Source: Paracoccaceae bacterium (GTDB lineage Bacteria; Pseudomonadota; Alphaproteobacteria; Rhodobacterales; Rhodobacteraceae). Taken from it: a DNA stretch of 63,475 bases. A model generated the notes under the pieces. It ran no database searches. It saw nothing but the letters and a program-made list of their open reading frames with translations, and was not told the DNA's origin. This document shows positions 1 to 63,475 of this stretch, one piece after another (position 1 is the stretch's first letter; the number at the start of each line of letters is the position of its first letter). The DNA lies in the NCBI GenBank assembly GCA_947449875.1, contig CANFSY010000002.1:1-63475 (forward strand), given 5' to 3'. The position numbers and the translations under genes were made by a program.

Positions 1-40
1 GGCCTAAACCCTTAGGCCCCCCTAACGGAAGACAGAGAGC

Positions 41-877
41 ATGGCACTTAAGTCGTATAAGCCGACGACGCCTGGCCAACGCGGGTTGGTTCTGATCGAC
101 CGTTCGGATCTGTTCAAAGGCCGTCCGGTCAAATCCCTTACCGAGGGTTTGACCAAGACCGGTGGCCGGAACAATACCGGACGAATCACAATGTGGCACA
201 AGGGTGGCGGCGCCAAGCGCCTTTACCGTGTCGTCGATTTCAAGCGCACGAAATTTGATATGCCCGCCGTGGTTGAGCGGATCGAGTACGATCCCAACCG
301 CACGGCATTTATCGCCCTGATCCGCTACACGGATGGCGAGCAAGCCTACATTCTGGCCCCTCAGCGTTTGGGCGTGGGCGACTCGGTTGTCGCTGGCGCC
401 AAGGTTGACGTGAAGCCGGGCAATGCGATGCCCTTCTCGGGCATGCCGATCGGTTCGATCGTGCACAACGTGGAGCTGAAGCAAGGCAAGGGCGGCCAGT
501 TGGCGCGCGCTGCTGGCACCTATGCCCAGTTTGTGGGCCGTGATGGCGGCTATGCCCAGATTCGTCTGTCTTCGGGCGAACTGCGTCTTGTGCGTCAGGA
601 ATGCATGGCCACCATCGGTGCCGTGTCGAACCCCGACAACTCGAACCAAAACTTCGGCAAAGCCGGTCGTATGCGCCACTTGGGCGTGCGTCCGACCGTG
701 CGCGGTGTTGCTATGAACCCGATCGACCACCCGCATGGCGGTGGTGAAGGTCGCACCTCGGGCGGCCGGCACCCGGTTACCCCGTGGGGCAAGGGCACCA
801 AGGGCAACAAGACCCGCAAGTCGAAGCACTCGGACAAGCTTATTGTCCGTTCGCGTAACGCGAAGAAAGGGCGCTAA
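41..877 (+). CDS. rplB: 50S ribosomal protein L2
   Basis: Translation [17 protein letters not shown]...[34 protein letters not shown] is typical L2; ribosomal operon context. Confidence 0.98.
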
Positions 878-880
878 TCC

Positions 881-1159
881 ATGGCACGTTCTATCTGGAA
901 AGGCCCGTTCGTCGACGGTTACCTGCTGAAGAAAGCAGAAACCTCGCGCGCGTCGGGCAAAAGCGAAGTGATCAAGATCTGGTCGCGTCGCTCGACCATC
1001 CTGCCGCAATTCGTTGGTTTGACGTTCGGCGTCTACAACGGCAAGAAACACATCCCGGTCGCCGTGACCGAAGAGATGATCGGCCAGAAGTTTGGCGAAT
1101 ACTCGCCGACCCGTACCTATTACGGACACGCTGCCGACAAGAAAGCCAAGAGGAAGTAA
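881..1159 (+). CDS. rpsS: 30S ribosomal protein S19
   Basis: [20 protein letters not shown]...; follows rplB. Confidence 0.98.
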
Positions 1160-1162
1160 GCC

Positions 1163-1543
1163 ATGGGTAAGGAAAAGAATCCGCGCCGCGTGGCGGAGAA
1201 TGAAGCAATGGCCGTGGCGCGTATGTTGCGCACCTCGGACCAGAAGCTGAACTTGGTCGCCGGTCTGATCCGCGGCAAGAAGGTTGACAAGGCTTTGGCC
1301 GACCTGACCTTCTCCAAGCGCCGGATCGCGGGCGAAGTGAAGAAAGTTCTGCAATCGGCCATCGCCAACGCAGAAAACAACCACAACCTTGACGTTGACA
1401 GCTTGGTCGTCGCCGAAGCTTGGGTTGGCAAGAACCTGGTGATGAAGCGTGGCCGTCCGCGGGCACGGGGCCGTTTCGGCAAGATCATGAAACCGTTCTC
1501 TGAAATCACGATCAAGGTCCGCCAAGTCGGGGAGACTGCATAA
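1163..1543 (+). CDS. rplV: 50S ribosomal protein L22
   Basis: L22-like translation ending [22 protein letters not shown]; operon order. Confidence 0.97.
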
Positions 1544-2253
1544 TGGGTCAGAAGGTCAATCCGATCGGCATGCGCCTGCAGGTCAACCGTACGTGGGACA
1601 GCCGCTGGTTCGCTGAATCGAAAGATTACGGCAACCTGCTGCTGGAAGATCTGAAAATGCGCGCCTTCGTGCATGAAGACTGCAAAGCGGCCGGCATTTC
1701 GAAGGTGATCATCGAACGTCCGCACAAAAAGTGCCGCGTGACGATTTACACCGCGCGTCCGGGCGTGATTATCGGCAAAAAAGGCGCGGATATCGAAACG
1801 CTGCGCAAGAAACTGTCGGTCTTCACCAAGTCCGAACTGCACTTGAACATCGTCGAAGTGCGCAAGCCCGAACTTGACGCCCAACTTGTGGCCGAGTCGA
1901 TCGCCCAGCAAATGGAACGCCGTGTTTCGTTCCGTCGTGCCATGAAGCGGGGCGTGCAAAACGCCATGCGTATTGGTGCGTTGGGGATTCGTGTCAACGT
2001 GTCGGGCCGTCTGGGTGGCGCTGAAATCGCGCGTACCGAATGGTACCGCGAAGGCCGCGTGCCGCTGCACACGCTGCGTGCGGACATCGACTATGCCCTG
2101 TCCGAAGCCATGACGCCCTACGGGATCATCGGTGTTAAGGTCTGGATCTTCAAAGGCGAAATCCTTGAGCATGATCCGCAGGCCCATGACCGTCGTCAGG
2201 CGGAATCGCAGGAAGGTGCTGCACCGCGCCAACCGCGCCGCGAACGCGCCTAA
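1543..2253 (+). CDS. rpsC: 30S ribosomal protein S3
   Basis: [24 protein letters not shown]... with KH-domain motif [12 protein letters not shown]. Confidence 0.98.
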
Positions 2254-2265
2254 GGGAGAAAATAA

Positions 2266-2679
2266 ATGCTGCAACCTAAGCGCACTAAGTTTCGCAAGCA
2301 GTTCAAAGGCCGCATTCATGGAGAAGCCAAAGGCGGCTCTATGTTGAACTTCGGCTCCTTTGGGCTGAAATCGACTGAACCGGAGCGTGTGACGGCACGT
2401 CAGATCGAAGCGGCCCGCCGCGCGATCACCCGCCACATGAAGCGTCAGGGCCGTGTCTGGATCCGGATTTTCCCAGACGTTCCAGTCACTGCCAAGCCCG
2501 TCGAAGTTCGTATGGGTAAAGGTAAAGGGGCGATCGACTATTGGGCGGCCAAGGTGAAACCCGGTCGGATCATGTTCGAGATCGACGGCGTGTCCGAAGA
2601 AATCGCACGGGAAGCCCTGCGTCTGGGCGCGATGAAACTGCCGGTTCTGACCCGCGTTGTCGTTCGCGAAGACTGGTAA
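2266..2679 (+). CDS. rplP: 50S ribosomal protein L16
   Basis: [16 protein letters not shown]...[25 protein letters not shown]; contains the Arg equivalent to E. coli L16 Arg81. Confidence 0.98.
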
Positions 2680-2684
2680 AACGG

Positions 2685-2705
2685 GGTGGGTTTCACCCAC
2701 CCTAC
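2685..2705. repeat. Short inverted-repeat element GGTGGGTTTCACCCACCCTAC
   Basis: Near-identical copies at 8284-8304 and 8947-8967 and an inverted variant at 8905-8925. Confidence 0.85.
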
Positions 2706-2711
2706 ATAAGC

Positions 2712-2748
2712 GCCCCTGCCGGAAACGGTGGGGGCTTTTTTTTATTTT
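2712..2748 (+). terminator. Rho-independent terminator-like hairpin after rplP
   Basis: GCCCCTGCCGGAAACGGTGGGGGC followed by TTTTTTTTATTTT. Confidence 0.8.
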
Positions 2749-2758
2749 GGGAGCCGCT

Positions 2759-3136
2759 ATGCCGGAACTGACAATCCTGAACCACTACCGCCTTAACGAC
2801 ACGGCAGCGCATTTTACCGCTGCGATTGCCGCCCTCGCCGCCCGAGTGCAAAGGTGTGGCGAACCGGGTGTTTTGTCCTATCGTTTTTTTGTCAGTGGGG
2901 TTGATCCCGTGGCCCGCGCAGTAATCGACTATGCGACGCCGCAGGCTTGGATCGGCCATCACGAACGTTCGATGCTTTGGCCCGAGATGCAAGCCCTACA
3001 CCGTGTTGCAACGCTTGACGAAGTCACGTTTCTTGGTCCTCTTACTGACGACATTCAGGCTTGGCTGGCCAAATCGTCGTTGACGGCCAAGGTTCACAGC
3101 GGCTTCACCCTTGCTGCGGGGTTTGCCCGCACTTGA
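2759..3136 (+). CDS. ABM-domain-like (antibiotic biosynthesis monooxygenase superfamily) small protein
   Basis: ORF from ATG at 2759 (MPELTILNHYRLNDTAAHF...VLSYRFFVSG...) about 125 aa with ABM-like composition; family call by eye. Confidence 0.6.
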   Translation: MPELTILNHYRLNDTAAHFTAAIAALAARVQRCGEPGVLSYRFFVSGVDPVARAVIDYATPQAWIGHHERSMLWPEMQALHRVATLDEVTFLGPLTDDIQAWLAKSSLTAKVHSGFTLAAGFART

Positions 3137-3186
3137 TCCTCGGTGATCTTGAGCTTACCAAGCAGCCCTATCCCAAGGAGTATGCT

Positions 3187-3810
3187 ATGGCCGTGATTTC
3201 CCCCCTGTTCGTCACCCGTCTGTACCGCGCTGAATTGGCGGAACTGGGCAAGAAAAAGGTCGATTACGCTGAACTTGCGGCGGCCTGTGAGGCGATCGCC
3301 GAGGACGATGAGGCGGGGCAGGAATGGTGCGGAGCGAATGGCTACCCGGGTTATACCAGCTACGCCTCGCTTAACGATCTGCCGTGGCGGTTCCCGATCT
3401 TTGCCGATCTGGAAAAGGCGCTGGACAAGCACGTTGCGGCGTTTTGCAAGGATTTGGGCTTTGATTTGGGCGACAAAAAGCTTAAATGCGGATCGTTCTG
3501 GATCAACATTCTGCCCCAAGGCGGCATGCACGCCAGCCACATTCACCCCCATTCGGTGATCTCGGGCACGACCTATGTGGCCATGCCCAAGGGCACCAGC
3601 GCGTTAAAGCTGGAAGACCCCCGCCTGCCCATGATGATGCACGCGCCGTTGCGGTTGAAGAAGGCCGCGCAAGAGCTGCAAAGCTTTGTTTACGTGAAGC
3701 CCAACGTGGGCGAGGTGCTGCTGTGGGAAAGCTGGCTGCGCCACGAAGTGCCGATGAACATGGCGGAGGAAGAGCGCATCTCGGTTAGTTTCAATTATGA
3801 ATGGGAATAA
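3187..3810 (+). CDS. Putative 2OG-Fe(II) oxygenase, TIGR02466/2OGFeDO_2-like
   Basis: HIHPHSVISGTTYV and GEVLLWESWLRHEVPMNMAEEERISVSFNYEW motifs (candidate metal His residues and 2OG-binding Arg). Confidence 0.85.
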   Translation: MAVISPLFVTRLYRAELAELGKKKVDYAELAAACEAIAEDDEAGQEWCGANGYPGYTSYASLNDLPWRFPIFADLEKALDKHVAAFCKDLGFDLGDKKLKCGSFWINILPQGGMHASHIHPHSVISGTTYVAMPKGTSALKLEDPRLPMMMHAPLRLKKAAQELQSFVYVKPNVGEVLLWESWLRHEVPMNMAEEERISVSFNYEWE

Positions 3811-3967
3811 AGGGAGCGGCCCAAGTTTCGCTTGCCGAAGCGGTTAGGCTCCTGTATTGCGCAGCATCCAACGATTCCGGCTCTGCCAGACTCGTTGGTT
3901 TGTGTTGATCCACCAGATCAACGGTTACCTTCTGGGCCGTCTGGTGCTTGAGAAAAGGAAAAGGCGT

Positions 3968-4168
3968 ATGGACGCCCAAGAACTGCGTACAAAGACCCCC
4001 GACCAGCTGCGTGATCAGCTTGTCGCGCTGAAGAAAGAAGCGTTCAATCTGCGCTTTCAGGCAGCCACCAACCAACTGACGAACACCTCGCGCATGAACA
4101 AGGTCCGCAAGGATGTTGCCCGTGTGCGTACCGTGTTGGCCCAAAAAGCCGCCGAAGCCGCGAAGTAA
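3968..4168 (+). CDS. rpmC: 50S ribosomal protein L29
   Basis: [37 protein letters not shown]. Confidence 0.97.
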
Positions 4169-4178
4169 GGAGAGACCG

Positions 4179-4418
4179 ATGCCCAAACGTATCCTGCAAG
4201 GTGTCGTGACCTCGGACAAGAACGAGCAGACGATCACCGTTCTTGTCGAACGCCGCTTCAAGCACCCCGTTCTGCAGAAAACCATCCGCAAATCCAAGAA
4301 GTACCGTGCCCATGACGCCTTGAACCAGTTCAAGGAAGGCGACACGGTCCGCATCGAGGAATGCGCCCCGATTTCCAAATCGAAACGCTGGACGGTTGTC
4401 ACTGACGCGACTGCGTAA
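4179..4418 (+). CDS. rpsQ: 30S ribosomal protein S17
   Basis: [34 protein letters not shown]. Confidence 0.97.
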
Positions 4419-4485
4419 GTGCCCTTCGTCTTGAAATGAAACGAAACCCTGGGGGTGGATGCCCCCAAAGGTCGGAGAGTACTAA

Positions 4486-4854
4486 ATGATCCAGATGCAG
4501 ACCAATCTGGATGTTGCTGATAACTCAGGCGCGCGCCGGGTTCAGTGCATCAAGGTTCTGGGCGGTTCACACCGCCGCTATGCATCCGTGGGCGACATCA
4601 TCGTGGTGTCGGTCAAGGAGGCAATTCCGAAAGGCCGTGTCAAAAAGGGCGACGTGCGTAAAGCCGTTGTCGTGCGCACCGCCAAAGAAGTTCGTCGCGA
4701 AGACGGCACCACCATCCGTTTTGACCGCAATGCTGCCGTTATCCTGAACAATCAGGGTGAACCGGTCGGCACGCGTATCTTCGGGCCGGTTGTGCGGGAA
4801 CTGCGCGCCAAGAACTTCATGAAGATCATCTCGCTGGCTCCGGAGGTGCTCTGA
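4486..4854 (+). CDS. rplN: 50S ribosomal protein L14
   Basis: [27 protein letters not shown]. Confidence 0.98.
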
Positions 4855-5159
4855 TGGCCGCTAAGCTGAAAAAAGGCGACAAGGTTGTCGTTCTCACCGG
4901 CAAGGACAAGGGCAAGCAGGGCGAAATCACCGCCGTGTCGCCCAAGGACAACAAGGCCGTGATTGATGGCGTGAACGTCTCTGTGCGTCACACCAAGCAG
5001 TCGCCGACATCGCAAGGGGGCCGTGTGCCCAAGGCGATGCCGATCGACCTGTCCAACCTGGCCATCGTTGATGCCAATGGCAAAGCCACACGCGTCGGCT
5101 TCCGCATGGAAGACGGCAAGAAAGTGCGCTTCGCCAAGACAACCGGGGAGGCCATCTGA
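4854..5159 (+). CDS. rplX: 50S ribosomal protein L24
   Basis: KOW motif [20 protein letters not shown]. Confidence 0.97.
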
Positions 5160-5719
5160 TGTTGGACCAAGCCACCTATACGCCGCGTCTGAAGGCGGAA
5201 TATGTCTCGACCATCCGCGCCGCTCTGAAAGCCGAACATGGCTATAAGAACGACATGCAGATCCCCAAGCTTGAGAAAATCGTTCTCAACATGGGTGTGG
5301 GCGAAGCCGTGAAAGACACCAAGAAGGTCAAACTGGCTTCCGAGCAGTTGACGTTGATTGCAGGTCAAAAGTCGGTGATCACCAACGCCAAAAAGTCCAT
5401 CGCGGGCTTTCGGGTGCGTGAGTTTATGCCGCTGGGCTGCAAGGTTACCCTGCGGGGCGACCGGATGTATGAATTCCTCGATCGCTTGATCACCATCGCG
5501 CTGCCGCGCGTCCGCGACTTTCGCGGCGTCAAAGGCAGCTCGTTTGATGGCCATGGCAACTATGCGATGGGCTTGAAAGAGCAGATCGTGTTCCCGGAAA
5601 TCGACTTTGATAAAGTCGACGACGTTCTGGGCATGGATATCATCATCTGCACCAACGCCAAGTCTGATGCAGAAGCGAAGTCGCTGTTGAAGCACTTCAA
5701 AATGCCCTTCACGTCTTAA
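5159..5719 (+). CDS. rplE: 50S ribosomal protein L5
   Basis: [17 protein letters not shown]...[18 protein letters not shown]. Confidence 0.98.
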
Positions 5720-5736
5720 TCGCGAGGAACCCAACA

Positions 5737-6042
5737 ATGGCCAAAAAATCCATGGTGAACCGCGAAGTGAAGCGCGCCAAGCTCGTGCAACAGCACGCAG
5801 CCAAACGCGCCGCACTTAAGACGGTGATCTACGACAAAACCAAGACGATCGAAGAGCGTTTCAAGGCAACCGCCAAACTGGCAGCCCTGCCGCGCAATTC
5901 GTCGGCGACCCGCATTCACAACCGCTGCCAGCTGACTGGCCGCCCGCACGCCTATTACCGCAAACTCAAGCTCAGCCGTATCATGCTGCGTGATCTCGCC
6001 TCGTTCGGCCAGATCCCCGGCATGGTTAAGTCGAGCTGGTAA
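5737..6042 (+). CDS. rpsN: 30S ribosomal protein S14
   Basis: [29 protein letters not shown]. Confidence 0.97.
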
Positions 6043-6057
6043 GGGGAGCGCTGAAAG

Positions 6058-6456
6058 ATGATGATGAACGATCCCCTCGGCGATATGCTGACACGTATCC
6101 GCAACAGCCAAATGCGCGGCAAATCCACCGTCAAGACCCCGGCTTCGAAGCTGCGGGCTTGGGTGTTGGATGTGCTGGTCGCAGAAGGCTATATCCGCGG
6201 CTATGAATCTGCCACGACCGACAACGGTCAAGGCGAACTGACCATCAGCCTGAAGTACTTCGAAGGCGCCCCGGTCATCCGTGAGTTGAAGCGCGTGTCC
6301 AAGCCGGGCCGTCGCGTTTACAACTCGATCAAGGAAGTTCCCTCTGTGCGGAACGGTCTTGGGATTGCCATTCTGTCCACCCCCAAGGGTGTGATGACGG
6401 ATGCAAATGCACGCGCGGCCAATGTTGGCGGCGAAGTGCTTTGCACCGTATTCTAA
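6058..6456 (+). CDS. rpsH: 30S ribosomal protein S8
   Basis: [30 protein letters not shown]. Confidence 0.97.
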
Positions 6457-6469
6457 GGGGAGGGGTCAA

Positions 6470-7003
6470 ATGTCTCGTATCGGCAAAAAACCCGTCGCCT
6501 TGGTTAAGGGCGTGTCGGCCTCCATCTCTGGCCAGACGATTGAAGTGAAGGGGCCGAAAGGCACCCGCAGCTTCACCGCTGGCGATGATGTGCAGCTGAC
6601 CATCGAAAATGACACTGTCAAAGTCACCCCGCGTGGCCTGTCCAAGCGGGCGCGCTCGCAGTGGGGCATGAGCCGCTCGATGATCGCGAATCTTGTGCAG
6701 GGCGTTACCGTCGGCTTCAAGAAAGAAATGGAAATTCAGGGCGTGGGCTACCGCGCTGCCATGGTGGGTAAGAACCTGCAATTGCAACTGGGTTTCAGCC
6801 ACGAAGTGATCTTCGAGGTTCCGGAGGGTGTTGTCGTCGCGTCACCGAAGCAAACTGAAATCTCTGTGGAAGGCATTGACCAACAACTCGTTGGCCAAGT
6901 CGCAGCAAACATCCGCGCTTGGAAGAAGCCAGAGCCCTATAAGGGCAAAGGTATTCGCTACAAGGGCGAGTTTGTCTTCCGCAAGGAAGGCAAGAAGAAG
7001 TAA
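6470..7003 (+). CDS. rplF: 50S ribosomal protein L6
   Basis: [16 protein letters not shown]...[22 protein letters not shown] at 6470. Confidence 0.98.
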
Positions 7004-7015
7004 GGGGCAAGAGAA

Positions 7016-7375
7016 ATGGCATTGAATAAAAGAGAGCTGTTCCTCAAGCGCCGTCTGCGCGTTCGGAACCGCATTAAATCTGTCGCTGCCGGGCGCTTGC
7101 GCTTGTCGGTGCACCGGTCGAACAAGAACATCTCGGTCCAGTTGATCGACGATGTGAAGGGCATCACGATCGCTTCGGCGTCATCGCTTGAAAAAGACTT
7201 GGGCGTTGTGGGTAAAAACAACATCGAGGCGGCCGCCAAAATTGGTGCGGCCATCGCGGAGCGTGCACTCAAGGCCGGTGTCGAAGCGTGCTACTTCGAT
7301 CGCGGCGGTTTCCTCTTTCACGGTAAGATCAAGGCTTTGGCCGATGCTGCCCGTGAAGGCGGCCTGAAGTTCTGA
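7016..7375 (+). CDS. rplR: 50S ribosomal protein L18
   Basis: L18-like translation; [26 protein letters not shown]. Confidence 0.97.
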
Positions 7376-7385
7376 GGAGATAAAA

Positions 7386-7985
7386 ATGGCAGAACGTGAA
7401 AACCGCCGGGACGACCGTGGCAACCGTGGCGGCGACCGCCGCGACAATCGCCCGGAAGAAACCCCGGAGTTCGCTGACCGTCTGGTCGCGATCAACCGCG
7501 TGTCCAAGACCGTAAAAGGCGGCAAACGCTTTGGCTTTGCAGCTTTGGTGGTTGTGGGCGATCAGCGCGGCCGTGTGGGCTTTGGCAAGGGCAAGGCGAA
7601 AGAAGTGCCCGAGGCGATCCGCAAGGCAACCGAACAGGCCAAACGCAGCCTTATCCGCGTGCCGTTGAAAGACGCCCGCACGCTGCACCACGACATGGAA
7701 GGCCGCCACGGCGCCGGAAAAGTTGTGATGCGCACCGCTGTGGCGGGGACCGGCATCATCGCCGGCGGCCCGATGCGCGCTGTGTTCGAAATGTTGGGTC
7801 TGCAAGATGTGGTGGCCAAGTCGATCGGCTCGACCAACCCCTACAACATGATCCGCGCTACGATTGACGGTCTGAAGTCAGAAACCTCGCCCCGCCAAGT
7901 TGCCGCACGTCGCGGCAAAAAGGTGGCCGAGATTTTGAACAAGCCCGCCGCTGACGTAGTCGTCGCTGAAGTTGTGGAGGCCTGA
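7386..7985 (+). CDS. rpsE: 30S ribosomal protein S5
   Basis: [30 protein letters not shown]. Confidence 0.98.
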
Positions 7986-7987
7986 TC

Positions 7988-8185
7988 ATGACCGAGACCA
8001 AGAAAACCATCGTCGTGCAGCAGACCTCGTCCGCCGCCCGCCGCCCCGCTGTTCAAACCGCGACCCTCAAAGGTCTGGGCCTGAACAAAATCCGCCGCAC
8101 CCGCGAGCTTGAGGATACACCCTCGATCCGCGGCATGGTGCACGCGGTGCGTCACATGGTGAAGATCATCGAAGAACGCGGTTAA
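7988..8185 (+). CDS. rpmD: 50S ribosomal protein L30
   Basis: L30-like C-terminus [31 protein letters not shown]. Confidence 0.95.
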
Positions 8186-8208
8186 GGGGTTACCCTAAGC
8201 TGTAACAG

Positions 8209-8243
8209 AACGCCCCGCCGCGAGGTGGGGCGTTTTGTTTTTT
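8209..8243 (+). terminator. Terminator-like hairpin after rpmD
   Basis: AACGCCCCGCCGCGAGGTGGGGCGTTTTGTTTTTT. Confidence 0.8.
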
Positions 8244-8283
8244 GGTGGGTTGCGCGCATCGTGCTTAATCAACTGTTGATAAA

Positions 8284-8304
8284 GGTGGGTTTCACCCACC
8301 CTAC
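8284..8304. repeat. GGTGGGTTTCACCCACCCTAC element, copy 2
   Basis: Identical to 2685-2705. Confidence 0.85.
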
Positions 8305-8307
8305 TAC

Positions 8308-8350
8308 AGCTGTAACAGAACGCCCCGCCGAAAGGTGGGGTGTTTTGATT
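8308..8350 (+). terminator. Second, near-duplicate terminator hairpin
   Basis: AGCTGTAACAGAACGCCCCGCCGAAAGGTGGGGTGTTTTGATT duplicates 8198-8240. Confidence 0.7.
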
Positions 8351-8351
8351 C

Positions 8352-8786
8352 TTACGAGTTTGAGGTGGATGGACCCGGCCACGAACCATCGGGTAAGGCG
8401 CATTCATCGCAAACTCTCGTCCAAGCGGAGACATTCCAAACGCTTGCCGCTGGGTCGGGCATGAAAACACCAACAAATTTGATCACAGGTTGGCGATAGA
8501 CTTGGGTGTTTAAGAAGAGGAGCCGCTCCACATTGGGGTCTTCATGATGGCCGTACGAGTCTGCGCCGGGAGTCCCTGGATCCCTACGATCCGCAAAGTT
8601 TCGACCTTCGTTTGTCAGAGAGTTCAAACCACCATCGTATTTGCCGTCTGTGGCGATCCAGACGTACCTTTTTTCAGTGTCCGGAATACGCCAAAGCGCC
8701 TGGATCAATACTTTGCCGGTAAAACCAAACTTTCTCAACACGTCGTTTCGGTTTTGGAATCTTTGGTTTAGTCTCACAATTTCCAT
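8352..8786 (-). CDS. Hypothetical protein, antisense to the surrounding ribosomal operon
   Basis: 144-aa ORF (MEIVRLNQRFQNRNDVLRKFGFTGKVLIQALWRIPDTEKRYVWIATDGKYDGG...) with a purine-rich GGGGG upstream of the ATG; no family recognised. Confidence 0.5.
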   Translation of the reverse strand: MEIVRLNQRFQNRNDVLRKFGFTGKVLIQALWRIPDTEKRYVWIATDGKYDGGLNSLTNEGRNFADRRDPGTPGADSYGHHEDPNVERLLFLNTQVYRQPVIKFVGVFMPDPAASVWNVSAWTRVCDECALPDGSWPGPSTSNS

Positions 8787-8904
8787 TTGGATGCCCCCTT
8801 GATCAGGCTAATCTGATGTGTAAGGCCCCCATTTCAAGTTTTGCCATCTGCGGGCGCCGGTTCTAAGTTTTTGTATAATTATGCAAGATTGCGTTAGCAA
8901 GAAT

Positions 8905-8925
8905 GTAGGGTGGGTGCAACCCACC
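8905..8925. repeat. GTAGGGTGGGTGCAACCCACC element, inverted orientation
   Basis: Reverse-complement variant of the 2685 repeat. Confidence 0.8.
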
Positions 8926-8946
8926 AAGCCAAATGCAGGCCTATGA

Positions 8947-8967
8947 GGTGGGTTTCACCCACCCTAC
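8947..8967. repeat. GGTGGGTTTCACCCACCCTAC element, copy 4
   Basis: Identical to 2685-2705; forms an inverted pair with 8905-8925. Confidence 0.85.
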
Positions 8968-9095
8968 GCCTCTTGATCCGTCCTTCTATCCCCTCTATAC
9001 GCCCACGGTGGCCCGCAAGGGGTACAGAATCAACCATTCGCCGCGTTTGCCCCCGCCGTCGCAGCCGGGGCAGTTCCGGCATAGGAGTATGCGAC

Positions 9096-9599
9096 ATGAA
9101 ATTGAATGAACTGCACGACAACGACGGTGCGGCCAAGAAGAAAAAGCGCGTGGCCCGTGGTCCGGGTTCGGGCAAGGGTAAAACCGCTGGTCGTGGTGTT
9201 AAGGGTCAAAAATCGCGCTCGGGCGTGGCTTTGGGCGGCTATGAAGGCGGCCAAATGCCGCTGTATCGGCGTTTGCCCAAGCGTGGCTTTAGCAAGCCGA
9301 ACCAAAAAGAATTCGCCGTCGTCAACTTGGGCCTGATCGAGAAGTTCATCGGTCTGGGCAAGCTGGACGCCTCGGTCACCATTACCGAAGACGCGCTGGT
9401 TGCGGCTGGCCTGACCAAAGCCAAGCATGACGGCATCCGCGTGCTGGCCAAGGGGGCTATCACCACGAAAGTCACGATGGAAGTCACCGGTGCCTCGGCC
9501 TCGGCGATTGAAGCGGTGGCAGCGGCTGGGGGTTCGTTGAAAGTGGCGGATCCGCTGCCCGTATTCGGCAAGTCGGTTCGCAAGGTTCCGCTTGTATAA
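9096..9599 (+). CDS. rplO: 50S ribosomal protein L15
   Basis: [43 protein letters not shown]. Confidence 0.97.
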
Positions 9600-9711
9600 C
9601 GTCTTGTGAGCGGCGTTAAGACCGCTTACATCTGCGTAGATTTCCCGCGCCGCCGTCCGGAAAGACCGGATCGGCGGCGCAACAGCAATTCCTAACCGAG
9701 AAGGTCCGACC

Positions 9712-11073
9712 GTGGCATCAGCAGCAGAGCAAATGGCGGCAAACCTAAGCTGGGGCGCTTTGGGCAAGGCAAGTGACCTGCGCCAGCGCATCCTGTTTAC
9801 GGTGCTTGTCTTGATCGTTTATCGCCTTGGCACCTTCATTCCGGTTCCCGGCATCGACGGTACGGCGCTGAAGAATTTCATGGAAGGTCAGGGCCAAGGG
9901 TTGGGCGGCATGTTGTCGCTGTTCACCGGCGGTGCGCTCAAGCGGATGGGCGTGTTTGCGCTGGGGGTGATGCCCTATATCTCGTCGTCGATCATCATCC
10001 AGTTGCTCGGTTCCATGATTCCGCAGCTGGAGCAGTTGAAAAAAGAAGGCGATCAAGGTCGCAAGAAGATGAATCAGTACACCCGCTATGCCACAGTGGG
10101 GCTGGCGGCGTTCCAAGGCTGGGCCATTGCGGCATCGCTGGCGGCGGGTGGGTTGGCGCATAATCCTGACCTGTTCTTTAAGATATCCTGTGTGATCACG
10201 CTGGTCGGCGGCACCATGTTCCTGATGTGGCTGGGGGAGCAGATCACCGCGCGCGGCATCGGCAATGGTGTGTCGCTGATCATCTTCACTGGCATCGTCG
10301 CCGAAATCCCGGGCGCTTTGGCGCAGTTCTTAAGCCAAGGGCGTGCGGGTGTGATTCCGGTTTGGGTGATCATCGGGGCGATTGTGCTGGTGGCTGGGGT
10401 GATCGGCTTTGTCGTGTTCATGGAGCGCGCCCTGCGCAAAATCCACATCCAATACCCCCGCCGCCAAGTTGGCATGAAAATCTATGACGGCGGCTCTAGC
10501 CATTTGCCGATCAAGGTCAATCCGGCGGGCGTTATTCCGGCGATCTTCGCGTCGTCCTTGCTGTTGCTGCCGTCGACACTCGCGACCTTCTCGGGCGCGC
10601 AGACCAGCCCGATCATGGGCACGATCTTGGCCTTCATGGGACCGGGGCAGCCGCTGTACCTGCTGTTCCAAGGTGCGATGATCGTGTTCTTCACCTATTT
10701 CTACACCGCCAACGTCGCCTTCAAAACCGATGACGTGGCTGAGAACCTTAAAAACCAAAACGGGTTCATCCCAGGCATCCGCCCCGGAAAGAAAACGCAA
10801 GACTATCTGGATTATGTGGTGGCCCGCATCTTGGTGATCGGTTCGGCCTATCTGGCGGCTGTGTGCTTCCTGCCCGAGATTTTGCGCCACCAATTCAACA
10901 TTCCCTTCTACTTTGGCGGGACTTCGGTGTTGATTGTCGTTTCTGTGACGATGGATACGATCAACCAAGTGCAATCTCATATGCTGGCGCACCAATACGA
11001 GGGGCTGATCGAACGTTCGCAACTGCGCGGCCGCAAGCGGCCCGCTGTGGCGAAACCCCCGGCGCGTCGTTAA
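9712..11073 (+). CDS. secY: Preprotein translocase subunit SecY (GTG start)
   Basis: RILFTVLVLIVYRLGTFIPVPGID... and other SecY transmembrane motifs. Confidence 0.98.
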   Translation: MASAAEQMAANLSWGALGKASDLRQRILFTVLVLIVYRLGTFIPVPGIDGTALKNFMEGQGQGLGGMLSLFTGGALKRMGVFALGVMPYISSSIIIQLLGSMIPQLEQLKKEGDQGRKKMNQYTRYATVGLAAFQGWAIAASLAAGGLAHNPDLFFKISCVITLVGGTMFLMWLGEQITARGIGNGVSLIIFTGIVAEIPGALAQFLSQGRAGVIPVWVIIGAIVLVAGVIGFVVFMERALRKIHIQYPRRQVGMKIYDGGSSHLPIKVNPAGVIPAIFASSLLLLPSTLATFSGAQTSPIMGTILAFMGPGQPLYLLFQGAMIVFFTYFYTANVAFKTDDVAENLKNQNGFIPGIRPGKKTQDYLDYVVARILVIGSAYLAAVCFLPEILRHQFNIPFYFGGTSVLIVVSVTMDTINQVQSHMLAHQYEGLIERSQLRGRKRPAVAKPPARR

Positions 11074-11106
11074 GCTTACGTCAGACTTGCGCAGAAAGGC
11101 CGAACC

Positions 11107-11760
11107 ATGACCAACATCATTCTACTAGGGCCGCCCGGTGCCGGCAAAGGCACGCAGGCAAAGCGTCTGGTGGATGAGCGTGGCATGGTTCAGCTGTCCA
11201 CCGGTGACATGCTGCGCGATGCGCGCACTTCGGGCACCGAGATGGGGCGCAAAGTGGCGGCGGTGATGGATGCTGGCCATTTGGTGACCGATGACATCGT
11301 GGTGGGTCTGATCGAAGAAAAGCTGACCACCGGCGGCGCTGCCGGTGGGTATATTTTCGACGGTTTTCCCCGCACCTTAAAGCAGGCGGATGCCTTGGGC
11401 GCGTTGATGGTGCGGATTGGTCAGCCTTTGGATGCGGTGATCGAACTGCGCGTGGATGACGAGGCCTTGAAGCAACGCATCGTCGGGCGCTTTACCTGTG
11501 GCACCTGCGGGGCCGTTTACCACGACACCAACCACCCGCCCAAAGTTGCAGGCACCTGTGACACCTGTGGCGGAACAACCATGAAGCGCCGCGCCGATGA
11601 CACCGAAGAGGCGCTTCGCACCCGCATGCTGGCCTATTACCGCGACACCTCGCCCTTGATTGGTTATTACTATGCCAAAGGCCAGCTTTCGACAGTAGAC
11701 GGTTTGGCCGAGATGGATGCTGTGGCATTGGCCGTGGCGAAAGTTCTTGACGCAAAGTGA
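11107..11760 (+). CDS. adk: Adenylate kinase, with Zn-type lid
   Basis: [37 protein letters not shown]; lid cysteines CGTCGAVYH...CDTCGG. Confidence 0.98.
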
Positions 11761-11919
11761 TTAGATGACCGCAGGCCTTGACGCCTGTGTGAAAAGCCCA
11801 TATGGCACGGCGTCTTGCTGCGGAATCACGCGGCAGACAATCGTCTCCGGCAGATCGTTCTGCTGGGTTGTGAAAAAAGGTTCTGGCACTACGGAACCGC
11901 AACATGAAGGAAAACACGT

Positions 11920-12288
11920 TTGGCACGTATTGCTGGCGTAAACATCCCCACCGCAAAGCGCGTTCCGATTGCGCTTCAATACATCACCGGCATCGGCGCA
12001 CATAACGCCGAGACGATCTGCGAATCGCTGAAGATTGACCGTGCGCGCCGCGTCAACCAGCTGACAGACGCCGAAGTGCTTGCGATCCGCGAATTCATCG
12101 ACGCAAACTTCACCGTCGAAGGCGACCTGCGTCGCGAAACGTCGATGAACATCAAGCGTTTGATGGACCTTGGCTGCTACCGTGGCCTGCGTCATCGCAA
12201 AGGTCTGCCGGTTCGTGGCCAGCGCACGCATACCAATGCGCGCACCCGCAAGGGCCCGGCCAAGCCGATCGCCGGCAAGAAGAAATAA
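11920..12288 (+). CDS. rpsM: 30S ribosomal protein S13 (TTG start)
   Basis: [26 protein letters not shown]...[14 protein letters not shown]. Confidence 0.97.
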
Positions 12289-12303
12289 GAGGGGCACAGA
12301 TAA

Positions 12304-12705
12304 ATGGCACGTGATACCAGCAAAACTGCTGCCCGCACCAAGAAGAAAGAACGCAAGAACATCGCCGCAGGGGTGGCGCATGTGAACTCGTCTTTCAACA
12401 ACACCAAAATCCTGATCTCTGACGTGCAGGGCAACGCGATCTCTTGGTCGTCGTCGGGCACGATGGGCTTCAAAGGCTCGCGCAAGTCGACCCCCTATGC
12501 CGCCCAGATGGCTGCAGAAGATGCCGGCAAGAAAGCGCAAGAGCATGGCGTGAAGACGTTGGAAGTTGAAGTGCAAGGCCCCGGTTCGGGCCGCGAATCA
12601 GCTTTGCGCGCTTTGGCGGCTGTTGGCTTCAACATCACCTCGATCCGTGATGTGACCCCGCTTGCGCACAACGGCTGCCGTCCGCCCAAGCGCCGTCGCG
12701 TTTAA
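12304..12705 (+). CDS. rpsK: 30S ribosomal protein S11
   Basis: [20 protein letters not shown]...[18 protein letters not shown]. Confidence 0.98.
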
Positions 12706-12719
12706 TCGTTTTTCTTTGG

Positions 12720-12750
12720 TGTCGGGCCGTGCTGTTTGCGCGGCCCGACA
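12720..12750 (+). terminator. Hairpin between rpsK and rpoA
   Basis: TGTCGGGCCG...CGGCCCGACA, 10-bp stem; no strong T tract. Confidence 0.5.
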
Positions 12751-12833
12751 TCGTTGTTTGAACTTGAATGAAGATCCTCGGGCGTCTGCTGTCATTCGGA
12801 CCATAGGCAGCGGGCAAGTATGGAGGCTATAGC

Positions 12834-13850
12834 ATGATCCACAAGAACTGGCTGGAACTGATTAAACCGCAACAACTGGCTGTCAAAGCCGGGGCGGATG
12901 CGCAGCGCACCGCGACCTTGGTCGCTGAACCGCTGGAACGTGGCTTTGGCCTGACGCTGGGCAACGCGCTGCGCCGCGTGCTGTTGGGCTCTCTGCAAGG
13001 GGCGGCGATCACCTCGGTGCAGATTGACAATGTGCTGCACGAATTCTCCAGCGTGGCTGGCGTGCGCGAAGATGTCACCGACATCGTGCTGAACCTCAAA
13101 GGCGTGCGCCTGAAGATGGATGTCGAAGGGCCCAAGCGCCTTGCGATTTCTGCCAAAGGCCCGGGCGTTGTGACCGCTGGCGATATCTCGGAATCCTCGG
13201 GGATCGAGATTTTGAACCGCGATCATGTCATTTGCCACTTGGATGACGGCGCTGACGTGTTCATGGAATTGACCGTCAACAACGGCAAGGGCTATGTGTC
13301 GGCCGACAAGAACCGCCCCGAAGATGCGCCGATCGGTCTTATTCCGATTGATGCGATTTTCTCGCCGGTCAAGAAAGTGTCCTACGAAGTCACACCCACC
13401 CGCGAAGGTCAGGTGCTGGATTATGACAAGCTGACGCTGAAGGTGGAAACAGACGGCTCTTTGACCCCTGATGACGCCGTGGCCTATGCCGCGCGCATCT
13501 TGCAGGACCAACTGGCTGTCTTTGTGAACTTTGACGAGCCGGAATCGTCGAACAAGGGCATCGAAGACGCTGGGTTGGAATTCAACCCGCTGCTGTTGAA
13601 GAAAGTCGACGAGCTGGAACTGTCGGTGCGTTCGGCAAACTGCCTGAAGAACGACAACATCGTCTATATCGGCGATCTGATCCAGAAAACCGAAGCCGAA
13701 ATGCTGCGCACGCCGAACTTTGGCCGCAAGTCCTTGAACGAAATCAAGGAAGTGCTGTCGGGCATGGGCCTGCATCTTGGCATGGAAGTCGAAGACTGGC
13801 CGCCAGAGAATATCGAAGATCTGGCCAAGCGTTTCGAAGACCAGTTCTAA
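12834..13850 (+). CDS. rpoA: DNA-directed RNA polymerase subunit alpha
   Basis: [18 protein letters not shown]...[13 protein letters not shown]. Confidence 0.98.
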
Positions 13851-13857
13851 TGCCAAA

Positions 13858-13880
13858 CGGGTGCGCAGCTTGCGCACCCG
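13858..13880 (+). terminator. Hairpin after rpoA
   Basis: CGGGTGCGCAGCTTGCGCACCCG; no T tract. Confidence 0.45.
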
Positions 13881-13990
13881 CTCGAAAATGCCCGAACCGT
13901 CGGGGACGATCTGGGTCGCAAGACCCCAAGGAGAGCAGGGCCGCACGTAGGCGCTGCCAGACAAAGCAAAACACGTTCTAGGAGAACATC

Positions 13991-14410
13991 ATGAACCACG
14001 GCTCTGGCTACCGCCGCCTAAACCGCACCCACGAACACCGCAAAGCGATGTTTGCCAACATGTGCGGCTCGCTCATCGAACATGAGCAGATCAAAACCAC
14101 CCTGCCCAAGGCAAAAGAACTGCGTCCGATCATCGAAAAGCTGGTCACTTTGGCCAAGCGCGGCGATCTGCATGCGCGCCGTCAGGCGTCGTCGCAGCTT
14201 AAGCAAGAGCAGTATGTGGCACGCTTGTTCGAAATTCTGGGCCCGCGCTACAAAGAGCGTCAGGGCGGCTATGTGCGCGTGCTGAAAGCCGGTTTCCGTT
14301 ATGGCGACATGGCCCCGATGGCGATCATCGAATTCGTTGACCGTGATCCGTCGGCCAAAGGTGCGGCTGACAAGGCGCGCGTTGCGGCTGAAGATAACTA
14401 CGAAAGCTGA
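13991..14410 (+). CDS. rplQ: 50S ribosomal protein L17
   Basis: [24 protein letters not shown]. Confidence 0.97.
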
Positions 14411-14431
14411 TCTGCGCTAAGCGCGGTTTCA

Positions 14432-14460
14432 AGGGCCCGCACCCATGGTGCGGGCCCTTT
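14432..14460 (+). terminator. Terminator hairpin after rplQ
   Basis: AGGGCCCGCACC-CAT-GGTGCGGGCCCTTT, 12-bp perfect stem. Confidence 0.8.
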
Positions 14461-14492
14461 GCTTATGGCGGCTTCCGGCGTAACCTGCCCGC

Positions 14493-15800
14493 ATGTCTGA
14501 CCTGTTCGATACGCCCCAAGCCCATCCCGCAGCGCCGCGTCCGCTGGCCGACCGTTTGCGCCCGCAGACCTTGGCCGAGGTGATCGGCCAAAGCCATGTG
14601 CTGTCGCCCCAAGGCCCGCTGGGGTCGATGATCGGGGCGCAGTCGCTGTCTTCGCTTATTCTTTGGGGCCCGCCCGGTGTGGGCAAAACCACCATCGCGC
14701 GGCTTTTGGCCCAGCAAACCGATCTGGCCTTTGTGCAAATCTCGGCCATTTTCACCGGTGTGCCCGACCTGCGCAAAGTGTTCGAAACCGCCAAGATCCG
14801 CCGCCAGAACGGCCAAGGCACGTTGCTATTTGTCGACGAAATCCACCGCTTCAACAAAGCCCAACAAGACGGCTTTTTGCCCTATATGGAGGACGGCACG
14901 ATCCTTCTGGTCGGCGCCACCACCGAAAACCCCAGCTTCGAGCTGAACGCCGCCCTTTTGTCGCGCGCGCAGGTGATTGTGCTGGAACGTCTGTCGCCCA
15001 CCGATCTGGAACGTCTGGCCCAACGCGCCGAACAAGACCTTGGCCGTGCCTTGCCCCTGAACGGCTTTGCCCGCGAGACCCTGATCGAGATGGCCGACGG
15101 CGATGGCCGCACCTTGTTAAACCTCATCGAACAAATCGCCGCTTGGGCACTGACCCAACCGCTGACGGCTGAGCAGTTGTCCACTCGTCTGATGCGGCGG
15201 GCCAGCAAATATGACAAATCGGGCGACGAGCATTACAACCTGATTTCCGCCCTGCACAAATCGGTGCGCGGGTCTGATCCGGATGCGGCGCTGTATTGGT
15301 TTGCGCGTATGCTGGAAGGCGGCGAAGACCCGCGCTTTTTGGCCCGCCGCATCACCCGCATGGCGGTGGAAGACATCGGCTTGGCTGACCCGCAGGCGCA
15401 GGACATCTGCCTAGCCGCATGGCAGACTTACGAACGTTTGGGCTCGCCCGAGGGCGAGTTGGCTTTGGCCCAAGCCGTGGTCTATCTGGCACTGGCCCCC
15501 AAATCCAATGCCGTCTACACAGCCTATAAAGCGGCGCGCGAAGCGGCACGCCAGACAGGTTCGCTGCCACCCCCGCTGCATATTCGCCCCGCACCCACCA
15601 AGTTGATGAAAGACTTAGGCTATGGGGCCGCCTATGCCTACGACCATGACGCCGAAGATGGCTTTTCCGGCCAGAATTATTTCCCTGATGCCATGAGGCG
15701 CCCCGTCTACTACGCCCCACCCGAACGCGGGTTCGAGCGCGATCTGAAAAAGCGCATCGACTATTTCGCCAAACTGCGCGCCAAACGCCAAGCGGATTAA
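14493..15800 (+). CDS. rarA: Replication-associated recombination protein A (AAA+ ATPase)
   Basis: RPQTLAEVIGQSHVL, LWGPPGVGKTTIARLLA, FVDEIHRFNKAQQDGFLPYMEDG, LVGATTENPSFELN. Confidence 0.95.
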   Translation: MSDLFDTPQAHPAAPRPLADRLRPQTLAEVIGQSHVLSPQGPLGSMIGAQSLSSLILWGPPGVGKTTIARLLAQQTDLAFVQISAIFTGVPDLRKVFETAKIRRQNGQGTLLFVDEIHRFNKAQQDGFLPYMEDGTILLVGATTENPSFELNAALLSRAQVIVLERLSPTDLERLAQRAEQDLGRALPLNGFARETLIEMADGDGRTLLNLIEQIAAWALTQPLTAEQLSTRLMRRASKYDKSGDEHYNLISALHKSVRGSDPDAALYWFARMLEGGEDPRFLARRITRMAVEDIGLADPQAQDICLAAWQTYERLGSPEGELALAQAVVYLALAPKSNAVYTAYKAAREAARQTGSLPPPLHIRPAPTKLMKDLGYGAAYAYDHDAEDGFSGQNYFPDAMRRPVYYAPPERGFERDLKKRIDYFAKLRAKRQAD

Positions 15801-15853
15801 GCCCGCCTTGGCCAAAGGTTGACAATTTCCTCACACACGCTCAAGGAGGCGGG

Positions 15854-16207
15854 ATGATCTGGACCTTGACACAAGTCGCCCTTGGCGGCGCGCTCGGCTC
15901 TGTGCTGCGCTATCTGACGATATCGTGGTTCGGCGCACCCGTGGCCACGTTGGCGGTGAATGTGCTGGGTAGCTTTGCCATGGGCGTTGTCTTTGTGGCC
16001 CTGCAGGACCGCACCCACCTGTCGCCCCTTTTCATGGCGGGTATCTTGGGCGGCTTCACCACCTTTTCCGCCTTTTCGCTGGATGCGTGGAAGCTGTGGC
16101 AGGCGGGGCAGGGCGGCGGTGCCTTTGCTTATGTTGCGGCCTCGGTCGGTCTTTCCCTTATTGCTGTAGCCTTGGGCGCTACCCTCACCGAAAGGGTCCT
16201 CGCATGA
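15854..16207 (+). CDS. crcB: Fluoride efflux channel CrcB/FluC
   Basis: QVALGGALGSVLRYL...GILGGFTTFSAFSLDAWKL. Confidence 0.93.
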   Translation: MIWTLTQVALGGALGSVLRYLTISWFGAPVATLAVNVLGSFAMGVVFVALQDRTHLSPLFMAGILGGFTTFSAFSLDAWKLWQAGQGGGAFAYVAASVGLSLIAVALGATLTERVLA

Positions 16208-17241
16208 GCGCCGTTCAACTGATCACCGTAACCGAGGATGACGGCGAGCAACGCCTTGATCGCTGGGTCAAGCGCAAGTTCCCCCAGATCACCCAAGGGG
16301 CGATCGAAAAGATGTGCCGCACGGGGCAATTACGGGTGGAATCGGGCCGTGTGAAAGCCTCGGACCACGTTTTGCCCGGCCAAGTCGTGCGCGTGCCGCC
16401 TTTGCCCGACACACCCGCCCCTGAACCTGTGTCAGACGGCAAGATCAGTGCAGCCGACACCAAGATGATCCAGAACGCCGTGCTGTGGAAGGATGACCAT
16501 ATGATCATCCTGAACAAACCCGCTGGCCTTGCCAGCCAAGGCGGATCGGGCATGGGCGAGCGCCATGTCGACGGCTTGGCAGAGGCGTTGAAGTTTGGCT
16601 ATAAAGACAAGCCCAAGCTGGTGCACCGCTTGGATAAAGACACCTCGGGCCTGTTGATGCTGGCGCGCACCGACCGTGTGGCGCGCCGCCTGTCAGAGGC
16701 GCTGCGCCACCGCAACACGCGCAAGATCTATTGGGCCTTGGTCGCAGGTGTGCCTAACCCCAAGCAGGGGTCGATCAAATACGGCCTGATGAAAGCCCCC
16801 GGCGGGCGGGGCGAAGGCGAAAAGATGCTGTGCATCCACCCGGCCAAAATGGCGGATTATCCCGATGCCAAACGCGCCCAAACCGATTTCTTCACGCTGT
16901 GGTTCTTGGGCACGCGCATGTCTTGGATGGCTTTAGAACCGGTCACAGGCCGCACCCACCAGTTGCGTGCCCATATGGCCGAAATGGGGCATCCGATTGC
17001 GGGCGATGGCAAATATGGCGGCAATACGGCGGATAACATGGGCGACGGCTGGGGGGCGTCGATCGGGGGGGATGTGTCGCGCAAGCTGCACTTGCATGCG
17101 CGGTCGCTGACGGTTGAACACCCTGTCACGGGGGCGATGATGACCTTTACCGCGCCTTTGCCCGACCACATGGCCAAGACGTGGAAGATGCTGGATTGGA
17201 ACGAAAAAGACGTTCCCGCTGATCCGTTCGGGGGGGCTTGA
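16204..17241 (+). CDS. RluA-family (RluC-like) pseudouridine synthase
   Basis: S4-like N-terminus; KPKLVHRLDKDTSGLLMLART active-site motif; overlaps crcB. Confidence 0.93.
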   Translation: MSAVQLITVTEDDGEQRLDRWVKRKFPQITQGAIEKMCRTGQLRVESGRVKASDHVLPGQVVRVPPLPDTPAPEPVSDGKISAADTKMIQNAVLWKDDHMIILNKPAGLASQGGSGMGERHVDGLAEALKFGYKDKPKLVHRLDKDTSGLLMLARTDRVARRLSEALRHRNTRKIYWALVAGVPNPKQGSIKYGLMKAPGGRGEGEKMLCIHPAKMADYPDAKRAQTDFFTLWFLGTRMSWMALEPVTGRTHQLRAHMAEMGHPIAGDGKYGGNTADNMGDGWGASIGGDVSRKLHLHARSLTVEHPVTGAMMTFTAPLPDHMAKTWKMLDWNEKDVPADPFGGA

Positions 17242-17948
17242 TGTCTAACTGGCGGCCAAAGCGGTTCTGGAAAACGGCGAGTGTTGTGGCCGAAGACGGC
17301 GGCTTTGCCGTGCGTTTGGATGAACGCCCCGTCAAAACCCCCGCCAAACAGCCGCTGCTGGTGCCCACCCACGCGCTGGCAGACCTGATTGCCGCTGAAT
17401 GGGATGCGCAAAGCGGTCTTGTGAACCCCGAAACCATGCCCGTCACCCGCATGGCCAATTCCGCCATCGACAAGGTCGTTCCGCAATACCACGAGGTGGC
17501 AACGCTTCTGACCGCCTACGGCGAAACCGACCACCTGTGCTACCGCGCCACCCATCCGCCCGCGCTGGCCGAGAAGCAGGCGATCGCATGGGACCCGCTG
17601 TTGCATTGGGCCGCCCAAGCCCTGAACGCGCCGTTAAAGACCACCGATGGCATCGTGCCGATTGCCCAAGACCCGGCAGTGCTGGCGCGGCTGAAGGAGC
17701 ATGTTTTGGAACTTGGCAATTTCAAGCTGGCGGCGTTTCATGATCTGGTGTCAATCTCGGGCTCTTTGGTGTTGGCCTTTGCGGTGGGGCAGGGGCGTTT
17801 GACGGCCGAAGACGGCTGGCGCTTGTCGCGACTGGATGAAGACTGGCAGATTTCCCTGTGGGGCGAAGACGAAGACGCCGCCGCAGCTGCCGCGCAAAAA
17901 CAGGCCGATTTTCACTTGGCCGCACGGTTCTTTGCCCTTTGCAGTTAG
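17241..17948 (+). CDS. ATP12-family F1-ATPase assembly chaperone
   Basis: MSNWRPKRFWKTASVVAEDGGFAVRLDERPVKTPAKQPLLVPTHALADLIAAEWDAQ. Confidence 0.93.
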   Translation: MSNWRPKRFWKTASVVAEDGGFAVRLDERPVKTPAKQPLLVPTHALADLIAAEWDAQSGLVNPETMPVTRMANSAIDKVVPQYHEVATLLTAYGETDHLCYRATHPPALAEKQAIAWDPLLHWAAQALNAPLKTTDGIVPIAQDPAVLARLKEHVLELGNFKLAAFHDLVSISGSLVLAFAVGQGRLTAEDGWRLSRLDEDWQISLWGEDEDAAAAAAQKQADFHLAARFFALCS

Positions 17949-18044
17949 GGCAAGGCTGCATCGGATGCGCTTTGGCTTGACCTTCTTTGCGCCGCGCCGA
18001 TGATGGGCCCTGTCTTGCAGACAGGCCAATCGGAAAGCCGCCAC

Positions 18045-19061
18045 ATGATGAAATCTATCGTCGTCGCCCTGATTGCCAGCCTGTGCCTGATGTCGGGCAA
18101 TGCAAGATCTGCAACGCTTCAGGATGTGAAGGCGCGCGGGGTTTTAACCTGCGGTGTCACGGCTGGTTTGATCGGGTTTGCCACGCCCGATTCGACGGGC
18201 ACCTACCAAGGGTTTGACGCTGCCCTGTGCAAAGCTGTTGCGGCTGCCGTCTTGGGCGATGCTGCCAAAGTGCGCTACGTGCCAATGTCGCCAGACACTG
18301 CCATGGCGGCCTTAACCTCTGGCAAAGTTGATCTGGTGGCGCGGGGGGACGCTTGGACCTTTGCGCAAGACACCGAACAGCGGGCCGATGTTGTGGCTGT
18401 CACCTATTATGACGGGCAAGGGTTCATGGTCAGAAACACCCTTGGCGTGTCTTCCGCGCGCGAATTGGATGGCGCGCGGATTTGCTTGCAAGTCGGCAGC
18501 GCCGCCGAAGGGAATCTGGCTGCCTATTTCCGCGCCAATAAAATCAAGTTCACCCTTGTTCCGGTTCCGGATGCAACAGAAGCCCAGCGTCAGTTTTTGG
18601 GCGGGGTCTGTGATACGATGACGGGTGATGTCTCTACCCTGTCGGCGCTGCGGGCGGGATTGCCCACGGCGGAGCATTTCGTGATTTTGCCGGAAGTCAT
18701 CTCGAAAGAACCCTTTGGCCTTATGGTGCGCCACGGCGATAACGCTTGGGGCGACATCGTGCGCTGGACTTTTTACGCTTTGCTGGCGGGCGAAGAAAAA
18801 GGCCTTACCCAAGCCAATTTGGACGAGGTCGCCACCGCCACCCAAGACCCCGAAACCCGCCGGATACTGGGGCTTGCGGGCGATATGGGCCATATGCTGG
18901 GCCTTGATCCTGATTGGGCCAAGCGCGCCATAGCTGCCAGCGGCAATTACGGCGAGATTTTTGACGATACCATCGGTGTGACAACACCCGTCAAACTGGC
19001 CCGTGGCCTGAACGCCTTGTGGGCCCAAGGGGGCTTGCAATACGCCCCGCCGTTTCGCTGA
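18045..19061 (+). CDS. Amino-acid ABC transporter substrate-binding protein (AapJ-like), orphan
   Basis: Signal peptide; VKARGVLTCGVTAGLIGFATPD...YQGFDAALCKAVAAAVLGD; no permease or ATPase adjacent. Confidence 0.88.
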   Translation: MMKSIVVALIASLCLMSGNARSATLQDVKARGVLTCGVTAGLIGFATPDSTGTYQGFDAALCKAVAAAVLGDAAKVRYVPMSPDTAMAALTSGKVDLVARGDAWTFAQDTEQRADVVAVTYYDGQGFMVRNTLGVSSARELDGARICLQVGSAAEGNLAAYFRANKIKFTLVPVPDATEAQRQFLGGVCDTMTGDVSTLSALRAGLPTAEHFVILPEVISKEPFGLMVRHGDNAWGDIVRWTFYALLAGEEKGLTQANLDEVATATQDPETRRILGLAGDMGHMLGLDPDWAKRAIAASGNYGEIFDDTIGVTTPVKLARGLNALWAQGGLQYAPPFR

Positions 19062-19138
19062 CCGCCCAAGACGGATCATCCCGCTGCGTGCCGGAGCTGC
19101 AAGGATTGGATGGGCGACGGCGCCCATCCAAAAGCGCG

Positions 19139-19642
19139 TTAGGCTATGATCTCGGCCGGAATGACAAAATCCACCGCCGTGGCCCCGCCGAACGCCGCAT
19201 CTTCCCAGCGATCCGCCACAAAGTCGCACACCAGCGTCGCCCCTGTCGGATAGCGGGCAAAATCGTCATGCAAGGGGGCATGGGCCACCAAGCGGGCCGC
19301 AAATTCGGCGATCCCGGGATTGTGCCCGATCATCATGACGCAATCTTGCGTCGCATGGCGCAGAACGGCCAGCATCACATCGGGGCCCGCATGATAAAGC
19401 GCGGGTTTCAAATGCAAAATCGGCGTGCCGGGCAGGGCGGGGGCCAATCCCGACCACGTGCCCTGCGTGCGCAGCGCGTCAGAGCACAGCACTTCGCCGG
19501 GCACATATCCGCGCGAGGCGAGCCACGTGCCCAGCTCTGCCGAGGCGGCTTTGCCACGCTCGTTTAAGGGTCGGTCGTGGTCGGGGGTCGCTGGATCGTC
19601 CCAGCTGGACTTGGCATGGCGTGTCAGGATTAGACGCTTCAT
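19139..19642 (-). CDS. SixA-like histidine phosphatase family protein
   Basis: [30 protein letters not shown]. Confidence 0.92.
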   Translation of the reverse strand: MKRLILTRHAKSSWDDPATPDHDRPLNERGKAASAELGTWLASRGYVPGEVLCSDALRTQGTWSGLAPALPGTPILHLKPALYHAGPDVMLAVLRHATQDCVMMIGHNPGIAEFAARLVAHAPLHDDFARYPTGATLVCDFVADRWEDAAFGGATAVDFVIPAEIIA

Positions 19643-20289
19643 GGGTGAAACTGCCTCATATGGTAGGCGGACTGAGAGGGCATCCTTGCATAGCCTGCCC
19701 CTGCGGGGCAAGTGCTGCGCACAAGACAACCGCCCTCCATGCAGTTTGCGCCCGCCGCCTGATCCAGATGGGCGTGGCAGCGTGGAACATCGTAGCCCGT
19801 CCCCGTCAGTGCCAAGGCGGGGCAGGCACTTCGGCAGGGTTTAGCACAGGCCGCACATGGCTGCACCGCAGGTGGCGGCACGGGCACCGCCCAAGGCAAA
19901 GCCAAAGCGCCACGAAAGCTGACCATCAGGCCCTGTGTGGCATGCACCAACAGCTTGACCGGGCTATCCCAAACGCGGCCCGTACGCAGGGCCCAAGAAT
20001 AAAAGGGCTGATAGGGCGGCCCGCCAAAGGGAAACAGCGCCTTGGCCCCCAGATCACAGGCCACCCGCCCGATCACTCGGCGCGACCAGCGATCTACGGG
20101 GTCAGGCGCGCTCCATTCCGGTTGGGCTTGCAGATGGGCCCAAAAGCCGGGTTCCTTCGGGCCGATCATCAGCAAGGTGCGGGTGCCGGTGGGAAAGCCG
20201 ACCTCTCCCGGCTCGACCGTAAAGCCGCCCAGAACCTCTAGAAAATGCGGATCAAGGGCGGCTTGAATGTTAGGGCTGTCTTCGCTCAA
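19639..20289 (-). CDS. Ferredoxin/4Fe-4S-like cysteine-rich protein
   Basis: [13 protein letters not shown] plus C-terminal [13 protein letters not shown]; overlaps argB stop. Confidence 0.7.
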
Positions 20290-21185
20290 CGCCGCACGCG
20301 CGGCTTGACCCGCGGCTCGGTGGAGCGGATTTGGCTGCCCGCGCCGTGATCGGTGAACAGTTCCAAAAGGGCGGCATTGGGCAGGCGGCCATCCAGAATC
20401 GTCACCGCCCGTACGCCTTGATCCAGGGCCATCAGCGCGGTTTCTGTTTTGGGAATCATGCCGCCTGCAATCGTGCCATCGGCAATCATGGCGCGGATTT
20501 CATCGGGGGTGATGTTGGTCATCACCTCTCCGGCAGCGTTTTTCACGCCTGCAACATCGGTCAGCAGCAGCAAGCGGTCAGCCTGCAATGCACCAGCAAT
20601 GGCCCCTGCGGCGGTGTCGCCATTGACGTTGAAGGTTTCGTTATCGGCCATGCCCGTGGCGACAGGGGCCACGACAGGAATAATTCCGGCCGTATACAGA
20701 TCGCGCAGCACCTGCACGTTCATTTCAACAGGTCGGCCGACATACCCCAGTTCAGGATCATCAGCGACGCAGACCATCAGATCGTCATCCTTGCCCGATA
20801 TCCCGACAGCCCGCCCGCCCGCATCCATAATCGCCTGCACGATGCGCTTGTTGACCAAGCCCGACAGGATCATTTCCACCACCTGAACCGTGGCCTTATC
20901 GGTCACCCGCTTGCCGCGCACAAACTCCGATTTGATGCCCAGTTTGTTGAGCATATCGTTGATCATCGGTCCGCCGCCATGCACGACCACCGGATTGACG
21001 CCCACCTGCCGCATCAAAACGATGTCGCGCGCGAATTCGGCCATGGCGGCATCATCGCCCATGGCATTGCCGCCGAATTTCACCACCACGACGGCACCGG
21101 AAAAGCGCAACAGGTGTGGCAAGGTTTCCGACAAAAGGCGGGCCGTGGTAAGGGCTTCTTCGCGGCTGACGGTTTGGGGCTTCAT
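20286..21185 (-). CDS. argB: Acetylglutamate kinase
   Basis: [30 protein letters not shown]. Confidence 0.97.
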
Positions 21186-21278
21186 CTGCATCTCCGAGGT
21201 TTGAACCCCCAATTACGGCAGAAGCGCTGCCCTGCCAAGCACCTTGCCCTTTGGAGCGGCTTGGGTACTATGTGGCCT

Positions 21279-22010
21279 ATGACACATCAAAAAACCCTTG
21301 TTCTGACAGGTGCCTCGCGCGGCATCGGGCATGCCACCGTCAAGCGATTTTCAGCCGAGGGCTGGCGCGTGCTGACCTGTTCGCGCCAACCCTTTGACCC
21401 GCGCTGCCCTTGGCCGGGCGGCGAAGAGAATCACATCCAGATTGACCTTGCCAGCCCCGACAAAACCATCGCAGCCCTTGAGGTGATCAAGGCCAAGGTC
21501 AACGGCCGACTAGACGCGCTGGTGAACAATGCCGGCATCAGCCCCAAAGGCCCAAGCGGCGCGCGGTTGTCGACGCTGACCACCGATTTGCGCACATGGG
21601 GACAGGTGTTTCACGTCAATTTCTTCGCCTCGATCGTGCTGGCGCGGGGATTGATGAACGAATTGTCGGCGGCCAAAGGGTCGGTGGTGAATGTCACCTC
21701 GATTGCCGGCAGTCGGGTGCATCCTTTTGCAGGCGCAGCCTATGCCACGTCAAAAGCCGCTTTGGCGGCTTTGACGCGCGAGATGGCGCATGATTTCGGC
21801 CCCTTGGGCGTGCGCGTGAATGCCATAGCCCCCGGAGAGATTGAAACGGCGATTCTGTCGCCGGGCACGGATAAGATCGTCGAGAAACTGCCGATGAATC
21901 GCTTGGGCCAGCCGCGCGAAGTGGCGGATGCGATCTGGTTTTTGTGTTCGGATCAGTCGAGCTACATTTCGGGGGCTGAACTGCAAGTGAACGGCGCACA
22001 GCACGTCTGA
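21279..22010 (+). CDS. SDR family oxidoreductase
   Basis: LVLTGASRGIGHATVKRF, LVNNAGIS, YATSKAAL. Confidence 0.93.
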   Translation: MTHQKTLVLTGASRGIGHATVKRFSAEGWRVLTCSRQPFDPRCPWPGGEENHIQIDLASPDKTIAALEVIKAKVNGRLDALVNNAGISPKGPSGARLSTLTTDLRTWGQVFHVNFFASIVLARGLMNELSAAKGSVVNVTSIAGSRVHPFAGAAYATSKAALAALTREMAHDFGPLGVRVNAIAPGEIETAILSPGTDKIVEKLPMNRLGQPREVADAIWFLCSDQSSYISGAELQVNGAQHV

Positions 22011-22015
22011 CCCAC

Positions 22016-22088
22016 GATTTTTCTGCGAAAAATCCGGTTTCGAATTTTCGGCGAAAATTCGTTTCTTGAGATTTTTCGCAGAAAAATC
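22016..22088. repeat. Three tandem AT-rich hairpins between convergent genes
   Basis: GATTTTTCtgcGAAAAATC / CGAATTTTCggcGAAAATTCG / GATTTTTCgcaGAAAAATC; first and third are exact reverse complements. Confidence 0.85.
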
Positions 22089-22116
22089 GGGGTCGAATCG
22101 AGCACAGCAGGCGCGC

Positions 22117-22767
22117 TCACTCCAATCCGGCGATGATGGCCCGCAGGGTTTCAATTCCCTCGCCTTTTTCTGACGAGGTCAGAACAATTTCCGGATAAGC
22201 TGCGGGGTGCTTTTTCAGCGCCGCCTGAACTTGGGCAATATTGGCCTCGCGCGTGGCGGCGTTCACCTTGTCGGCTTTCGTCATCACCACCTGAAACGTC
22301 ACCGCCGATTTGTCGAGAAGCGTCAGGATCTCTTCGTCCACATCCTTCACCCCGTGCCGTGTGTCGATCAGCACAAAGGCGCGTCGCAGGGTTTGGCGAC
22401 CGGCAAGATATTGCTTCAAAAGTGCTTGCCACTTGGCCACAACAGCCACGGGCGCTTCGGCATAGCCATAGCCCGGAAGGTCAACCAAGTACCGCTCTTC
22501 GCCCAAAGTGAAAAAGTTGATCTCTTGCGTGCGCCCCGGCGTGTTCGAGGCCCGCGCCAAGTTTTTGCGCCCAGTCAAAGCATTGATAAGGCTAGATTTG
22601 CCAACATTCGAGCGGCCTGCAAAGCACACCTCCAGCCGGTCGGCGGGCGGCATATGCACCATGGCCACGACGCCTTTAAGAAAATCCACAGGCCCTGCAA
22701 ACAACAAACGGCCTTTTTCCTTAGGGTCAAATTCCGGCTCTTCGGCCAAGGGGAAGGTCAGGCTCAT
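22117..22767 (-). CDS. yihA: Ribosome biogenesis GTP-binding protein YihA/YsxC (EngB)
   Basis: VCFAGRSNVGKSSLINALTGRKNLARASNTPGRTQEINFF; alternative start at 22779. Confidence 0.95.
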   Translation of the reverse strand: MSLTFPLAEEPEFDPKEKGRLLFAGPVDFLKGVVAMVHMPPADRLEVCFAGRSNVGKSSLINALTGRKNLARASNTPGRTQEINFFTLGEERYLVDLPGYGYAEAPVAVVAKWQALLKQYLAGRQTLRRAFVLIDTRHGVKDVDEEILTLLDKSAVTFQVVMTKADKVNAATREANIAQVQAALKKHPAAYPEIVLTSSEKGEGIETLRAIIAGLE

Positions 22768-22808
22768 CTCTCGTTCCATTCGTGAACTGGCGACCCGGCG
22801 CAAAACGC

Positions 22809-22835
22809 AACGGACGCGAGAACCTCGCGTCCGTT
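22809..22835. terminator. Perfect hairpin between yidC and yihA
   Basis: AACGGACGCGAG-AAC-CTCGCGTCCGTT. Confidence 0.6.
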
Positions 22836-22876
22836 GTCTTGGGTCTTGGTTTGCGTGTGTTTGGCCATCTGGCCCG

Positions 22877-24754
22877 TCATTTTTTCGGCGCTTTGGGGCT
22901 ATTAGCCGCCTTTGGCACCGGCTTTTTTACCGCGGCCTTGATATTGCCGAAGATATCCGGTCGCCGCCCGTGGCTCCACATGATGATGTATTGCTGCGCG
23001 AAGGTGATCGTGTTGTTGGTGATCCAGTAAAGCACAAGACCCGAGGCGAAGCGGCCCAGCATGAACATGAATATCCAAGGCATCCACGCCATGATCTGTG
23101 CTTGCGACTGATCGGCGGGGGCTGGGTTCAGCTTTTGCTGCAACCACATCGAAATGCCCAACAAGATCGGCAACAGCCCGATAAACACCGTGTGCAACAT
23201 GCTTGTCGCATCCGGCACGCCCCAAGGCAGCAGCCCGAAGACGTTGAACAGCGACGAGGTGTCGGGCATCGAAAGGTCGTTGATCCAGCCAACAAACGGG
23301 GATTGGCGCAGCTCAATGGTGACGTAGATCACCTTGTACAGGCTAAAAAAGATCGGCACTTGGAAGAACACCGGCAAGCACCCCGCAGCCGGGTTGACCT
23401 TTTTCACCTTATACAGCGCCATCATGTCTTTTTGCAGCTTGGCCTTATCCTCGCCCGCTTTTTCTTTCAGCGCTTCGATCTCGGGCTGCAGCTCTTTCAT
23501 CCGCGCCATCGAAACATAGCTTTTGTAGGCCAAGGGCAGAACCAGCAGCTTCAAGATGAAGGTAAGCCCGATGATCGCCAAACCCATATTGCCCAAGGCG
23601 CCGTGCATCAGGTGCAGCACAAAGAAGATCGGTTTGGTCAAAAAGAAGAACCAGCCCCAGTCGATCGAATCGATGAAGCCTGGAATCGCGACTTGGTCAG
23701 GGTTCACGTTTGCCCCGAACAGGCGCGACAGCCAGCCTGGGTTGTTTTCGTAGTTTGAAATCGTCTCCCACTCTTTGGCACCGGCGAAAAGACGGATGGA
23801 CGATTCAGCCGTGGCGCCGGGGGCGACCGTCATCAGGGGTTGGCGGACCTCGGCCTGATAGATGTCGGCGGTGGGGGTGTATTTGGTGACGGCGGTAAAG
23901 GGTTTGCCCTGTTGGGGGATCAGCGTGGTCATCCAGTAATGGTCGGTGAAGCCGATCCAGCCGTCCCCTTTGGAGTCAATCGCTTCGCCCTTGGCGCCCT
24001 CAAAATCGGCCAGTTTGGGCATACCGTTGTATTTGGATTCTTCCAGATCGCCGTCAATCCGGCGAACCGGGCCTTCATGCACCACATAGACGCCTTCCAG
24101 CTTGGGCAAGCCGTGGCGGGCGATAATGCCGTAGGGGGCCAGACGCGCCTCGGTCGCACCGGTGTTGGCGACCTGATCGGTGACGGTGAACAGGAAATCT
24201 TTGTCCACCGAAATCGTGCGGGTGAAGGTCAGGCCTTTGCCGTTGGCCCATGTCAGCGTCACGGGTTGGTCGGGGGCCAGCGTGCCGCCCTTGGTCAGGG
24301 ACCATTCGGTCTTGGCACCGGGCACATCGGCCTCGGTCAGGCCATTGCCTGGGGCAAAGCCAAAGACTGCGTAGTAGGGCTTGTCTTTGCCCACTGGCGA
24401 CAGCAACTGCACCGTGGGCGAGGATGGATCGACGGTTTCGTGATAGGTCTTCAGCGCCAGATCGTCGATCCGCCCGCCCAGCAGCGAGATAGAGCCTGAA
24501 AGCTTGGGCGTATCGACCGTCAGGCGCGGGGCTTGGGGTTCGGCTGTGGCGGTCAGCGCAGGGGCCGTGGTGGCACCATCGGCCACCGTGGGCGTGGCGG
24601 CGGTGGTTGCCGTCTCAGCCGGAAGCGCTGTCAGCGCGGGCTTGTCACTGGGGAACCACGTGGGGAACAGCATCGGGCCGGCCACGAACCAGATCAGGAT
24701 GACCACGGCTGAAAGCACGGTTGCAAGGAGAAGGTTCTTGTTCTGATCGTCCAT
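22877..24754 (-). CDS. yidC: Membrane protein insertase YidC
   Basis: MDDQNKNLLLATVLSAVVILIW... and C-terminal Oxa1-like domain NPAAGCLPVFFQVPIFFSLYKV. Confidence 0.97.
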   Translation of the reverse strand: MDDQNKNLLLATVLSAVVILIWFVAGPMLFPTWFPSDKPALTALPAETATTAATPTVADGATTAPALTATAEPQAPRLTVDTPKLSGSISLLGGRIDDLALKTYHETVDPSSPTVQLLSPVGKDKPYYAVFGFAPGNGLTEADVPGAKTEWSLTKGGTLAPDQPVTLTWANGKGLTFTRTISVDKDFLFTVTDQVANTGATEARLAPYGIIARHGLPKLEGVYVVHEGPVRRIDGDLEESKYNGMPKLADFEGAKGEAIDSKGDGWIGFTDHYWMTTLIPQQGKPFTAVTKYTPTADIYQAEVRQPLMTVAPGATAESSIRLFAGAKEWETISNYENNPGWLSRLFGANVNPDQVAIPGFIDSIDWGWFFFLTKPIFFVLHLMHGALGNMGLAIIGLTFILKLLVLPLAYKSYVSMARMKELQPEIEALKEKAGEDKAKLQKDMMALYKVKKVNPAAGCLPVFFQVPIFFSLYKVIYVTIELRQSPFVGWINDLSMPDTSSLFNVFGLLPWGVPDATSMLHTVFIGLLPILLGISMWLQQKLNPAPADQSQAQIMAWMPWIFMFMLGRFASGLVLYWITNNTITFAQQYIIMWSHGRRPDIFGNIKAAVKKPVPKAANSPKAPKK

Positions 24755-24881
24755 CGGGACTTCCGCCATTTCTAAGCTGTTTAGCGCGACCTTGAACGAC
24801 AGGGGGGATGAAAGGTCAAGCGGTTTGTCGCCAATTGGCCCTGCGGTGGCAGAAGTGGGGGCTTATGACGGCGATCATGGC

Positions 24882-25724
24882 CTAGGCTGTCATGCCGAGC
24901 GGGTGGCTGGGAGCTTTACGGCGGGCGATCCACGCGGCCATCGCGCTGGCGGCCATCGGCGGGGCGATGTGAAAGCCTTGCACTGCATGACAGCCAAGTT
25001 CGGCCAAGATGGAAAGTTCGGCAGGTGTTTCCACCCCTTCGGCCAAGGTTTGAAGGCCCAACTCTTTGGCCATATCCACCATGGCGCTGATGCAGTTTTG
25101 CAGCCTTGGGTCGCGGTGCACCCCGCCCACAAAGCGGCGGTCAATCTTGATGCGGCCCACCGCAAAGCGCCGAAGGGCCGCCAAGCTGGCGTGGCCCGTG
25201 CCAAAATCATCCAGATCAATCCCGCAGCCCATGCGGGCAAGGCCTGCGATATTGGCCGCGATCTGGCTGTTTTGCGCGCGGCTGGGAACGGTTTCCAAAA
25301 TCTCGACCGTCAGACGGTCGGGTGTCAGCCCATGTCTGTCGATGTCCCATGCCAATTGGCTGACAAGATGGGGGCGGTTCAGATCGGCTTGGGCAAAATT
25401 CACCGCAACCATGGGGATATCGATGCCTGCCTTGTCCCAATCGCTTAATGCGGTCAGGGCATTTTCCACCATCAGCGCCCCAAGCCTGCCGGTTAGGCCG
25501 AACCTGTGGATCTGGGGTAAAAAATCGGCGGGGGCCAGCAGGCCGCGGGTGGGGTGGTGCCATCTGGCCAGCGCCTCGCTTCCGGTCAGGGCACCGGTTT
25601 TGGCGCAAACCTGCGGTTGATAATGGGCGCGGATCTCGCCCAGACGCAGGGCCTGTTCCAAGGCACCCTGCGAGGCCCAAGCTTCGGGCTGCGGTTGGGT
25701 TTTCCAAAAGCCAAGGGCCATGCA
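24882..25724 (-). CDS. EAL-domain cyclic-di-GMP phosphodiesterase
   Basis: EALARWHHP, NFAQADL, EILET, DDFGTGHASL, KIDRRFV, EGVET motifs intact; start uncertain. Confidence 0.9.
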   Translation of the reverse strand, partial: CMALGFWKTQPQPEAWASQGALEQALRLGEIRAHYQPQVCAKTGALTGSEALARWHHPTRGLLAPADFLPQIHRFGLTGRLGALMVENALTALSDWDKAGIDIPMVAVNFAQADLNRPHLVSQLAWDIDRHGLTPDRLTVEILETVPSRAQNSQIAANIAGLARMGCGIDLDDFGTGHASLAALRRFAVGRIKIDRRFVGGVHRDPRLQNCISAMVDMAKELGLQTLAEGVETPAELSILAELGCHAVQGFHIAPPMAASAMAAWIARRKAPSHPLGMTA

Positions 25725-25792
25725 CACTCTCCTGCCGCGATGCGCGGCGACGCGCCGCAGCACAAGGCTAGGGGCAGGGTGCGAAGCGAATC

Positions 25793-26695
25793 TTAATCGG
25801 CGTCCTTGAAATGCAAAGGATTTTCGGCAAATTCGCCCAAATGCCGCGCAAGGCCTGCAAAGTCGAACAGGTCAGGGTCGGCCAAATGCGACGGGCGCAC
25901 GTTCATCAGGGCGCGAAACATAATCTGGCGGCGACCGGGGGTGCGCGCCTCCCACTCATCCAGCAGTTTCTTGACTTGGGCGCGTTGCAAGCCGTCTTGG
26001 CTGCCGCACAGATCGCAGGGGATGATGGGGTACTTCATCGCACGGGCGAAGGCGTCGCAGTCCGCCTCGGCGACAAAGGCCAAGGGGCGGCACAGGAACA
26101 GATCGCCCTCTTCGTTCAACAGCTTGGGCGGCATCGTCGCCAACCTGCCGCCATGAAACAGGTTCATGAAAAAGGTTTCCAAGATGTCGTCGCGGTGATG
26201 GCCAAGGATGACGGCAGAGCAGCCTTCCTCGCGGGCCACGCGGTACAGGTTGCCGCGCCGCAAGCGTGAACACATGGCACACATCGTCCCGCCCGGTTTG
26301 GTCTTGGCGGTGACGATGGAATAGGTGTCTTGATATTCAATCCGGTGCGGCACGCCCTTGGCGGTCAGGAACTGCGGCAGAACGGTGGCGGGAAAGCCCG
26401 GCTGGCCTTGGTCAAGGTTGCAAGCCAAAAGATCCACCGGCAAAAGCCCGCGCCATTGCAACTCGGTCAGGATGGCCAAAAGCGTGTAACTGTCTTTGCC
26501 GCCCGACAGGCACACCAGCCAGCGCGCCCCACGTTCGGCCATGGCGTAGGTGTCAATCGCCGCGCGCACATCGCGCACCAAACGCTTGCGCAGCTTGGCA
26601 AATTCCGCCGTTTGTGGCGCGCCGTCAAACAGCGCATGAATTTCCGCGCCCAAAGGGTCTTTGGCATCGGGCAAGTCGTCTGGATCGTCGCGCAT
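25793..26695 (-). CDS. ttcA: tRNA 2-thiocytidine biosynthesis protein TtcA
   Basis: PP-loop [14 protein letters not shown] and [11 protein letters not shown]. Confidence 0.95.
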
Positions 26696-26844
26696 GGGGC
26701 ACCTCTGGCGCGGTTTTGCCAGAAGGGCGCGGGTTTGCCTAGGGGCGGGCGGTGCTGCCCAAGGCGGGGATATTTGGGCAAGTCTGAAAATGGATCCAAA
26801 AGGGGCTTTCGTGCGTAGTACTTAAGATAAAAAAGGAGTTTGCC

Positions 26845-27414
26845 ATGCGCGCCACCCGATTGACCCTTGGCCTTGGTTTGGCCACCGCCTTGTCGCTAAG
26901 CTTGGCCTTTTTGGCCTCGTGCACGGGGCATCCGTCGTTCAAGGATGCCAGCCTGTCTGACCGCCAGTTCCAGCTTGAGAAATTCTTTGACGGGAATTTC
27001 ATCGCCCACGGCCAGTTCCAAGACCGCTTCGGCACCGTGCGCCGCCAGTTCGAGGTGAAGATTGCCGGAAAATGGGATGGAAAAGAGCTGAAACTGGTCG
27101 AAGATTTCGTCTACGAGGACGGATCGACCGAGCAGCGCGTCTGGACCTTGCACAAGACGGGCGAGACGACGTGGGAGGGCACAGCCCCCGGCGTCATCGG
27201 CGTCGCCAAGGGCGAGGTGCGCGGTGATCGGTTCAACTGGCAGTATACGATTGATTTGCCTGTGACCAAAGCGGGCGAACCCACCACCACAACCCGCGTC
27301 AGCTTTGACGACTGGATCTGGCTGTTGTCAGACACCCGCGCGTACAACCGCGCCTATATGATGAAATACGGCATCACCTTGGGCGATGTCAGCATCACTT
27401 TCGAGAAGCTTTAA
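26845..27414 (+). CDS. DUF3833-family putative lipoprotein
   Basis: N-terminal lipobox-like [28 protein letters not shown]. Confidence 0.8.
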
Positions 27415-27652
27415 CGTCAAACTCCGGGTCAGCGCCCGGCACCGGATCATAGCCGCTGCCGCCCAAGGGGTGGCAGCGGCCAATCCGTTTAAGCGATAGC
27501 CAGCCGCCTTTCAGCGCGCCGTGGCGGTTTAACGCGTCAAGGGCATAGACCGAGCAGGTCGGCTGATAGCGGCAGCCGTGGCCGACATAGGGGCTAAGCA
27601 CCAAGCGGTAGGCGCGAACCGGCAAGGATAACAGGTAAGCGGCGGGGGTCAT
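27395..27652 (-). CDS. yidD: Membrane protein insertion efficiency factor YidD
   Basis: [31 protein letters not shown]. Confidence 0.95.
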
Positions 27653-27987
27653 GCGCGGTCCTTGTGGACCATGGCTATGGCGCTGCGCAGATCGGCTTGC
27701 AGCAGGGCGTAATCGCGGCTGACCGTGGCGTTGGGCTTGGCCACCAGCACATAATCCCAACCCGCACGGGCCGCGGGGGCTAGCACTTCGCGCGCCAAAG
27801 CGCGCAGGCGGCGCTTGGCGCGGTTGCGAAACACGGCGTTGCCGATTTTCTTACTGGCGGTGAAGCCCACGCGGGCCATGGGATCAGCATCGTCACGCGC
27901 GCGCGCTTGCAACAAAAACCCACCCGTTCCCGCCTTGCGCCCTTGCGCCGCCCGCAGATAATCGGCGCGCTGGCGCAGAACCGTCAT
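27649..27987 (-). CDS. rnpA: Ribonuclease P protein component
   Basis: [26 protein letters not shown]; start uncertain (ORF extends to 28131). Confidence 0.93.
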
Positions 27988-28099
27988 ACATGACAAAACC
28001 GCCGCAGGCAGTTCGGTTTCAGGGTGCGCCCCGATCTCCGATTGCCCCGACGGTGTCATATCAGCCGCCATCAGCCGACCCGCTTGGGTCGGCACGATC

Positions 28100-28234
28100 T
28101 TAGGCCGACAGCTTCTTGCGGCCACGCGCACGACGCGCGTTCAGCACCAGACGGCCACCTTTGGTAGCCATACGGGCGCGAAAGCCGTGGCGGCGGGCGC
28201 GAACCAGGTTCGACGGTTGGAACGTGCGCTTCAT
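28100..28234 (-). CDS. rpmH: 50S ribosomal protein L34
   Basis: [44 protein letters not shown] read manually; below the ORF-track cut-off. Confidence 0.97.
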
Positions 28235-28476
28235 CGCGATCTTCCTTAGACTACGCCCCGAACCCCTACGGATTCGTCAGACGGTGACACATGAGAGCCG
28301 TCCTTTACGGAGGCTTGGGCCACAAGTCAACGACAGGCCGCAATATTTCTGTCATCAAGTGCTGGCAGATCAGCGTCACCCGTTCTTGCGGAACTTGGCC
28401 CGCTTGGGTGTGTGCAAAGCCTCTGGCCATTGGGCGCTGTTCGCCCCAAACTGGCGCAAACCAAGTGACAAGGCCC

Positions 28477-29202
28477 ATGACCCGAACCGAGACCCTTTCT
28501 GCCCGCCTGCTGCGCCGCGCGCCCATCATGCTGATCGCGCTGGCCGCCCTATTGGCCTTTGTCTTTTTTCGCCATCTGGTCAGCCTGCACGGGCTAGAGC
28601 AGCACCGCCAAGACCTTTTGGCACTGGTGGAACAGCATTATCTGGCGGCCTCGTTGGGGTTTATCGTGATTTACATCGGGCTCGTCGTGATCTCGATCCC
28701 GGGGTCGGCGGTGGTGGCTATGGCGGGCGGCTTTTTGTTTGGCCTGTTTCCGGGGGTGGTTTACAACGTGATTGCGGCCACCACGGGGGCGGTGATTGTC
28801 TTTTTGGCGGCGCGCAGCGGGTTTGGGCATGAGCTGGCCGAGCGGATCGAATCGCGCGGCGGGGCAGTGGCGCGGATGCAGCAAGCCCTGAAAGAGCATC
28901 AGGTGACGGTGCTGTTGTCGATGCGGCTTATTCCGGTGCTGCCCTTGTTGGTGTCAAACATCGTGCCCGCCTTGGTCGGCGTGCGGTTTTGGACCTTTGC
29001 CATCACCACCTTTGTCGGCATCATTCCGGCGGATATCATCTATACCCAATTGGGCGCAGGCTTGGGCGCGATGTTTGCGCGGGGCGAGCATCCGAATTTG
29101 CACATCTTGTTTACGCCAGAATTTGGATTGCCTTTACTGGGGCTGGCGGCGCTGTCTTTTGCGCCCTTGCTGGTGAAGCTTTACACACAGCGAAAGGGTT
29201 AG
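28477..29202 (+). CDS. TVP38/TMEM64 family membrane protein
   Basis: IPGSAVVAMAGGFLFGLFPGVVYNVIAATTGAVIVFL. Confidence 0.9.
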   Translation: MTRTETLSARLLRRAPIMLIALAALLAFVFFRHLVSLHGLEQHRQDLLALVEQHYLAASLGFIVIYIGLVVISIPGSAVVAMAGGFLFGLFPGVVYNVIAATTGAVIVFLAARSGFGHELAERIESRGGAVARMQQALKEHQVTVLLSMRLIPVLPLLVSNIVPALVGVRFWTFAITTFVGIIPADIIYTQLGAGLGAMFARGEHPNLHILFTPEFGLPLLGLAALSFAPLLVKLYTQRKG

Positions 29203-29203
29203 A

Positions 29204-30616
29204 ATGGCGCGCAATTCCACCGATCTTTGCATCATCGGCGCGGGGTCGGGCGGGTTGGTGCTGGCCTCGGGTGCTGTGCAGCTTGGCGCACGGGTCACCT
29301 TGGTTGAAGGCGGTTTGATGGGGGGCGATTGCCTGAACTACGGCTGCGTGCCCTCCAAGGCGCTGCTGGCTGTTGCCAAGCGGGTGCAAGCCGCGCGGCA
29401 AGGCGGGCCGGGGGTGGCGGGGGCCGAGCCGCAGGTGGATTTCCCAGCCGTCATGGCCCGCGTGCAAGAAGCGATCGCCGCTATCGCCCCGCATGACAGC
29501 CAAGAGCGGTTTGAAGCCTTGGGCGTGCATGTGATCCGCGCTTGGGCGCGCTTTACCGCCCCTGACCGCATCGAAGCGGGGGATAAGGTTATCACCGCCC
29601 GCCGCTTTGTCATTGCCACCGGCGCGCATGCCATCGTGCCCGATCTGCCCGGTCTGGATCAGGTGCCCTATTTCACCAACGAGACGATCTTTACCCTGAC
29701 TACCCTGCCGGAGCACTTGGTCATCTTGGGCGCAGGCCCTGTTGCTGTGGAAATGGCGCAGGCGTTTCGCAGGCTGGGGGCTCGGGTGACGATGGTTGCG
29801 CGCAGTCGGGTGATGGGGCAGGACGATCCGCAGGCGGTGGCCGTGGTGACGGACCGTCTGCGTAGTGAAGGGGTGACGATCCGTGAAGGTTGCCAAGCCA
29901 GTGCCGTGCGGCGCGCGGGGCAGGGGGTTGGCATAACGCTGTCAGATGGCACCGTTCTTGACGCGTCGCATCTGTTGGTAGCCATGGGCCGTGCGCCGGC
30001 GATCAGCCGTTTGAACCTGTCAGCGGCGGGGGTTGCGGTGACAGACGGCGGGGTTGTGGTGGATAGGTCTTTGCGCACCACCAACCGCAAAATCTTTGCC
30101 ATTGGCGATGTCGCAGGCGGGCCGCAGTTTACCCATCTGGCGGCCTATCAGGCGGGGCTGGTGCTGCGCCAAGCCGTGCTGGGCCTGCCCGCCCGTTCCA
30201 AAGCCGCTCTGCCGCGCGTGACCTATACCGAACCCGAACTTGCCCAAATCGGCCCGACCGAGGCTATGGCCCGCGCGACCTATGGCGCAGCCCTGACCGT
30301 CGTGCGCGAAGAGTTCAGCCATATGGACCGCGCCATCACCGATCAGACCACCGAGGGCTTTATCAAGCTGATGATCGTCAAAGGTCGCCCCGTGGGCGTC
30401 ACGCTGGTGGGGGCGCATGCGGGCGAGCAGATCAGCCTTTGGGCGCTTGCGCTGGCCGGGCGCGTCAAACTGTCCACCGTTGCGGGCATGGTGGCCCCCT
30501 ATCCGACGCTGAACGAAATCTCTAAACGCGCCGCAGGAGCCTATTTTTCCCCCCGCCTTTTTGGTAACCCTTGGCTTAAGACCTTGGTCAGGGCTGTGCA
30601 AAGGTTTCTGGCCTAA
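29204..30616 (+). CDS. FAD-dependent pyridine nucleotide-disulphide oxidoreductase (MerA/Lpd-like)
   Basis: GGDCLNYGCVPSKALL redox-active CxxxxC; two Rossmann motifs. Confidence 0.92.
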   Translation: MARNSTDLCIIGAGSGGLVLASGAVQLGARVTLVEGGLMGGDCLNYGCVPSKALLAVAKRVQAARQGGPGVAGAEPQVDFPAVMARVQEAIAAIAPHDSQERFEALGVHVIRAWARFTAPDRIEAGDKVITARRFVIATGAHAIVPDLPGLDQVPYFTNETIFTLTTLPEHLVILGAGPVAVEMAQAFRRLGARVTMVARSRVMGQDDPQAVAVVTDRLRSEGVTIREGCQASAVRRAGQGVGITLSDGTVLDASHLLVAMGRAPAISRLNLSAAGVAVTDGGVVVDRSLRTTNRKIFAIGDVAGGPQFTHLAAYQAGLVLRQAVLGLPARSKAALPRVTYTEPELAQIGPTEAMARATYGAALTVVREEFSHMDRAITDQTTEGFIKLMIVKGRPVGVTLVGAHAGEQISLWALALAGRVKLSTVAGMVAPYPTLNEISKRAAGAYFSPRLFGNPWLKTLVRAVQRFLA

Positions 30617-30633
30617 CCAAAGCTTGGGATCGC

Positions 30634-32055
30634 ATGCGCATCTGGCGTAAAGACGGTTTTTTCAACACCCTGTCCGGCAGGTTCTTTTTGCTGACCGTGG
30701 CCTTTGTGCTGTTGGCCGAGGTGATGATCTTTGTTCCCTCGATGGCCCGGTTTCGCGCCGATTTCCTGCTGGTGCGCTTGAAAGAGGCGCAGATCGCCTC
30801 GCTTGCGCAACTGGCGGCCCCTGACATGGTTTCCCCCGCCCTTGAAGCCGAACTGCTTAAGAATGCCGAGGTTTTCAACGTGGTGCTGCGGCGGGATAAG
30901 ATCCGGCAATTGGTGCTGTCCTCGCCCATCCCGTCACCGATCGTGGCCACCTATGATTTGCGCATGGCAGGGCCTTGGGCCTTGATCCGCGATGCGGCTA
31001 TGGCTTTCGTGCAGCCCGAAAGCGATGTGATTCGGGTGATCGGTTATCCGGTGCAAGATGGCGGGATCTTGATCGAAATCACCCTGCTGTCGGGGCCGCT
31101 GAAAGTGGCGATGATCGACTATGGCTTGCGCATCCTGAGCCTGTCGGTGCTGATCTCGGCGGTGACGGCGCTGTTGCTGTTCACGGCGGTGCGGCGGTTG
31201 ATGGTGATGCCGATTGGCCGCGTGGTGCGCCATATGCAGGCCTATGCCCAAGCCCCCGAAGACGCCCGCCGCGTGATCGAGCCGACCGCCACCGTCGTCG
31301 AGCTGCGCGTGGCCGAAGAGGCGCTGAAAGCCATGCAAACCCAACTGACGGGTGCGCTGCGCCAGAAAGAGCGTTTGGCCCAGTTGGGCGGTGCGGTGGC
31401 CAAGATCGCCCATGATCTGCGCAACATCCTGACCACGGCGCAATTGTTCGCCGACCGGATCGAGGCCAGCGTTGACCCTGCCGTGGCGCGTGCAGCGCCC
31501 AAATTGGTGAATTCGATCAGCCGCGCGGTCAACCTGTGCGAAGCCACCCTCGCCTTTGGCAAGGCCGAAGAGGCCCCCCCCCGCCTGACCCGCTTTGCCC
31601 TGACACCCTTTCTGGAAGATCTTGTGGATGGCGAGGGTCTTACCGCTTCGGGCCGTATCACCTGCACTATTCAGGCCAGCGCGGGCCTGATGATCCGTGC
31701 CGACAGCGAACAGCTGTACCGCATCTTAGGCAACCTGATCCGCAACGCCCGCCAAGCGATGGAGCCTTTGGGCCAAGGCGGCACAATCACGATTGCCGCG
31801 GGCGAGACAGAGGCCGACTGGTGGATCAGCGTGGCCGATACCGGCCCCGGCCTGCCCCTTAAAGCGCGCGAGCATTTGTTTGCAGCCTTTCAAGGCGGCG
31901 CACGGGCGGGGGGCACAGGCCTTGGCTTGGCCATCGCCGCCGAATTGGTGCGTGGCCACGGCGGGCGGTTGGACCTGATGCGCTCTGATTCGGCGGGCAC
32001 GGAATTCATCATCAGCCTGCCCAAAACACTTGCTCTGGCCCAAGGCGCAGATTGA
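30634..32055 (+). CDS. Orphan sensor histidine kinase
   Basis: HDLRNILTTAQLF H-box; NLIRNARQAM N-box; DTGPGL, GTGLGLAIA G-boxes. Confidence 0.92.
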   Translation: MRIWRKDGFFNTLSGRFFLLTVAFVLLAEVMIFVPSMARFRADFLLVRLKEAQIASLAQLAAPDMVSPALEAELLKNAEVFNVVLRRDKIRQLVLSSPIPSPIVATYDLRMAGPWALIRDAAMAFVQPESDVIRVIGYPVQDGGILIEITLLSGPLKVAMIDYGLRILSLSVLISAVTALLLFTAVRRLMVMPIGRVVRHMQAYAQAPEDARRVIEPTATVVELRVAEEALKAMQTQLTGALRQKERLAQLGGAVAKIAHDLRNILTTAQLFADRIEASVDPAVARAAPKLVNSISRAVNLCEATLAFGKAEEAPPRLTRFALTPFLEDLVDGEGLTASGRITCTIQASAGLMIRADSEQLYRILGNLIRNARQAMEPLGQGGTITIAAGETEADWWISVADTGPGLPLKAREHLFAAFQGGARAGGTGLGLAIAAELVRGHGGRLDLMRSDSAGTEFIISLPKTLALAQGAD

Positions 32056-32068
32056 TGCGCTTTGGCCC

Positions 32069-32097
32069 TTGCAATGGCGCGCCACTGCGTCTAAATC
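32069..32097 (+). promoter_or_regulatory. Candidate sigma70-type promoter for tRNA-Arg
   Basis: TTGCAA-N17-TAAATC, 12 nt before the tRNA. Confidence 0.45.
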
Positions 32098-32109
32098 CGG
32101 CCCCACAGT

Positions 32110-32186
32110 GGACCCGTAGCTCAGCTGGATAGAGCATTAGACTACGAATCTAAGGGTCGGGCGTTCGAATCGCTCCGGGTCCACCA
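32110..32186 (+). tRNA. tRNA-Arg (anticodon ACG), CCA encoded
   Basis: GGACCCG...CGGGTCCACCA acceptor stem; anticodon stem-loop TTAGA-CTACGAA-TCTAA; TTCGAAT T-loop. Confidence 0.97.
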
Positions 32187-32194
32187 TGAAATTC

Positions 32195-32233
32195 AAGGGC
32201 TTAGGCAGAAATGCCTAGGCCCTAATTTTTTTT
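32195..32233 (+). terminator. Terminator after tRNA-Arg
   Basis: AAGGGCTTAGGCA-GAAA-TGCCTAGGCCCTAATTTTTTTT. Confidence 0.85.
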
Positions 32234-32360
32234 CACTTACCTCCGGTTTCGCAAAGCCCTTTGCCAGCCCGACTTGTCGGGCTGTCGCCCTGTGTTTCCA
32301 CTGTGCGGCAGTGGTTGCAAGAGAATGCTTTTTGGATCTATCGTCTGCTAGGCTACTTTA

Positions 32361-32375
32361 TAGATTCGACGAATC
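32361..32375 (+). promoter_or_regulatory. Palindrome AGATTCGACGAATCT upstream of RND operon, candidate operator
   Basis: Perfect 6-bp dyad with 3-nt centre, about 20 nt before the first adaptor gene. Confidence 0.5.
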
Positions 32376-32396
32376 TTTTTTTGAATTGATATGCAC

Positions 32397-33449
32397 ATGA
32401 ACCGACCTATCCTGATCGCCCTGATTTCCCTCCTGCCATCGGTCAGCTTTGCAGAACCGCTCTCGGTGCATGTTGTCACAGCGGCTGTGACCAGTGCCCC
32501 GCTTGAGGTGTCTTTGACCGGCATTTTGCAAGCCGTGAACGCCTTTCCCCTTGCTTTTCCGCAGGGCGGGCGGGTGATTTCGGTTGGGGTGCAAGAAGGG
32601 GCCGCCGTCATCGCGGGGCAAGAGCTGGCGCGGGTTGATCCCACGCAAGCCGATGCGGCGCTGCGGTCTGCCTTGGCCAACCTACAAGGGGCCGATGCCG
32701 CCCTGCGCGAGGCAGAACAGGCCAGCGAACGTGCGGACGGTCTGCTGAAGAAAGGGGCGGGCACGCGGGCTGATCTGGACAACGCGACCAAATCGCTGAT
32801 CGCCGCACAAGCCAGCCATGCCCAAGCCATGGCCCAAGTTGCCAAGGCCCGCAGCACGCAAGACAACACAGTCTTGCGCGCCCCCGGTGACGGCATTGTC
32901 ACGGCGCGCTTTGTCGATCCCGGGGCTGTCGCAAATCCGGGGCAAAAGATTCTGACCATGGCCGCGAAAGGCGGATTGGAAGGGGTGTTTTACGCGCCCG
33001 ACGGTGTGGATCTAGAGGCGTTCTTGGGCAGTCCGGTGTCTATGTCGCCCGTAGACCAGCCCGATGTGACCCTGATGGGCCAAGTGACCGAGGTGTCGCC
33101 ACTGGTTGACGCGCGCACGGGCGCTGTCGTGGTCAAAGCCAAGCTCGACGCCGAGGCCCCTGCGGGCGTGGTGTTTGGCACCGCCGTCGTGGGCCGGCTT
33201 GCGGTGCCCCAACCCGCAGCGATCACGCTGCCTTGGGCCGCGCTGACCGCGCTTGATGGCCAACCGGCGGTCTGGACCGTTGATCCCGCCGCCCTGACCG
33301 TGGCGCAAGTGCCCGTAACTGTGAGCACTTACGGCGGTGATGTGGTGGTCATCTCGGGCGGGGTTCACGCGGGGGATATCGTTGTCACCGATGGATCGCA
33401 GCTTTTGTTCCCCGGCCGAGACGTGGCCATAATTGCAGAGGGCCAATGA
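32397..33449 (+). CDS. RND efflux periplasmic adaptor subunit (1)
   Basis: Signal peptide; hairpin/lipoyl-type adaptor GRVISVGVQEGAAVIAGQELARVD. Confidence 0.9.
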   Translation: MNRPILIALISLLPSVSFAEPLSVHVVTAAVTSAPLEVSLTGILQAVNAFPLAFPQGGRVISVGVQEGAAVIAGQELARVDPTQADAALRSALANLQGADAALREAEQASERADGLLKKGAGTRADLDNATKSLIAAQASHAQAMAQVAKARSTQDNTVLRAPGDGIVTARFVDPGAVANPGQKILTMAAKGGLEGVFYAPDGVDLEAFLGSPVSMSPVDQPDVTLMGQVTEVSPLVDARTGAVVVKAKLDAEAPAGVVFGTAVVGRLAVPQPAAITLPWAALTALDGQPAVWTVDPAALTVAQVPVTVSTYGGDVVVISGGVHAGDIVVTDGSQLLFPGRDVAIIAEGQ

Positions 33450-33450
33450 C

Positions 33451-34527
33451 ATGCGGTATGTTTTTATAGCCCTTGCCCTGTTGGCGTCTTCGGCCAATGC
33501 CGAAACCGAAATGCCCGCCACAGCCCCCGTCCGCCCCGTTGTGTCCGAGATCATGACCCCCGGCGCCGCGCAAAGCCGCGTCTTCACCGGCACGGTCGAG
33601 GCCGAAGTGTCCAGCACGCTGGCCTTTCTGACCCTTGGGCGGGTTGCAACCTTACAGGTCGCGACAGGGGATAAAGTGGCCAAGGGGGCCGTTCTGGCCA
33701 GTCTGGATCAAGTGACGCTGGAAGAAGATCTATCGGCCGCCCAAGCCGCCCTGCAGGGCGCACAGGCGCGCGGCGTCTTTGCCGAGCAAAGCTTTGCGCG
33801 CGTGCAGGCCTTGGCCAAACGCGCCGTGGCGTCTGCTGCGCAACTGGAACAGGCGCAAGCCGCGCTGGATACCGCCAAAGCCGCCATCGTCGCCGCCGAG
33901 GCCGATCTGGCCCGCGCCAAAGATGCCGCCAGCTACAGCGCCCTGACCGCCCCGATGGACGGGATTGTGACCGCAACGCTTGTTGATCCGGGCACGGTGG
34001 TGTCGGTGGGAACGCCGATCCTGACGCTGGCCGGTTTGTCCGGACGCGAGGCTGTGCTGGACGTGCCGCCCGATATGCTTTCGCTGCTGAATGTGGGGGA
34101 CGGCTTTGAAGTGACAGGCCGCGGCAGCGCGCCGATTGTTGGCACGCTGGTGCGCATCGACCCGTCGGCGGGCACCGGCGCGCGCAGCCGCCGCATTCAT
34201 CTGGCCTTGGGCGATCCCCCCAGAACATACCGTCTGGGCAGCCTGATTTCGGCACGGCTGGCCGCCCAAAGCCTGTCGGTGCTTTCGGTGCCGCAATCGG
34301 CCCTGACCGGCGCGCCTGAGGCGCCGCAGGTCTGGCGCGTGGGCGAAGGGCGCAAAGTCGCCCTTGTGCCCGTGACGCTGGGCGAGGCCTTGCAAGACAG
34401 CCGCATGGTGGTGACCGCTGGCCTGACAGCGGGCGATGAAATCGTGGTGCGCGGGGTACATTCGCTGACCGATGGACAAACAGTCGGGGCCGCCATCAGC
34501 AGTCTTGGCGACAAGGGGGCAAACTGA
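33451..34527 (+). CDS. RND efflux periplasmic adaptor subunit (2)
   Basis: GRVATLQVATGDKVAKGAVLASLD...APMDGIVTATLVDPGTVVSVGTPILTLA. Confidence 0.92.
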   Translation: MRYVFIALALLASSANAETEMPATAPVRPVVSEIMTPGAAQSRVFTGTVEAEVSSTLAFLTLGRVATLQVATGDKVAKGAVLASLDQVTLEEDLSAAQAALQGAQARGVFAEQSFARVQALAKRAVASAAQLEQAQAALDTAKAAIVAAEADLARAKDAASYSALTAPMDGIVTATLVDPGTVVSVGTPILTLAGLSGREAVLDVPPDMLSLLNVGDGFEVTGRGSAPIVGTLVRIDPSAGTGARSRRIHLALGDPPRTYRLGSLISARLAAQSLSVLSVPQSALTGAPEAPQVWRVGEGRKVALVPVTLGEALQDSRMVVTAGLTAGDEIVVRGVHSLTDGQTVGAAISSLGDKGAN

Positions 34528-37500
34528 TGCGCTTTAACCTGTCAGACTGGGCGCTGCGCCACACATCCATGATCTGGTATTTGATCCTCGTCTCGCTGCT
34601 TGCAGGTGCCTTTGGCTATCTGAACATGGGCCGTGAAGAAGATCCGTCTTTCACCATCAAGACCATGATCATCCAAGCCGCCCTGCCCGGGGCTACGGCA
34701 GAAGAAACCGTCACCCAAGTCACCGAACGCATCGAAAAAAAGCTGCAAGAGCTGGAAAATCTGAAATTCACCCGCTCGGAAACCAAACCGGGCGTGGCCA
34801 CGGTCTATGTTGAATTGACCGCCGACACCAAAGCCCCCGCCGTTGCGGCAACATGGCAGCGGGTGCGCAATATGATGGGGGATATCAGCCATGATTTCCC
34901 CAAAGAGTTCAAGGGCTTCGCCTTTAACGACAGCTTTGGCGATGTCTACGGCAATATCTACGCCTTCACCTATGACGGCTATACCCCGTCCGAGGCGAAA
35001 CATTGGGTGGAAACCGTTCAAGACGCCGTGTTGCAACTGCATGACACCGGAAAGGCCGATCTGTTGGGCACGCAAGACCCTGTGATCTATATCGAATTCT
35101 CGGCCCGCAAACTGGCATCCCTTGGGCTTGATTCGGCGGCGGTGCTTAATACCCTGTCCAGCCAGAATGCGATTGTCCCCTCGGGAGAGATTCGCACGGC
35201 GGGCGAAAAGGTCATGGTCCGCGTCTCGGGCAGCTTTACCGGGGCCAAGGAACTGGCGGCCACGACCTTGCGGGTGGGCGATACGTTCTTTGTCTTGTCC
35301 GATGTGGCCGATGTGACGCAAGGTTATGTCGATCCGGCCAAGGCGCTGTACCGTTACAACGGCCAGCCTGCGATTGCGCTGATTGTGGGGATGCGCGCGG
35401 GCGCGAATATCCTGAACTTCGGCACCGCTTTGGATAAAGTGATGGATCAGATGCAACCTGCCCTTCCGGTTGGCATTGATCTGCACAAAGTCGCTGACCA
35501 GCCCACTGTGGTGGAAGACTCGGTCAACCACTTCCTGCGCGCCTTGGTCGAGGCGGTGGTGATCGTGCTGGGCGTCAGCTTTGTGTCGCTGGGTGTGCGG
35601 GCGGGGTTGGTGGTGACCATGACCATTCCTTTGGTCTTGGCGCTGACCTTTGTGGTCTTGGCGATGATGGGCATCACCTTGCAGCGCATCTCGCTGGGGG
35701 CTTTGATCATCGCGCTGGGGCTTTTGGTCGACGATGCCATGATTTCGATCGAAACCATGATCTCGCGGCTGGAACTGGGCGAAAGCCTGCAAAAGGCGGC
35801 CAGTGCGGCGTGGTCGTCCATCGCCTTTCCGATGCTGACGGGCACTTTGGTGACCATGGCCGGGTTTATCCCGATCGGGCTGAACACCTCGTCAGCCGGA
35901 GAATACACGATTTCGCTGTTCTATGTGATCGTGATCGCGCTCTTGCTGTCTTGGGTGGTGGCGGTCTTGTTTGCGCCGATTTTGGGTTACACCTTTCTGC
36001 CGAAAACCATGAAACACCATGCCGCCGAACCCGGGCGGGTGCGCCGCGTGTTTCATGCGCTGTTGCGCGGGGTGATGCGGGCAAAATGGCTGACGGTCGC
36101 TGTCACGGTGGGGATGTTCGCCGCCTCGGTCTATGGGTTGCGCTTTGTGGAAAGCCAGTTTTTCCCCACCTCTGACCGGCCAGAGATCATCATTGATGTC
36201 ACGCTGCGCAAGAACACCAGTTTTCAGGCGACAGATGACGTGATGGCCAATCTTGACACATGGCTGACCACCCGCAAAGACGCCAGCTATTGGAGCACCT
36301 ATGTCGGCCGCTCTGCTCCGCGGTTTATTTTGGCCTTTGATTCCATCACTCCGTCCGACAACATCGGCCAGATCGTGGTGATGACCCCCGATCTTGCCGC
36401 CCGCGATGCGCTAAAGGCTGCGGTGCTCGACTATGCCAAGACCCTGCCCGGCGTGGATATTTACCCCAAGTTTTTGGAACTGGGGCCGCCGGTCGGCAAG
36501 CCGATACAATATCGGGTCACGGGGCCGGATGCGAACAAGGTCGCCGATCTGGGGCGTGATTTGTCCGCCGTGCTCGCCCGCGATCCGCGTTTGGCGATGA
36601 TCACCCAGAACTACAACGAACCCGCCCGTGTGGCGCGGGTGGTGCTGGATCAAGACAAGCTGCGCCAATTGGGGGTGACCCAAACCGATGTGGCGCAAGC
36701 CCTGTACACCCTGTTTGACGGCGCAACCGTCACCGAACTGCGCCAAGGCAAGACCCTGATCGACGTTGTGGCGCGGGGCAATGCGGCGGACCGGTCCTCG
36801 ATTGCGTCCTTGCAGAACCTGCAACTGGGCAACGCGGCCGGCCAACCCATTCCGCTGACATCCTTTGCCACGCTGGAATGGACACTGGAACAACCGCTGA
36901 TCCAGCAGCGCAACCGCGTGCCAACCGTGACGGTCAAAGCCGCCGTGGTGACCAAAGACCAACCCGCCACGCTGACCAAAGACCTAAAGCCCGCCATCGA
37001 CCAATTCGCCGCAAGCCTGCCCGCAGGCTACAGCGTCGAGGTGGCAGGCTCTGCCGAAAGCAGTGCCGAAAGCCAAGCGCCGATTGTCGCGGTGGTGCCG
37101 ATCATGCTGTTGATCATGGTCACCTTGGTCATGGTGCAAATGCAAAGCTTCCGGCGCAGCTTTATCGTGCTGGCGGTGGCGCCCTTGGGGATGATCGGCG
37201 TGGTGGCGGCTTTGCTGTTGTCAGGTGCGCCTTTGGGGTTTGTGGCGATCTTGGGCGTTCTGGCCTTGGTGGGCATCTTGATTCGCAATTCCATCATCCT
37301 TGTGCATGAAATTGAAGAACTGCGGTCGCGCGGCCTTGCCATGTGGACCGCGGTGTTCGAGGCGACCGACAGCCGCGCCCGACCGATCTTGCTGACGGCG
37401 GCGGCGGCCAGTCTGGCGCTGATCCCGATCTCGCGGCAGGTGTTCTGGGGGCCGATGGCCTATGCGATGATCGGCGGGATCATCGTGGGCACCTTGCTGA

Positions 37501-37556
37501 CGCTGCTGTTCGTGCCCGCGCTCTACTGCGTGGTGTACCGCGTCAAACGGGCCTGA
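34527..37556 (+). CDS. RND family efflux transporter permease
   Basis: 1009 aa; PGATAEETVTQVTERIEKKLQELENL; LLVDDAMISIE; 12-TM RND organisation. Confidence 0.95.
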   Translation: MRFNLSDWALRHTSMIWYLILVSLLAGAFGYLNMGREEDPSFTIKTMIIQAALPGATAEETVTQVTERIEKKLQELENLKFTRSETKPGVATVYVELTADTKAPAVAATWQRVRNMMGDISHDFPKEFKGFAFNDSFGDVYGNIYAFTYDGYTPSEAKHWVETVQDAVLQLHDTGKADLLGTQDPVIYIEFSARKLASLGLDSAAVLNTLSSQNAIVPSGEIRTAGEKVMVRVSGSFTGAKELAATTLRVGDTFFVLSDVADVTQGYVDPAKALYRYNGQPAIALIVGMRAGANILNFGTALDKVMDQMQPALPVGIDLHKVADQPTVVEDSVNHFLRALVEAVVIVLGVSFVSLGVRAGLVVTMTIPLVLALTFVVLAMMGITLQRISLGALIIALGLLVDDAMISIETMISRLELGESLQKAASAAWSSIAFPMLTGTLVTMAGFIPIGLNTSSAGEYTISLFYVIVIALLLSWVVAVLFAPILGYTFLPKTMKHHAAEPGRVRRVFHALLRGVMRAKWLTVAVTVGMFAASVYGLRFVESQFFPTSDRPEIIIDVTLRKNTSFQATDDVMANLDTWLTTRKDASYWSTYVGRSAPRFILAFDSITPSDNIGQIVVMTPDLAARDALKAAVLDYAKTLPGVDIYPKFLELGPPVGKPIQYRVTGPDANKVADLGRDLSAVLARDPRLAMITQNYNEPARVARVVLDQDKLRQLGVTQTDVAQALYTLFDGATVTELRQGKTLIDVVARGNAADRSSIASLQNLQLGNAAGQPIPLTSFATLEWTLEQPLIQQRNRVPTVTVKAAVVTKDQPATLTKDLKPAIDQFAASLPAGYSVEVAGSAESSAESQAPIVAVVPIMLLIMVTLVMVQMQSFRRSFIVLAVAPLGMIGVVAALLLSGAPLGFVAILGVLALVGILIRNSIILVHEIEELRSRGLAMWTAVFEATDSRARPILLTAAAASLALIPISRQVFWGPMAYAMIGGIIVGTLLTLLFVPALYCVVYRVKRA

Positions 37557-37609
37557 TCGCGCCGCCGAACTTTTCCGCCCAAGCCTGTCAATTTATGCTA
37601 GGCTTGGGC

Positions 37610-38467
37610 ATGGTGGCAAAAGATCACGCCAAAACCTTACCCTCTCTGTGCCCGGGCCTGTCGCAAGACGTGGCAGCGCAAGCGGTGCTGCGTGGCCATG
37701 TCGCCCGATTCGCGGCCGAACTGGCGCGCCTGACCCAACCCAGCCCGCCGCCCGATGCCACCCATTTGACCCGCGTTGCCCTGCGCCGCTTGCGCGCAGC
37801 GCTTGAGGCTTTGGCCCCCCGAATCGACCCGCATTTGCACGCCAAGATCACACGCCGTTTGCATCGGCTGTTTGCCGCCTTGGGTGTGGTGCGCGACGCC
37901 GAGGTTTTGGCCGAGCACAGCGCCCATCTAGGCCGCCTACAGGACATGGCCCTGCGGAAGGATAAAGCCCTGCGCAAGGGCCTGAAAGCCAGTGATGCGG
38001 CGCATTTGACCAAGGACCTAGACACTCTGTTTGCCGGAAAATCGTGGCGACACGCGGCCAAATCCGCCCGCGCCAGCCGCAAAGACCCGATCGAGCCGCT
38101 GGCCGCACAGGCCTTGGATCACGCTTGGACCCGCGCCTTGAAACAGGGGCCAAGTGTCTTGGCGCTTGCTCCGATGGGCCGCCATTCTCTGCGCAAACGA
38201 TTGAAATCGCTGCGCTATATCGCCGAAGATTTCGCCCCCCTTTGGCCAGACGCGGCATCCGGCCCCTTTCTGGCAAGGCTGCGCGCTTTGCAAGACGATT
38301 TGGGGGTGCTGAATGATCTGGATCTGGCAGCCGCCGAAGGATTGGGCGGCAACCCCGATCTGGCACAGGCCGCTCTGTCGCGGGCGCAAGACTTGTGGGG
38401 TTCTTTATACGCTCAACCCCAGTGGTGGGGCGCGGCCCGCGCCTTACACCCGCCCACGGGGGCTTAA
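37610..38467 (+). CDS. CHAD domain-containing protein
   Basis: VALRRLRAALEALAPRID..., SLRKRLKSLRYIAEDFAPLW, LRALQDDLGVLNDL; alternative start 37595. Confidence 0.85.
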   Translation: MVAKDHAKTLPSLCPGLSQDVAAQAVLRGHVARFAAELARLTQPSPPPDATHLTRVALRRLRAALEALAPRIDPHLHAKITRRLHRLFAALGVVRDAEVLAEHSAHLGRLQDMALRKDKALRKGLKASDAAHLTKDLDTLFAGKSWRHAAKSARASRKDPIEPLAAQALDHAWTRALKQGPSVLALAPMGRHSLRKRLKSLRYIAEDFAPLWPDAASGPFLARLRALQDDLGVLNDLDLAAAEGLGGNPDLAQAALSRAQDLWGSLYAQPQWWGAARALHPPTGA

Positions 38468-38886
38468 AGGTCTAACACCATATCGCGGTGCGCGATGCCG
38501 GCATCGTCGTACACCTCGCCTATGGGCGAAAACCCAAGCGCTGCGTAAAACCCCAAAGCATGGGTTTGCGCGCCCAGTTTCACCCGTTTGATCCCCTGTT
38601 CCGCGCGAAACCGCGCCACCGCGTGGCGGATCAAGGCAGCCCCAATCCCGCGCCCGCGTGCAGGAGCCAGCACGCAAACGCGGCCGATCTTGCCCACCTC
38701 GCCCTGCGTCAGCAGGCGGGCAGAGCCTATCGCTTGGCCGTCATCGCTGGCCAAAAGATGTATCGCCACCCCGTCCAGATCGTCCACCTCGTCGGCTTCT
38801 GACACGCCCTGTTCGTCGATAAACACCGTCCGGCGCAGGGCGCGGCAGGCGGTGATGTCGTGGGTCTGCGCAATGGTCACAGTCAT
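38464..38886 (-). CDS. GNAT family N-acetyltransferase (ElaA-like)
   Basis: [24 protein letters not shown]...[20 protein letters not shown]. Confidence 0.9.
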
Positions 38887-40028
38887 GCGAAATAGTCCTG
38901 CAAGATGCGCGTATAGATGGATTTCAGCCGCCCGATCTGCGCCACCTCTACCCGCTCGTCCACCTGATGCATCGTCTGTCCCACCAGCCCGAATTCCACC
39001 ACCGGACAGTGGTTTTTGATAAACCGCGCATCCGACGTGCCACCCGAGGTTGACGCAACCGGTGTCACCCCCGTTTCCGCCTGCACCGCATGTGCCACAA
39101 GGTCGGTAAACGCCCCCAGGGGGGTCAGAAAGCTTTCCCCCGAAACCGACACGTGCAAGGCGAACGAAACCCCCGTTTCCGCCGCAACCGCCTTGGCCTT
39201 TTCTTGCAACCAATCGGTCAGGCTTGCCCCGCTGTGGCTGTCGTTAAAGCGGATGTTGACCGTTGCACTGCCCTTGGCGGGGATCACATTGGTGGCCGGA
39301 TTGCCGCAATCAATCGTGGTGATGGCAAGGGTCGAGGCATCAAAATGCGCTGTTCCATGGTCCAAGGGCTGCGCTTCAAGCGCGCCCAGCAGGCGCACCA
39401 GCGCGCTCATCGGGTTGCGGGCGCGGTGGGGGTAGGCCGAATGGCCCTGCACCCCTTGCGCCACGATTTTTGCCGTCAGCGACCCGCGGCGGCCGATTTT
39501 CATCATCTCGCCCAAGGTTTGCGGGCAGGTCGGTTCACCCACCAAGCAATGCGTCATCCGCTCGCCGTTTTGCGCCATCCAGTCCAGCAGGGCGACCGTG
39601 CCATCGACCGAAGGCCCCTCTTCATCGCCCGTGATCGCCAAGATTACCGCGCCGTCAGGCGGTGTCGCTTGCACAAAATCCACCGCCGCCGCCGCAAAGG
39701 CCGCAACCGCTGATTTCATATCGGTTGCCCCGCGCCCGAACATCCAGCCGTCCACCACCGCCGCGCCAAAGGGGTCTTGCGTCCAAGCGGCAAGATCGCC
39801 CACCGGCACCACATCGACATGGCCGTTAAAGCCAAAGCTGCGGTTGGCACCCTTTTGGCCCCAGCGGGCAAACAGGTTGGCCACACCGCCCCGATCCGCG
39901 CGGTGGCATTCAAACCCTGCCGCCCCCAGAAGGCTTTCCAGAATGGCCATCGCCCCGCCGTCTTCTGGCGTGACCGAGGGGCAGCGGATCAGCGCAGCGG
40001 TCAAGGCGACGGGATCGGTGGAGGGCAT
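38883..40028 (-). CDS. dapE: Succinyl-diaminopimelate desuccinylase
   Basis: [26 protein letters not shown]. Confidence 0.95.
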
Positions 40029-40049
40029 GGGGGTCTCTTTCTGAACGGA

Positions 40050-40412
40050 TCAGTCAAAAAACGGCGTCATCTGCGCCACAATGACCGAGTTTTCTTTCAA
40101 AGCCCGCTCCATCAACTCTAGTTCGGCAGGCTCGATCTGGTCGCCGCTGGCTTGGCGTTCTTCCATCGTGCCGTAGCCTGACACATCCAGCGGGGCCAGA
40201 TCGGCCTGTTTCAGGATGGCCACGGTTTCGCGCACGGCTTCCGCCTCGTCCACGCCGCTGGCGTAGATCATCAGACCTGCGCCTGTGGCCTTGTCTGGCA
40301 AGCCGTCGCCTGTCTTGCGACCGACCTCGACCAGCAGGGTAAACACCTGCTGGCGCCGTTTGGATTTGCCTGCCCCGCTGTCGGGGCCGTCTGTGTCATC
40401 GGCGTCGGTCAT
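40050..40412 (-). CDS. Conserved-looking hypothetical protein between dapE and dapD
   Basis: 120-aa ORF MTDADDTDGPDSGAGKSKRRQQVFTLLVEVGRKTGDGLPDKATGAGLMIYASG... Confidence 0.7.
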   Translation of the reverse strand: MTDADDTDGPDSGAGKSKRRQQVFTLLVEVGRKTGDGLPDKATGAGLMIYASGVDEAEAVRETVAILKQADLAPLDVSGYGTMEERQASGDQIEPAELELMERALKENSVIVAQMTPFFD

Positions 40413-40451
40413 TACCGCCCCTTTCGGCCACAGTGTCTGTGGCGGGTTGTG

Positions 40452-41276
40452 TCAGTCGCGCAACAGCTCGTTGATCGAGGTTTTCGAGCGTGTCTGCGCA
40501 TCGACCTTTTTGACGATCACGGCGCAATACAGGTTGATTCCGCCCTTAGAGGGCATCGAGCCCGCCACCACCACCGATCCGGCAGGCACCTCGCCGTACA
40601 TGACCGCACCGGTTTCGCGGTCAACGATTTTGGTGGATTGGCCGATGAAAACCCCCATCCCCAAAACCGACCCTTGGCGCACAATGCAGCCTTCGACCAC
40701 TTCAGAGCGCGCGCCGATAAAGCAGTCATCCTCAATAATCGTGGGGCCGGCCTGCATCGGTTCCAGCACGCCGCCAATGCCCACGCCGCCCGACAGGTGC
40801 ACATTCTTGCCGATCTGCGCGCAAGAGCCCACCGTGGCCCAGCCGTCGACCATTGACCCTTCGTCCACAAAGGCCCCGACGTTCACAAACGACGGCATCA
40901 AGACCACATTGCGCCCGATAAACGCCGACCGCCGCACGATAGACCCGGGCACAGCGCGAAAGCCTGCGGCGCGCCATTGGGCTTCGCCCCAGCCGTCGAA
41001 CTTTGACGGCACCTTGTCCCACCACGTCGCTGCCCCATTGCCGCCGCCGATGACGCCCATGTCGTTCAAGCGGAACGACAGCAGCACCGCCTTTTTCGCC
41101 CATTGGTTCACATGCCAATCGGCCCCGCGCTTTTCGGCCACCCGCAAAGCGCCTTTGTCCAGCGCCTCTAGCGTGGCTTCGATGGCGTCGCGGGTCTCGC
41201 CTTTGGTGGCGGGGGAAATGCCGTCGCGGGCCTCCCAAGCGGCATTTATCGCGGATTCTAGGGCGGCGTAGGACAT
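40452..41276 (-). CDS. dapD: 2,3,4,5-tetrahydropyridine-2,6-dicarboxylate N-succinyltransferase
   Basis: Hexapeptide-repeat DapD translation [22 protein letters not shown]. Confidence 0.96.
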
Positions 41277-41347
41277 GGGTCTCTCCTGCGGCTGAAACGG
41301 TTTGCGCCTTCTAGACGCAGGGCGCGGCTGTTGCAATCACAAGGGCA

Positions 41348-42265
41348 CTAGCCCAAAGGGTCCGGCGCGGGATTGGCCCCGCAGACCAGAACGGCGACCT
41401 TTTCGCCCGGTTCGGGCACATAAGCGCCCGAGGTCAGCGCTGCGAGGGCCGTAGCCCCCGCCGGTTCCACCAATTGCCGCAGGCTGCGCCACAGCAGGGC
41501 TTGGGCATCGGCAATGGCGTGATCGGTGACCAGAACCGAAACCGTGCCCTGCGCTTTGGCCAGATCATAGCACATCCGGCCAATCGTGCTGGCCCCAAGG
41601 GCGTTGGCCGCGATGCCTGACACCTCAACCCGAGTCTCTGGCCCGTCCGCCAAGGCGCGGTGCAGCGTGGGGGCCAGAACGGGCTCTACCCCCACCACTT
41701 TGCGCCGCCCGCCAAGCCACGCCAGCGACCCCGCAATCAACCCGCCCCCGCCCACGGCGATCAAGACGGTGTCCGCCTCTAGCCCCTGCAACTCCCATTC
41801 GCGCAGCAAGGTGCCTTGTCCGGCCACCGTGGGAAGGGCGTCGTAGGGATGGATCTGCATCGCCCCCGTTTGCGCCGCATAGTCCGCCGCCCGCGCCGCC
41901 GCATCGGCATACACCCCCGGCACAATGTCCAAATCTGCCCCTTGGGCGCGGATCAGCGCGATCTTGGCGGGGCCTGCATATTCGGGCACAAAGATTTTGG
42001 CCGGATAGCCCAAGGTGCGCGCCGCATAGGCCACCGCAGCACCGTGATTGCCCCCCGATGCCGCCACCACCCCCGCTTGGGGCACAGGCCCTGCAACCAG
42101 CGTGTTAAACGCGCCTCGCGCTTTGAAACTGCCGGTGTGCTGGGTGTTTTCCAGCTTCAGCGCAACAGTCCCTGCACTGGGCAAGGTCGCCGTCATCACG
42201 GGCGTCAGGCGCACATAGGGCGCTATGCGCGCCGCAGCGGCTGTGATTTCTGCCTGCCAGTCCAT
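41348..42265 (-). CDS. Threonine dehydratase-like PLP enzyme (serine/threonine dehydratase family)
   Basis: KLENTQHTGSFKARGAFNTL PLP-lysine motif; AVGGGGLIAGSLAWL. Confidence 0.9.
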   Translation of the reverse strand: MDWQAEITAAAARIAPYVRLTPVMTATLPSAGTVALKLENTQHTGSFKARGAFNTLVAGPVPQAGVVAASGGNHGAAVAYAARTLGYPAKIFVPEYAGPAKIALIRAQGADLDIVPGVYADAAARAADYAAQTGAMQIHPYDALPTVAGQGTLLREWELQGLEADTVLIAVGGGGLIAGSLAWLGGRRKVVGVEPVLAPTLHRALADGPETRVEVSGIAANALGASTIGRMCYDLAKAQGTVSVLVTDHAIADAQALLWRSLRQLVEPAGATALAALTSGAYVPEPGEKVAVLVCGANPAPDPLG

Positions 42266-42339
42266 GCCAACACCCCTTTGCCCGTGGTCGCCCAAAGCCT
42301 AAGCCCTGCGACACTGTTGACGCAATCCCCCGAACGCCC

Positions 42340-43344
42340 CTAGGACTGTGTGGTGCCCTTGAAAAGCGCGGCCATTTTGGCATCCAGCGGCCCCCAGTCA
42401 GCGATTTGCAAGCGCACAACCAAGGTCAGCACTTGGGTGCGAAAGTGGCGTGGCAGGCGGACGGCGTCTTTTTCGGTCGTCACCAGTTGAGCGCCACGCG
42501 CAAGAGCTTCCAGTTCCAGCCGTTTGATCAAGGCCTCGGTCAGGGGTTGGTGATCGTCCAGCGCCACTTCGCGCAAGACCTCGGCCCCCGTAGCGCGCAG
42601 CGTGGAGAAAAAGCGGGCGGGGTTGCCGATGCCTGCAAAGGCGATAACGCGCGCCCCGCCCCATGCCATGCCCATGGGTAAGGGGCTGACCTGCCCTGTC
42701 AGGCGGGGGAGGGGCAGGGTTGGCCAGCGGGTCGAGAATAGGTCTTGCGCAGACCTATCGCCCAAAGACAGCAGCACATCGGCGCGTTTGATCCCCGCGC
42801 TGACCGGTTCACGCAACGGGCCTGCGGGCAGGCAGCGCTGGTTGCCAAAGCCCTGTGCTGCATCGACCACAAGGATCGACAGGTCCTTGGCCAGATCGGG
42901 GTTTTGGAACCCGTCATCCATCACGATCACGTCGGCCCCCGATGCCACGGCCAAGCGCGCTGCGGCGGCCCTGTCGCGGCCGACAAAGGTCGGCGCAAAG
43001 GCCGACAGCAGCAAAGGCTCGTCGCCGACCTCGTGGGCGGTGTGTTGTGCCTCGATCACCTGCACAGGCCCTGCAAGGCTGCCGCCGTACCCACGGCTGA
43101 CCACGGCGACTTTGCGGCCTTGGGCTGTCAGGCGTCCGATCAGGGCGATGGCGGTGGGCGTTTTGCCCGTGCCGCCCACGTTCAGATTGCCGATGCAGAT
43201 CACAGGCACCGGCGCGCGGTACAGCGGCGGGCGCGCCACGCGCCGCGCGGTGGCGGCGGCGTAGACCCAGCCCAAGGGGGCCAGAAGCCGCGCCGCCAGC
43301 CCGGGCTTTTCGGGCGCATTCATCCAGAAGGGCGGTGGGCGCAT
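42340..43344 (-). CDS. lpxK: Tetraacyldisaccharide 4'-kinase
   Basis: [43 protein letters not shown]. Confidence 0.95.
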
Positions 43345-44558
43345 CAGGCGACCCCGTCCAGAATGGCGCGCACGCGGTCAAGCACACTGGCCGTCACCTC
43401 GGCCCCTTCAGACGTGATCATCCACGCCGCCTGCGCTTGGCGTGCGGCGCGGTCGGGGGCCAAAAGATCGCCCAAGGCCAAGCCCAAATCGCTGGCCGAC
43501 CCCACCATCCGCGCGGCCCGTGCCGCGCCCAGCCGCGCATAGGCCGCAGCATAATTGCCTGCCCTTGGCCCGTACAAAATGGCCGATCCCATCGCAGCCG
43601 CCTCCATCGGGTTGCGCGCACAGCCCTCGCCGTCAAGACTGCCGCCAAGGAAGGTCACGGGGGCCAGACGGTAGCACAGGCCGTAATCGGTGGCGCTGTC
43701 CATGATATATACCTCTGTCTCGTTTTGCGGCTCTTCGTCGCGGGCGCGGTTGGCGACGTGCCAGCCTTCCTCGGCCTCGAGCTGTTGGGCAAGGGCGGTG
43801 CTGCGGGCGGGGTCTTGGGGGACAAGGATCAACACCAAGCGGTGCGCCAGCCGCAGCACATCGCGGTGCGCGGCGATGACAGCGGCCTCTTCTTGGGGGG
43901 CGACATCGGCGGCAAGCCAGACAGGACGGGTCGCCAGAATTTGCGCCAAGGCGGCGCGGTCCGATTCGATATGGGGCAGGGCGCAGCTGGCCTCTTCCAT
44001 ACGGCCAAGCACTTGCAGCTTGGCGTCCTCGACGCCGGCTTTGCGCAAAGCGCGGGCGGCGCTGTCATCCACGGCCAAGACCGCGCGAAACGGGGCAACG
44101 GTGGCCTTGATCAGGCCGGGAAACCAGCCGTCGCGGTCGGCGGGCAGTTGGGGCGCCCGCGCGTCTGCCCATAGCAGCGGCAGGGCGCGCAGGGTGGCTT
44201 CATACACCAACGTCGGGCGCAACTCGCCGCCGGCAAAGATGCCAAGATCGGGGCGCCAATGGTCAAGAAAGCCCTGCACGAAATTGGGAAAGTCGTGCGG
44301 TGCGACCTGCACGACCGCCTGGGTGCCCAAGGCCCGCGCCTCGGCCAAATCTGACGCGCAAGACAAGGTTAGCAGCACGGCCACCCCGTCGTCCTCGATC
44401 AGATGCCGCCCCAGTTCCACCACGGCGGGCAGGCTGTCACTGGCCCCTGCGTGCAGCCACACCAACACCCCCGCAGGCCGCGCCGTGCGGCCGGCATCGG
44501 GATCAGCGGCAGGGCGTGCCGCCAGATTGTACAGGGTCAGACCGAGGGGATAGCCCAT
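43344..44558 (-). CDS. 3-deoxy-D-manno-octulosonic acid transferase (KdtA/WaaA)-like, divergent
   Basis: Adjacent to lpxK; partial motifs WLHAGASDS (cf. HASSVGE), GGELRPTLV (cf. ETELWPN), [20 protein letters not shown]. Confidence 0.75.
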
Positions 44559-44571
44559 GCGCCTTGCTGCG

Positions 44572-44817
44572 TTAACTCGTCATAGGCTCGGTCGCCGAGC
44601 CTTGATCGTCTTCTTGCCGCAAACGATGCAGGTTGGCGATAAAATACCGCATATGGGCATTGTCGACCGTGCGCTGGGCTTCGGCCTTCCATGCCAGATA
44701 GGCGGTGTCGTAATCGGGAAAGATCCCGACCACATGCAGGGCGGCGATATCCTTGAAGACGTTCTTTTCGGGCGAGATCAGCTCACCACCGAAAACAAGA
44801 TGCAAACGTTGGGCCAT
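44572..44817 (-). CDS. DUF4170 domain-containing protein
   Basis: MAQRLHLVFGGELISPEKNVFKDIAALHVVGIFPDYDTAYLAWKAEAQRTVDNAHMRYFIANLHRL. Confidence 0.85.
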   Translation of the reverse strand: MAQRLHLVFGGELISPEKNVFKDIAALHVVGIFPDYDTAYLAWKAEAQRTVDNAHMRYFIANLHRLRQEDDQGSATEPMTS

Positions 44818-45108
44818 TGGAAAACCTTGGGTTAAGGGGGCAGTCCGGCCAAGGCTGGCTTTAGCTGCGCTGCAGCACCGCGAACAGCAAGACGCCCCAG
44901 CCGTCAAGCCCTGAAGCGCCAAGGCAGCGCGCTCTGGCAGGGCCTTGCCCAAATAAAGCTATACAAGTGCGCATTTTTGATATAGCGATCCGCAGTCGGC
45001 CCAAGGGTTCCAGGGTGCACATCGGCGGGGAGGCCGCTGCACAATAGGGAATAAAGGTGCCGCACGCAGGTACTTCACGGGCAAAATGCCCCCCCTTTGG
45101 GAACAGAC

Positions 45109-47727
45109 ATGACAAATACCTCCATTGCGGCGCCCTTGGCGCTGGCTTTGGCGTCGAAAGGCTATGAAGCCTTGACGCCCGTTCAAGATGCAATGCTGAC
45201 CGAAAACGTGGTCGGGCGTGACCTTTTGGTCTCGGCCCAGACAGGGTCAGGCAAGACCGTCGCCTTTGGCTTGGCCATTGCGCCCGAACTGCTGGCTGGG
45301 TCGGATCAGCTTTTGTATGCCGATGTGCCCTTGGCGCTGATCATTGCCCCCACCCGCGAACTGGCGCTGCAAGTGGCGCGCGAGTTTGAGTGGCTGTATG
45401 AAAACGCCAACGCCAAGATCGCCACCTGTGTCGGCGGCATGGATTACCGCACCGAAAAGCGTGTGCTGGACCGCGGCGCGCATGTGGTGGTGGGCACGCC
45501 CGGCCGCCTGCGCGACCATATCGAACGCGGTTCGCTGAAGCTGGAACAGATCAGCGCCGTGGTGCTGGACGAAGCCGACGAGATGCTGGACCTTGGCTTT
45601 GAAGAGGATCTGGCCTTTATCTTGGGCGCTTGTCCGGCAGAACGTCGCACGCTGATGTTCTCGGCCACCGTCCCGCGCGAGATCGAGGCGCTGGCGCGCA
45701 CCTATCAGCAAAACGCCCTGCGCATCGAAGTGAAGTCGGAAAAGACCCAGCATGCCGATATCGAATATCAAGGCATCTCGGTCGCGGTGCGAGACCGCGA
45801 ACATGCGATCTTTAACCTGTTGCGGTATCACGAGGCGCGGGCCTCGATCGTGTTTTGCAAAACACGCGCCAATGTGAACCACCTGTTTGCGCGCATGACC
45901 AATCGCGGCCTGTCGGCAGTGGCCCTGTCGGGCGAGCTGTCGCAGACCGAACGCACCCACGCGCTGCAAGCGCTCCGCGATGGGCGGGCACGGGTGTGCG
46001 TGGCAACCGATGTGGCGGCGCGTGGCATTGACTTGCCGGGGTTGGAACTGGTGATCCATGCCGATCTGCCCGGCTCGTCGGAAACGCTGTTGCACCGTTC
46101 GGGCCGTACCGGACGCGCGGGCAAAAAGGGCATCTCGGCGCTGATCGTGGCCCCTGCGGAATTCAAGAAAGCGCAGCGGTTGCTGCAAGGGGCGAAAGTT
46201 GTCGCCGAATGGATCAAGCCGCCCTCCGCGGATGACGTGCAAGCGCGCGATGACGCCCGCCTGCTGGATCACCCCGCTTTGGCGGAAGGCCCCGGCGAGG
46301 AAGCCGATCTGGCGCAAAACCTGATCACCACCTACGGGGCCGACAACGTGGCCGCCGCCTTCATCCGCCTGTGGCGCGAAGGCCGCTCTGCCCCCGAGGT
46401 ACTGTCGGCCGATCTTCCGCCGCCTGCGCCCTATACCCCGCGCGACCGTGCGGAGTTTGGCCCTTCGGTTTGGTTTGAACTGCCCGTGGGCCACCAAGAC
46501 CGTGCCGAAGCGCGGTGGTTGTTGCCCAAGATCTGCGACGCCGCAGGCATCACAAAAGACGGCATCGGGGCCATTCGTGTGCAAACCGACCGCACTTATG
46601 TGCAAATCCTGTCGACCCTTGCGGGCCGCTTTGAAGCTGTCACCCAGATCGACCGCGATCTGGCCATGACCAAACTGGCCGAGGCCCCCGCCGATCTGGA
46701 TAAGCCGCGCAGCACATCGACCGTGCGCCCCGAACGGGCCGAACGCGCCCCGCGTGCGGCCAAGCCCGAAAGCGAATACGCCACCCGCGCCCCGCGTGTG
46801 GCGCGTGAAAAGCCCGCTTATGCCGAAAAGTCGACCTATGCGGAAAAACCCGCTTATGTCTCGGCCAAGCCTGCCCGTGTGGTGGAAGACGGCGCGGCAG
46901 ATGCTCCCGTTGCCGACCTGACCGAGGCCAAGCCGCGCTGGTCTGCCGAAGACAAGGCCAAAAAGGCGCAAGAGACGGCGCGCACCGGCTATCCCAAAGA
47001 CAGCGAAAAGGCCCCGCGCAAGGCCTATGACAAGCACGCCGCAGACCGTCCGGCTTACGAAAAGCCCGCCTATGCCAAGCCTGCATCCGACCGCCCCGCT
47101 TATGGGGCCAAGCCTGCCTACGGTGCCAAGCCCGCTTACGGCGACAAACCCGCTTACAGCGCAAAGCCCGCCTATGCCAAACCCGCCGAAGACGGTGCCC
47201 GCAAGTGGACCCCTTTGCCCACCGACGGCGCCCCGCGCGAGGCCCGCTCGCCCTATATGGGCAAGTCGGCGGATGCTGCGCGCAAGCCCTATGCCAAACG
47301 TGCTGACGGCGATGCCAAGCCGTACGAGCGTAAGACTTACGGCAAACCCGAAGAGGGCTTTAAGCCCCGCTCGGCTGGCTACAAATCCCAAGGCGGTGCC
47401 GAAGGCGGCCCAGCCCGTGCCAGCGGCTACAAAAGCCACACCGCAGGCGGTGCCGATGCGGGCAAACCTGCCCGTGCGCCCTACGGCGACAAGCCGCGCA
47501 CCTACGAGCCGCGCGGCAAGGCCGAAGGCGAGGGCCGCCCTGCAAAGCCGTTCGGGGCCAAGCCCTATGCCGCCAAAAGCTTTGGCGACAAACCGGCACG
47601 CTCAGGCGGCTTTAAATCGCACGCTGCAGGCGGGGATGCGCCCAAGTCTTACGCCAAGCCTGCCGCGCCCCGCGATGCGGGCGACACATCCAAGCGGTTC
47701 GTCCCGCCGCGCAAGCCTAAAGCGTAA
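45109..47727 (+). CDS. DEAD-box ATP-dependent RNA helicase with DbpA-type RNA-binding domain and low-complexity C-terminal tail
   Basis: AQTGSGKTVAFGLA, APTRELALQVA, VLDEADEMLDLGFEEDL, SATVP, RSGRTGRAGKKG; DbpA-like domain; KPAY-rich tail. Confidence 0.95.
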   Translation: MTNTSIAAPLALALASKGYEALTPVQDAMLTENVVGRDLLVSAQTGSGKTVAFGLAIAPELLAGSDQLLYADVPLALIIAPTRELALQVAREFEWLYENANAKIATCVGGMDYRTEKRVLDRGAHVVVGTPGRLRDHIERGSLKLEQISAVVLDEADEMLDLGFEEDLAFILGACPAERRTLMFSATVPREIEALARTYQQNALRIEVKSEKTQHADIEYQGISVAVRDREHAIFNLLRYHEARASIVFCKTRANVNHLFARMTNRGLSAVALSGELSQTERTHALQALRDGRARVCVATDVAARGIDLPGLELVIHADLPGSSETLLHRSGRTGRAGKKGISALIVAPAEFKKAQRLLQGAKVVAEWIKPPSADDVQARDDARLLDHPALAEGPGEEADLAQNLITTYGADNVAAAFIRLWREGRSAPEVLSADLPPPAPYTPRDRAEFGPSVWFELPVGHQDRAEARWLLPKICDAAGITKDGIGAIRVQTDRTYVQILSTLAGRFEAVTQIDRDLAMTKLAEAPADLDKPRSTSTVRPERAERAPRAAKPESEYATRAPRVAREKPAYAEKSTYAEKPAYVSAKPARVVEDGAADAPVADLTEAKPRWSAEDKAKKAQETARTGYPKDSEKAPRKAYDKHAADRPAYEKPAYAKPASDRPAYGAKPAYGAKPAYGDKPAYSAKPAYAKPAEDGARKWTPLPTDGAPREARSPYMGKSADAARKPYAKRADGDAKPYERKTYGKPEEGFKPRSAGYKSQGGAEGGPARASGYKSHTAGGADAGKPARAPYGDKPRTYEPRGKAEGEGRPAKPFGAKPYAAKSFGDKPARSGGFKSHAAGGDAPKSYAKPAAPRDAGDTSKRFVPPRKPKA
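47058..47190 (+). repeat. In-frame KPAY-type repeats within helicase C-terminus
   Basis: EKPAYAKPASDRPAYGAKPAYGAKPAYGDKPAYSAKPAYAKPA. Confidence 0.85.
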
Positions 47728-47749
47728 GGCGCTGATGATGATATAAGAC

Positions 47750-47777
47750 AAGGGCGCGGATCCTTCCGCGCCCTTTG
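47750..47777. terminator. Bidirectional terminator between helicase and cysQ
   Basis: AAGGGCGCGGA-TCCT-TCCGCGCCCTT. Confidence 0.8.
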
Positions 47778-48551
47778 TCATTTTGGGGCCAGCCGTGCCA
47801 CCAGATCGCCGTGCAGGTCGGGGCTTGCCACCACCACCCCCGCACTGCGCGGATCAGGCGCGTTAAAGCGCAAAGCGTGCCCGTGCCTGTCGCTGACAAA
47901 GGCCCCTGCGCGCGCGGCGATCAAAGCCCCCGCCGCAATGTCCCATTCCCAAGACGGGCGCAGCGTCAGCATCGCATCAAACGCCCCTTCCGCCACCAAA
48001 CACATCCGCCACGCCATTCCGGCGCGAAAGTGGCGCTGCATGGTGGGCACGCCACCGGGCCAATGTTGGGGCGCAAGGGTGGATTTCGCGGTCAGCACGC
48101 GCCCCTCCGCCGCAGGTGGCGCGGCGCGGATTTCTGCGCCGTTCAGCGTGGCTGGCCCTTGAGCGCAGGCGGCATAAAGCTTGTCCATCGCGGGCAAATA
48201 CACCACCCCCGCCGTGACCTGACCGTTTTGCACCACCGCCAGCGCATGGGAAAAGGCGGCATCGCCTTGCAAAAAGCTGCGGGTGCCGTCGATCGGGTCA
48301 AGAATGAACTGGGCCTGCGTCGACAAACGCTCTGCGCCGTCAGGCGTCTCTTCCGACAGCCAGCCGTAATCGGGCCGCGCTGGGCGCAAAACCTGCGCCA
48401 GTGCTGCGTTCACCGCTAGATCGGCGGCAGAGACGGGGCCTTGGCCGTCGGGCTTTTCCCAAACCTGCGGGCTGGCTTTCCAATGCGACAGGGCGATCTT
48501 GCCCGCAAGTCGGGCAGCCGCGATCAGCAGTGCAAGGTCAGCCGCCGGCAA
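47778..48551 (-). CDS. cysQ: 3'(2'),5'-bisphosphate nucleotidase / inositol monophosphatase family
   Basis: SEETPDG...FILDPIDGTRSFLQGDAAFS; WEWDIAAGALIAARAGA. Confidence 0.92.
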   Translation of the reverse strand: MPAADLALLIAAARLAGKIALSHWKASPQVWEKPDGQGPVSAADLAVNAALAQVLRPARPDYGWLSEETPDGAERLSTQAQFILDPIDGTRSFLQGDAAFSHALAVVQNGQVTAGVVYLPAMDKLYAACAQGPATLNGAEIRAAPPAAEGRVLTAKSTLAPQHWPGGVPTMQRHFRAGMAWRMCLVAEGAFDAMLTLRPSWEWDIAAGALIAARAGAFVSDRHGHALRFNAPDPRSAGVVVASPDLHGDLVARLAPK

Positions 48552-49881
48552 GCATCAGCCCTTCGACCAGCAGGCTGGGCACGCGGGTAGAGTAGTGCGC
48601 CTGCGCGTCATTGGCGGGGGTCAGGCGCATCAGCATATCCAGCAAGTTGCCCGCCACAGTGCATTCGTTGACCGGATAGGCGATCTGCCCGCCTTCCACC
48701 CAAAAGCCCGAAGCGCCGCGCGAATAATCGCCCGTGGTGGGGTTGATCGTCGATCCAATCATCGAGGTAATCAGAAGCCCTGTGCCCATCTGCGCCAAAA
48801 GCTCGGCTTGGGTCACGCTGCCCTGCGTCAGATCAATGTTGGTGGTTGACGGCGACGGCGGCGACCCTGTGCCCCGCGCCGCATTGCCCGTGGGCGTCAG
48901 CCCCAACTTGCGCGCGCTGGCCAGATCCAGCGTCCACCCCATCAAAACGCCGTCCTCGATCAAAGCGCGCGGCTTGGTCGGCAGCCCCTCGCCATCAAAC
49001 GGGCGCGAGCCGCTGATGCGCGGGCGGTGGGGGTTTTCGGTCAGCGACATGCCCTTGGGCAGAATTTGCTGGCCCAGTTTATCCCGCGCCCAAGACGTGC
49101 CCCGCACAATAGACGCCCCGTTCACCGCCATCAGAATATGCCCGACCAGCGACGACGCGATGCGCTCGTCATAAACCACCGGATAGGCCCCCGTCGGCGG
49201 CTTAACGGCCCCTGCGCGCAGCAAAGTGCGCTCTGCCGCGCGGTGCCCCACGCTTTCGGGCGCGGGCATGTCAGCGGCAAAGGTGCGCCCTTCGGCGGCC
49301 CAATCCCGCTCCATCTGGGTGCCTGATCCGGTGAAGGCCACCGCCGACACGGAATGCGACGAGCGTTCATAGCCGCCCGAAAAGCCGTTGCTGGTCGCCA
49401 GATGCATCCCGCGCCGCGACCAAGACGACGAGGCTTCGACTTGCGTGATCCCGCCCGCTGCAAGGGCAGCACCCTCGGCCCTGCGGGCGTTGGATTCCAA
49501 AAGCTTTGCGGTGGGCTCGTCGCTGGTATCGCACAGCTCTAACGCCGCCACATCCCAGCTTTGCGCCAGTTGGTCAGGGTCCGCCAGACCCACCGTGTCA
49601 TCCGCAGGGGCTTCGCGGGCCATGGCCACGGCGCGTTCTGCCAACCGCGCCAATGTGGCGGGCGAGATGTCAGAGGCCGAGACACAGGCCTGCCGCTTGC
49701 CCACCATCACGCGCAAGCCCACCTCGACCCCTTCGGCGCGTTCGGCCTGTTCCAACTGGCCTTGGCGGATGTCGATCGACAAAGACTGCCCCGACACGGC
49801 CAAGGCATCGGCACTCTCCGCGCCAGCGGTTTTGGCGGCAGACAGCAGGGCTTGGGTCAACTGGTTCAGATCATGCGGCAT
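48538..49881 (-). CDS. pmbA: TldD/PmbA family metallopeptidase
   Basis: SIDIRQGQLEQAERAEGVEVGLRVMVGKRQACVSASD; DYSRGASGFWVEGGQIAYPVNECTVAGNL. Confidence 0.93.
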   Translation of the reverse strand: MPHDLNQLTQALLSAAKTAGAESADALAVSGQSLSIDIRQGQLEQAERAEGVEVGLRVMVGKRQACVSASDISPATLARLAERAVAMAREAPADDTVGLADPDQLAQSWDVAALELCDTSDEPTAKLLESNARRAEGAALAAGGITQVEASSSWSRRGMHLATSNGFSGGYERSSHSVSAVAFTGSGTQMERDWAAEGRTFAADMPAPESVGHRAAERTLLRAGAVKPPTGAYPVVYDERIASSLVGHILMAVNGASIVRGTSWARDKLGQQILPKGMSLTENPHRPRISGSRPFDGEGLPTKPRALIEDGVLMGWTLDLASARKLGLTPTGNAARGTGSPPSPSTTNIDLTQGSVTQAELLAQMGTGLLITSMIGSTINPTTGDYSRGASGFWVEGGQIAYPVNECTVAGNLLDMLMRLTPANDAQAHYSTRVPSLLVEGLMLAGG

Positions 49882-49934
49882 AAATGGTCCCCTTTGCAGC
49901 AGATATGGGCGAAAGGGGGCCGCCAGACAAGAGA

Positions 49935-49963
49935 AGGGCCGCGCCAGATCACGGCGCGGCCCT
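49935..49963 (-). terminator. Terminator hairpin between DUF2125-like gene and pmbA
   Basis: AGGGCCGCGCC-AGATCAC-GGCGCGGCCCT. Confidence 0.65.
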
Positions 49964-49977
49964 GCCATTTGGTAAAC

Positions 49978-51489
49978 TTATTGCAATTGCTGGCCGTTGG
50001 CGAAGAAATGCTTGTCCTTGAACTCTAGCGTCGAGGTGATTTCATCCGCCGTGGCCGAGGTATTGGCAAACATCGCCAGCATCATGCGGCCCTGATCGGC
50101 CTCGTCTTTGCCCAAGATCCCCATGGTCACCAGCGCGTCCACCAGCGCGTTTACGCCGGTGGCTTTGATGTCGATCTTGCCGGTGGGGGCAGGCATGCCC
50201 GCAAAGGTCGTCATGTCAGAGTTGTCAAAGGTAAAGCTGCCCTGTGCCGTCAGATCAGCCCCGCCCGCCTTCAGATGGATATTGGGCACCTCAAGCGCGT
50301 TAAGTTGGCCAATGGCGTTCGGGTCGCCCGCTGTTACGGCGGCGGCATCGTCGGTCAAGTCTTGGGCAAGCGTGACTTGGCCAAAGGTGTCGACGACGAG
50401 TGTCGCCGGATCATGTTTCAGCGCCTTGCCCGGATCAATCATAGCCCAGATGTCATCGGCAAATGACAGGTCTGTCATGTTGATCAAAAAGGTGAAATCG
50501 GCAGGGGCGTCTGATTTTAGAACCGGCACGACCAGATGTATCTCGCCTTGCCCCAAGCCGAAGGCGGCATTGGCCACCGGCAGATCGGCAGAGGCGATTG
50601 TGGCCTCTAGCCCGTTGAAATTGTTGTAATAGCTGACCTTGCCCGCATCTGCGCCCACATCGACCATGCCGTCTTTCAGGCTGCCGCTGATCTTGGTCGC
50701 GGTGCCGTTTTGGGTGCTGGACAGATCAAATGTGCTGGCCCCCATGCCAAACTGGCTGCTCATTGTCAGCCCTTTGGCCAAGGCCACCCCAAAGCTGTCA
50801 GCGGCAGAGCCTTTGGGCACGGACACTTTGGCCGTGGTGTAAAAATCGGCCAGATTGGCGGCCAGCGTATAATCGGTGGCGCTGGCCGGATCGGCCCCTG
50901 TGGCGGTGATTACGGCAGATTTGACGGACAGCTCTTCTTGATAGCTCTCCGCCTCCCCCCCCGCCATTTCGGAATGTATCTGAACGCCGGACAGCTTGGC
51001 CTCGAGTGCTGCGGTCGCGCCCGGATTGGCGCTGTCAGACCCGTCAAACTTTAGACCAACCTCTGGCGCATCTGTATCATAAACAATGGCATCGGGCGTG
51101 CCAGAGGCGGCAATCGTGGCCCCGGGCATCGTCACCTCTGCCGACACCGCGCTGGGGGCAGAGGTCGCATCCCCCCCCGTGGCGGGGACGGTCATTTTGA
51201 CGGCAAAGCTGTCGGGCAGCGTAACGTTGACAGTGCCGTCGCCATTGTCGGTGAACGTCACCGACTTAAGCGTGACAGCCAGCCCCGCGCCATCGCCCAA
51301 GGAAACGTTCGAAACCACCAGCGCGGAGCCATCCCGCACAGCACTGTCCGAGGTGATCGCAGACCCCACGCCAAGGCCGGCATTTTGCCAAGCCTGCCAG
51401 ACATCTTCGGGGGTGACTGCGGCCAAAAGACTTGTGGCAGACAGCGAAAAAGCAAGCGCCGTGGTTCCGGCAAGACTGCGCAGTGTCAT
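49978..51489 (-). CDS. DUF2125-like secreted protein
   Basis: Signal peptide MTLRSLAGTTALAFSLSATSLLAAVTPEDVWQAWQNAGLGVG... Confidence 0.75.
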   Translation of the reverse strand: MTLRSLAGTTALAFSLSATSLLAAVTPEDVWQAWQNAGLGVGSAITSDSAVRDGSALVVSNVSLGDGAGLAVTLKSVTFTDNGDGTVNVTLPDSFAVKMTVPATGGDATSAPSAVSAEVTMPGATIAASGTPDAIVYDTDAPEVGLKFDGSDSANPGATAALEAKLSGVQIHSEMAGGEAESYQEELSVKSAVITATGADPASATDYTLAANLADFYTTAKVSVPKGSAADSFGVALAKGLTMSSQFGMGASTFDLSSTQNGTATKISGSLKDGMVDVGADAGKVSYYNNFNGLEATIASADLPVANAAFGLGQGEIHLVVPVLKSDAPADFTFLINMTDLSFADDIWAMIDPGKALKHDPATLVVDTFGQVTLAQDLTDDAAAVTAGDPNAIGQLNALEVPNIHLKAGGADLTAQGSFTFDNSDMTTFAGMPAPTGKIDIKATGVNALVDALVTMGILGKDEADQGRMMLAMFANTSATADEITSTLEFKDKHFFANGQQLQ

Positions 51490-51631
51490 GAGAACGATCC
51501 TTTGTGGCATATTTGAGGCAAGCATCCCTTGGTCAAGGCAACGGGTCAAGACATAACCCCCGCAAACACCTGCGCAGGCCCTGTAGTGTGGCAAGTTTGC
51601 CAAGATTTATGTCAGATGCGCGCCCAACCGC

Positions 51632-53974
51632 CTATTCGCCGTAAGGCACCCAGACCGTCTTGACCGCCGTGGCATGGCGCAAAAACGCCCGCCCCTCACC
51701 CTCGGCCCCGAACCAATCGCGGGTGCGGGCGTGGTTGACCCAGGTGCGTTTGAGGTTGGCGGTTGATTCGTGTTCCACCAGCGTCGACAACGGGGTCGAC
51801 GAAAACGCCCAAACCGCATCGACATCCATATGCCCCGCCAAGGGCTTGGCCAGTTCGGCATGGTTGCCCGTGACGATGTTGACCACACCGGCAGGCAGAT
51901 CAGAGGTTTCCAGCACCTGATAAAAATCAGTCGCCGCAAGGGGGAAAGCCTCTGACGGGATCACGACTGTGGTGTTGCCCATGGCCACAGCGGGGGCCAT
52001 CAGCGAGATCAGGCCCAAGAGCGGTGCCTCATCAGGGCAAATCATGCCAATCACGCCCACCGATTCATTCATCGCCAAGGCCACGCCGCGCATCGGCACG
52101 GGTTTGACGCTGCCTTCGAATTTATCGGCCCAAGCGGCATAGGTGAACAGGCGCTGGATCGACGCCTCCACCTCCTCCGCGCCATTCTTGCCCGTCATCT
52201 CTTGCAGCCGCTTGGCAAATTCCTCTGCACGGGCCGACAGGTTTTCCGCGATGTAATACAAAATCTGCGCCCGCGCATGGCCCGTGGTGCGGCCCCAGCC
52301 TTTTGCGGCATGGGCGGCCTCGACCGCGTTGCGGATGTCTTTGCGGTTGCCAAGCCCGATCTGCCCCAACAACTTGCCCCGACCCGACACAACGGCCCGC
52401 GAATAGCCGCCATCGGGCCGCGCCTGTTTGCCGCCGATGAACAGCTTGGCGGTGCGGTCTAACCCGTCGACGACAAGGGCGTCAGGCTCTGCCAAGGGTT
52501 TCAGTTGCGCCAAGGGCTTGGTTTTGGGTGAGGGTTTCAGATAGGCCAAAAGCCCCTCCCATCCGCCTTCGCGGCCAAAGCCGCTTTCGCGCACCCCGCC
52601 AAAGCCTGCGGCGGCGTCGAATAGGTTGGTGGCATTGACCCAGACCACGCCCGCCTTGATCTTGGGGGCCATATCCAGCGCCAGATTGACATTTTCCGTC
52701 CAGATCGACGCCGCAAGGCCGTAGCGGGTGTTATTGGCAAGTTCCACCGCCTCGGCCGGCGTGCGGAAGGTCATCGAGACAAGGACCGGCCCGAAAATCT
52801 CTTCCTGCATCAGCGGGGATGCGGCCGACAGGCCGGTGATCAGCGTGGGTGGATAGTAGCAGCCCGCAGGCACGGGGGTGGCGGCGCGGTAGATCTGGCC
52901 GTCGGTGCATCCGTCGACCAAGGCGGTGATGGTGGCCAGCTGCACCGGATCAACGATGGCCCCCACGTCGATGCACTTGTCCAACGGATCGCCCAGCCGC
53001 AGCCCATCCATCCGGCGTTTAAGCTTGGCATGGAAGCGGTCTGCCACGCCTTCTTGCACCAACAGGCGCGATCCCGCACAGCAGACTTGGCCTTGGTTGA
53101 ACCAGATGGCATCCACCAAGCCTTCAACGGCGCTGTCCAGATCGGCATCGTCAAAAACGATATAGGGGCTTTTGCCGCCCAGTTCCAACGTCAGCGCCTT
53201 GCCCGTGCCCGCTGTCGCTGCGCGGATTTTGCGGCCCACGCTGGTCGATCCGGTGAAGGCGATCTTGTCGATGTCAGGATGGGCCACAAGGGCAGCACCC
53301 GTGTCACCATCGCCGGTGACGATGTTCAACACACCTTTGGGCAATCCCGCCTCGCGGCTGATTTCTGCAAACAGCAGGGCAGTCAGCGGGGTGTATTCGG
53401 CAGGTTTCAGCACGACCGTATTGCCTGCCGCCAAAGCCGGGGCCACTTTCCACGCCAGCATCAAAAGCGGGAAGTTCCACGGGATCACTGCGCCACACAC
53501 CCCCAGCGGCTGCAGGCCGGGCTGTTCGGCGGCCATAAGCTGCGCCAAGCCTGCGTGATAATAAAAATGCCGCGCGACCAAGGGCACATCTATATCGCGC
53601 GCTTCGCGGATGGGTTTGCCATTGTCCATCGTTTCCAGCACGGCCAAAAGGCGGGCGTGTTTTTGCACCAATCGGGCCAGCGCATACAGATACTTGGCGC
53701 GCTGGTGGCCCGAAAGCTTGGCCCACTTGGGCTGCGCCCGACGTGCTGCCGCTACGGCACGGTCCACATCACCCGCGCTGCCTTGGGTGACAAGCGCCAG
53801 CACATCGCCCGTGGCGGGGTTGCGCGTGGCAAAGGTTTCGCCCGCAGCCCCAAAGGCCCCGTCGATCCAATGGCCAAACTGGCCCTTGTGACCGGCCAGC
53901 CACGCCGTCACCTCGGCATGGCTTTCGGGAGCGGGGCCGTAAGACATGGCTTCGAAGATATCGCGGACGGTCAT
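51632..53974 (-). CDS. Two-domain aldehyde dehydrogenase, ALDH16-like
   Basis: 780 aa: N-terminal ALDH with LELGGKSPYIVF and FNQGQVCCAGSRLLVQ; second ALDH-like N-terminal half without a catalytic Cys segment. Confidence 0.88.
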   Translation of the reverse strand: MTVRDIFEAMSYGPAPESHAEVTAWLAGHKGQFGHWIDGAFGAAGETFATRNPATGDVLALVTQGSAGDVDRAVAAARRAQPKWAKLSGHQRAKYLYALARLVQKHARLLAVLETMDNGKPIREARDIDVPLVARHFYYHAGLAQLMAAEQPGLQPLGVCGAVIPWNFPLLMLAWKVAPALAAGNTVVLKPAEYTPLTALLFAEISREAGLPKGVLNIVTGDGDTGAALVAHPDIDKIAFTGSTSVGRKIRAATAGTGKALTLELGGKSPYIVFDDADLDSAVEGLVDAIWFNQGQVCCAGSRLLVQEGVADRFHAKLKRRMDGLRLGDPLDKCIDVGAIVDPVQLATITALVDGCTDGQIYRAATPVPAGCYYPPTLITGLSAASPLMQEEIFGPVLVSMTFRTPAEAVELANNTRYGLAASIWTENVNLALDMAPKIKAGVVWVNATNLFDAAAGFGGVRESGFGREGGWEGLLAYLKPSPKTKPLAQLKPLAEPDALVVDGLDRTAKLFIGGKQARPDGGYSRAVVSGRGKLLGQIGLGNRKDIRNAVEAAHAAKGWGRTTGHARAQILYYIAENLSARAEEFAKRLQEMTGKNGAEEVEASIQRLFTYAAWADKFEGSVKPVPMRGVALAMNESVGVIGMICPDEAPLLGLISLMAPAVAMGNTTVVIPSEAFPLAATDFYQVLETSDLPAGVVNIVTGNHAELAKPLAGHMDVDAVWAFSSTPLSTLVEHESTANLKRTWVNHARTRDWFGAEGEGRAFLRHATAVKTVWVPYGE

Positions 53975-54025
53975 GAAAGACTCCCTGTCAAAAGGCGCGC
54001 TTGGGGCAGATGTTTGCCTCCGGCG

Positions 54026-54076
54026 GGGATATTTTTCCAAGTATGAAAGGGGGTTTCATACTTGCCTAAATATCCC
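54026..54076. repeat. Nested hairpin between deoC and ALDH16-like gene
   Basis: GGGATATTT-ttc-CAAGTATGAAA-ggggg-TTTCATACTTG-cct-AAATATCCC. Confidence 0.85.
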
Positions 54077-54134
54077 GGGGTGAGGGCTTTGCCCGAGGGG
54101 CAGCGCCCCTGCGGCGGTGGGGTCAGGCACATCA

Positions 54135-55130
54135 TCAGCCCATCGCATGGCGGTGCGAGGCCGAATAGCGCCCCGTCAGGTGATGTTCCAACTGACGCTC
54201 GATATCGCCCAAAAGCGAGGAGGCGCCGAAGCGAAACAGGTCGGGTTGCAGCCATGGCAGGCCCAATTCGTCTTTCATCAGCGCCAGATACAGCAGCGCG
54301 TCTTTGGCTTTCGCGATGCCGCCCGCCGGTTTGTAACCAACCTTATAGCCCGTGCGTTCGTCATAATCGCGAATGGCGCGCAGCATGGTCAGGGTGACGG
54401 GTAAGGTGGCGTTCACACTCTCTTTGCCGGTCGAGGTTTTGATAAAATCCGCCCCCGCCATCATGCAGACCAGCGAGGCGCGTGCCACATTGCGCAGGGT
54501 TCCGAGCTCGCCCGTGGCGAGGATGGTTTTCATATGGGCATCCCCACAAGCCGCGCGCATCTGGCAGGTTTCGTCATACAGCGCCTGCCAGTTGCCCGTC
54601 AGCACATGGCGGCGCGAGATGACGATGTCGATCTCAGCCGCGCCCGCTTTGACCGATGCGCCGATCTCTGCGATCCGCAGGGGAAAGGGCGACAGGCCCG
54701 CAGGAAAGCCGGTTGACACGGCCGCCACCGGAATGCCCGACCCTTCCAAACATTCCACCGCCGCTGCGACCATGTCGTGATAAACGCAAACCGCCCCCAC
54801 TTTCAGATCGGGCAGGCCGAGGGCCGCAAGCATTTCGGCCCGCACGGGTTGGCGGGCCTTGGCGCACAGGCGTGCCACACGCCCCGCCGTGTCATCGCCC
54901 GACAGGGTGGTCAGGTCGATCACCGACACCGCTTTGAGCAACCACGCCGCCTGATAGTCTTTCTTCACCGACCGCCGCCCGCCCAAAGTGGCGCAGCGCC
55001 GTTCGATGGCCGAGGTATTGGCTTGCACCGAGGCAACCCAGTCCAAATCCAGCGCCATGCCCGGATTGCGCGCATGGGTGACTTGGGGCAGGTGAGGGAT
55101 GGCCGTGGCATCAGGGGTCAGGGTTTGCAT
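54135..55130 (-). CDS. deoC: Deoxyribose-phosphate aldolase
   Basis: VGAVCVYHDMVAAAVECL; DFIKTSTGKESVNATLPVTLTMLRAI; VGYKPAGGIAKAKDAL. Confidence 0.95.
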   Translation of the reverse strand: MQTLTPDATAIPHLPQVTHARNPGMALDLDWVASVQANTSAIERRCATLGGRRSVKKDYQAAWLLKAVSVIDLTTLSGDDTAGRVARLCAKARQPVRAEMLAALGLPDLKVGAVCVYHDMVAAAVECLEGSGIPVAAVSTGFPAGLSPFPLRIAEIGASVKAGAAEIDIVISRRHVLTGNWQALYDETCQMRAACGDAHMKTILATGELGTLRNVARASLVCMMAGADFIKTSTGKESVNATLPVTLTMLRAIRDYDERTGYKVGYKPAGGIAKAKDALLYLALMKDELGLPWLQPDLFRFGASSLLGDIERQLEHHLTGRYSASHRHAMG

Positions 55131-55242
55131 CGGGTTCTCCGCAAGGTGGGGTCAGTTTGCATCGCGGGCGGCTTGCTGGCAAGGTGCGCTGCGGCGTTTT
55201 GGCGGGCGGGCGGCCCAAAGCCGCGCGAAAAGGGGATAGCGG

Positions 55243-56538
55243 ATGGACTTTAGCGACCATTGGGCGGGGCTGTCAGCGCTGGGCCTTTTCTGCGTGGCCT
55301 ATGTGTTGGTGGTTCTTGAGGACATCACGGGCATGGCGAAATCCAAGCCCGTGCTTTTGGCGGCCGGGTTGATCTGGGCGCTGATCGGGGTGGCGCTCGC
55401 CGCCCAAGGGCAATCGGCCTTGGCCCATGACGCGGCCTTGGGCGTGATCGAGGAATACGCCGAGGTGTTCTTGTTCCTGATCGTCGCCGTGACTTACGTC
55501 AACACGCTGGAAGAGCGCCGCGCCTTTGATGTCTTGCGCGGGGTCATGGTGCGGGCGGGTTTAAGCTATCGGCAGCTTTTCGCGCTGACGGGCGGCTTGG
55601 CGTTTTTTCTGTCGGGCGTGCTGGACAATCTGACCACGGCCTTGGTCATGGGGGCGGTGGTCATGGCCTTGGGCCGTGACAGCGCCAAGTTCACGGTGGT
55701 CAGTTGTATTTCGGTGGTGGTGGCGGCCAATGCGGGGGGGGCGTTTAGCCCCTTTGGCGACATCACAACTTTGATGGTCTGGCAGAAGGGCAAGGTAGAG
55801 TTTTTTGAGTTCTTCGCGCTGTTTGTCCCGTCGGTGGTGAATTGGGCCGTGCCTGCGCTGTTGATGATCTGGGCCGTGCCCAAAGGTCGGCCTGCGGCAG
55901 AACAGGGCAGGGTGCGCGCCAAGCCCGCGATGTGGGGCGTGGTGGCGCTGTTTGCGGCGACGATTGCGACCTCGGTTGTGTTCAAGAACGCTTTGGGCCT
56001 GCCGCCGGCTTTGGGGATGATGCTGGGCTTGGGCTATTTGCAGGCCTTGTCCTATGGCCTGCGGCTGACGGGCGCGCGGCGTGGCGACGACGACATGGTG
56101 CTGGACAGTTTTGCCCAAGTGCAGCGGGTGGAATGGGACACGTTGTTGTTTTTCTTTGGCATTATCTTCGCCGTGGGTGGTTTGGGGGTGTTGGGCTATC
56201 TGGCGCTGGCCTCGCAGGTTTTCTACGCAGGCTTGGGGCCTTTGGCGGCCAATATCCTGATCGGGGCTTTGTCGGCGGTGGTTGATAACATTCCGCTGAT
56301 GTATGCCGTCTTGAAGATGGACCCTGCTATGAGCCACGGCCATTGGCTGCTGATCACGCTGACCTGCGGGGTGGGCGGGTCGATCTTGTCGATCGGGTCG
56401 GCGGCGGGGGTGGCGTTGATGGGGCAGGCGCGGGGGGTCTATACCTTTGGCGCGCATCTGCGCTGGGCTTGGGCGGTGGGCTTGGGCTACGGGGCCGCAA
56501 TCCTGACGCATCTGTGGTGGAACGCGGCTTTGTTCTAA
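55243..56538 (+). CDS. nhaD: NhaD-type Na+/H+ antiporter
   Basis: FLSGVLDNLTTALVMGAVVMAL; NAGGAFSPFGDITTLMVW. Confidence 0.92.
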   Translation: MDFSDHWAGLSALGLFCVAYVLVVLEDITGMAKSKPVLLAAGLIWALIGVALAAQGQSALAHDAALGVIEEYAEVFLFLIVAVTYVNTLEERRAFDVLRGVMVRAGLSYRQLFALTGGLAFFLSGVLDNLTTALVMGAVVMALGRDSAKFTVVSCISVVVAANAGGAFSPFGDITTLMVWQKGKVEFFEFFALFVPSVVNWAVPALLMIWAVPKGRPAAEQGRVRAKPAMWGVVALFAATIATSVVFKNALGLPPALGMMLGLGYLQALSYGLRLTGARRGDDDMVLDSFAQVQRVEWDTLLFFFGIIFAVGGLGVLGYLALASQVFYAGLGPLAANILIGALSAVVDNIPLMYAVLKMDPAMSHGHWLLITLTCGVGGSILSIGSAAGVALMGQARGVYTFGAHLRWAWAVGLGYGAAILTHLWWNAALF

Positions 56539-56630
56539 GGCTGCGGGCTTGGCGTGTAGCCTTTGCTTTACTTCCCGTGCAAGACCAGCCTTTAGATGGT
56601 GCGAAGCAATCGCATAAAGGCCGCACTGCC

Positions 56631-58040
56631 ATGACAAAGCCGCATATCGGACTGATCGGGCTTGGAACGATGGGCGCCATGCTGGCGCTGAACATCGCCG
56701 AAAAAGGCTTCGCCATCGCGGTTTGGAACCGCACCACCACCGTGACGCGCCACTTTTACGCTCAAGCCGGGGCCTTGGCCGACCAGATCGTGCCGACCGA
56801 GGCTTTGGCCGACTTGGTCGCCGCGATCGAGCGGCCAAGGTCGATCATCCTGATGGTGCCCGCAGGCCCTGCGGTGGATGAACAAATCGCCGCCCTGCGC
56901 CCCTTGCTGGACGCCGACGATCTGATCATCGACGCGGGCAATGCCAATTTCCACGACACCAACCGCCGCGCCGCCGAAGCCGCAGCCCAAGGCCCGCGCT
57001 TTTTGGGCATTGGCGTGTCGGGCGGGGAAGAGGGGGCGCGGCATGGCCCTTCGATCATGGGCGGTGGCGAAAGGGCGGATTGGGACCGCGTGGCCCCTGT
57101 GTTGGGGGCGATATCGGCCAAATATCACGGCGAAGACTGCGCGACATGGATGGGCCTTGGCGGGGCGGGGCATTTTGTCAAAGCGGTGCACAATGGCATC
57201 GAATATGCCGATATGCAGATGATCGCCGAAATCTACGGTGTGATGCGCGACGGATTGGGGATGCCAGCCGCCGAAATCGGCGCGGTGTTTGACGGCTGGA
57301 ACAGAGGCGTGTTGCAAAGCTATCTGATGGAAATCTCGGCCGCCGTGGCCAAGGCCACCGACGGGGCGCATCCGATGCTGGATGTGATCTTGGACAAGGC
57401 CGGACAAAAAGGCACAGGCCGCTGGACGGTGATCGAGGCGCAGACCCTGTCTGCCCCGATTCCCGTGATCGAGGCGGCGGTGATGGCGCGCAACGTCTCG
57501 GCCCAGTGGGAGGCGCGGCGCAGGGGCGAGGCGATCTTTGGGCCAGCGCCGCAGCGCCTGCCGAAGGGGGCGCTCAGTCTGGCGGCACTGGAACAGGCGA
57601 TGATTGCAGGCAAGATCCTGTGCTATGCGCAGGGCTTTGCGCTGATCGTCGCGGCAGGGCACGAGTTTGGCTGGGACCTGCCACTTCCGGCCATCGCCAA
57701 GGTCTGGCGGGCGGGGTGTATCATCCGCTCGTCGATGCTGGACGATATGGCCCGCGCGCTGGCAGAAGACCCCACGCGCGGATTGATGCTGGCCCCGTTC
57801 TTTGCGCAGCATTTACTAAGCGCAACCGTGGGCCTGCGGCAGGTGGTCGCGACAGGTGCGGCCCATGGTCTGCCGATGCCTGCATTGGCGGCGGGCCTGT
57901 CGTGGTTTGATTTGATGCGCACAGGGCGGGGCACGGCAAACATGATCCAAGCGCAGCGTGATTTCTTTGGCGCGCATGGGTTTGAGCGGGTGGATGTGCA
58001 AGGTTCAGGGCTGCATGGGCCTTGGGGCGGGCATATGTAA
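56631..58040 (+). CDS. gnd: NADP-dependent 6-phosphogluconate dehydrogenase (decarboxylating)
   Basis: MTKPHIGLIGLGTMGAMLALNIAEKGFAIAVWNRT; GVSGGEEGARHGPSIMGGG; HNGIEYADMQMIAEIYGVMR. Confidence 0.96.
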   Translation: MTKPHIGLIGLGTMGAMLALNIAEKGFAIAVWNRTTTVTRHFYAQAGALADQIVPTEALADLVAAIERPRSIILMVPAGPAVDEQIAALRPLLDADDLIIDAGNANFHDTNRRAAEAAAQGPRFLGIGVSGGEEGARHGPSIMGGGERADWDRVAPVLGAISAKYHGEDCATWMGLGGAGHFVKAVHNGIEYADMQMIAEIYGVMRDGLGMPAAEIGAVFDGWNRGVLQSYLMEISAAVAKATDGAHPMLDVILDKAGQKGTGRWTVIEAQTLSAPIPVIEAAVMARNVSAQWEARRRGEAIFGPAPQRLPKGALSLAALEQAMIAGKILCYAQGFALIVAAGHEFGWDLPLPAIAKVWRAGCIIRSSMLDDMARALAEDPTRGLMLAPFFAQHLLSATVGLRQVVATGAAHGLPMPALAAGLSWFDLMRTGRGTANMIQAQRDFFGAHGFERVDVQGSGLHGPWGGHM

Positions 58041-58047
58041 GCGGACG

Positions 58048-58085
58048 CTGCAAAGCGGGGGTTTCACCCCCCTCCGCAGCTTTAC
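58048..58085 (+). terminator. Hairpin after gnd
   Basis: GCTGCAAAGCGGGGGTTTCACCCCCCTCCGCAGCTTT. Confidence 0.6.
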
Positions 58086-58347
58086 GCTTTATGACACGCT
58101 TTTCAAAGGGTTTGATAAGAGCGGAAAATAAACGAAATATAAATCAAAGTCTTACGGTGGTTCAGGTGCATTAGGTTTGATAGGACTTGTGGGTAAAGGA
58201 GCGGTTTTGGGCCTATGCGGGTCTTGTCGCAAATACCTTATGCAAGGAAATCAGTGGGTGCTTGTGGCACGTTTGCAAAAGTCGTGCGCGATTTTAGCTG
58301 CGCGCCACGATCTGTTCTCACAGGTTCAAGGTAGGGTTGTCGGCTAT

Positions 58348-58543
58348 CTCTTCGGCCAAGTGCTTGGCACCGCGCAGGGCGGTGGCATCGTCCCCAACGA
58401 TGTAGCAACCACCCGCCGCCTCGGTGCGCTTCTGCTGGAACAGAACAACGAGTGGGCCGTTCAGCGCGCCAGATCCATGCCACTACAAAATGGCGCCTTT
58501 GAGCGATGATCCTACCATCAGTCTACCCGCCGTGGCCCGCTGA
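58348..58543 (+). pseudogene. IS256-family transposase C-terminal remnant with frameshift
   Basis: LFGQVLGTAQGGGIVPNDVATTRRLGALLLEQNNEWAVQRARSM then, in another frame, LSDDPTISLPAVAR*; resembles IS256-type ...GALLLEQNDEWAVQRARYMTLE...SDDP... Confidence 0.7.
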
Positions 58544-58576
58544 TCAAGCAGGCCCGTGCCGGCGTAGCGGCCATCT

Positions 58577-58891
58577 TCAAGGCAAGATACACCCCGCTCG
58601 GGGACGCGATCTGCCTGCTTTGGCAAAATCGCACATCATCCTCACTTCGCAAGCGCCACCCAGCGGAGGACTTTTCACGGCTGCGATCTTGGGTTTGCAC
58701 AAGATCGTGAAATTGCCCCATTCGGCGCAAAAGTCTTGCGCGCTGATTTGCCGTGCTGTCATGGCTGCATTCAAGGTGTTCAGCTGTTTGGGCCGCTTGA
58801 GACTGATGCGCGTGACGACACCCGCGTGGGAATCCTTGATCAAACCGCGCGTTTTCATACCGGCCTTGAGTTGCGACATAAGGTTCATCAA
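58577..58891 (-). pseudogene. Truncated enoyl-CoA hydratase/isomerase remnant
   Basis: RISLKRPKQLNTLNAAM (cf. LNRPKALNALN) and CKPKIAAVKSPPLGGACEVRMMCDFAKAG (cf. KPVIAAVxGxALGGGCELAMMCD) with the intervening core missing. Confidence 0.65.
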
Positions 58892-58988
58892 TTGCCAAGG
58901 CCAAATGCCAGATCATTATCTACAGCCTCTGCCGTCAGTGGTGACAGGCTAAGCCCCTGTTCTGCCAGCATTCCGCAGTGGGCGCACC

Positions 58989-60170
58989 TCAGACCCGTTC
59001 AATGGCAAGCGCAATGCCCTGACCGCCACCGATGCACATGGTGATCAGCCCGTAGCGCCCGCCAATGCGCTGCAGCTGGTACAGGGCTTTGACCGTCAGC
59101 ATCACGCCCGTCGCCCCGACAGGATGGCCCAAGGCAATCGCGCCGCCGTCCGGATTCACCTTGGCGGGGTCCAAATTCAAGTCACGGGTCACCGCCAAGG
59201 CTTGGGCGGCGAAAGCCTCGTTCGATTCGATCACGTCAAAATCGGCACTGCACAGGCCAGAGCGCGCCAGTAAAGCGCGCACCGCAGGCACAGGCCCGAT
59301 TCCCATGATCGCTGGATCAATCCCGGCGTGGGCATAGCCCACAATCCGCGCCAAAGGCACTGCCCCGCTGGCCGCCACATAGCGCTGCGAGGCTAAGACC
59401 AATGCTGCCGCCCCATCATTCAGACCAGAGGCATTGCCCGCCGTCACAGTGCCGCCTTTGCGAAACGCCGGACGCAGGGCTGCCAGCATTTCAGCGGTGG
59501 TTTCAGGCTTTGGGTGCTCGTCGGCGTCAAAAGTCATCTGGCGGCGGCCTGCGGTCACGTCGACTGCAAGGATTTGAGCTCTAAAATGCCCCGATCCGAT
59601 CGCAACGGCCGCACGGCGCTGGCTTTCCAAGGCGAAGGCGTCCTGATCTTCGCGTGAAATGCCGTATCTTTCCGCCACATTTTCTGCTGTGTTGCCCATG
59701 ATCCCATGGCCAAACGGGTCGGTCAAAACACCTGTCAACCCGTCGATCAGGCTGGCATCGCCCGTCTTTTGGCCAAAGCGAGCGACTTGCACATAATGCG
59801 GGGCGCGGCTCATCACTTCGGCCCCGCCGGCAAGGGCCACGTCGGTGTCGCCCAGCATGATGCTTTGCGCGGCAGAGATAATCGCCTGCACACCGCTGCC
59901 ACACAGGCGGTTCAGCGTCATGGCGGGCACCTCTTGGGGCACGCCGGCATTCATCGCCGCAATTCGCGCCAGATAGGCATCTTTGGGGCAGGTGGGGATG
60001 ACATTGCCAAAGACCACATGGCCGATCTGGTCGGGTGTGACATGCGCACGCCGCATCGCCTCGGCCGAGACAAGAGCGCCCAACACGTTCGGCTCTGTGC
60101 TTGAAAGGCTGCCACCAAAGGTGCCGATGGCTGTGCGCACACCAGAGAGGATAAAGACAGGTTCAGCCAT
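58989..60170 (-). CDS. Acetyl-CoA C-acetyltransferase (thiolase family)
   Basis: [42 protein letters not shown]-type motif; [16 protein letters not shown]. Confidence 0.94.
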
Positions 60171-60436
60171 GGGTCTGCTCCTTTGGGTGAACGACGATGC
60201 CGTGAACGTGCCTCAGTTTTAACTATGGGGGCGCAAAGGGCCGTTGTCTTGGGTTTGCGGCGTCTCGAACGGGGACCAGTTGACCGTTTAAGTTCTATGC
60301 GGTCAAGATCATAGGCACCACCATCCACCGCGCAGGTCTGGCGGTTTCAAGAGCGATGAGACGTGTTTGCTTGACCGTGGTTTGGCTCAATCGGCAAGTG
60401 CGGGTAGGGCACCCCACTGCCAGAGGGCTTGCGCCT

Positions 60437-61141
60437 TTACCCGTGGAATTTATCCGCAGGCGGCGGCGCATAGCCGCCAAGGCGCGAGGTTTTCAGGCCC
60501 AGTTTCACCATCGCCTCGGCCAAGCCCACAGCACAGCTGACACCATCTAACACCGGCAACCCATGTTCCAGCGCCAAGGCCTCGGCCAGATCGGCCATGC
60601 CGGCACAGCCCAAAACCACCGCTTCGCAGCGGTCTTCGGCCACCGCGCGGCCAATTTCGGCGCTGATGCGCAGGCGGGCGTCTGACCCTGCGTGCTCTAA
60701 CTCCAGCACCGCCACCTCAGATGAGCGCACCCGTGCGCAGCGCGCGATCAAGCCGTAGCGGTGCAGGTTGTGTTCCAAGGCCGGCACAGACCGCGCCAAA
60801 GTGGTGACGACCGAGAACTTGTTGCCGATCATCGACGCGAAGTGATACGCCGCCTCGCCAATGCCGATCACGGGGCGATCGGTCAGGCAGCGGGCGGCAT
60901 CCAGCCCCGTGTCGTCAAAGCAAGCGATGATCACCGCATCCACATCCTTGGTGTCGCGGATCACTTTCAGCATCCCGGCCAGTGACATCGCCTCGTCATA
61001 ATAGCCTTCGATGCTGGCGGGGCCGTGGGCGGAATTGACGGCCACAATCTCGGTGCCCTGCGAGGCCACACGCCGCGCCGCATCACCGATTTTTTGAGTC
61101 ATCGACGCCGTGGTATTGGGGTTTAGCACCAAAATCCGCAT
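60437..61141 (-). CDS. Asp/Glu/hydantoin racemase family protein
   Basis: MRILVLNPNTTASMTQKIGDAAR; IIACFDDTGLDAAR; AVVLGCAGMADLAEAL. Confidence 0.9.
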   Translation of the reverse strand: MRILVLNPNTTASMTQKIGDAARRVASQGTEIVAVNSAHGPASIEGYYDEAMSLAGMLKVIRDTKDVDAVIIACFDDTGLDAARCLTDRPVIGIGEAAYHFASMIGNKFSVVTTLARSVPALEHNLHRYGLIARCARVRSSEVAVLELEHAGSDARLRISAEIGRAVAEDRCEAVVLGCAGMADLAEALALEHGLPVLDGVSCAVGLAEAMVKLGLKTSRLGGYAPPPADKFHG

Positions 61142-61863
61142 CACACTTCCCCCCCAAGGTAGGCCGCTTTGATACGGTCGTCGTGCATCAAATCCTGGGA
61201 ATTGCCTGCCAAAACCACCGATCCCGTGGCCATCGCATAGGCACGGTTCGAGATGGAAAGCGCCATGCGGCTGTTTTGTTCCACCAAAAGCACCGACACC
61301 TGTTCATCGCGGCTGATCGCCACAATGGCGCGGGCAATATCTTGCACCAGTTTGGGCGCAATCCCCAGCGAGGGTTCGTCCAGCAACAACAGCTTCGGCT
61401 TGGCCATCAAGGCGCGGCCAATAACCATCATTTGCTGCTCGCCGCCCGACAGGGTGCTGGCCTGTTGGCTGTAGCGTTCTTTCAAACGCGGAAAGCGGGT
61501 CAGAACCGACTCAAGCGTGCTGGCAATGCCCGCCTTATCTGTGCGGGTAAACGCGCCCATCAACAGGTTGTCTTTGACCGACATAAACGGAAACACCCGC
61601 CGCCCTTCGGGCACCATCGCGATGCCCTTGCGCACGATGTCAGAGGCCGAGGCCCCATCCAGCCTTTCGCCCATATAGGAAATCGACCCGCTTTTGATCT
61701 TTCGCAGGCCCGTAATCGCCCGCAGGATCGACGATTTGCCCGCCCCATTGGCCCCGATCAACGCCACCGTTTCGCCCAACTGCACGTTGATCGACACGCC
61801 TTTGAGCGCGTAAACGTGGTCGTAATACAGTTCGACATCTTGAAAGCTTAAAATTTCACTCAT
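61141..61863 (-). CDS. Branched-chain amino acid-type ABC transporter ATP-binding protein (LivF-like)
   Basis: LIGANGAGKSSILRAITGL; TLSGGEQQMMVIGRALMAKPKLLLLDEPSLGIAPKLV. Confidence 0.94.
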   Translation of the reverse strand: MSEILSFQDVELYYDHVYALKGVSINVQLGETVALIGANGAGKSSILRAITGLRKIKSGSISYMGERLDGASASDIVRKGIAMVPEGRRVFPFMSVKDNLLMGAFTRTDKAGIASTLESVLTRFPRLKERYSQQASTLSGGEQQMMVIGRALMAKPKLLLLDEPSLGIAPKLVQDIARAIVAISRDEQVSVLLVEQNSRMALSISNRAYAMATGSVVLAGNSQDLMHDDRIKAAYLGGEV

Positions 61864-61866
61864 GGC

Positions 61867-62649
61867 CTACAGTCCAATCGCAGCGTCTTCAGAGCCGAGG
61901 TAGGCCTCGATCACCCTTGGGTTGGCCTGAATTTCGGCAGGCGTGCCTTCGGCGATTTTCTCGCCAAAGTTGATCACCACGATGCGGTCGCTGATCTTCA
62001 TCACGGCGGGCATGTCATGTTCCACCAGCAGAACCGTCAAGCCGCGCTCATCGCGCAGACGGCGCACGTTGGCGACCATGGTCATGGTTTCGTCATGGTT
62101 CATACCGGCAAAGGGTTCATCCAGCAGCAAGATCGTGGGCTTGGTCGCCAAGCCAATCGCCATGCCCAAGGCGCGCAAGTGCCCCTGCGGCAGGTTCGAT
62201 GCCAGTTCATGGCGGATGGATTGCAGGCCCAGAAAATCAACAATCTCGTCGGCGGAGGCGCCAAAGGCGGCCTCATCGGCGCGGGCTTGGGCCGATCCGA
62301 TGAAAAAGCCAAACAGACTGCTTTTTGACCGCAGATGATGGGCGACGATGATGTTTTCACGCACCGTCATAGACTTGAAGATCGTGGTTTCCTGAAACGT
62401 CCGCACCACACCCATGCGTGCCACTTTATGCGGGGCAAGGTCGGAAATGCGCGTGCCGTTGAATAAGACCTCGCCGCCCGAAGTGGGCACAAAGGACGAG
62501 ATCAGCTTGAACAGCGTCGATTTGCCCGCGCCATTCGGGCCGATCACCGACAGGATTTCGCCCTTTTGCACCGCGAAACTGACGGCGTTGACGGCGGTCA
62601 GGCCGCCGTAGCGTTTGGTGATGCCCTTAACCTCTAAGATCGCAGTCAT
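61867..62649 (-). CDS. Branched-chain amino acid-type ABC transporter ATP-binding protein (LivG-like)
   Basis: VIGPNGAGKSTLFKLISSFVPTSGGEV; LLDEPFAGMNHDE. Confidence 0.94.
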   Translation of the reverse strand: MTAILEVKGITKRYGGLTAVNAVSFAVQKGEILSVIGPNGAGKSTLFKLISSFVPTSGGEVLFNGTRISDLAPHKVARMGVVRTFQETTIFKSMTVRENIIVAHHLRSKSSLFGFFIGSAQARADEAAFGASADEIVDFLGLQSIRHELASNLPQGHLRALGMAIGLATKPTILLLDEPFAGMNHDETMTMVANVRRLRDERGLTVLLVEHDMPAVMKISDRIVVINFGEKIAEGTPAEIQANPRVIEAYLGSEDAAIGL

Positions 62650-63473
62650 TTTTTGCCTCCGATCCGGTCAAGCAGGCTGAGAACGCCGTTGGGCAGCACC
62701 AGCATCAGCGCGATCATGGCGCTGGAATAGATCAGCATCTGGTAATCTTTGGCCACCGTCAGCAGGTCCCAGCCGAAGTACAACAGCAAGGTGCCCACCA
62801 TCGGCCCCGCCACATAGCTTAGCCCGCCGACAAAGCAGTACAGCATGAAGTTGACCGAATCCGTCACCACAAAGCTGGACGGGTAGATGGACTGCGAGAT
62901 GGCCACAAACACCACCCCCGCAATGCCACCGAAAAAGCTGGAAATCGCATAGACCAGCACGCGCAGATAAGCGGTGTTAACACCGATGGATGCCGCCAGT
63001 TCTTCGTTTTGTTGCAAGCTGCGGCACAGGTGCCCAAGGCGCGAATTCACGATACGCCACAAGACGGCGTAGCTGGCGACCATCATCGTGACGGCCAAAA
63101 GGTAGAAGGCCAGCTTTGGGTTCTCCATCGTGGCAAAGTCGGGAATAAGCGTGATGCCGCCCACAGACAAAGCGCCCGGCAGCGGGATCGAGGTGATGCC
63201 CTTGGCCCCGTTGGTGATGGGCAAGGCAAGCGCCGTCAGACGGGCGACTTCGGTCAGAACCAGCGTGACCATGGCGAAATAGACGCCCCTTAGGCGCAAG
63301 ATCGGCACGCCGATGCCGACCGAGATCAGCGCACAAAACAGTCCCCCCAAGGGCAGCGTGGCCCAAAAGCTCAACCCCGCCTTGGTCATCAAAATCGCCG
63401 AAACATAGCCCCCCATCAGCGCAAAGGCCCCTTGGCCGATGTTGATGCGCCCGATGTAAAACGTCAGCCACAC
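62646..63473 (-). CDS. Branched-chain amino acid-type ABC transporter permease (LivM-like), truncated by window end
   Basis: GQGAFALMGGYVSAIL; RLRGVYFAMVTLVLTEVARL; 5' end lies outside the window. Confidence 0.92.
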   Translation of the reverse strand: MWLTFYIGRINIGQGAFALMGGYVSAILMTKAGLSFWATLPLGGLFCALISVGIGVPILRLRGVYFAMVTLVLTEVARLTALALPITNGAKGITSIPLPGALSVGGITLIPDFATMENPKLAFYLLAVTMMVASYAVLWRIVNSRLGHLCRSLQQNEELAASIGVNTAYLRVLVYAISSFFGGIAGVVFVAISQSIYPSSFVVTDSVNFMLYCFVGGLSYVAGPMVGTLLLYFGWDLLTVAKDYQMLIYSSAMIALMLVLPNGVLSLLDRIGGKK

Positions 63474-63475
63474 CC

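Follow-up and report, generated by a model that had tools for sequence, protein, structure and literature searches.

The window analysed here, a stretch of 63,475 nucleotides from a Paracoccaceae bacterium (contig CANFSY010000002.1), encodes a 2OG-Fe(II) oxygenase-type protein between the ribosomal protein genes rplP and rpmC, and the location of this gene is conserved among the Rhodobacteraceae far beyond chance. We consider it rather probable that the protein is a PHD-type hydroxylase that was captured once at the seam of two ribosomal transcription units and has been kept for its own catalysis. The oxygenase family is in itself ordinary; its address is unusual and well supported.

The window opens within the ribosomal cluster rplB-rpsS-rplV-rpsC-rplP ... 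rpmC-rpsQ-rplN-rplX and onward, and all the features described below lie on its forward strand. The upstream ribosomal unit ends with rplP (ribosomal protein L16; positions 2266–2679; TIGR01164, 194.5 bits; PF00252), 3' of which lies an intrinsic terminator (2712–2743) with a 10-bp stem containing 8 G-C pairs, a GAAA loop and a T tract. The downstream unit is opened by rpmC (ribosomal protein L29; 3968–4168; TIGR00012, 70 bits; PF00831). The sequence-only reading had described this junction as split by an ABM-like open reading frame and an oxygenase gene, and both the split and the gene order were confirmed. A second hairpin (CGGGGTGGGTTTCACCCACCCT region) was observed at 2683–2703, downstream of the rplP stop codon and upstream of the terminator, and hairpins of differing sequence occupy the equivalent spot in several relatives.

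The first of the two inserted genes (2759–3136), whose start codon lies 15 nt from the T tract of the terminator, is a recent and sporadic passenger. The label ABM finds no backing in any Pfam, NCBIfam or PHROG match; it does find it in the fold, since the best PDB matches of the AlphaFold2 model (pLDDT 81) are the cofactor-independent/ABM monooxygenases SnoaB, MupZ and RslO4. The gene is present in the junction of the window and of two other loci (L226 and L259), missing from that of L225, which has an oxygenase sharing 99% identity with that of the window, and degenerate beside the oxygenase in L055. Because its distribution is sporadic, a role as partner of the oxygenase was rejected.

The site of the oxygenase proved to be conserved when the junction was surveyed across the family, as had been proposed from the sequence. 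Among 150 Rhodobacteraceae genomes representing 149 genera, some match to the protein was found in 101 and a close homologue (at least 62% identity) in 90; the stretch downstream of rplP and its gene mapping cover 134 of the 150. Sixty-five of the 90 close homologues lie within an intact rplP-rpmC junction, 40 of them co-oriented and 25 inverted, and 20 lie alongside the only half that can be seen of a cluster split by rearrangement or by a contig end, with the oxygenase 16 kb from rplP in two of these 20. Only two genomes of the 90 (G091 and G133) carry it elsewhere, in a placement count that covers 87 of the homologues and leaves out those of G057, G110 and G070. Relocation of junction copies was rejected as the account of G091 and G133, whose copies may be separate acquisitions instead, because they group near sequences of other families on the protein tree. 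The junction has a median length of 2357 bp with the oxygenase versus 164 bp in the 43 genomes lacking it.

Another set, made up of 80 named loci, overlaps the first in part and is biased to close relatives; in 62 of these the oxygenase lies between rplP and rpmC. In the genus of the window, all seven genomes in which rplP can be seen, that of the window among them, carry the oxygenase less than 600 bp after it. No rplP is visible in the other nine of the 16 genomes of the genus (G079 among this group), despite high stated completeness, so the absence of the oxygenase there is uninformative; the missing neighbour genes may be a data artefact. No gene other than the oxygenase is widespread in rplP-rpmC junctions, the next family being found in seven; the listing on which this rests gives the oxygenase in 39 of 108 loci, the simple ORF caller having sometimes taken the antisense frame instead. 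One locus titled as a metagenome-assembled genome (MAG) of Exiguobacterium profundum (CP059262.1) has the Rhodobacteraceae arrangement of oxygenase and rpmC, which probably points to a wrong title or a mixed assembly.

Two trees, both quick and with many weak forks, bear on how this distribution arose. On the protein tree the junction copies form nearly one clade, with 2 label changes versus a shuffled mean of 24.7, and on the ribosomal-protein tree the presence of the oxygenase changes at least 15 times, as does its orientation, again at least 15 times. A nearly single clade together with repeated changes of presence and orientation is best fitted by one capture event, after which the gene descended vertically and was repeatedly lost or inverted in place. 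Homologues in other alphaproteobacterial families, at 53–70% identity, have no S10 or spc gene nearby, and the oxygenase is thus probably older than its ribosomal address. Outside the Rhodobacteraceae the homologues have no widely shared neighbour; a BCCT-type transporter lies beside two copies only, and a conserved neighbour as a clue to function was rejected there.

The supposition that synthesis of the oxygenase is coupled to the operon is mostly contradicted. The terminator in the window has a fold z-score of -3.46, and terminators with at least 6 G-C pairs follow rplP in 57 of the 65 oxygenase-bearing junctions versus 4 of 325 shuffled sequences; none was found in 78 rpsC-rplP junctions that served as a control. 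Upstream of rpmC, a promoter-like element (TTGCCG-N17-TATTGC; 3832–3860 in the window) recurs in 82 of 88 genomes with a junction longer than 150 nt, compared with about 8% in shuffles, and in just 2 of 21 where the junction is 150 nt or shorter. With a terminator after rplP, a promoter element and a leader belonging to rpmC itself, and inversion of the oxygenase in 25 of 65 junctions, coupled synthesis is unsupported in general; what stands of the claim is at most read-through in the subgroup of the window, in which the gene is co-oriented, with no promoter to be seen before it. If membership of the S10 operon is taken as the same strand with no stop after rplP, the oxygenase lies outside it. 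The S10 cluster of the Rhodobacteraceae appears to consist of two transcription units that meet at rplP/rpmC. The seam is also a hot spot at which many different unrelated genes are found (L032–L171), and the two genes that border it are fully parted in 16 long loci.

The downstream unit has a structured RNA leader of its own, a hairpin with two 5'-side bulges at 3911–3946, which the covariance model R1 recognises with 38.7 bits as the only site in the genome of the window. In a trimmed alignment of 32 sequences, both partners had changed in 6 of 13 pairs. The covariation score was 0.263 versus 0.136 in shuffles, and 0 of 500 shuffles reached 0.263, although related sequences inflate the measure. 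R1 matches the leader in 84 of 100 sources, always about 20–35 nt before rpmC, and about two thirds of these matches were absent from model building; Rfam gave no match at the leader on the forward strand. The leader is found whether or not the oxygenase is present, and so belongs to the ribosomal unit. By analogy with known ribosomal protein leaders, it probably serves the rpmC-rpsQ-rplN unit of the Rhodobacteraceae as an autoregulatory site.

The oxygenase itself (3187–3810; 207 aa) matches TIGR02466 with 274 bits (cut-off 62.5), its residues 7–206 aligning with profile positions 3–200 of 201, and PF13759 with 122 bits (cut-off 27). It is approximately 70% identical to 2RG4 and 3BVC, two solved and uncharacterised structures from marine Rhodobacteraceae, with which it has a full-length match, the fold and the invariant residues in common; no difference in sequence sets them apart, and what is particular is the ribosomal-junction site, specific to the Rhodobacteraceae in the sample searched. 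The literature searched reports neither an activity nor a function for TIGR02466, PF13759, 2RG4 or 3BVC, and holds no functional account of the S10 insertion in the Rhodobacteraceae. The AlphaFold2 model (pLDDT 94) has the double-stranded beta-helix fold and matched many 2OG oxygenases, the best after 2RG4 and 3BVC being Dictyostelium PHD, the EF-Tu prolyl hydroxylase of P. putida (4IW3/4J25), PHD2 and HygX; no JmjC enzyme was among the top 50 matches.

On its predicted structure, the protein is therefore prolyl-hydroxylase-like (PHD/P4H) rather than a member of the JmjC branch of the 2OG-Fe(II) fold. Its best matches to characterised enzymes include the P. putida P4H and PHD2, and its distal His and basic residue lie in the expected strands, at 11–16% identity and TM-scores of about 0.4–0.6. 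Placement by eye against PHD2 suggests that H115 and G127 may occupy the positions of the P4H Tyr and Arg. These Tyr and Arg residues are conserved in the active site of the P4H/PHD prolyl hydroxylases (PMC4396695). The metal motif differs, the oxygenase having H-x-H where OGFOD1, a member of the PHD/P4H group together with Tpa1, the P. putida P4H and PHD2, has H-x-D (PMC4396695).

The sequence-only reading had assigned the protein to the TIGR02466 type, outside the YcfD/JmjC group, which the profiles and fold matches bear out. YcfD/RoxA (PF08007, JmjC) is the hydroxylase of L16 Arg81. The window oxygenase shares with YcfD the 2OG oxygenase superfamily, and rplP, which encodes the known substrate of YcfD, adjoins its gene; it differs in having PHD/P4H-type fold neighbours and in having no match to PF08007, which also matches nothing elsewhere in the genome of the window. 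YcfD is a JmjC enzyme with extra dimerisation and winged-helix domains (PMC4295552), for which 207 aa are too few.

One alternative, which we regard as somewhat unlikely, is that the protein is a dedicated oxygenase of the ribosome or of a translation factor, whose target might for example be L16 or a proline in EF-Tu or uS12, and that its place reflects this function. The place is conserved across about 60% of genera, and such long positional conservation could itself be selection for closeness to ribosomal genes. Moreover, the nearest functional folds include the EF-Tu prolyl hydroxylase of P. putida and PHD2, and uS12 is the substrate of OGFOD1, which belongs to this prolyl-hydroxylase branch (PMC4396695). 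PF08007, the family of the known L16 hydroxylase, scores above its cut-off in only 4 of the 150 Rhodobacteraceae genomes, so that an L16 modifier would otherwise be missing; RoxA-family genes are too rare to correlate, and a pattern of RoxA replacement was rejected. Against this alternative stand the inverted copies, the intervening terminator, the homologues away from ribosomal loci outside the Rhodobacteraceae, and repeated loss without visible change in the neighbours. In addition, no residue of L16, L29, S17 or L14 was found to track the presence of the oxygenase, in a comparison that is weak because substrate residues may be conserved in any case; some positions in S3, L24, L5, S14, S8, L6 and L18 differ in frequency and look like clade markers.

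On these grounds there is no evidence for L16, L29 or S17 as the substrate, the first two of which had been suggested in the sequence-only reading. Arg82 of the window L16 was correctly counted and is the equivalent of E. coli Arg81, but it is present with or without the oxygenase and is thus not evidence for L16 as substrate; the PHD/P4H-like rather than JmjC fold also speaks against L16, and the location of the outside-family homologues speaks against L16, L29 and S17 alike. The L16-specific and operon-coupled versions of a ribosomal role are not supported. We infer that a ribosomal substrate is absent, and a direct link between the oxygenase and the ribosome is possible. It seems unlikely that an enzyme of the prolyl-hydroxylase type with a three-histidine iron site acts on a ribosomal protein or translation factor, kept at the seam between the separately regulated ribosomal blocks in a family mostly without the known L16 hydroxylase.

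Another alternative concerns the metal site. As the sequence-only reading had noted, the proximal HxH (H118, H120), the distal H186 and R197 are present; together with N203 they are invariant in every alignment, comprising 50 aligned homologues and 80 viral ones, the viral set having been gathered with three search patterns of which one, containing HxHP, introduces a partial bias. The viral homologues (contigs L305–L384; phrog_81, moron class) have the same H-x-H...H...R signature, and one contig (L305) carries a copy 66% identical to the window oxygenase at its extreme end. The signature is HxH...H and not the 2-His-1-carboxylate triad HxD/E...H, and no conserved acid was found across the family alignments; D144 was considered as a substitute ligand and rejected, as it is not conserved in the viral homologues. 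From the order of the motif, H120 would stand in place of the acid. As the usual acid is missing from the H-x-H signature, even the catalytic assignment is putative, and with it the use of iron and 2OG. The site could then bind another metal or have a non-hydroxylating role, the protein not being an active 2OG oxygenase, and the invariance of H120 in all sets would be in keeping with this. However, H118, H120, H186, R197 and N203 are retained even at approximately 30% identity, as would be expected of a functional metal and 2OG site and not of decay, and we regard an inactive protein as quite unlikely.

In the Rhodobacter/Tabrizicola/Pseudorhodobacter group the oxygenase is consistently co-oriented and starts 19–95 nt past the terminator stem. 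A promoter was found before 3 of 41 co-oriented copies near rplP, not above the shuffled rate, and before inverted copies the pattern was little above that rate; the pattern used is simple, and promoters of another type may exist. With a co-oriented gene directly past the rplP terminator and no promoter of its own, low-level read-through would probably express the oxygenase in the subgroup of the window. That attenuated read-through serves as a dosage device, making a low level of enzyme follow the growth rate, would suit the arrangement in this group but is inapplicable to inverted copies or to those separated from rplP by kilobases of other genes, and is decidedly unlikely.

We therefore return to a hydroxylase captured at the seam. 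The ancestor of most Rhodobacteraceae would have acquired the oxygenase once, between two separately run ribosomal blocks, the upstream one ending at rplP and its terminator and the downstream one beginning with the promoter and RNA leader of rpmC. It would have been inherited vertically since then, often inverted in place or lost, and would be retained by selection for its own job, a hydroxylation using iron and 2-oxoglutarate of, most likely, some protein or small molecule. Its position may be stable because the ribosomal blocks on either side seldom change, and in the window's subgroup slight leakage through the terminator would probably suffice to express it.

A strong genomic context, and with it a clear test system, thereby becomes available for an oxygenase family that is uncharacterised and has two orphan crystal structures. 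Should its substrate prove ribosomal, the enzyme would be a new bacterial ribosomal oxygenase from a fold branch other than that of YcfD, and its H-x-H site would depart from the usual iron triad. For the Rhodobacteraceae, the findings indicate a split of the S10 cluster, together with an RNA leader before rpmC that has so far been uncatalogued.
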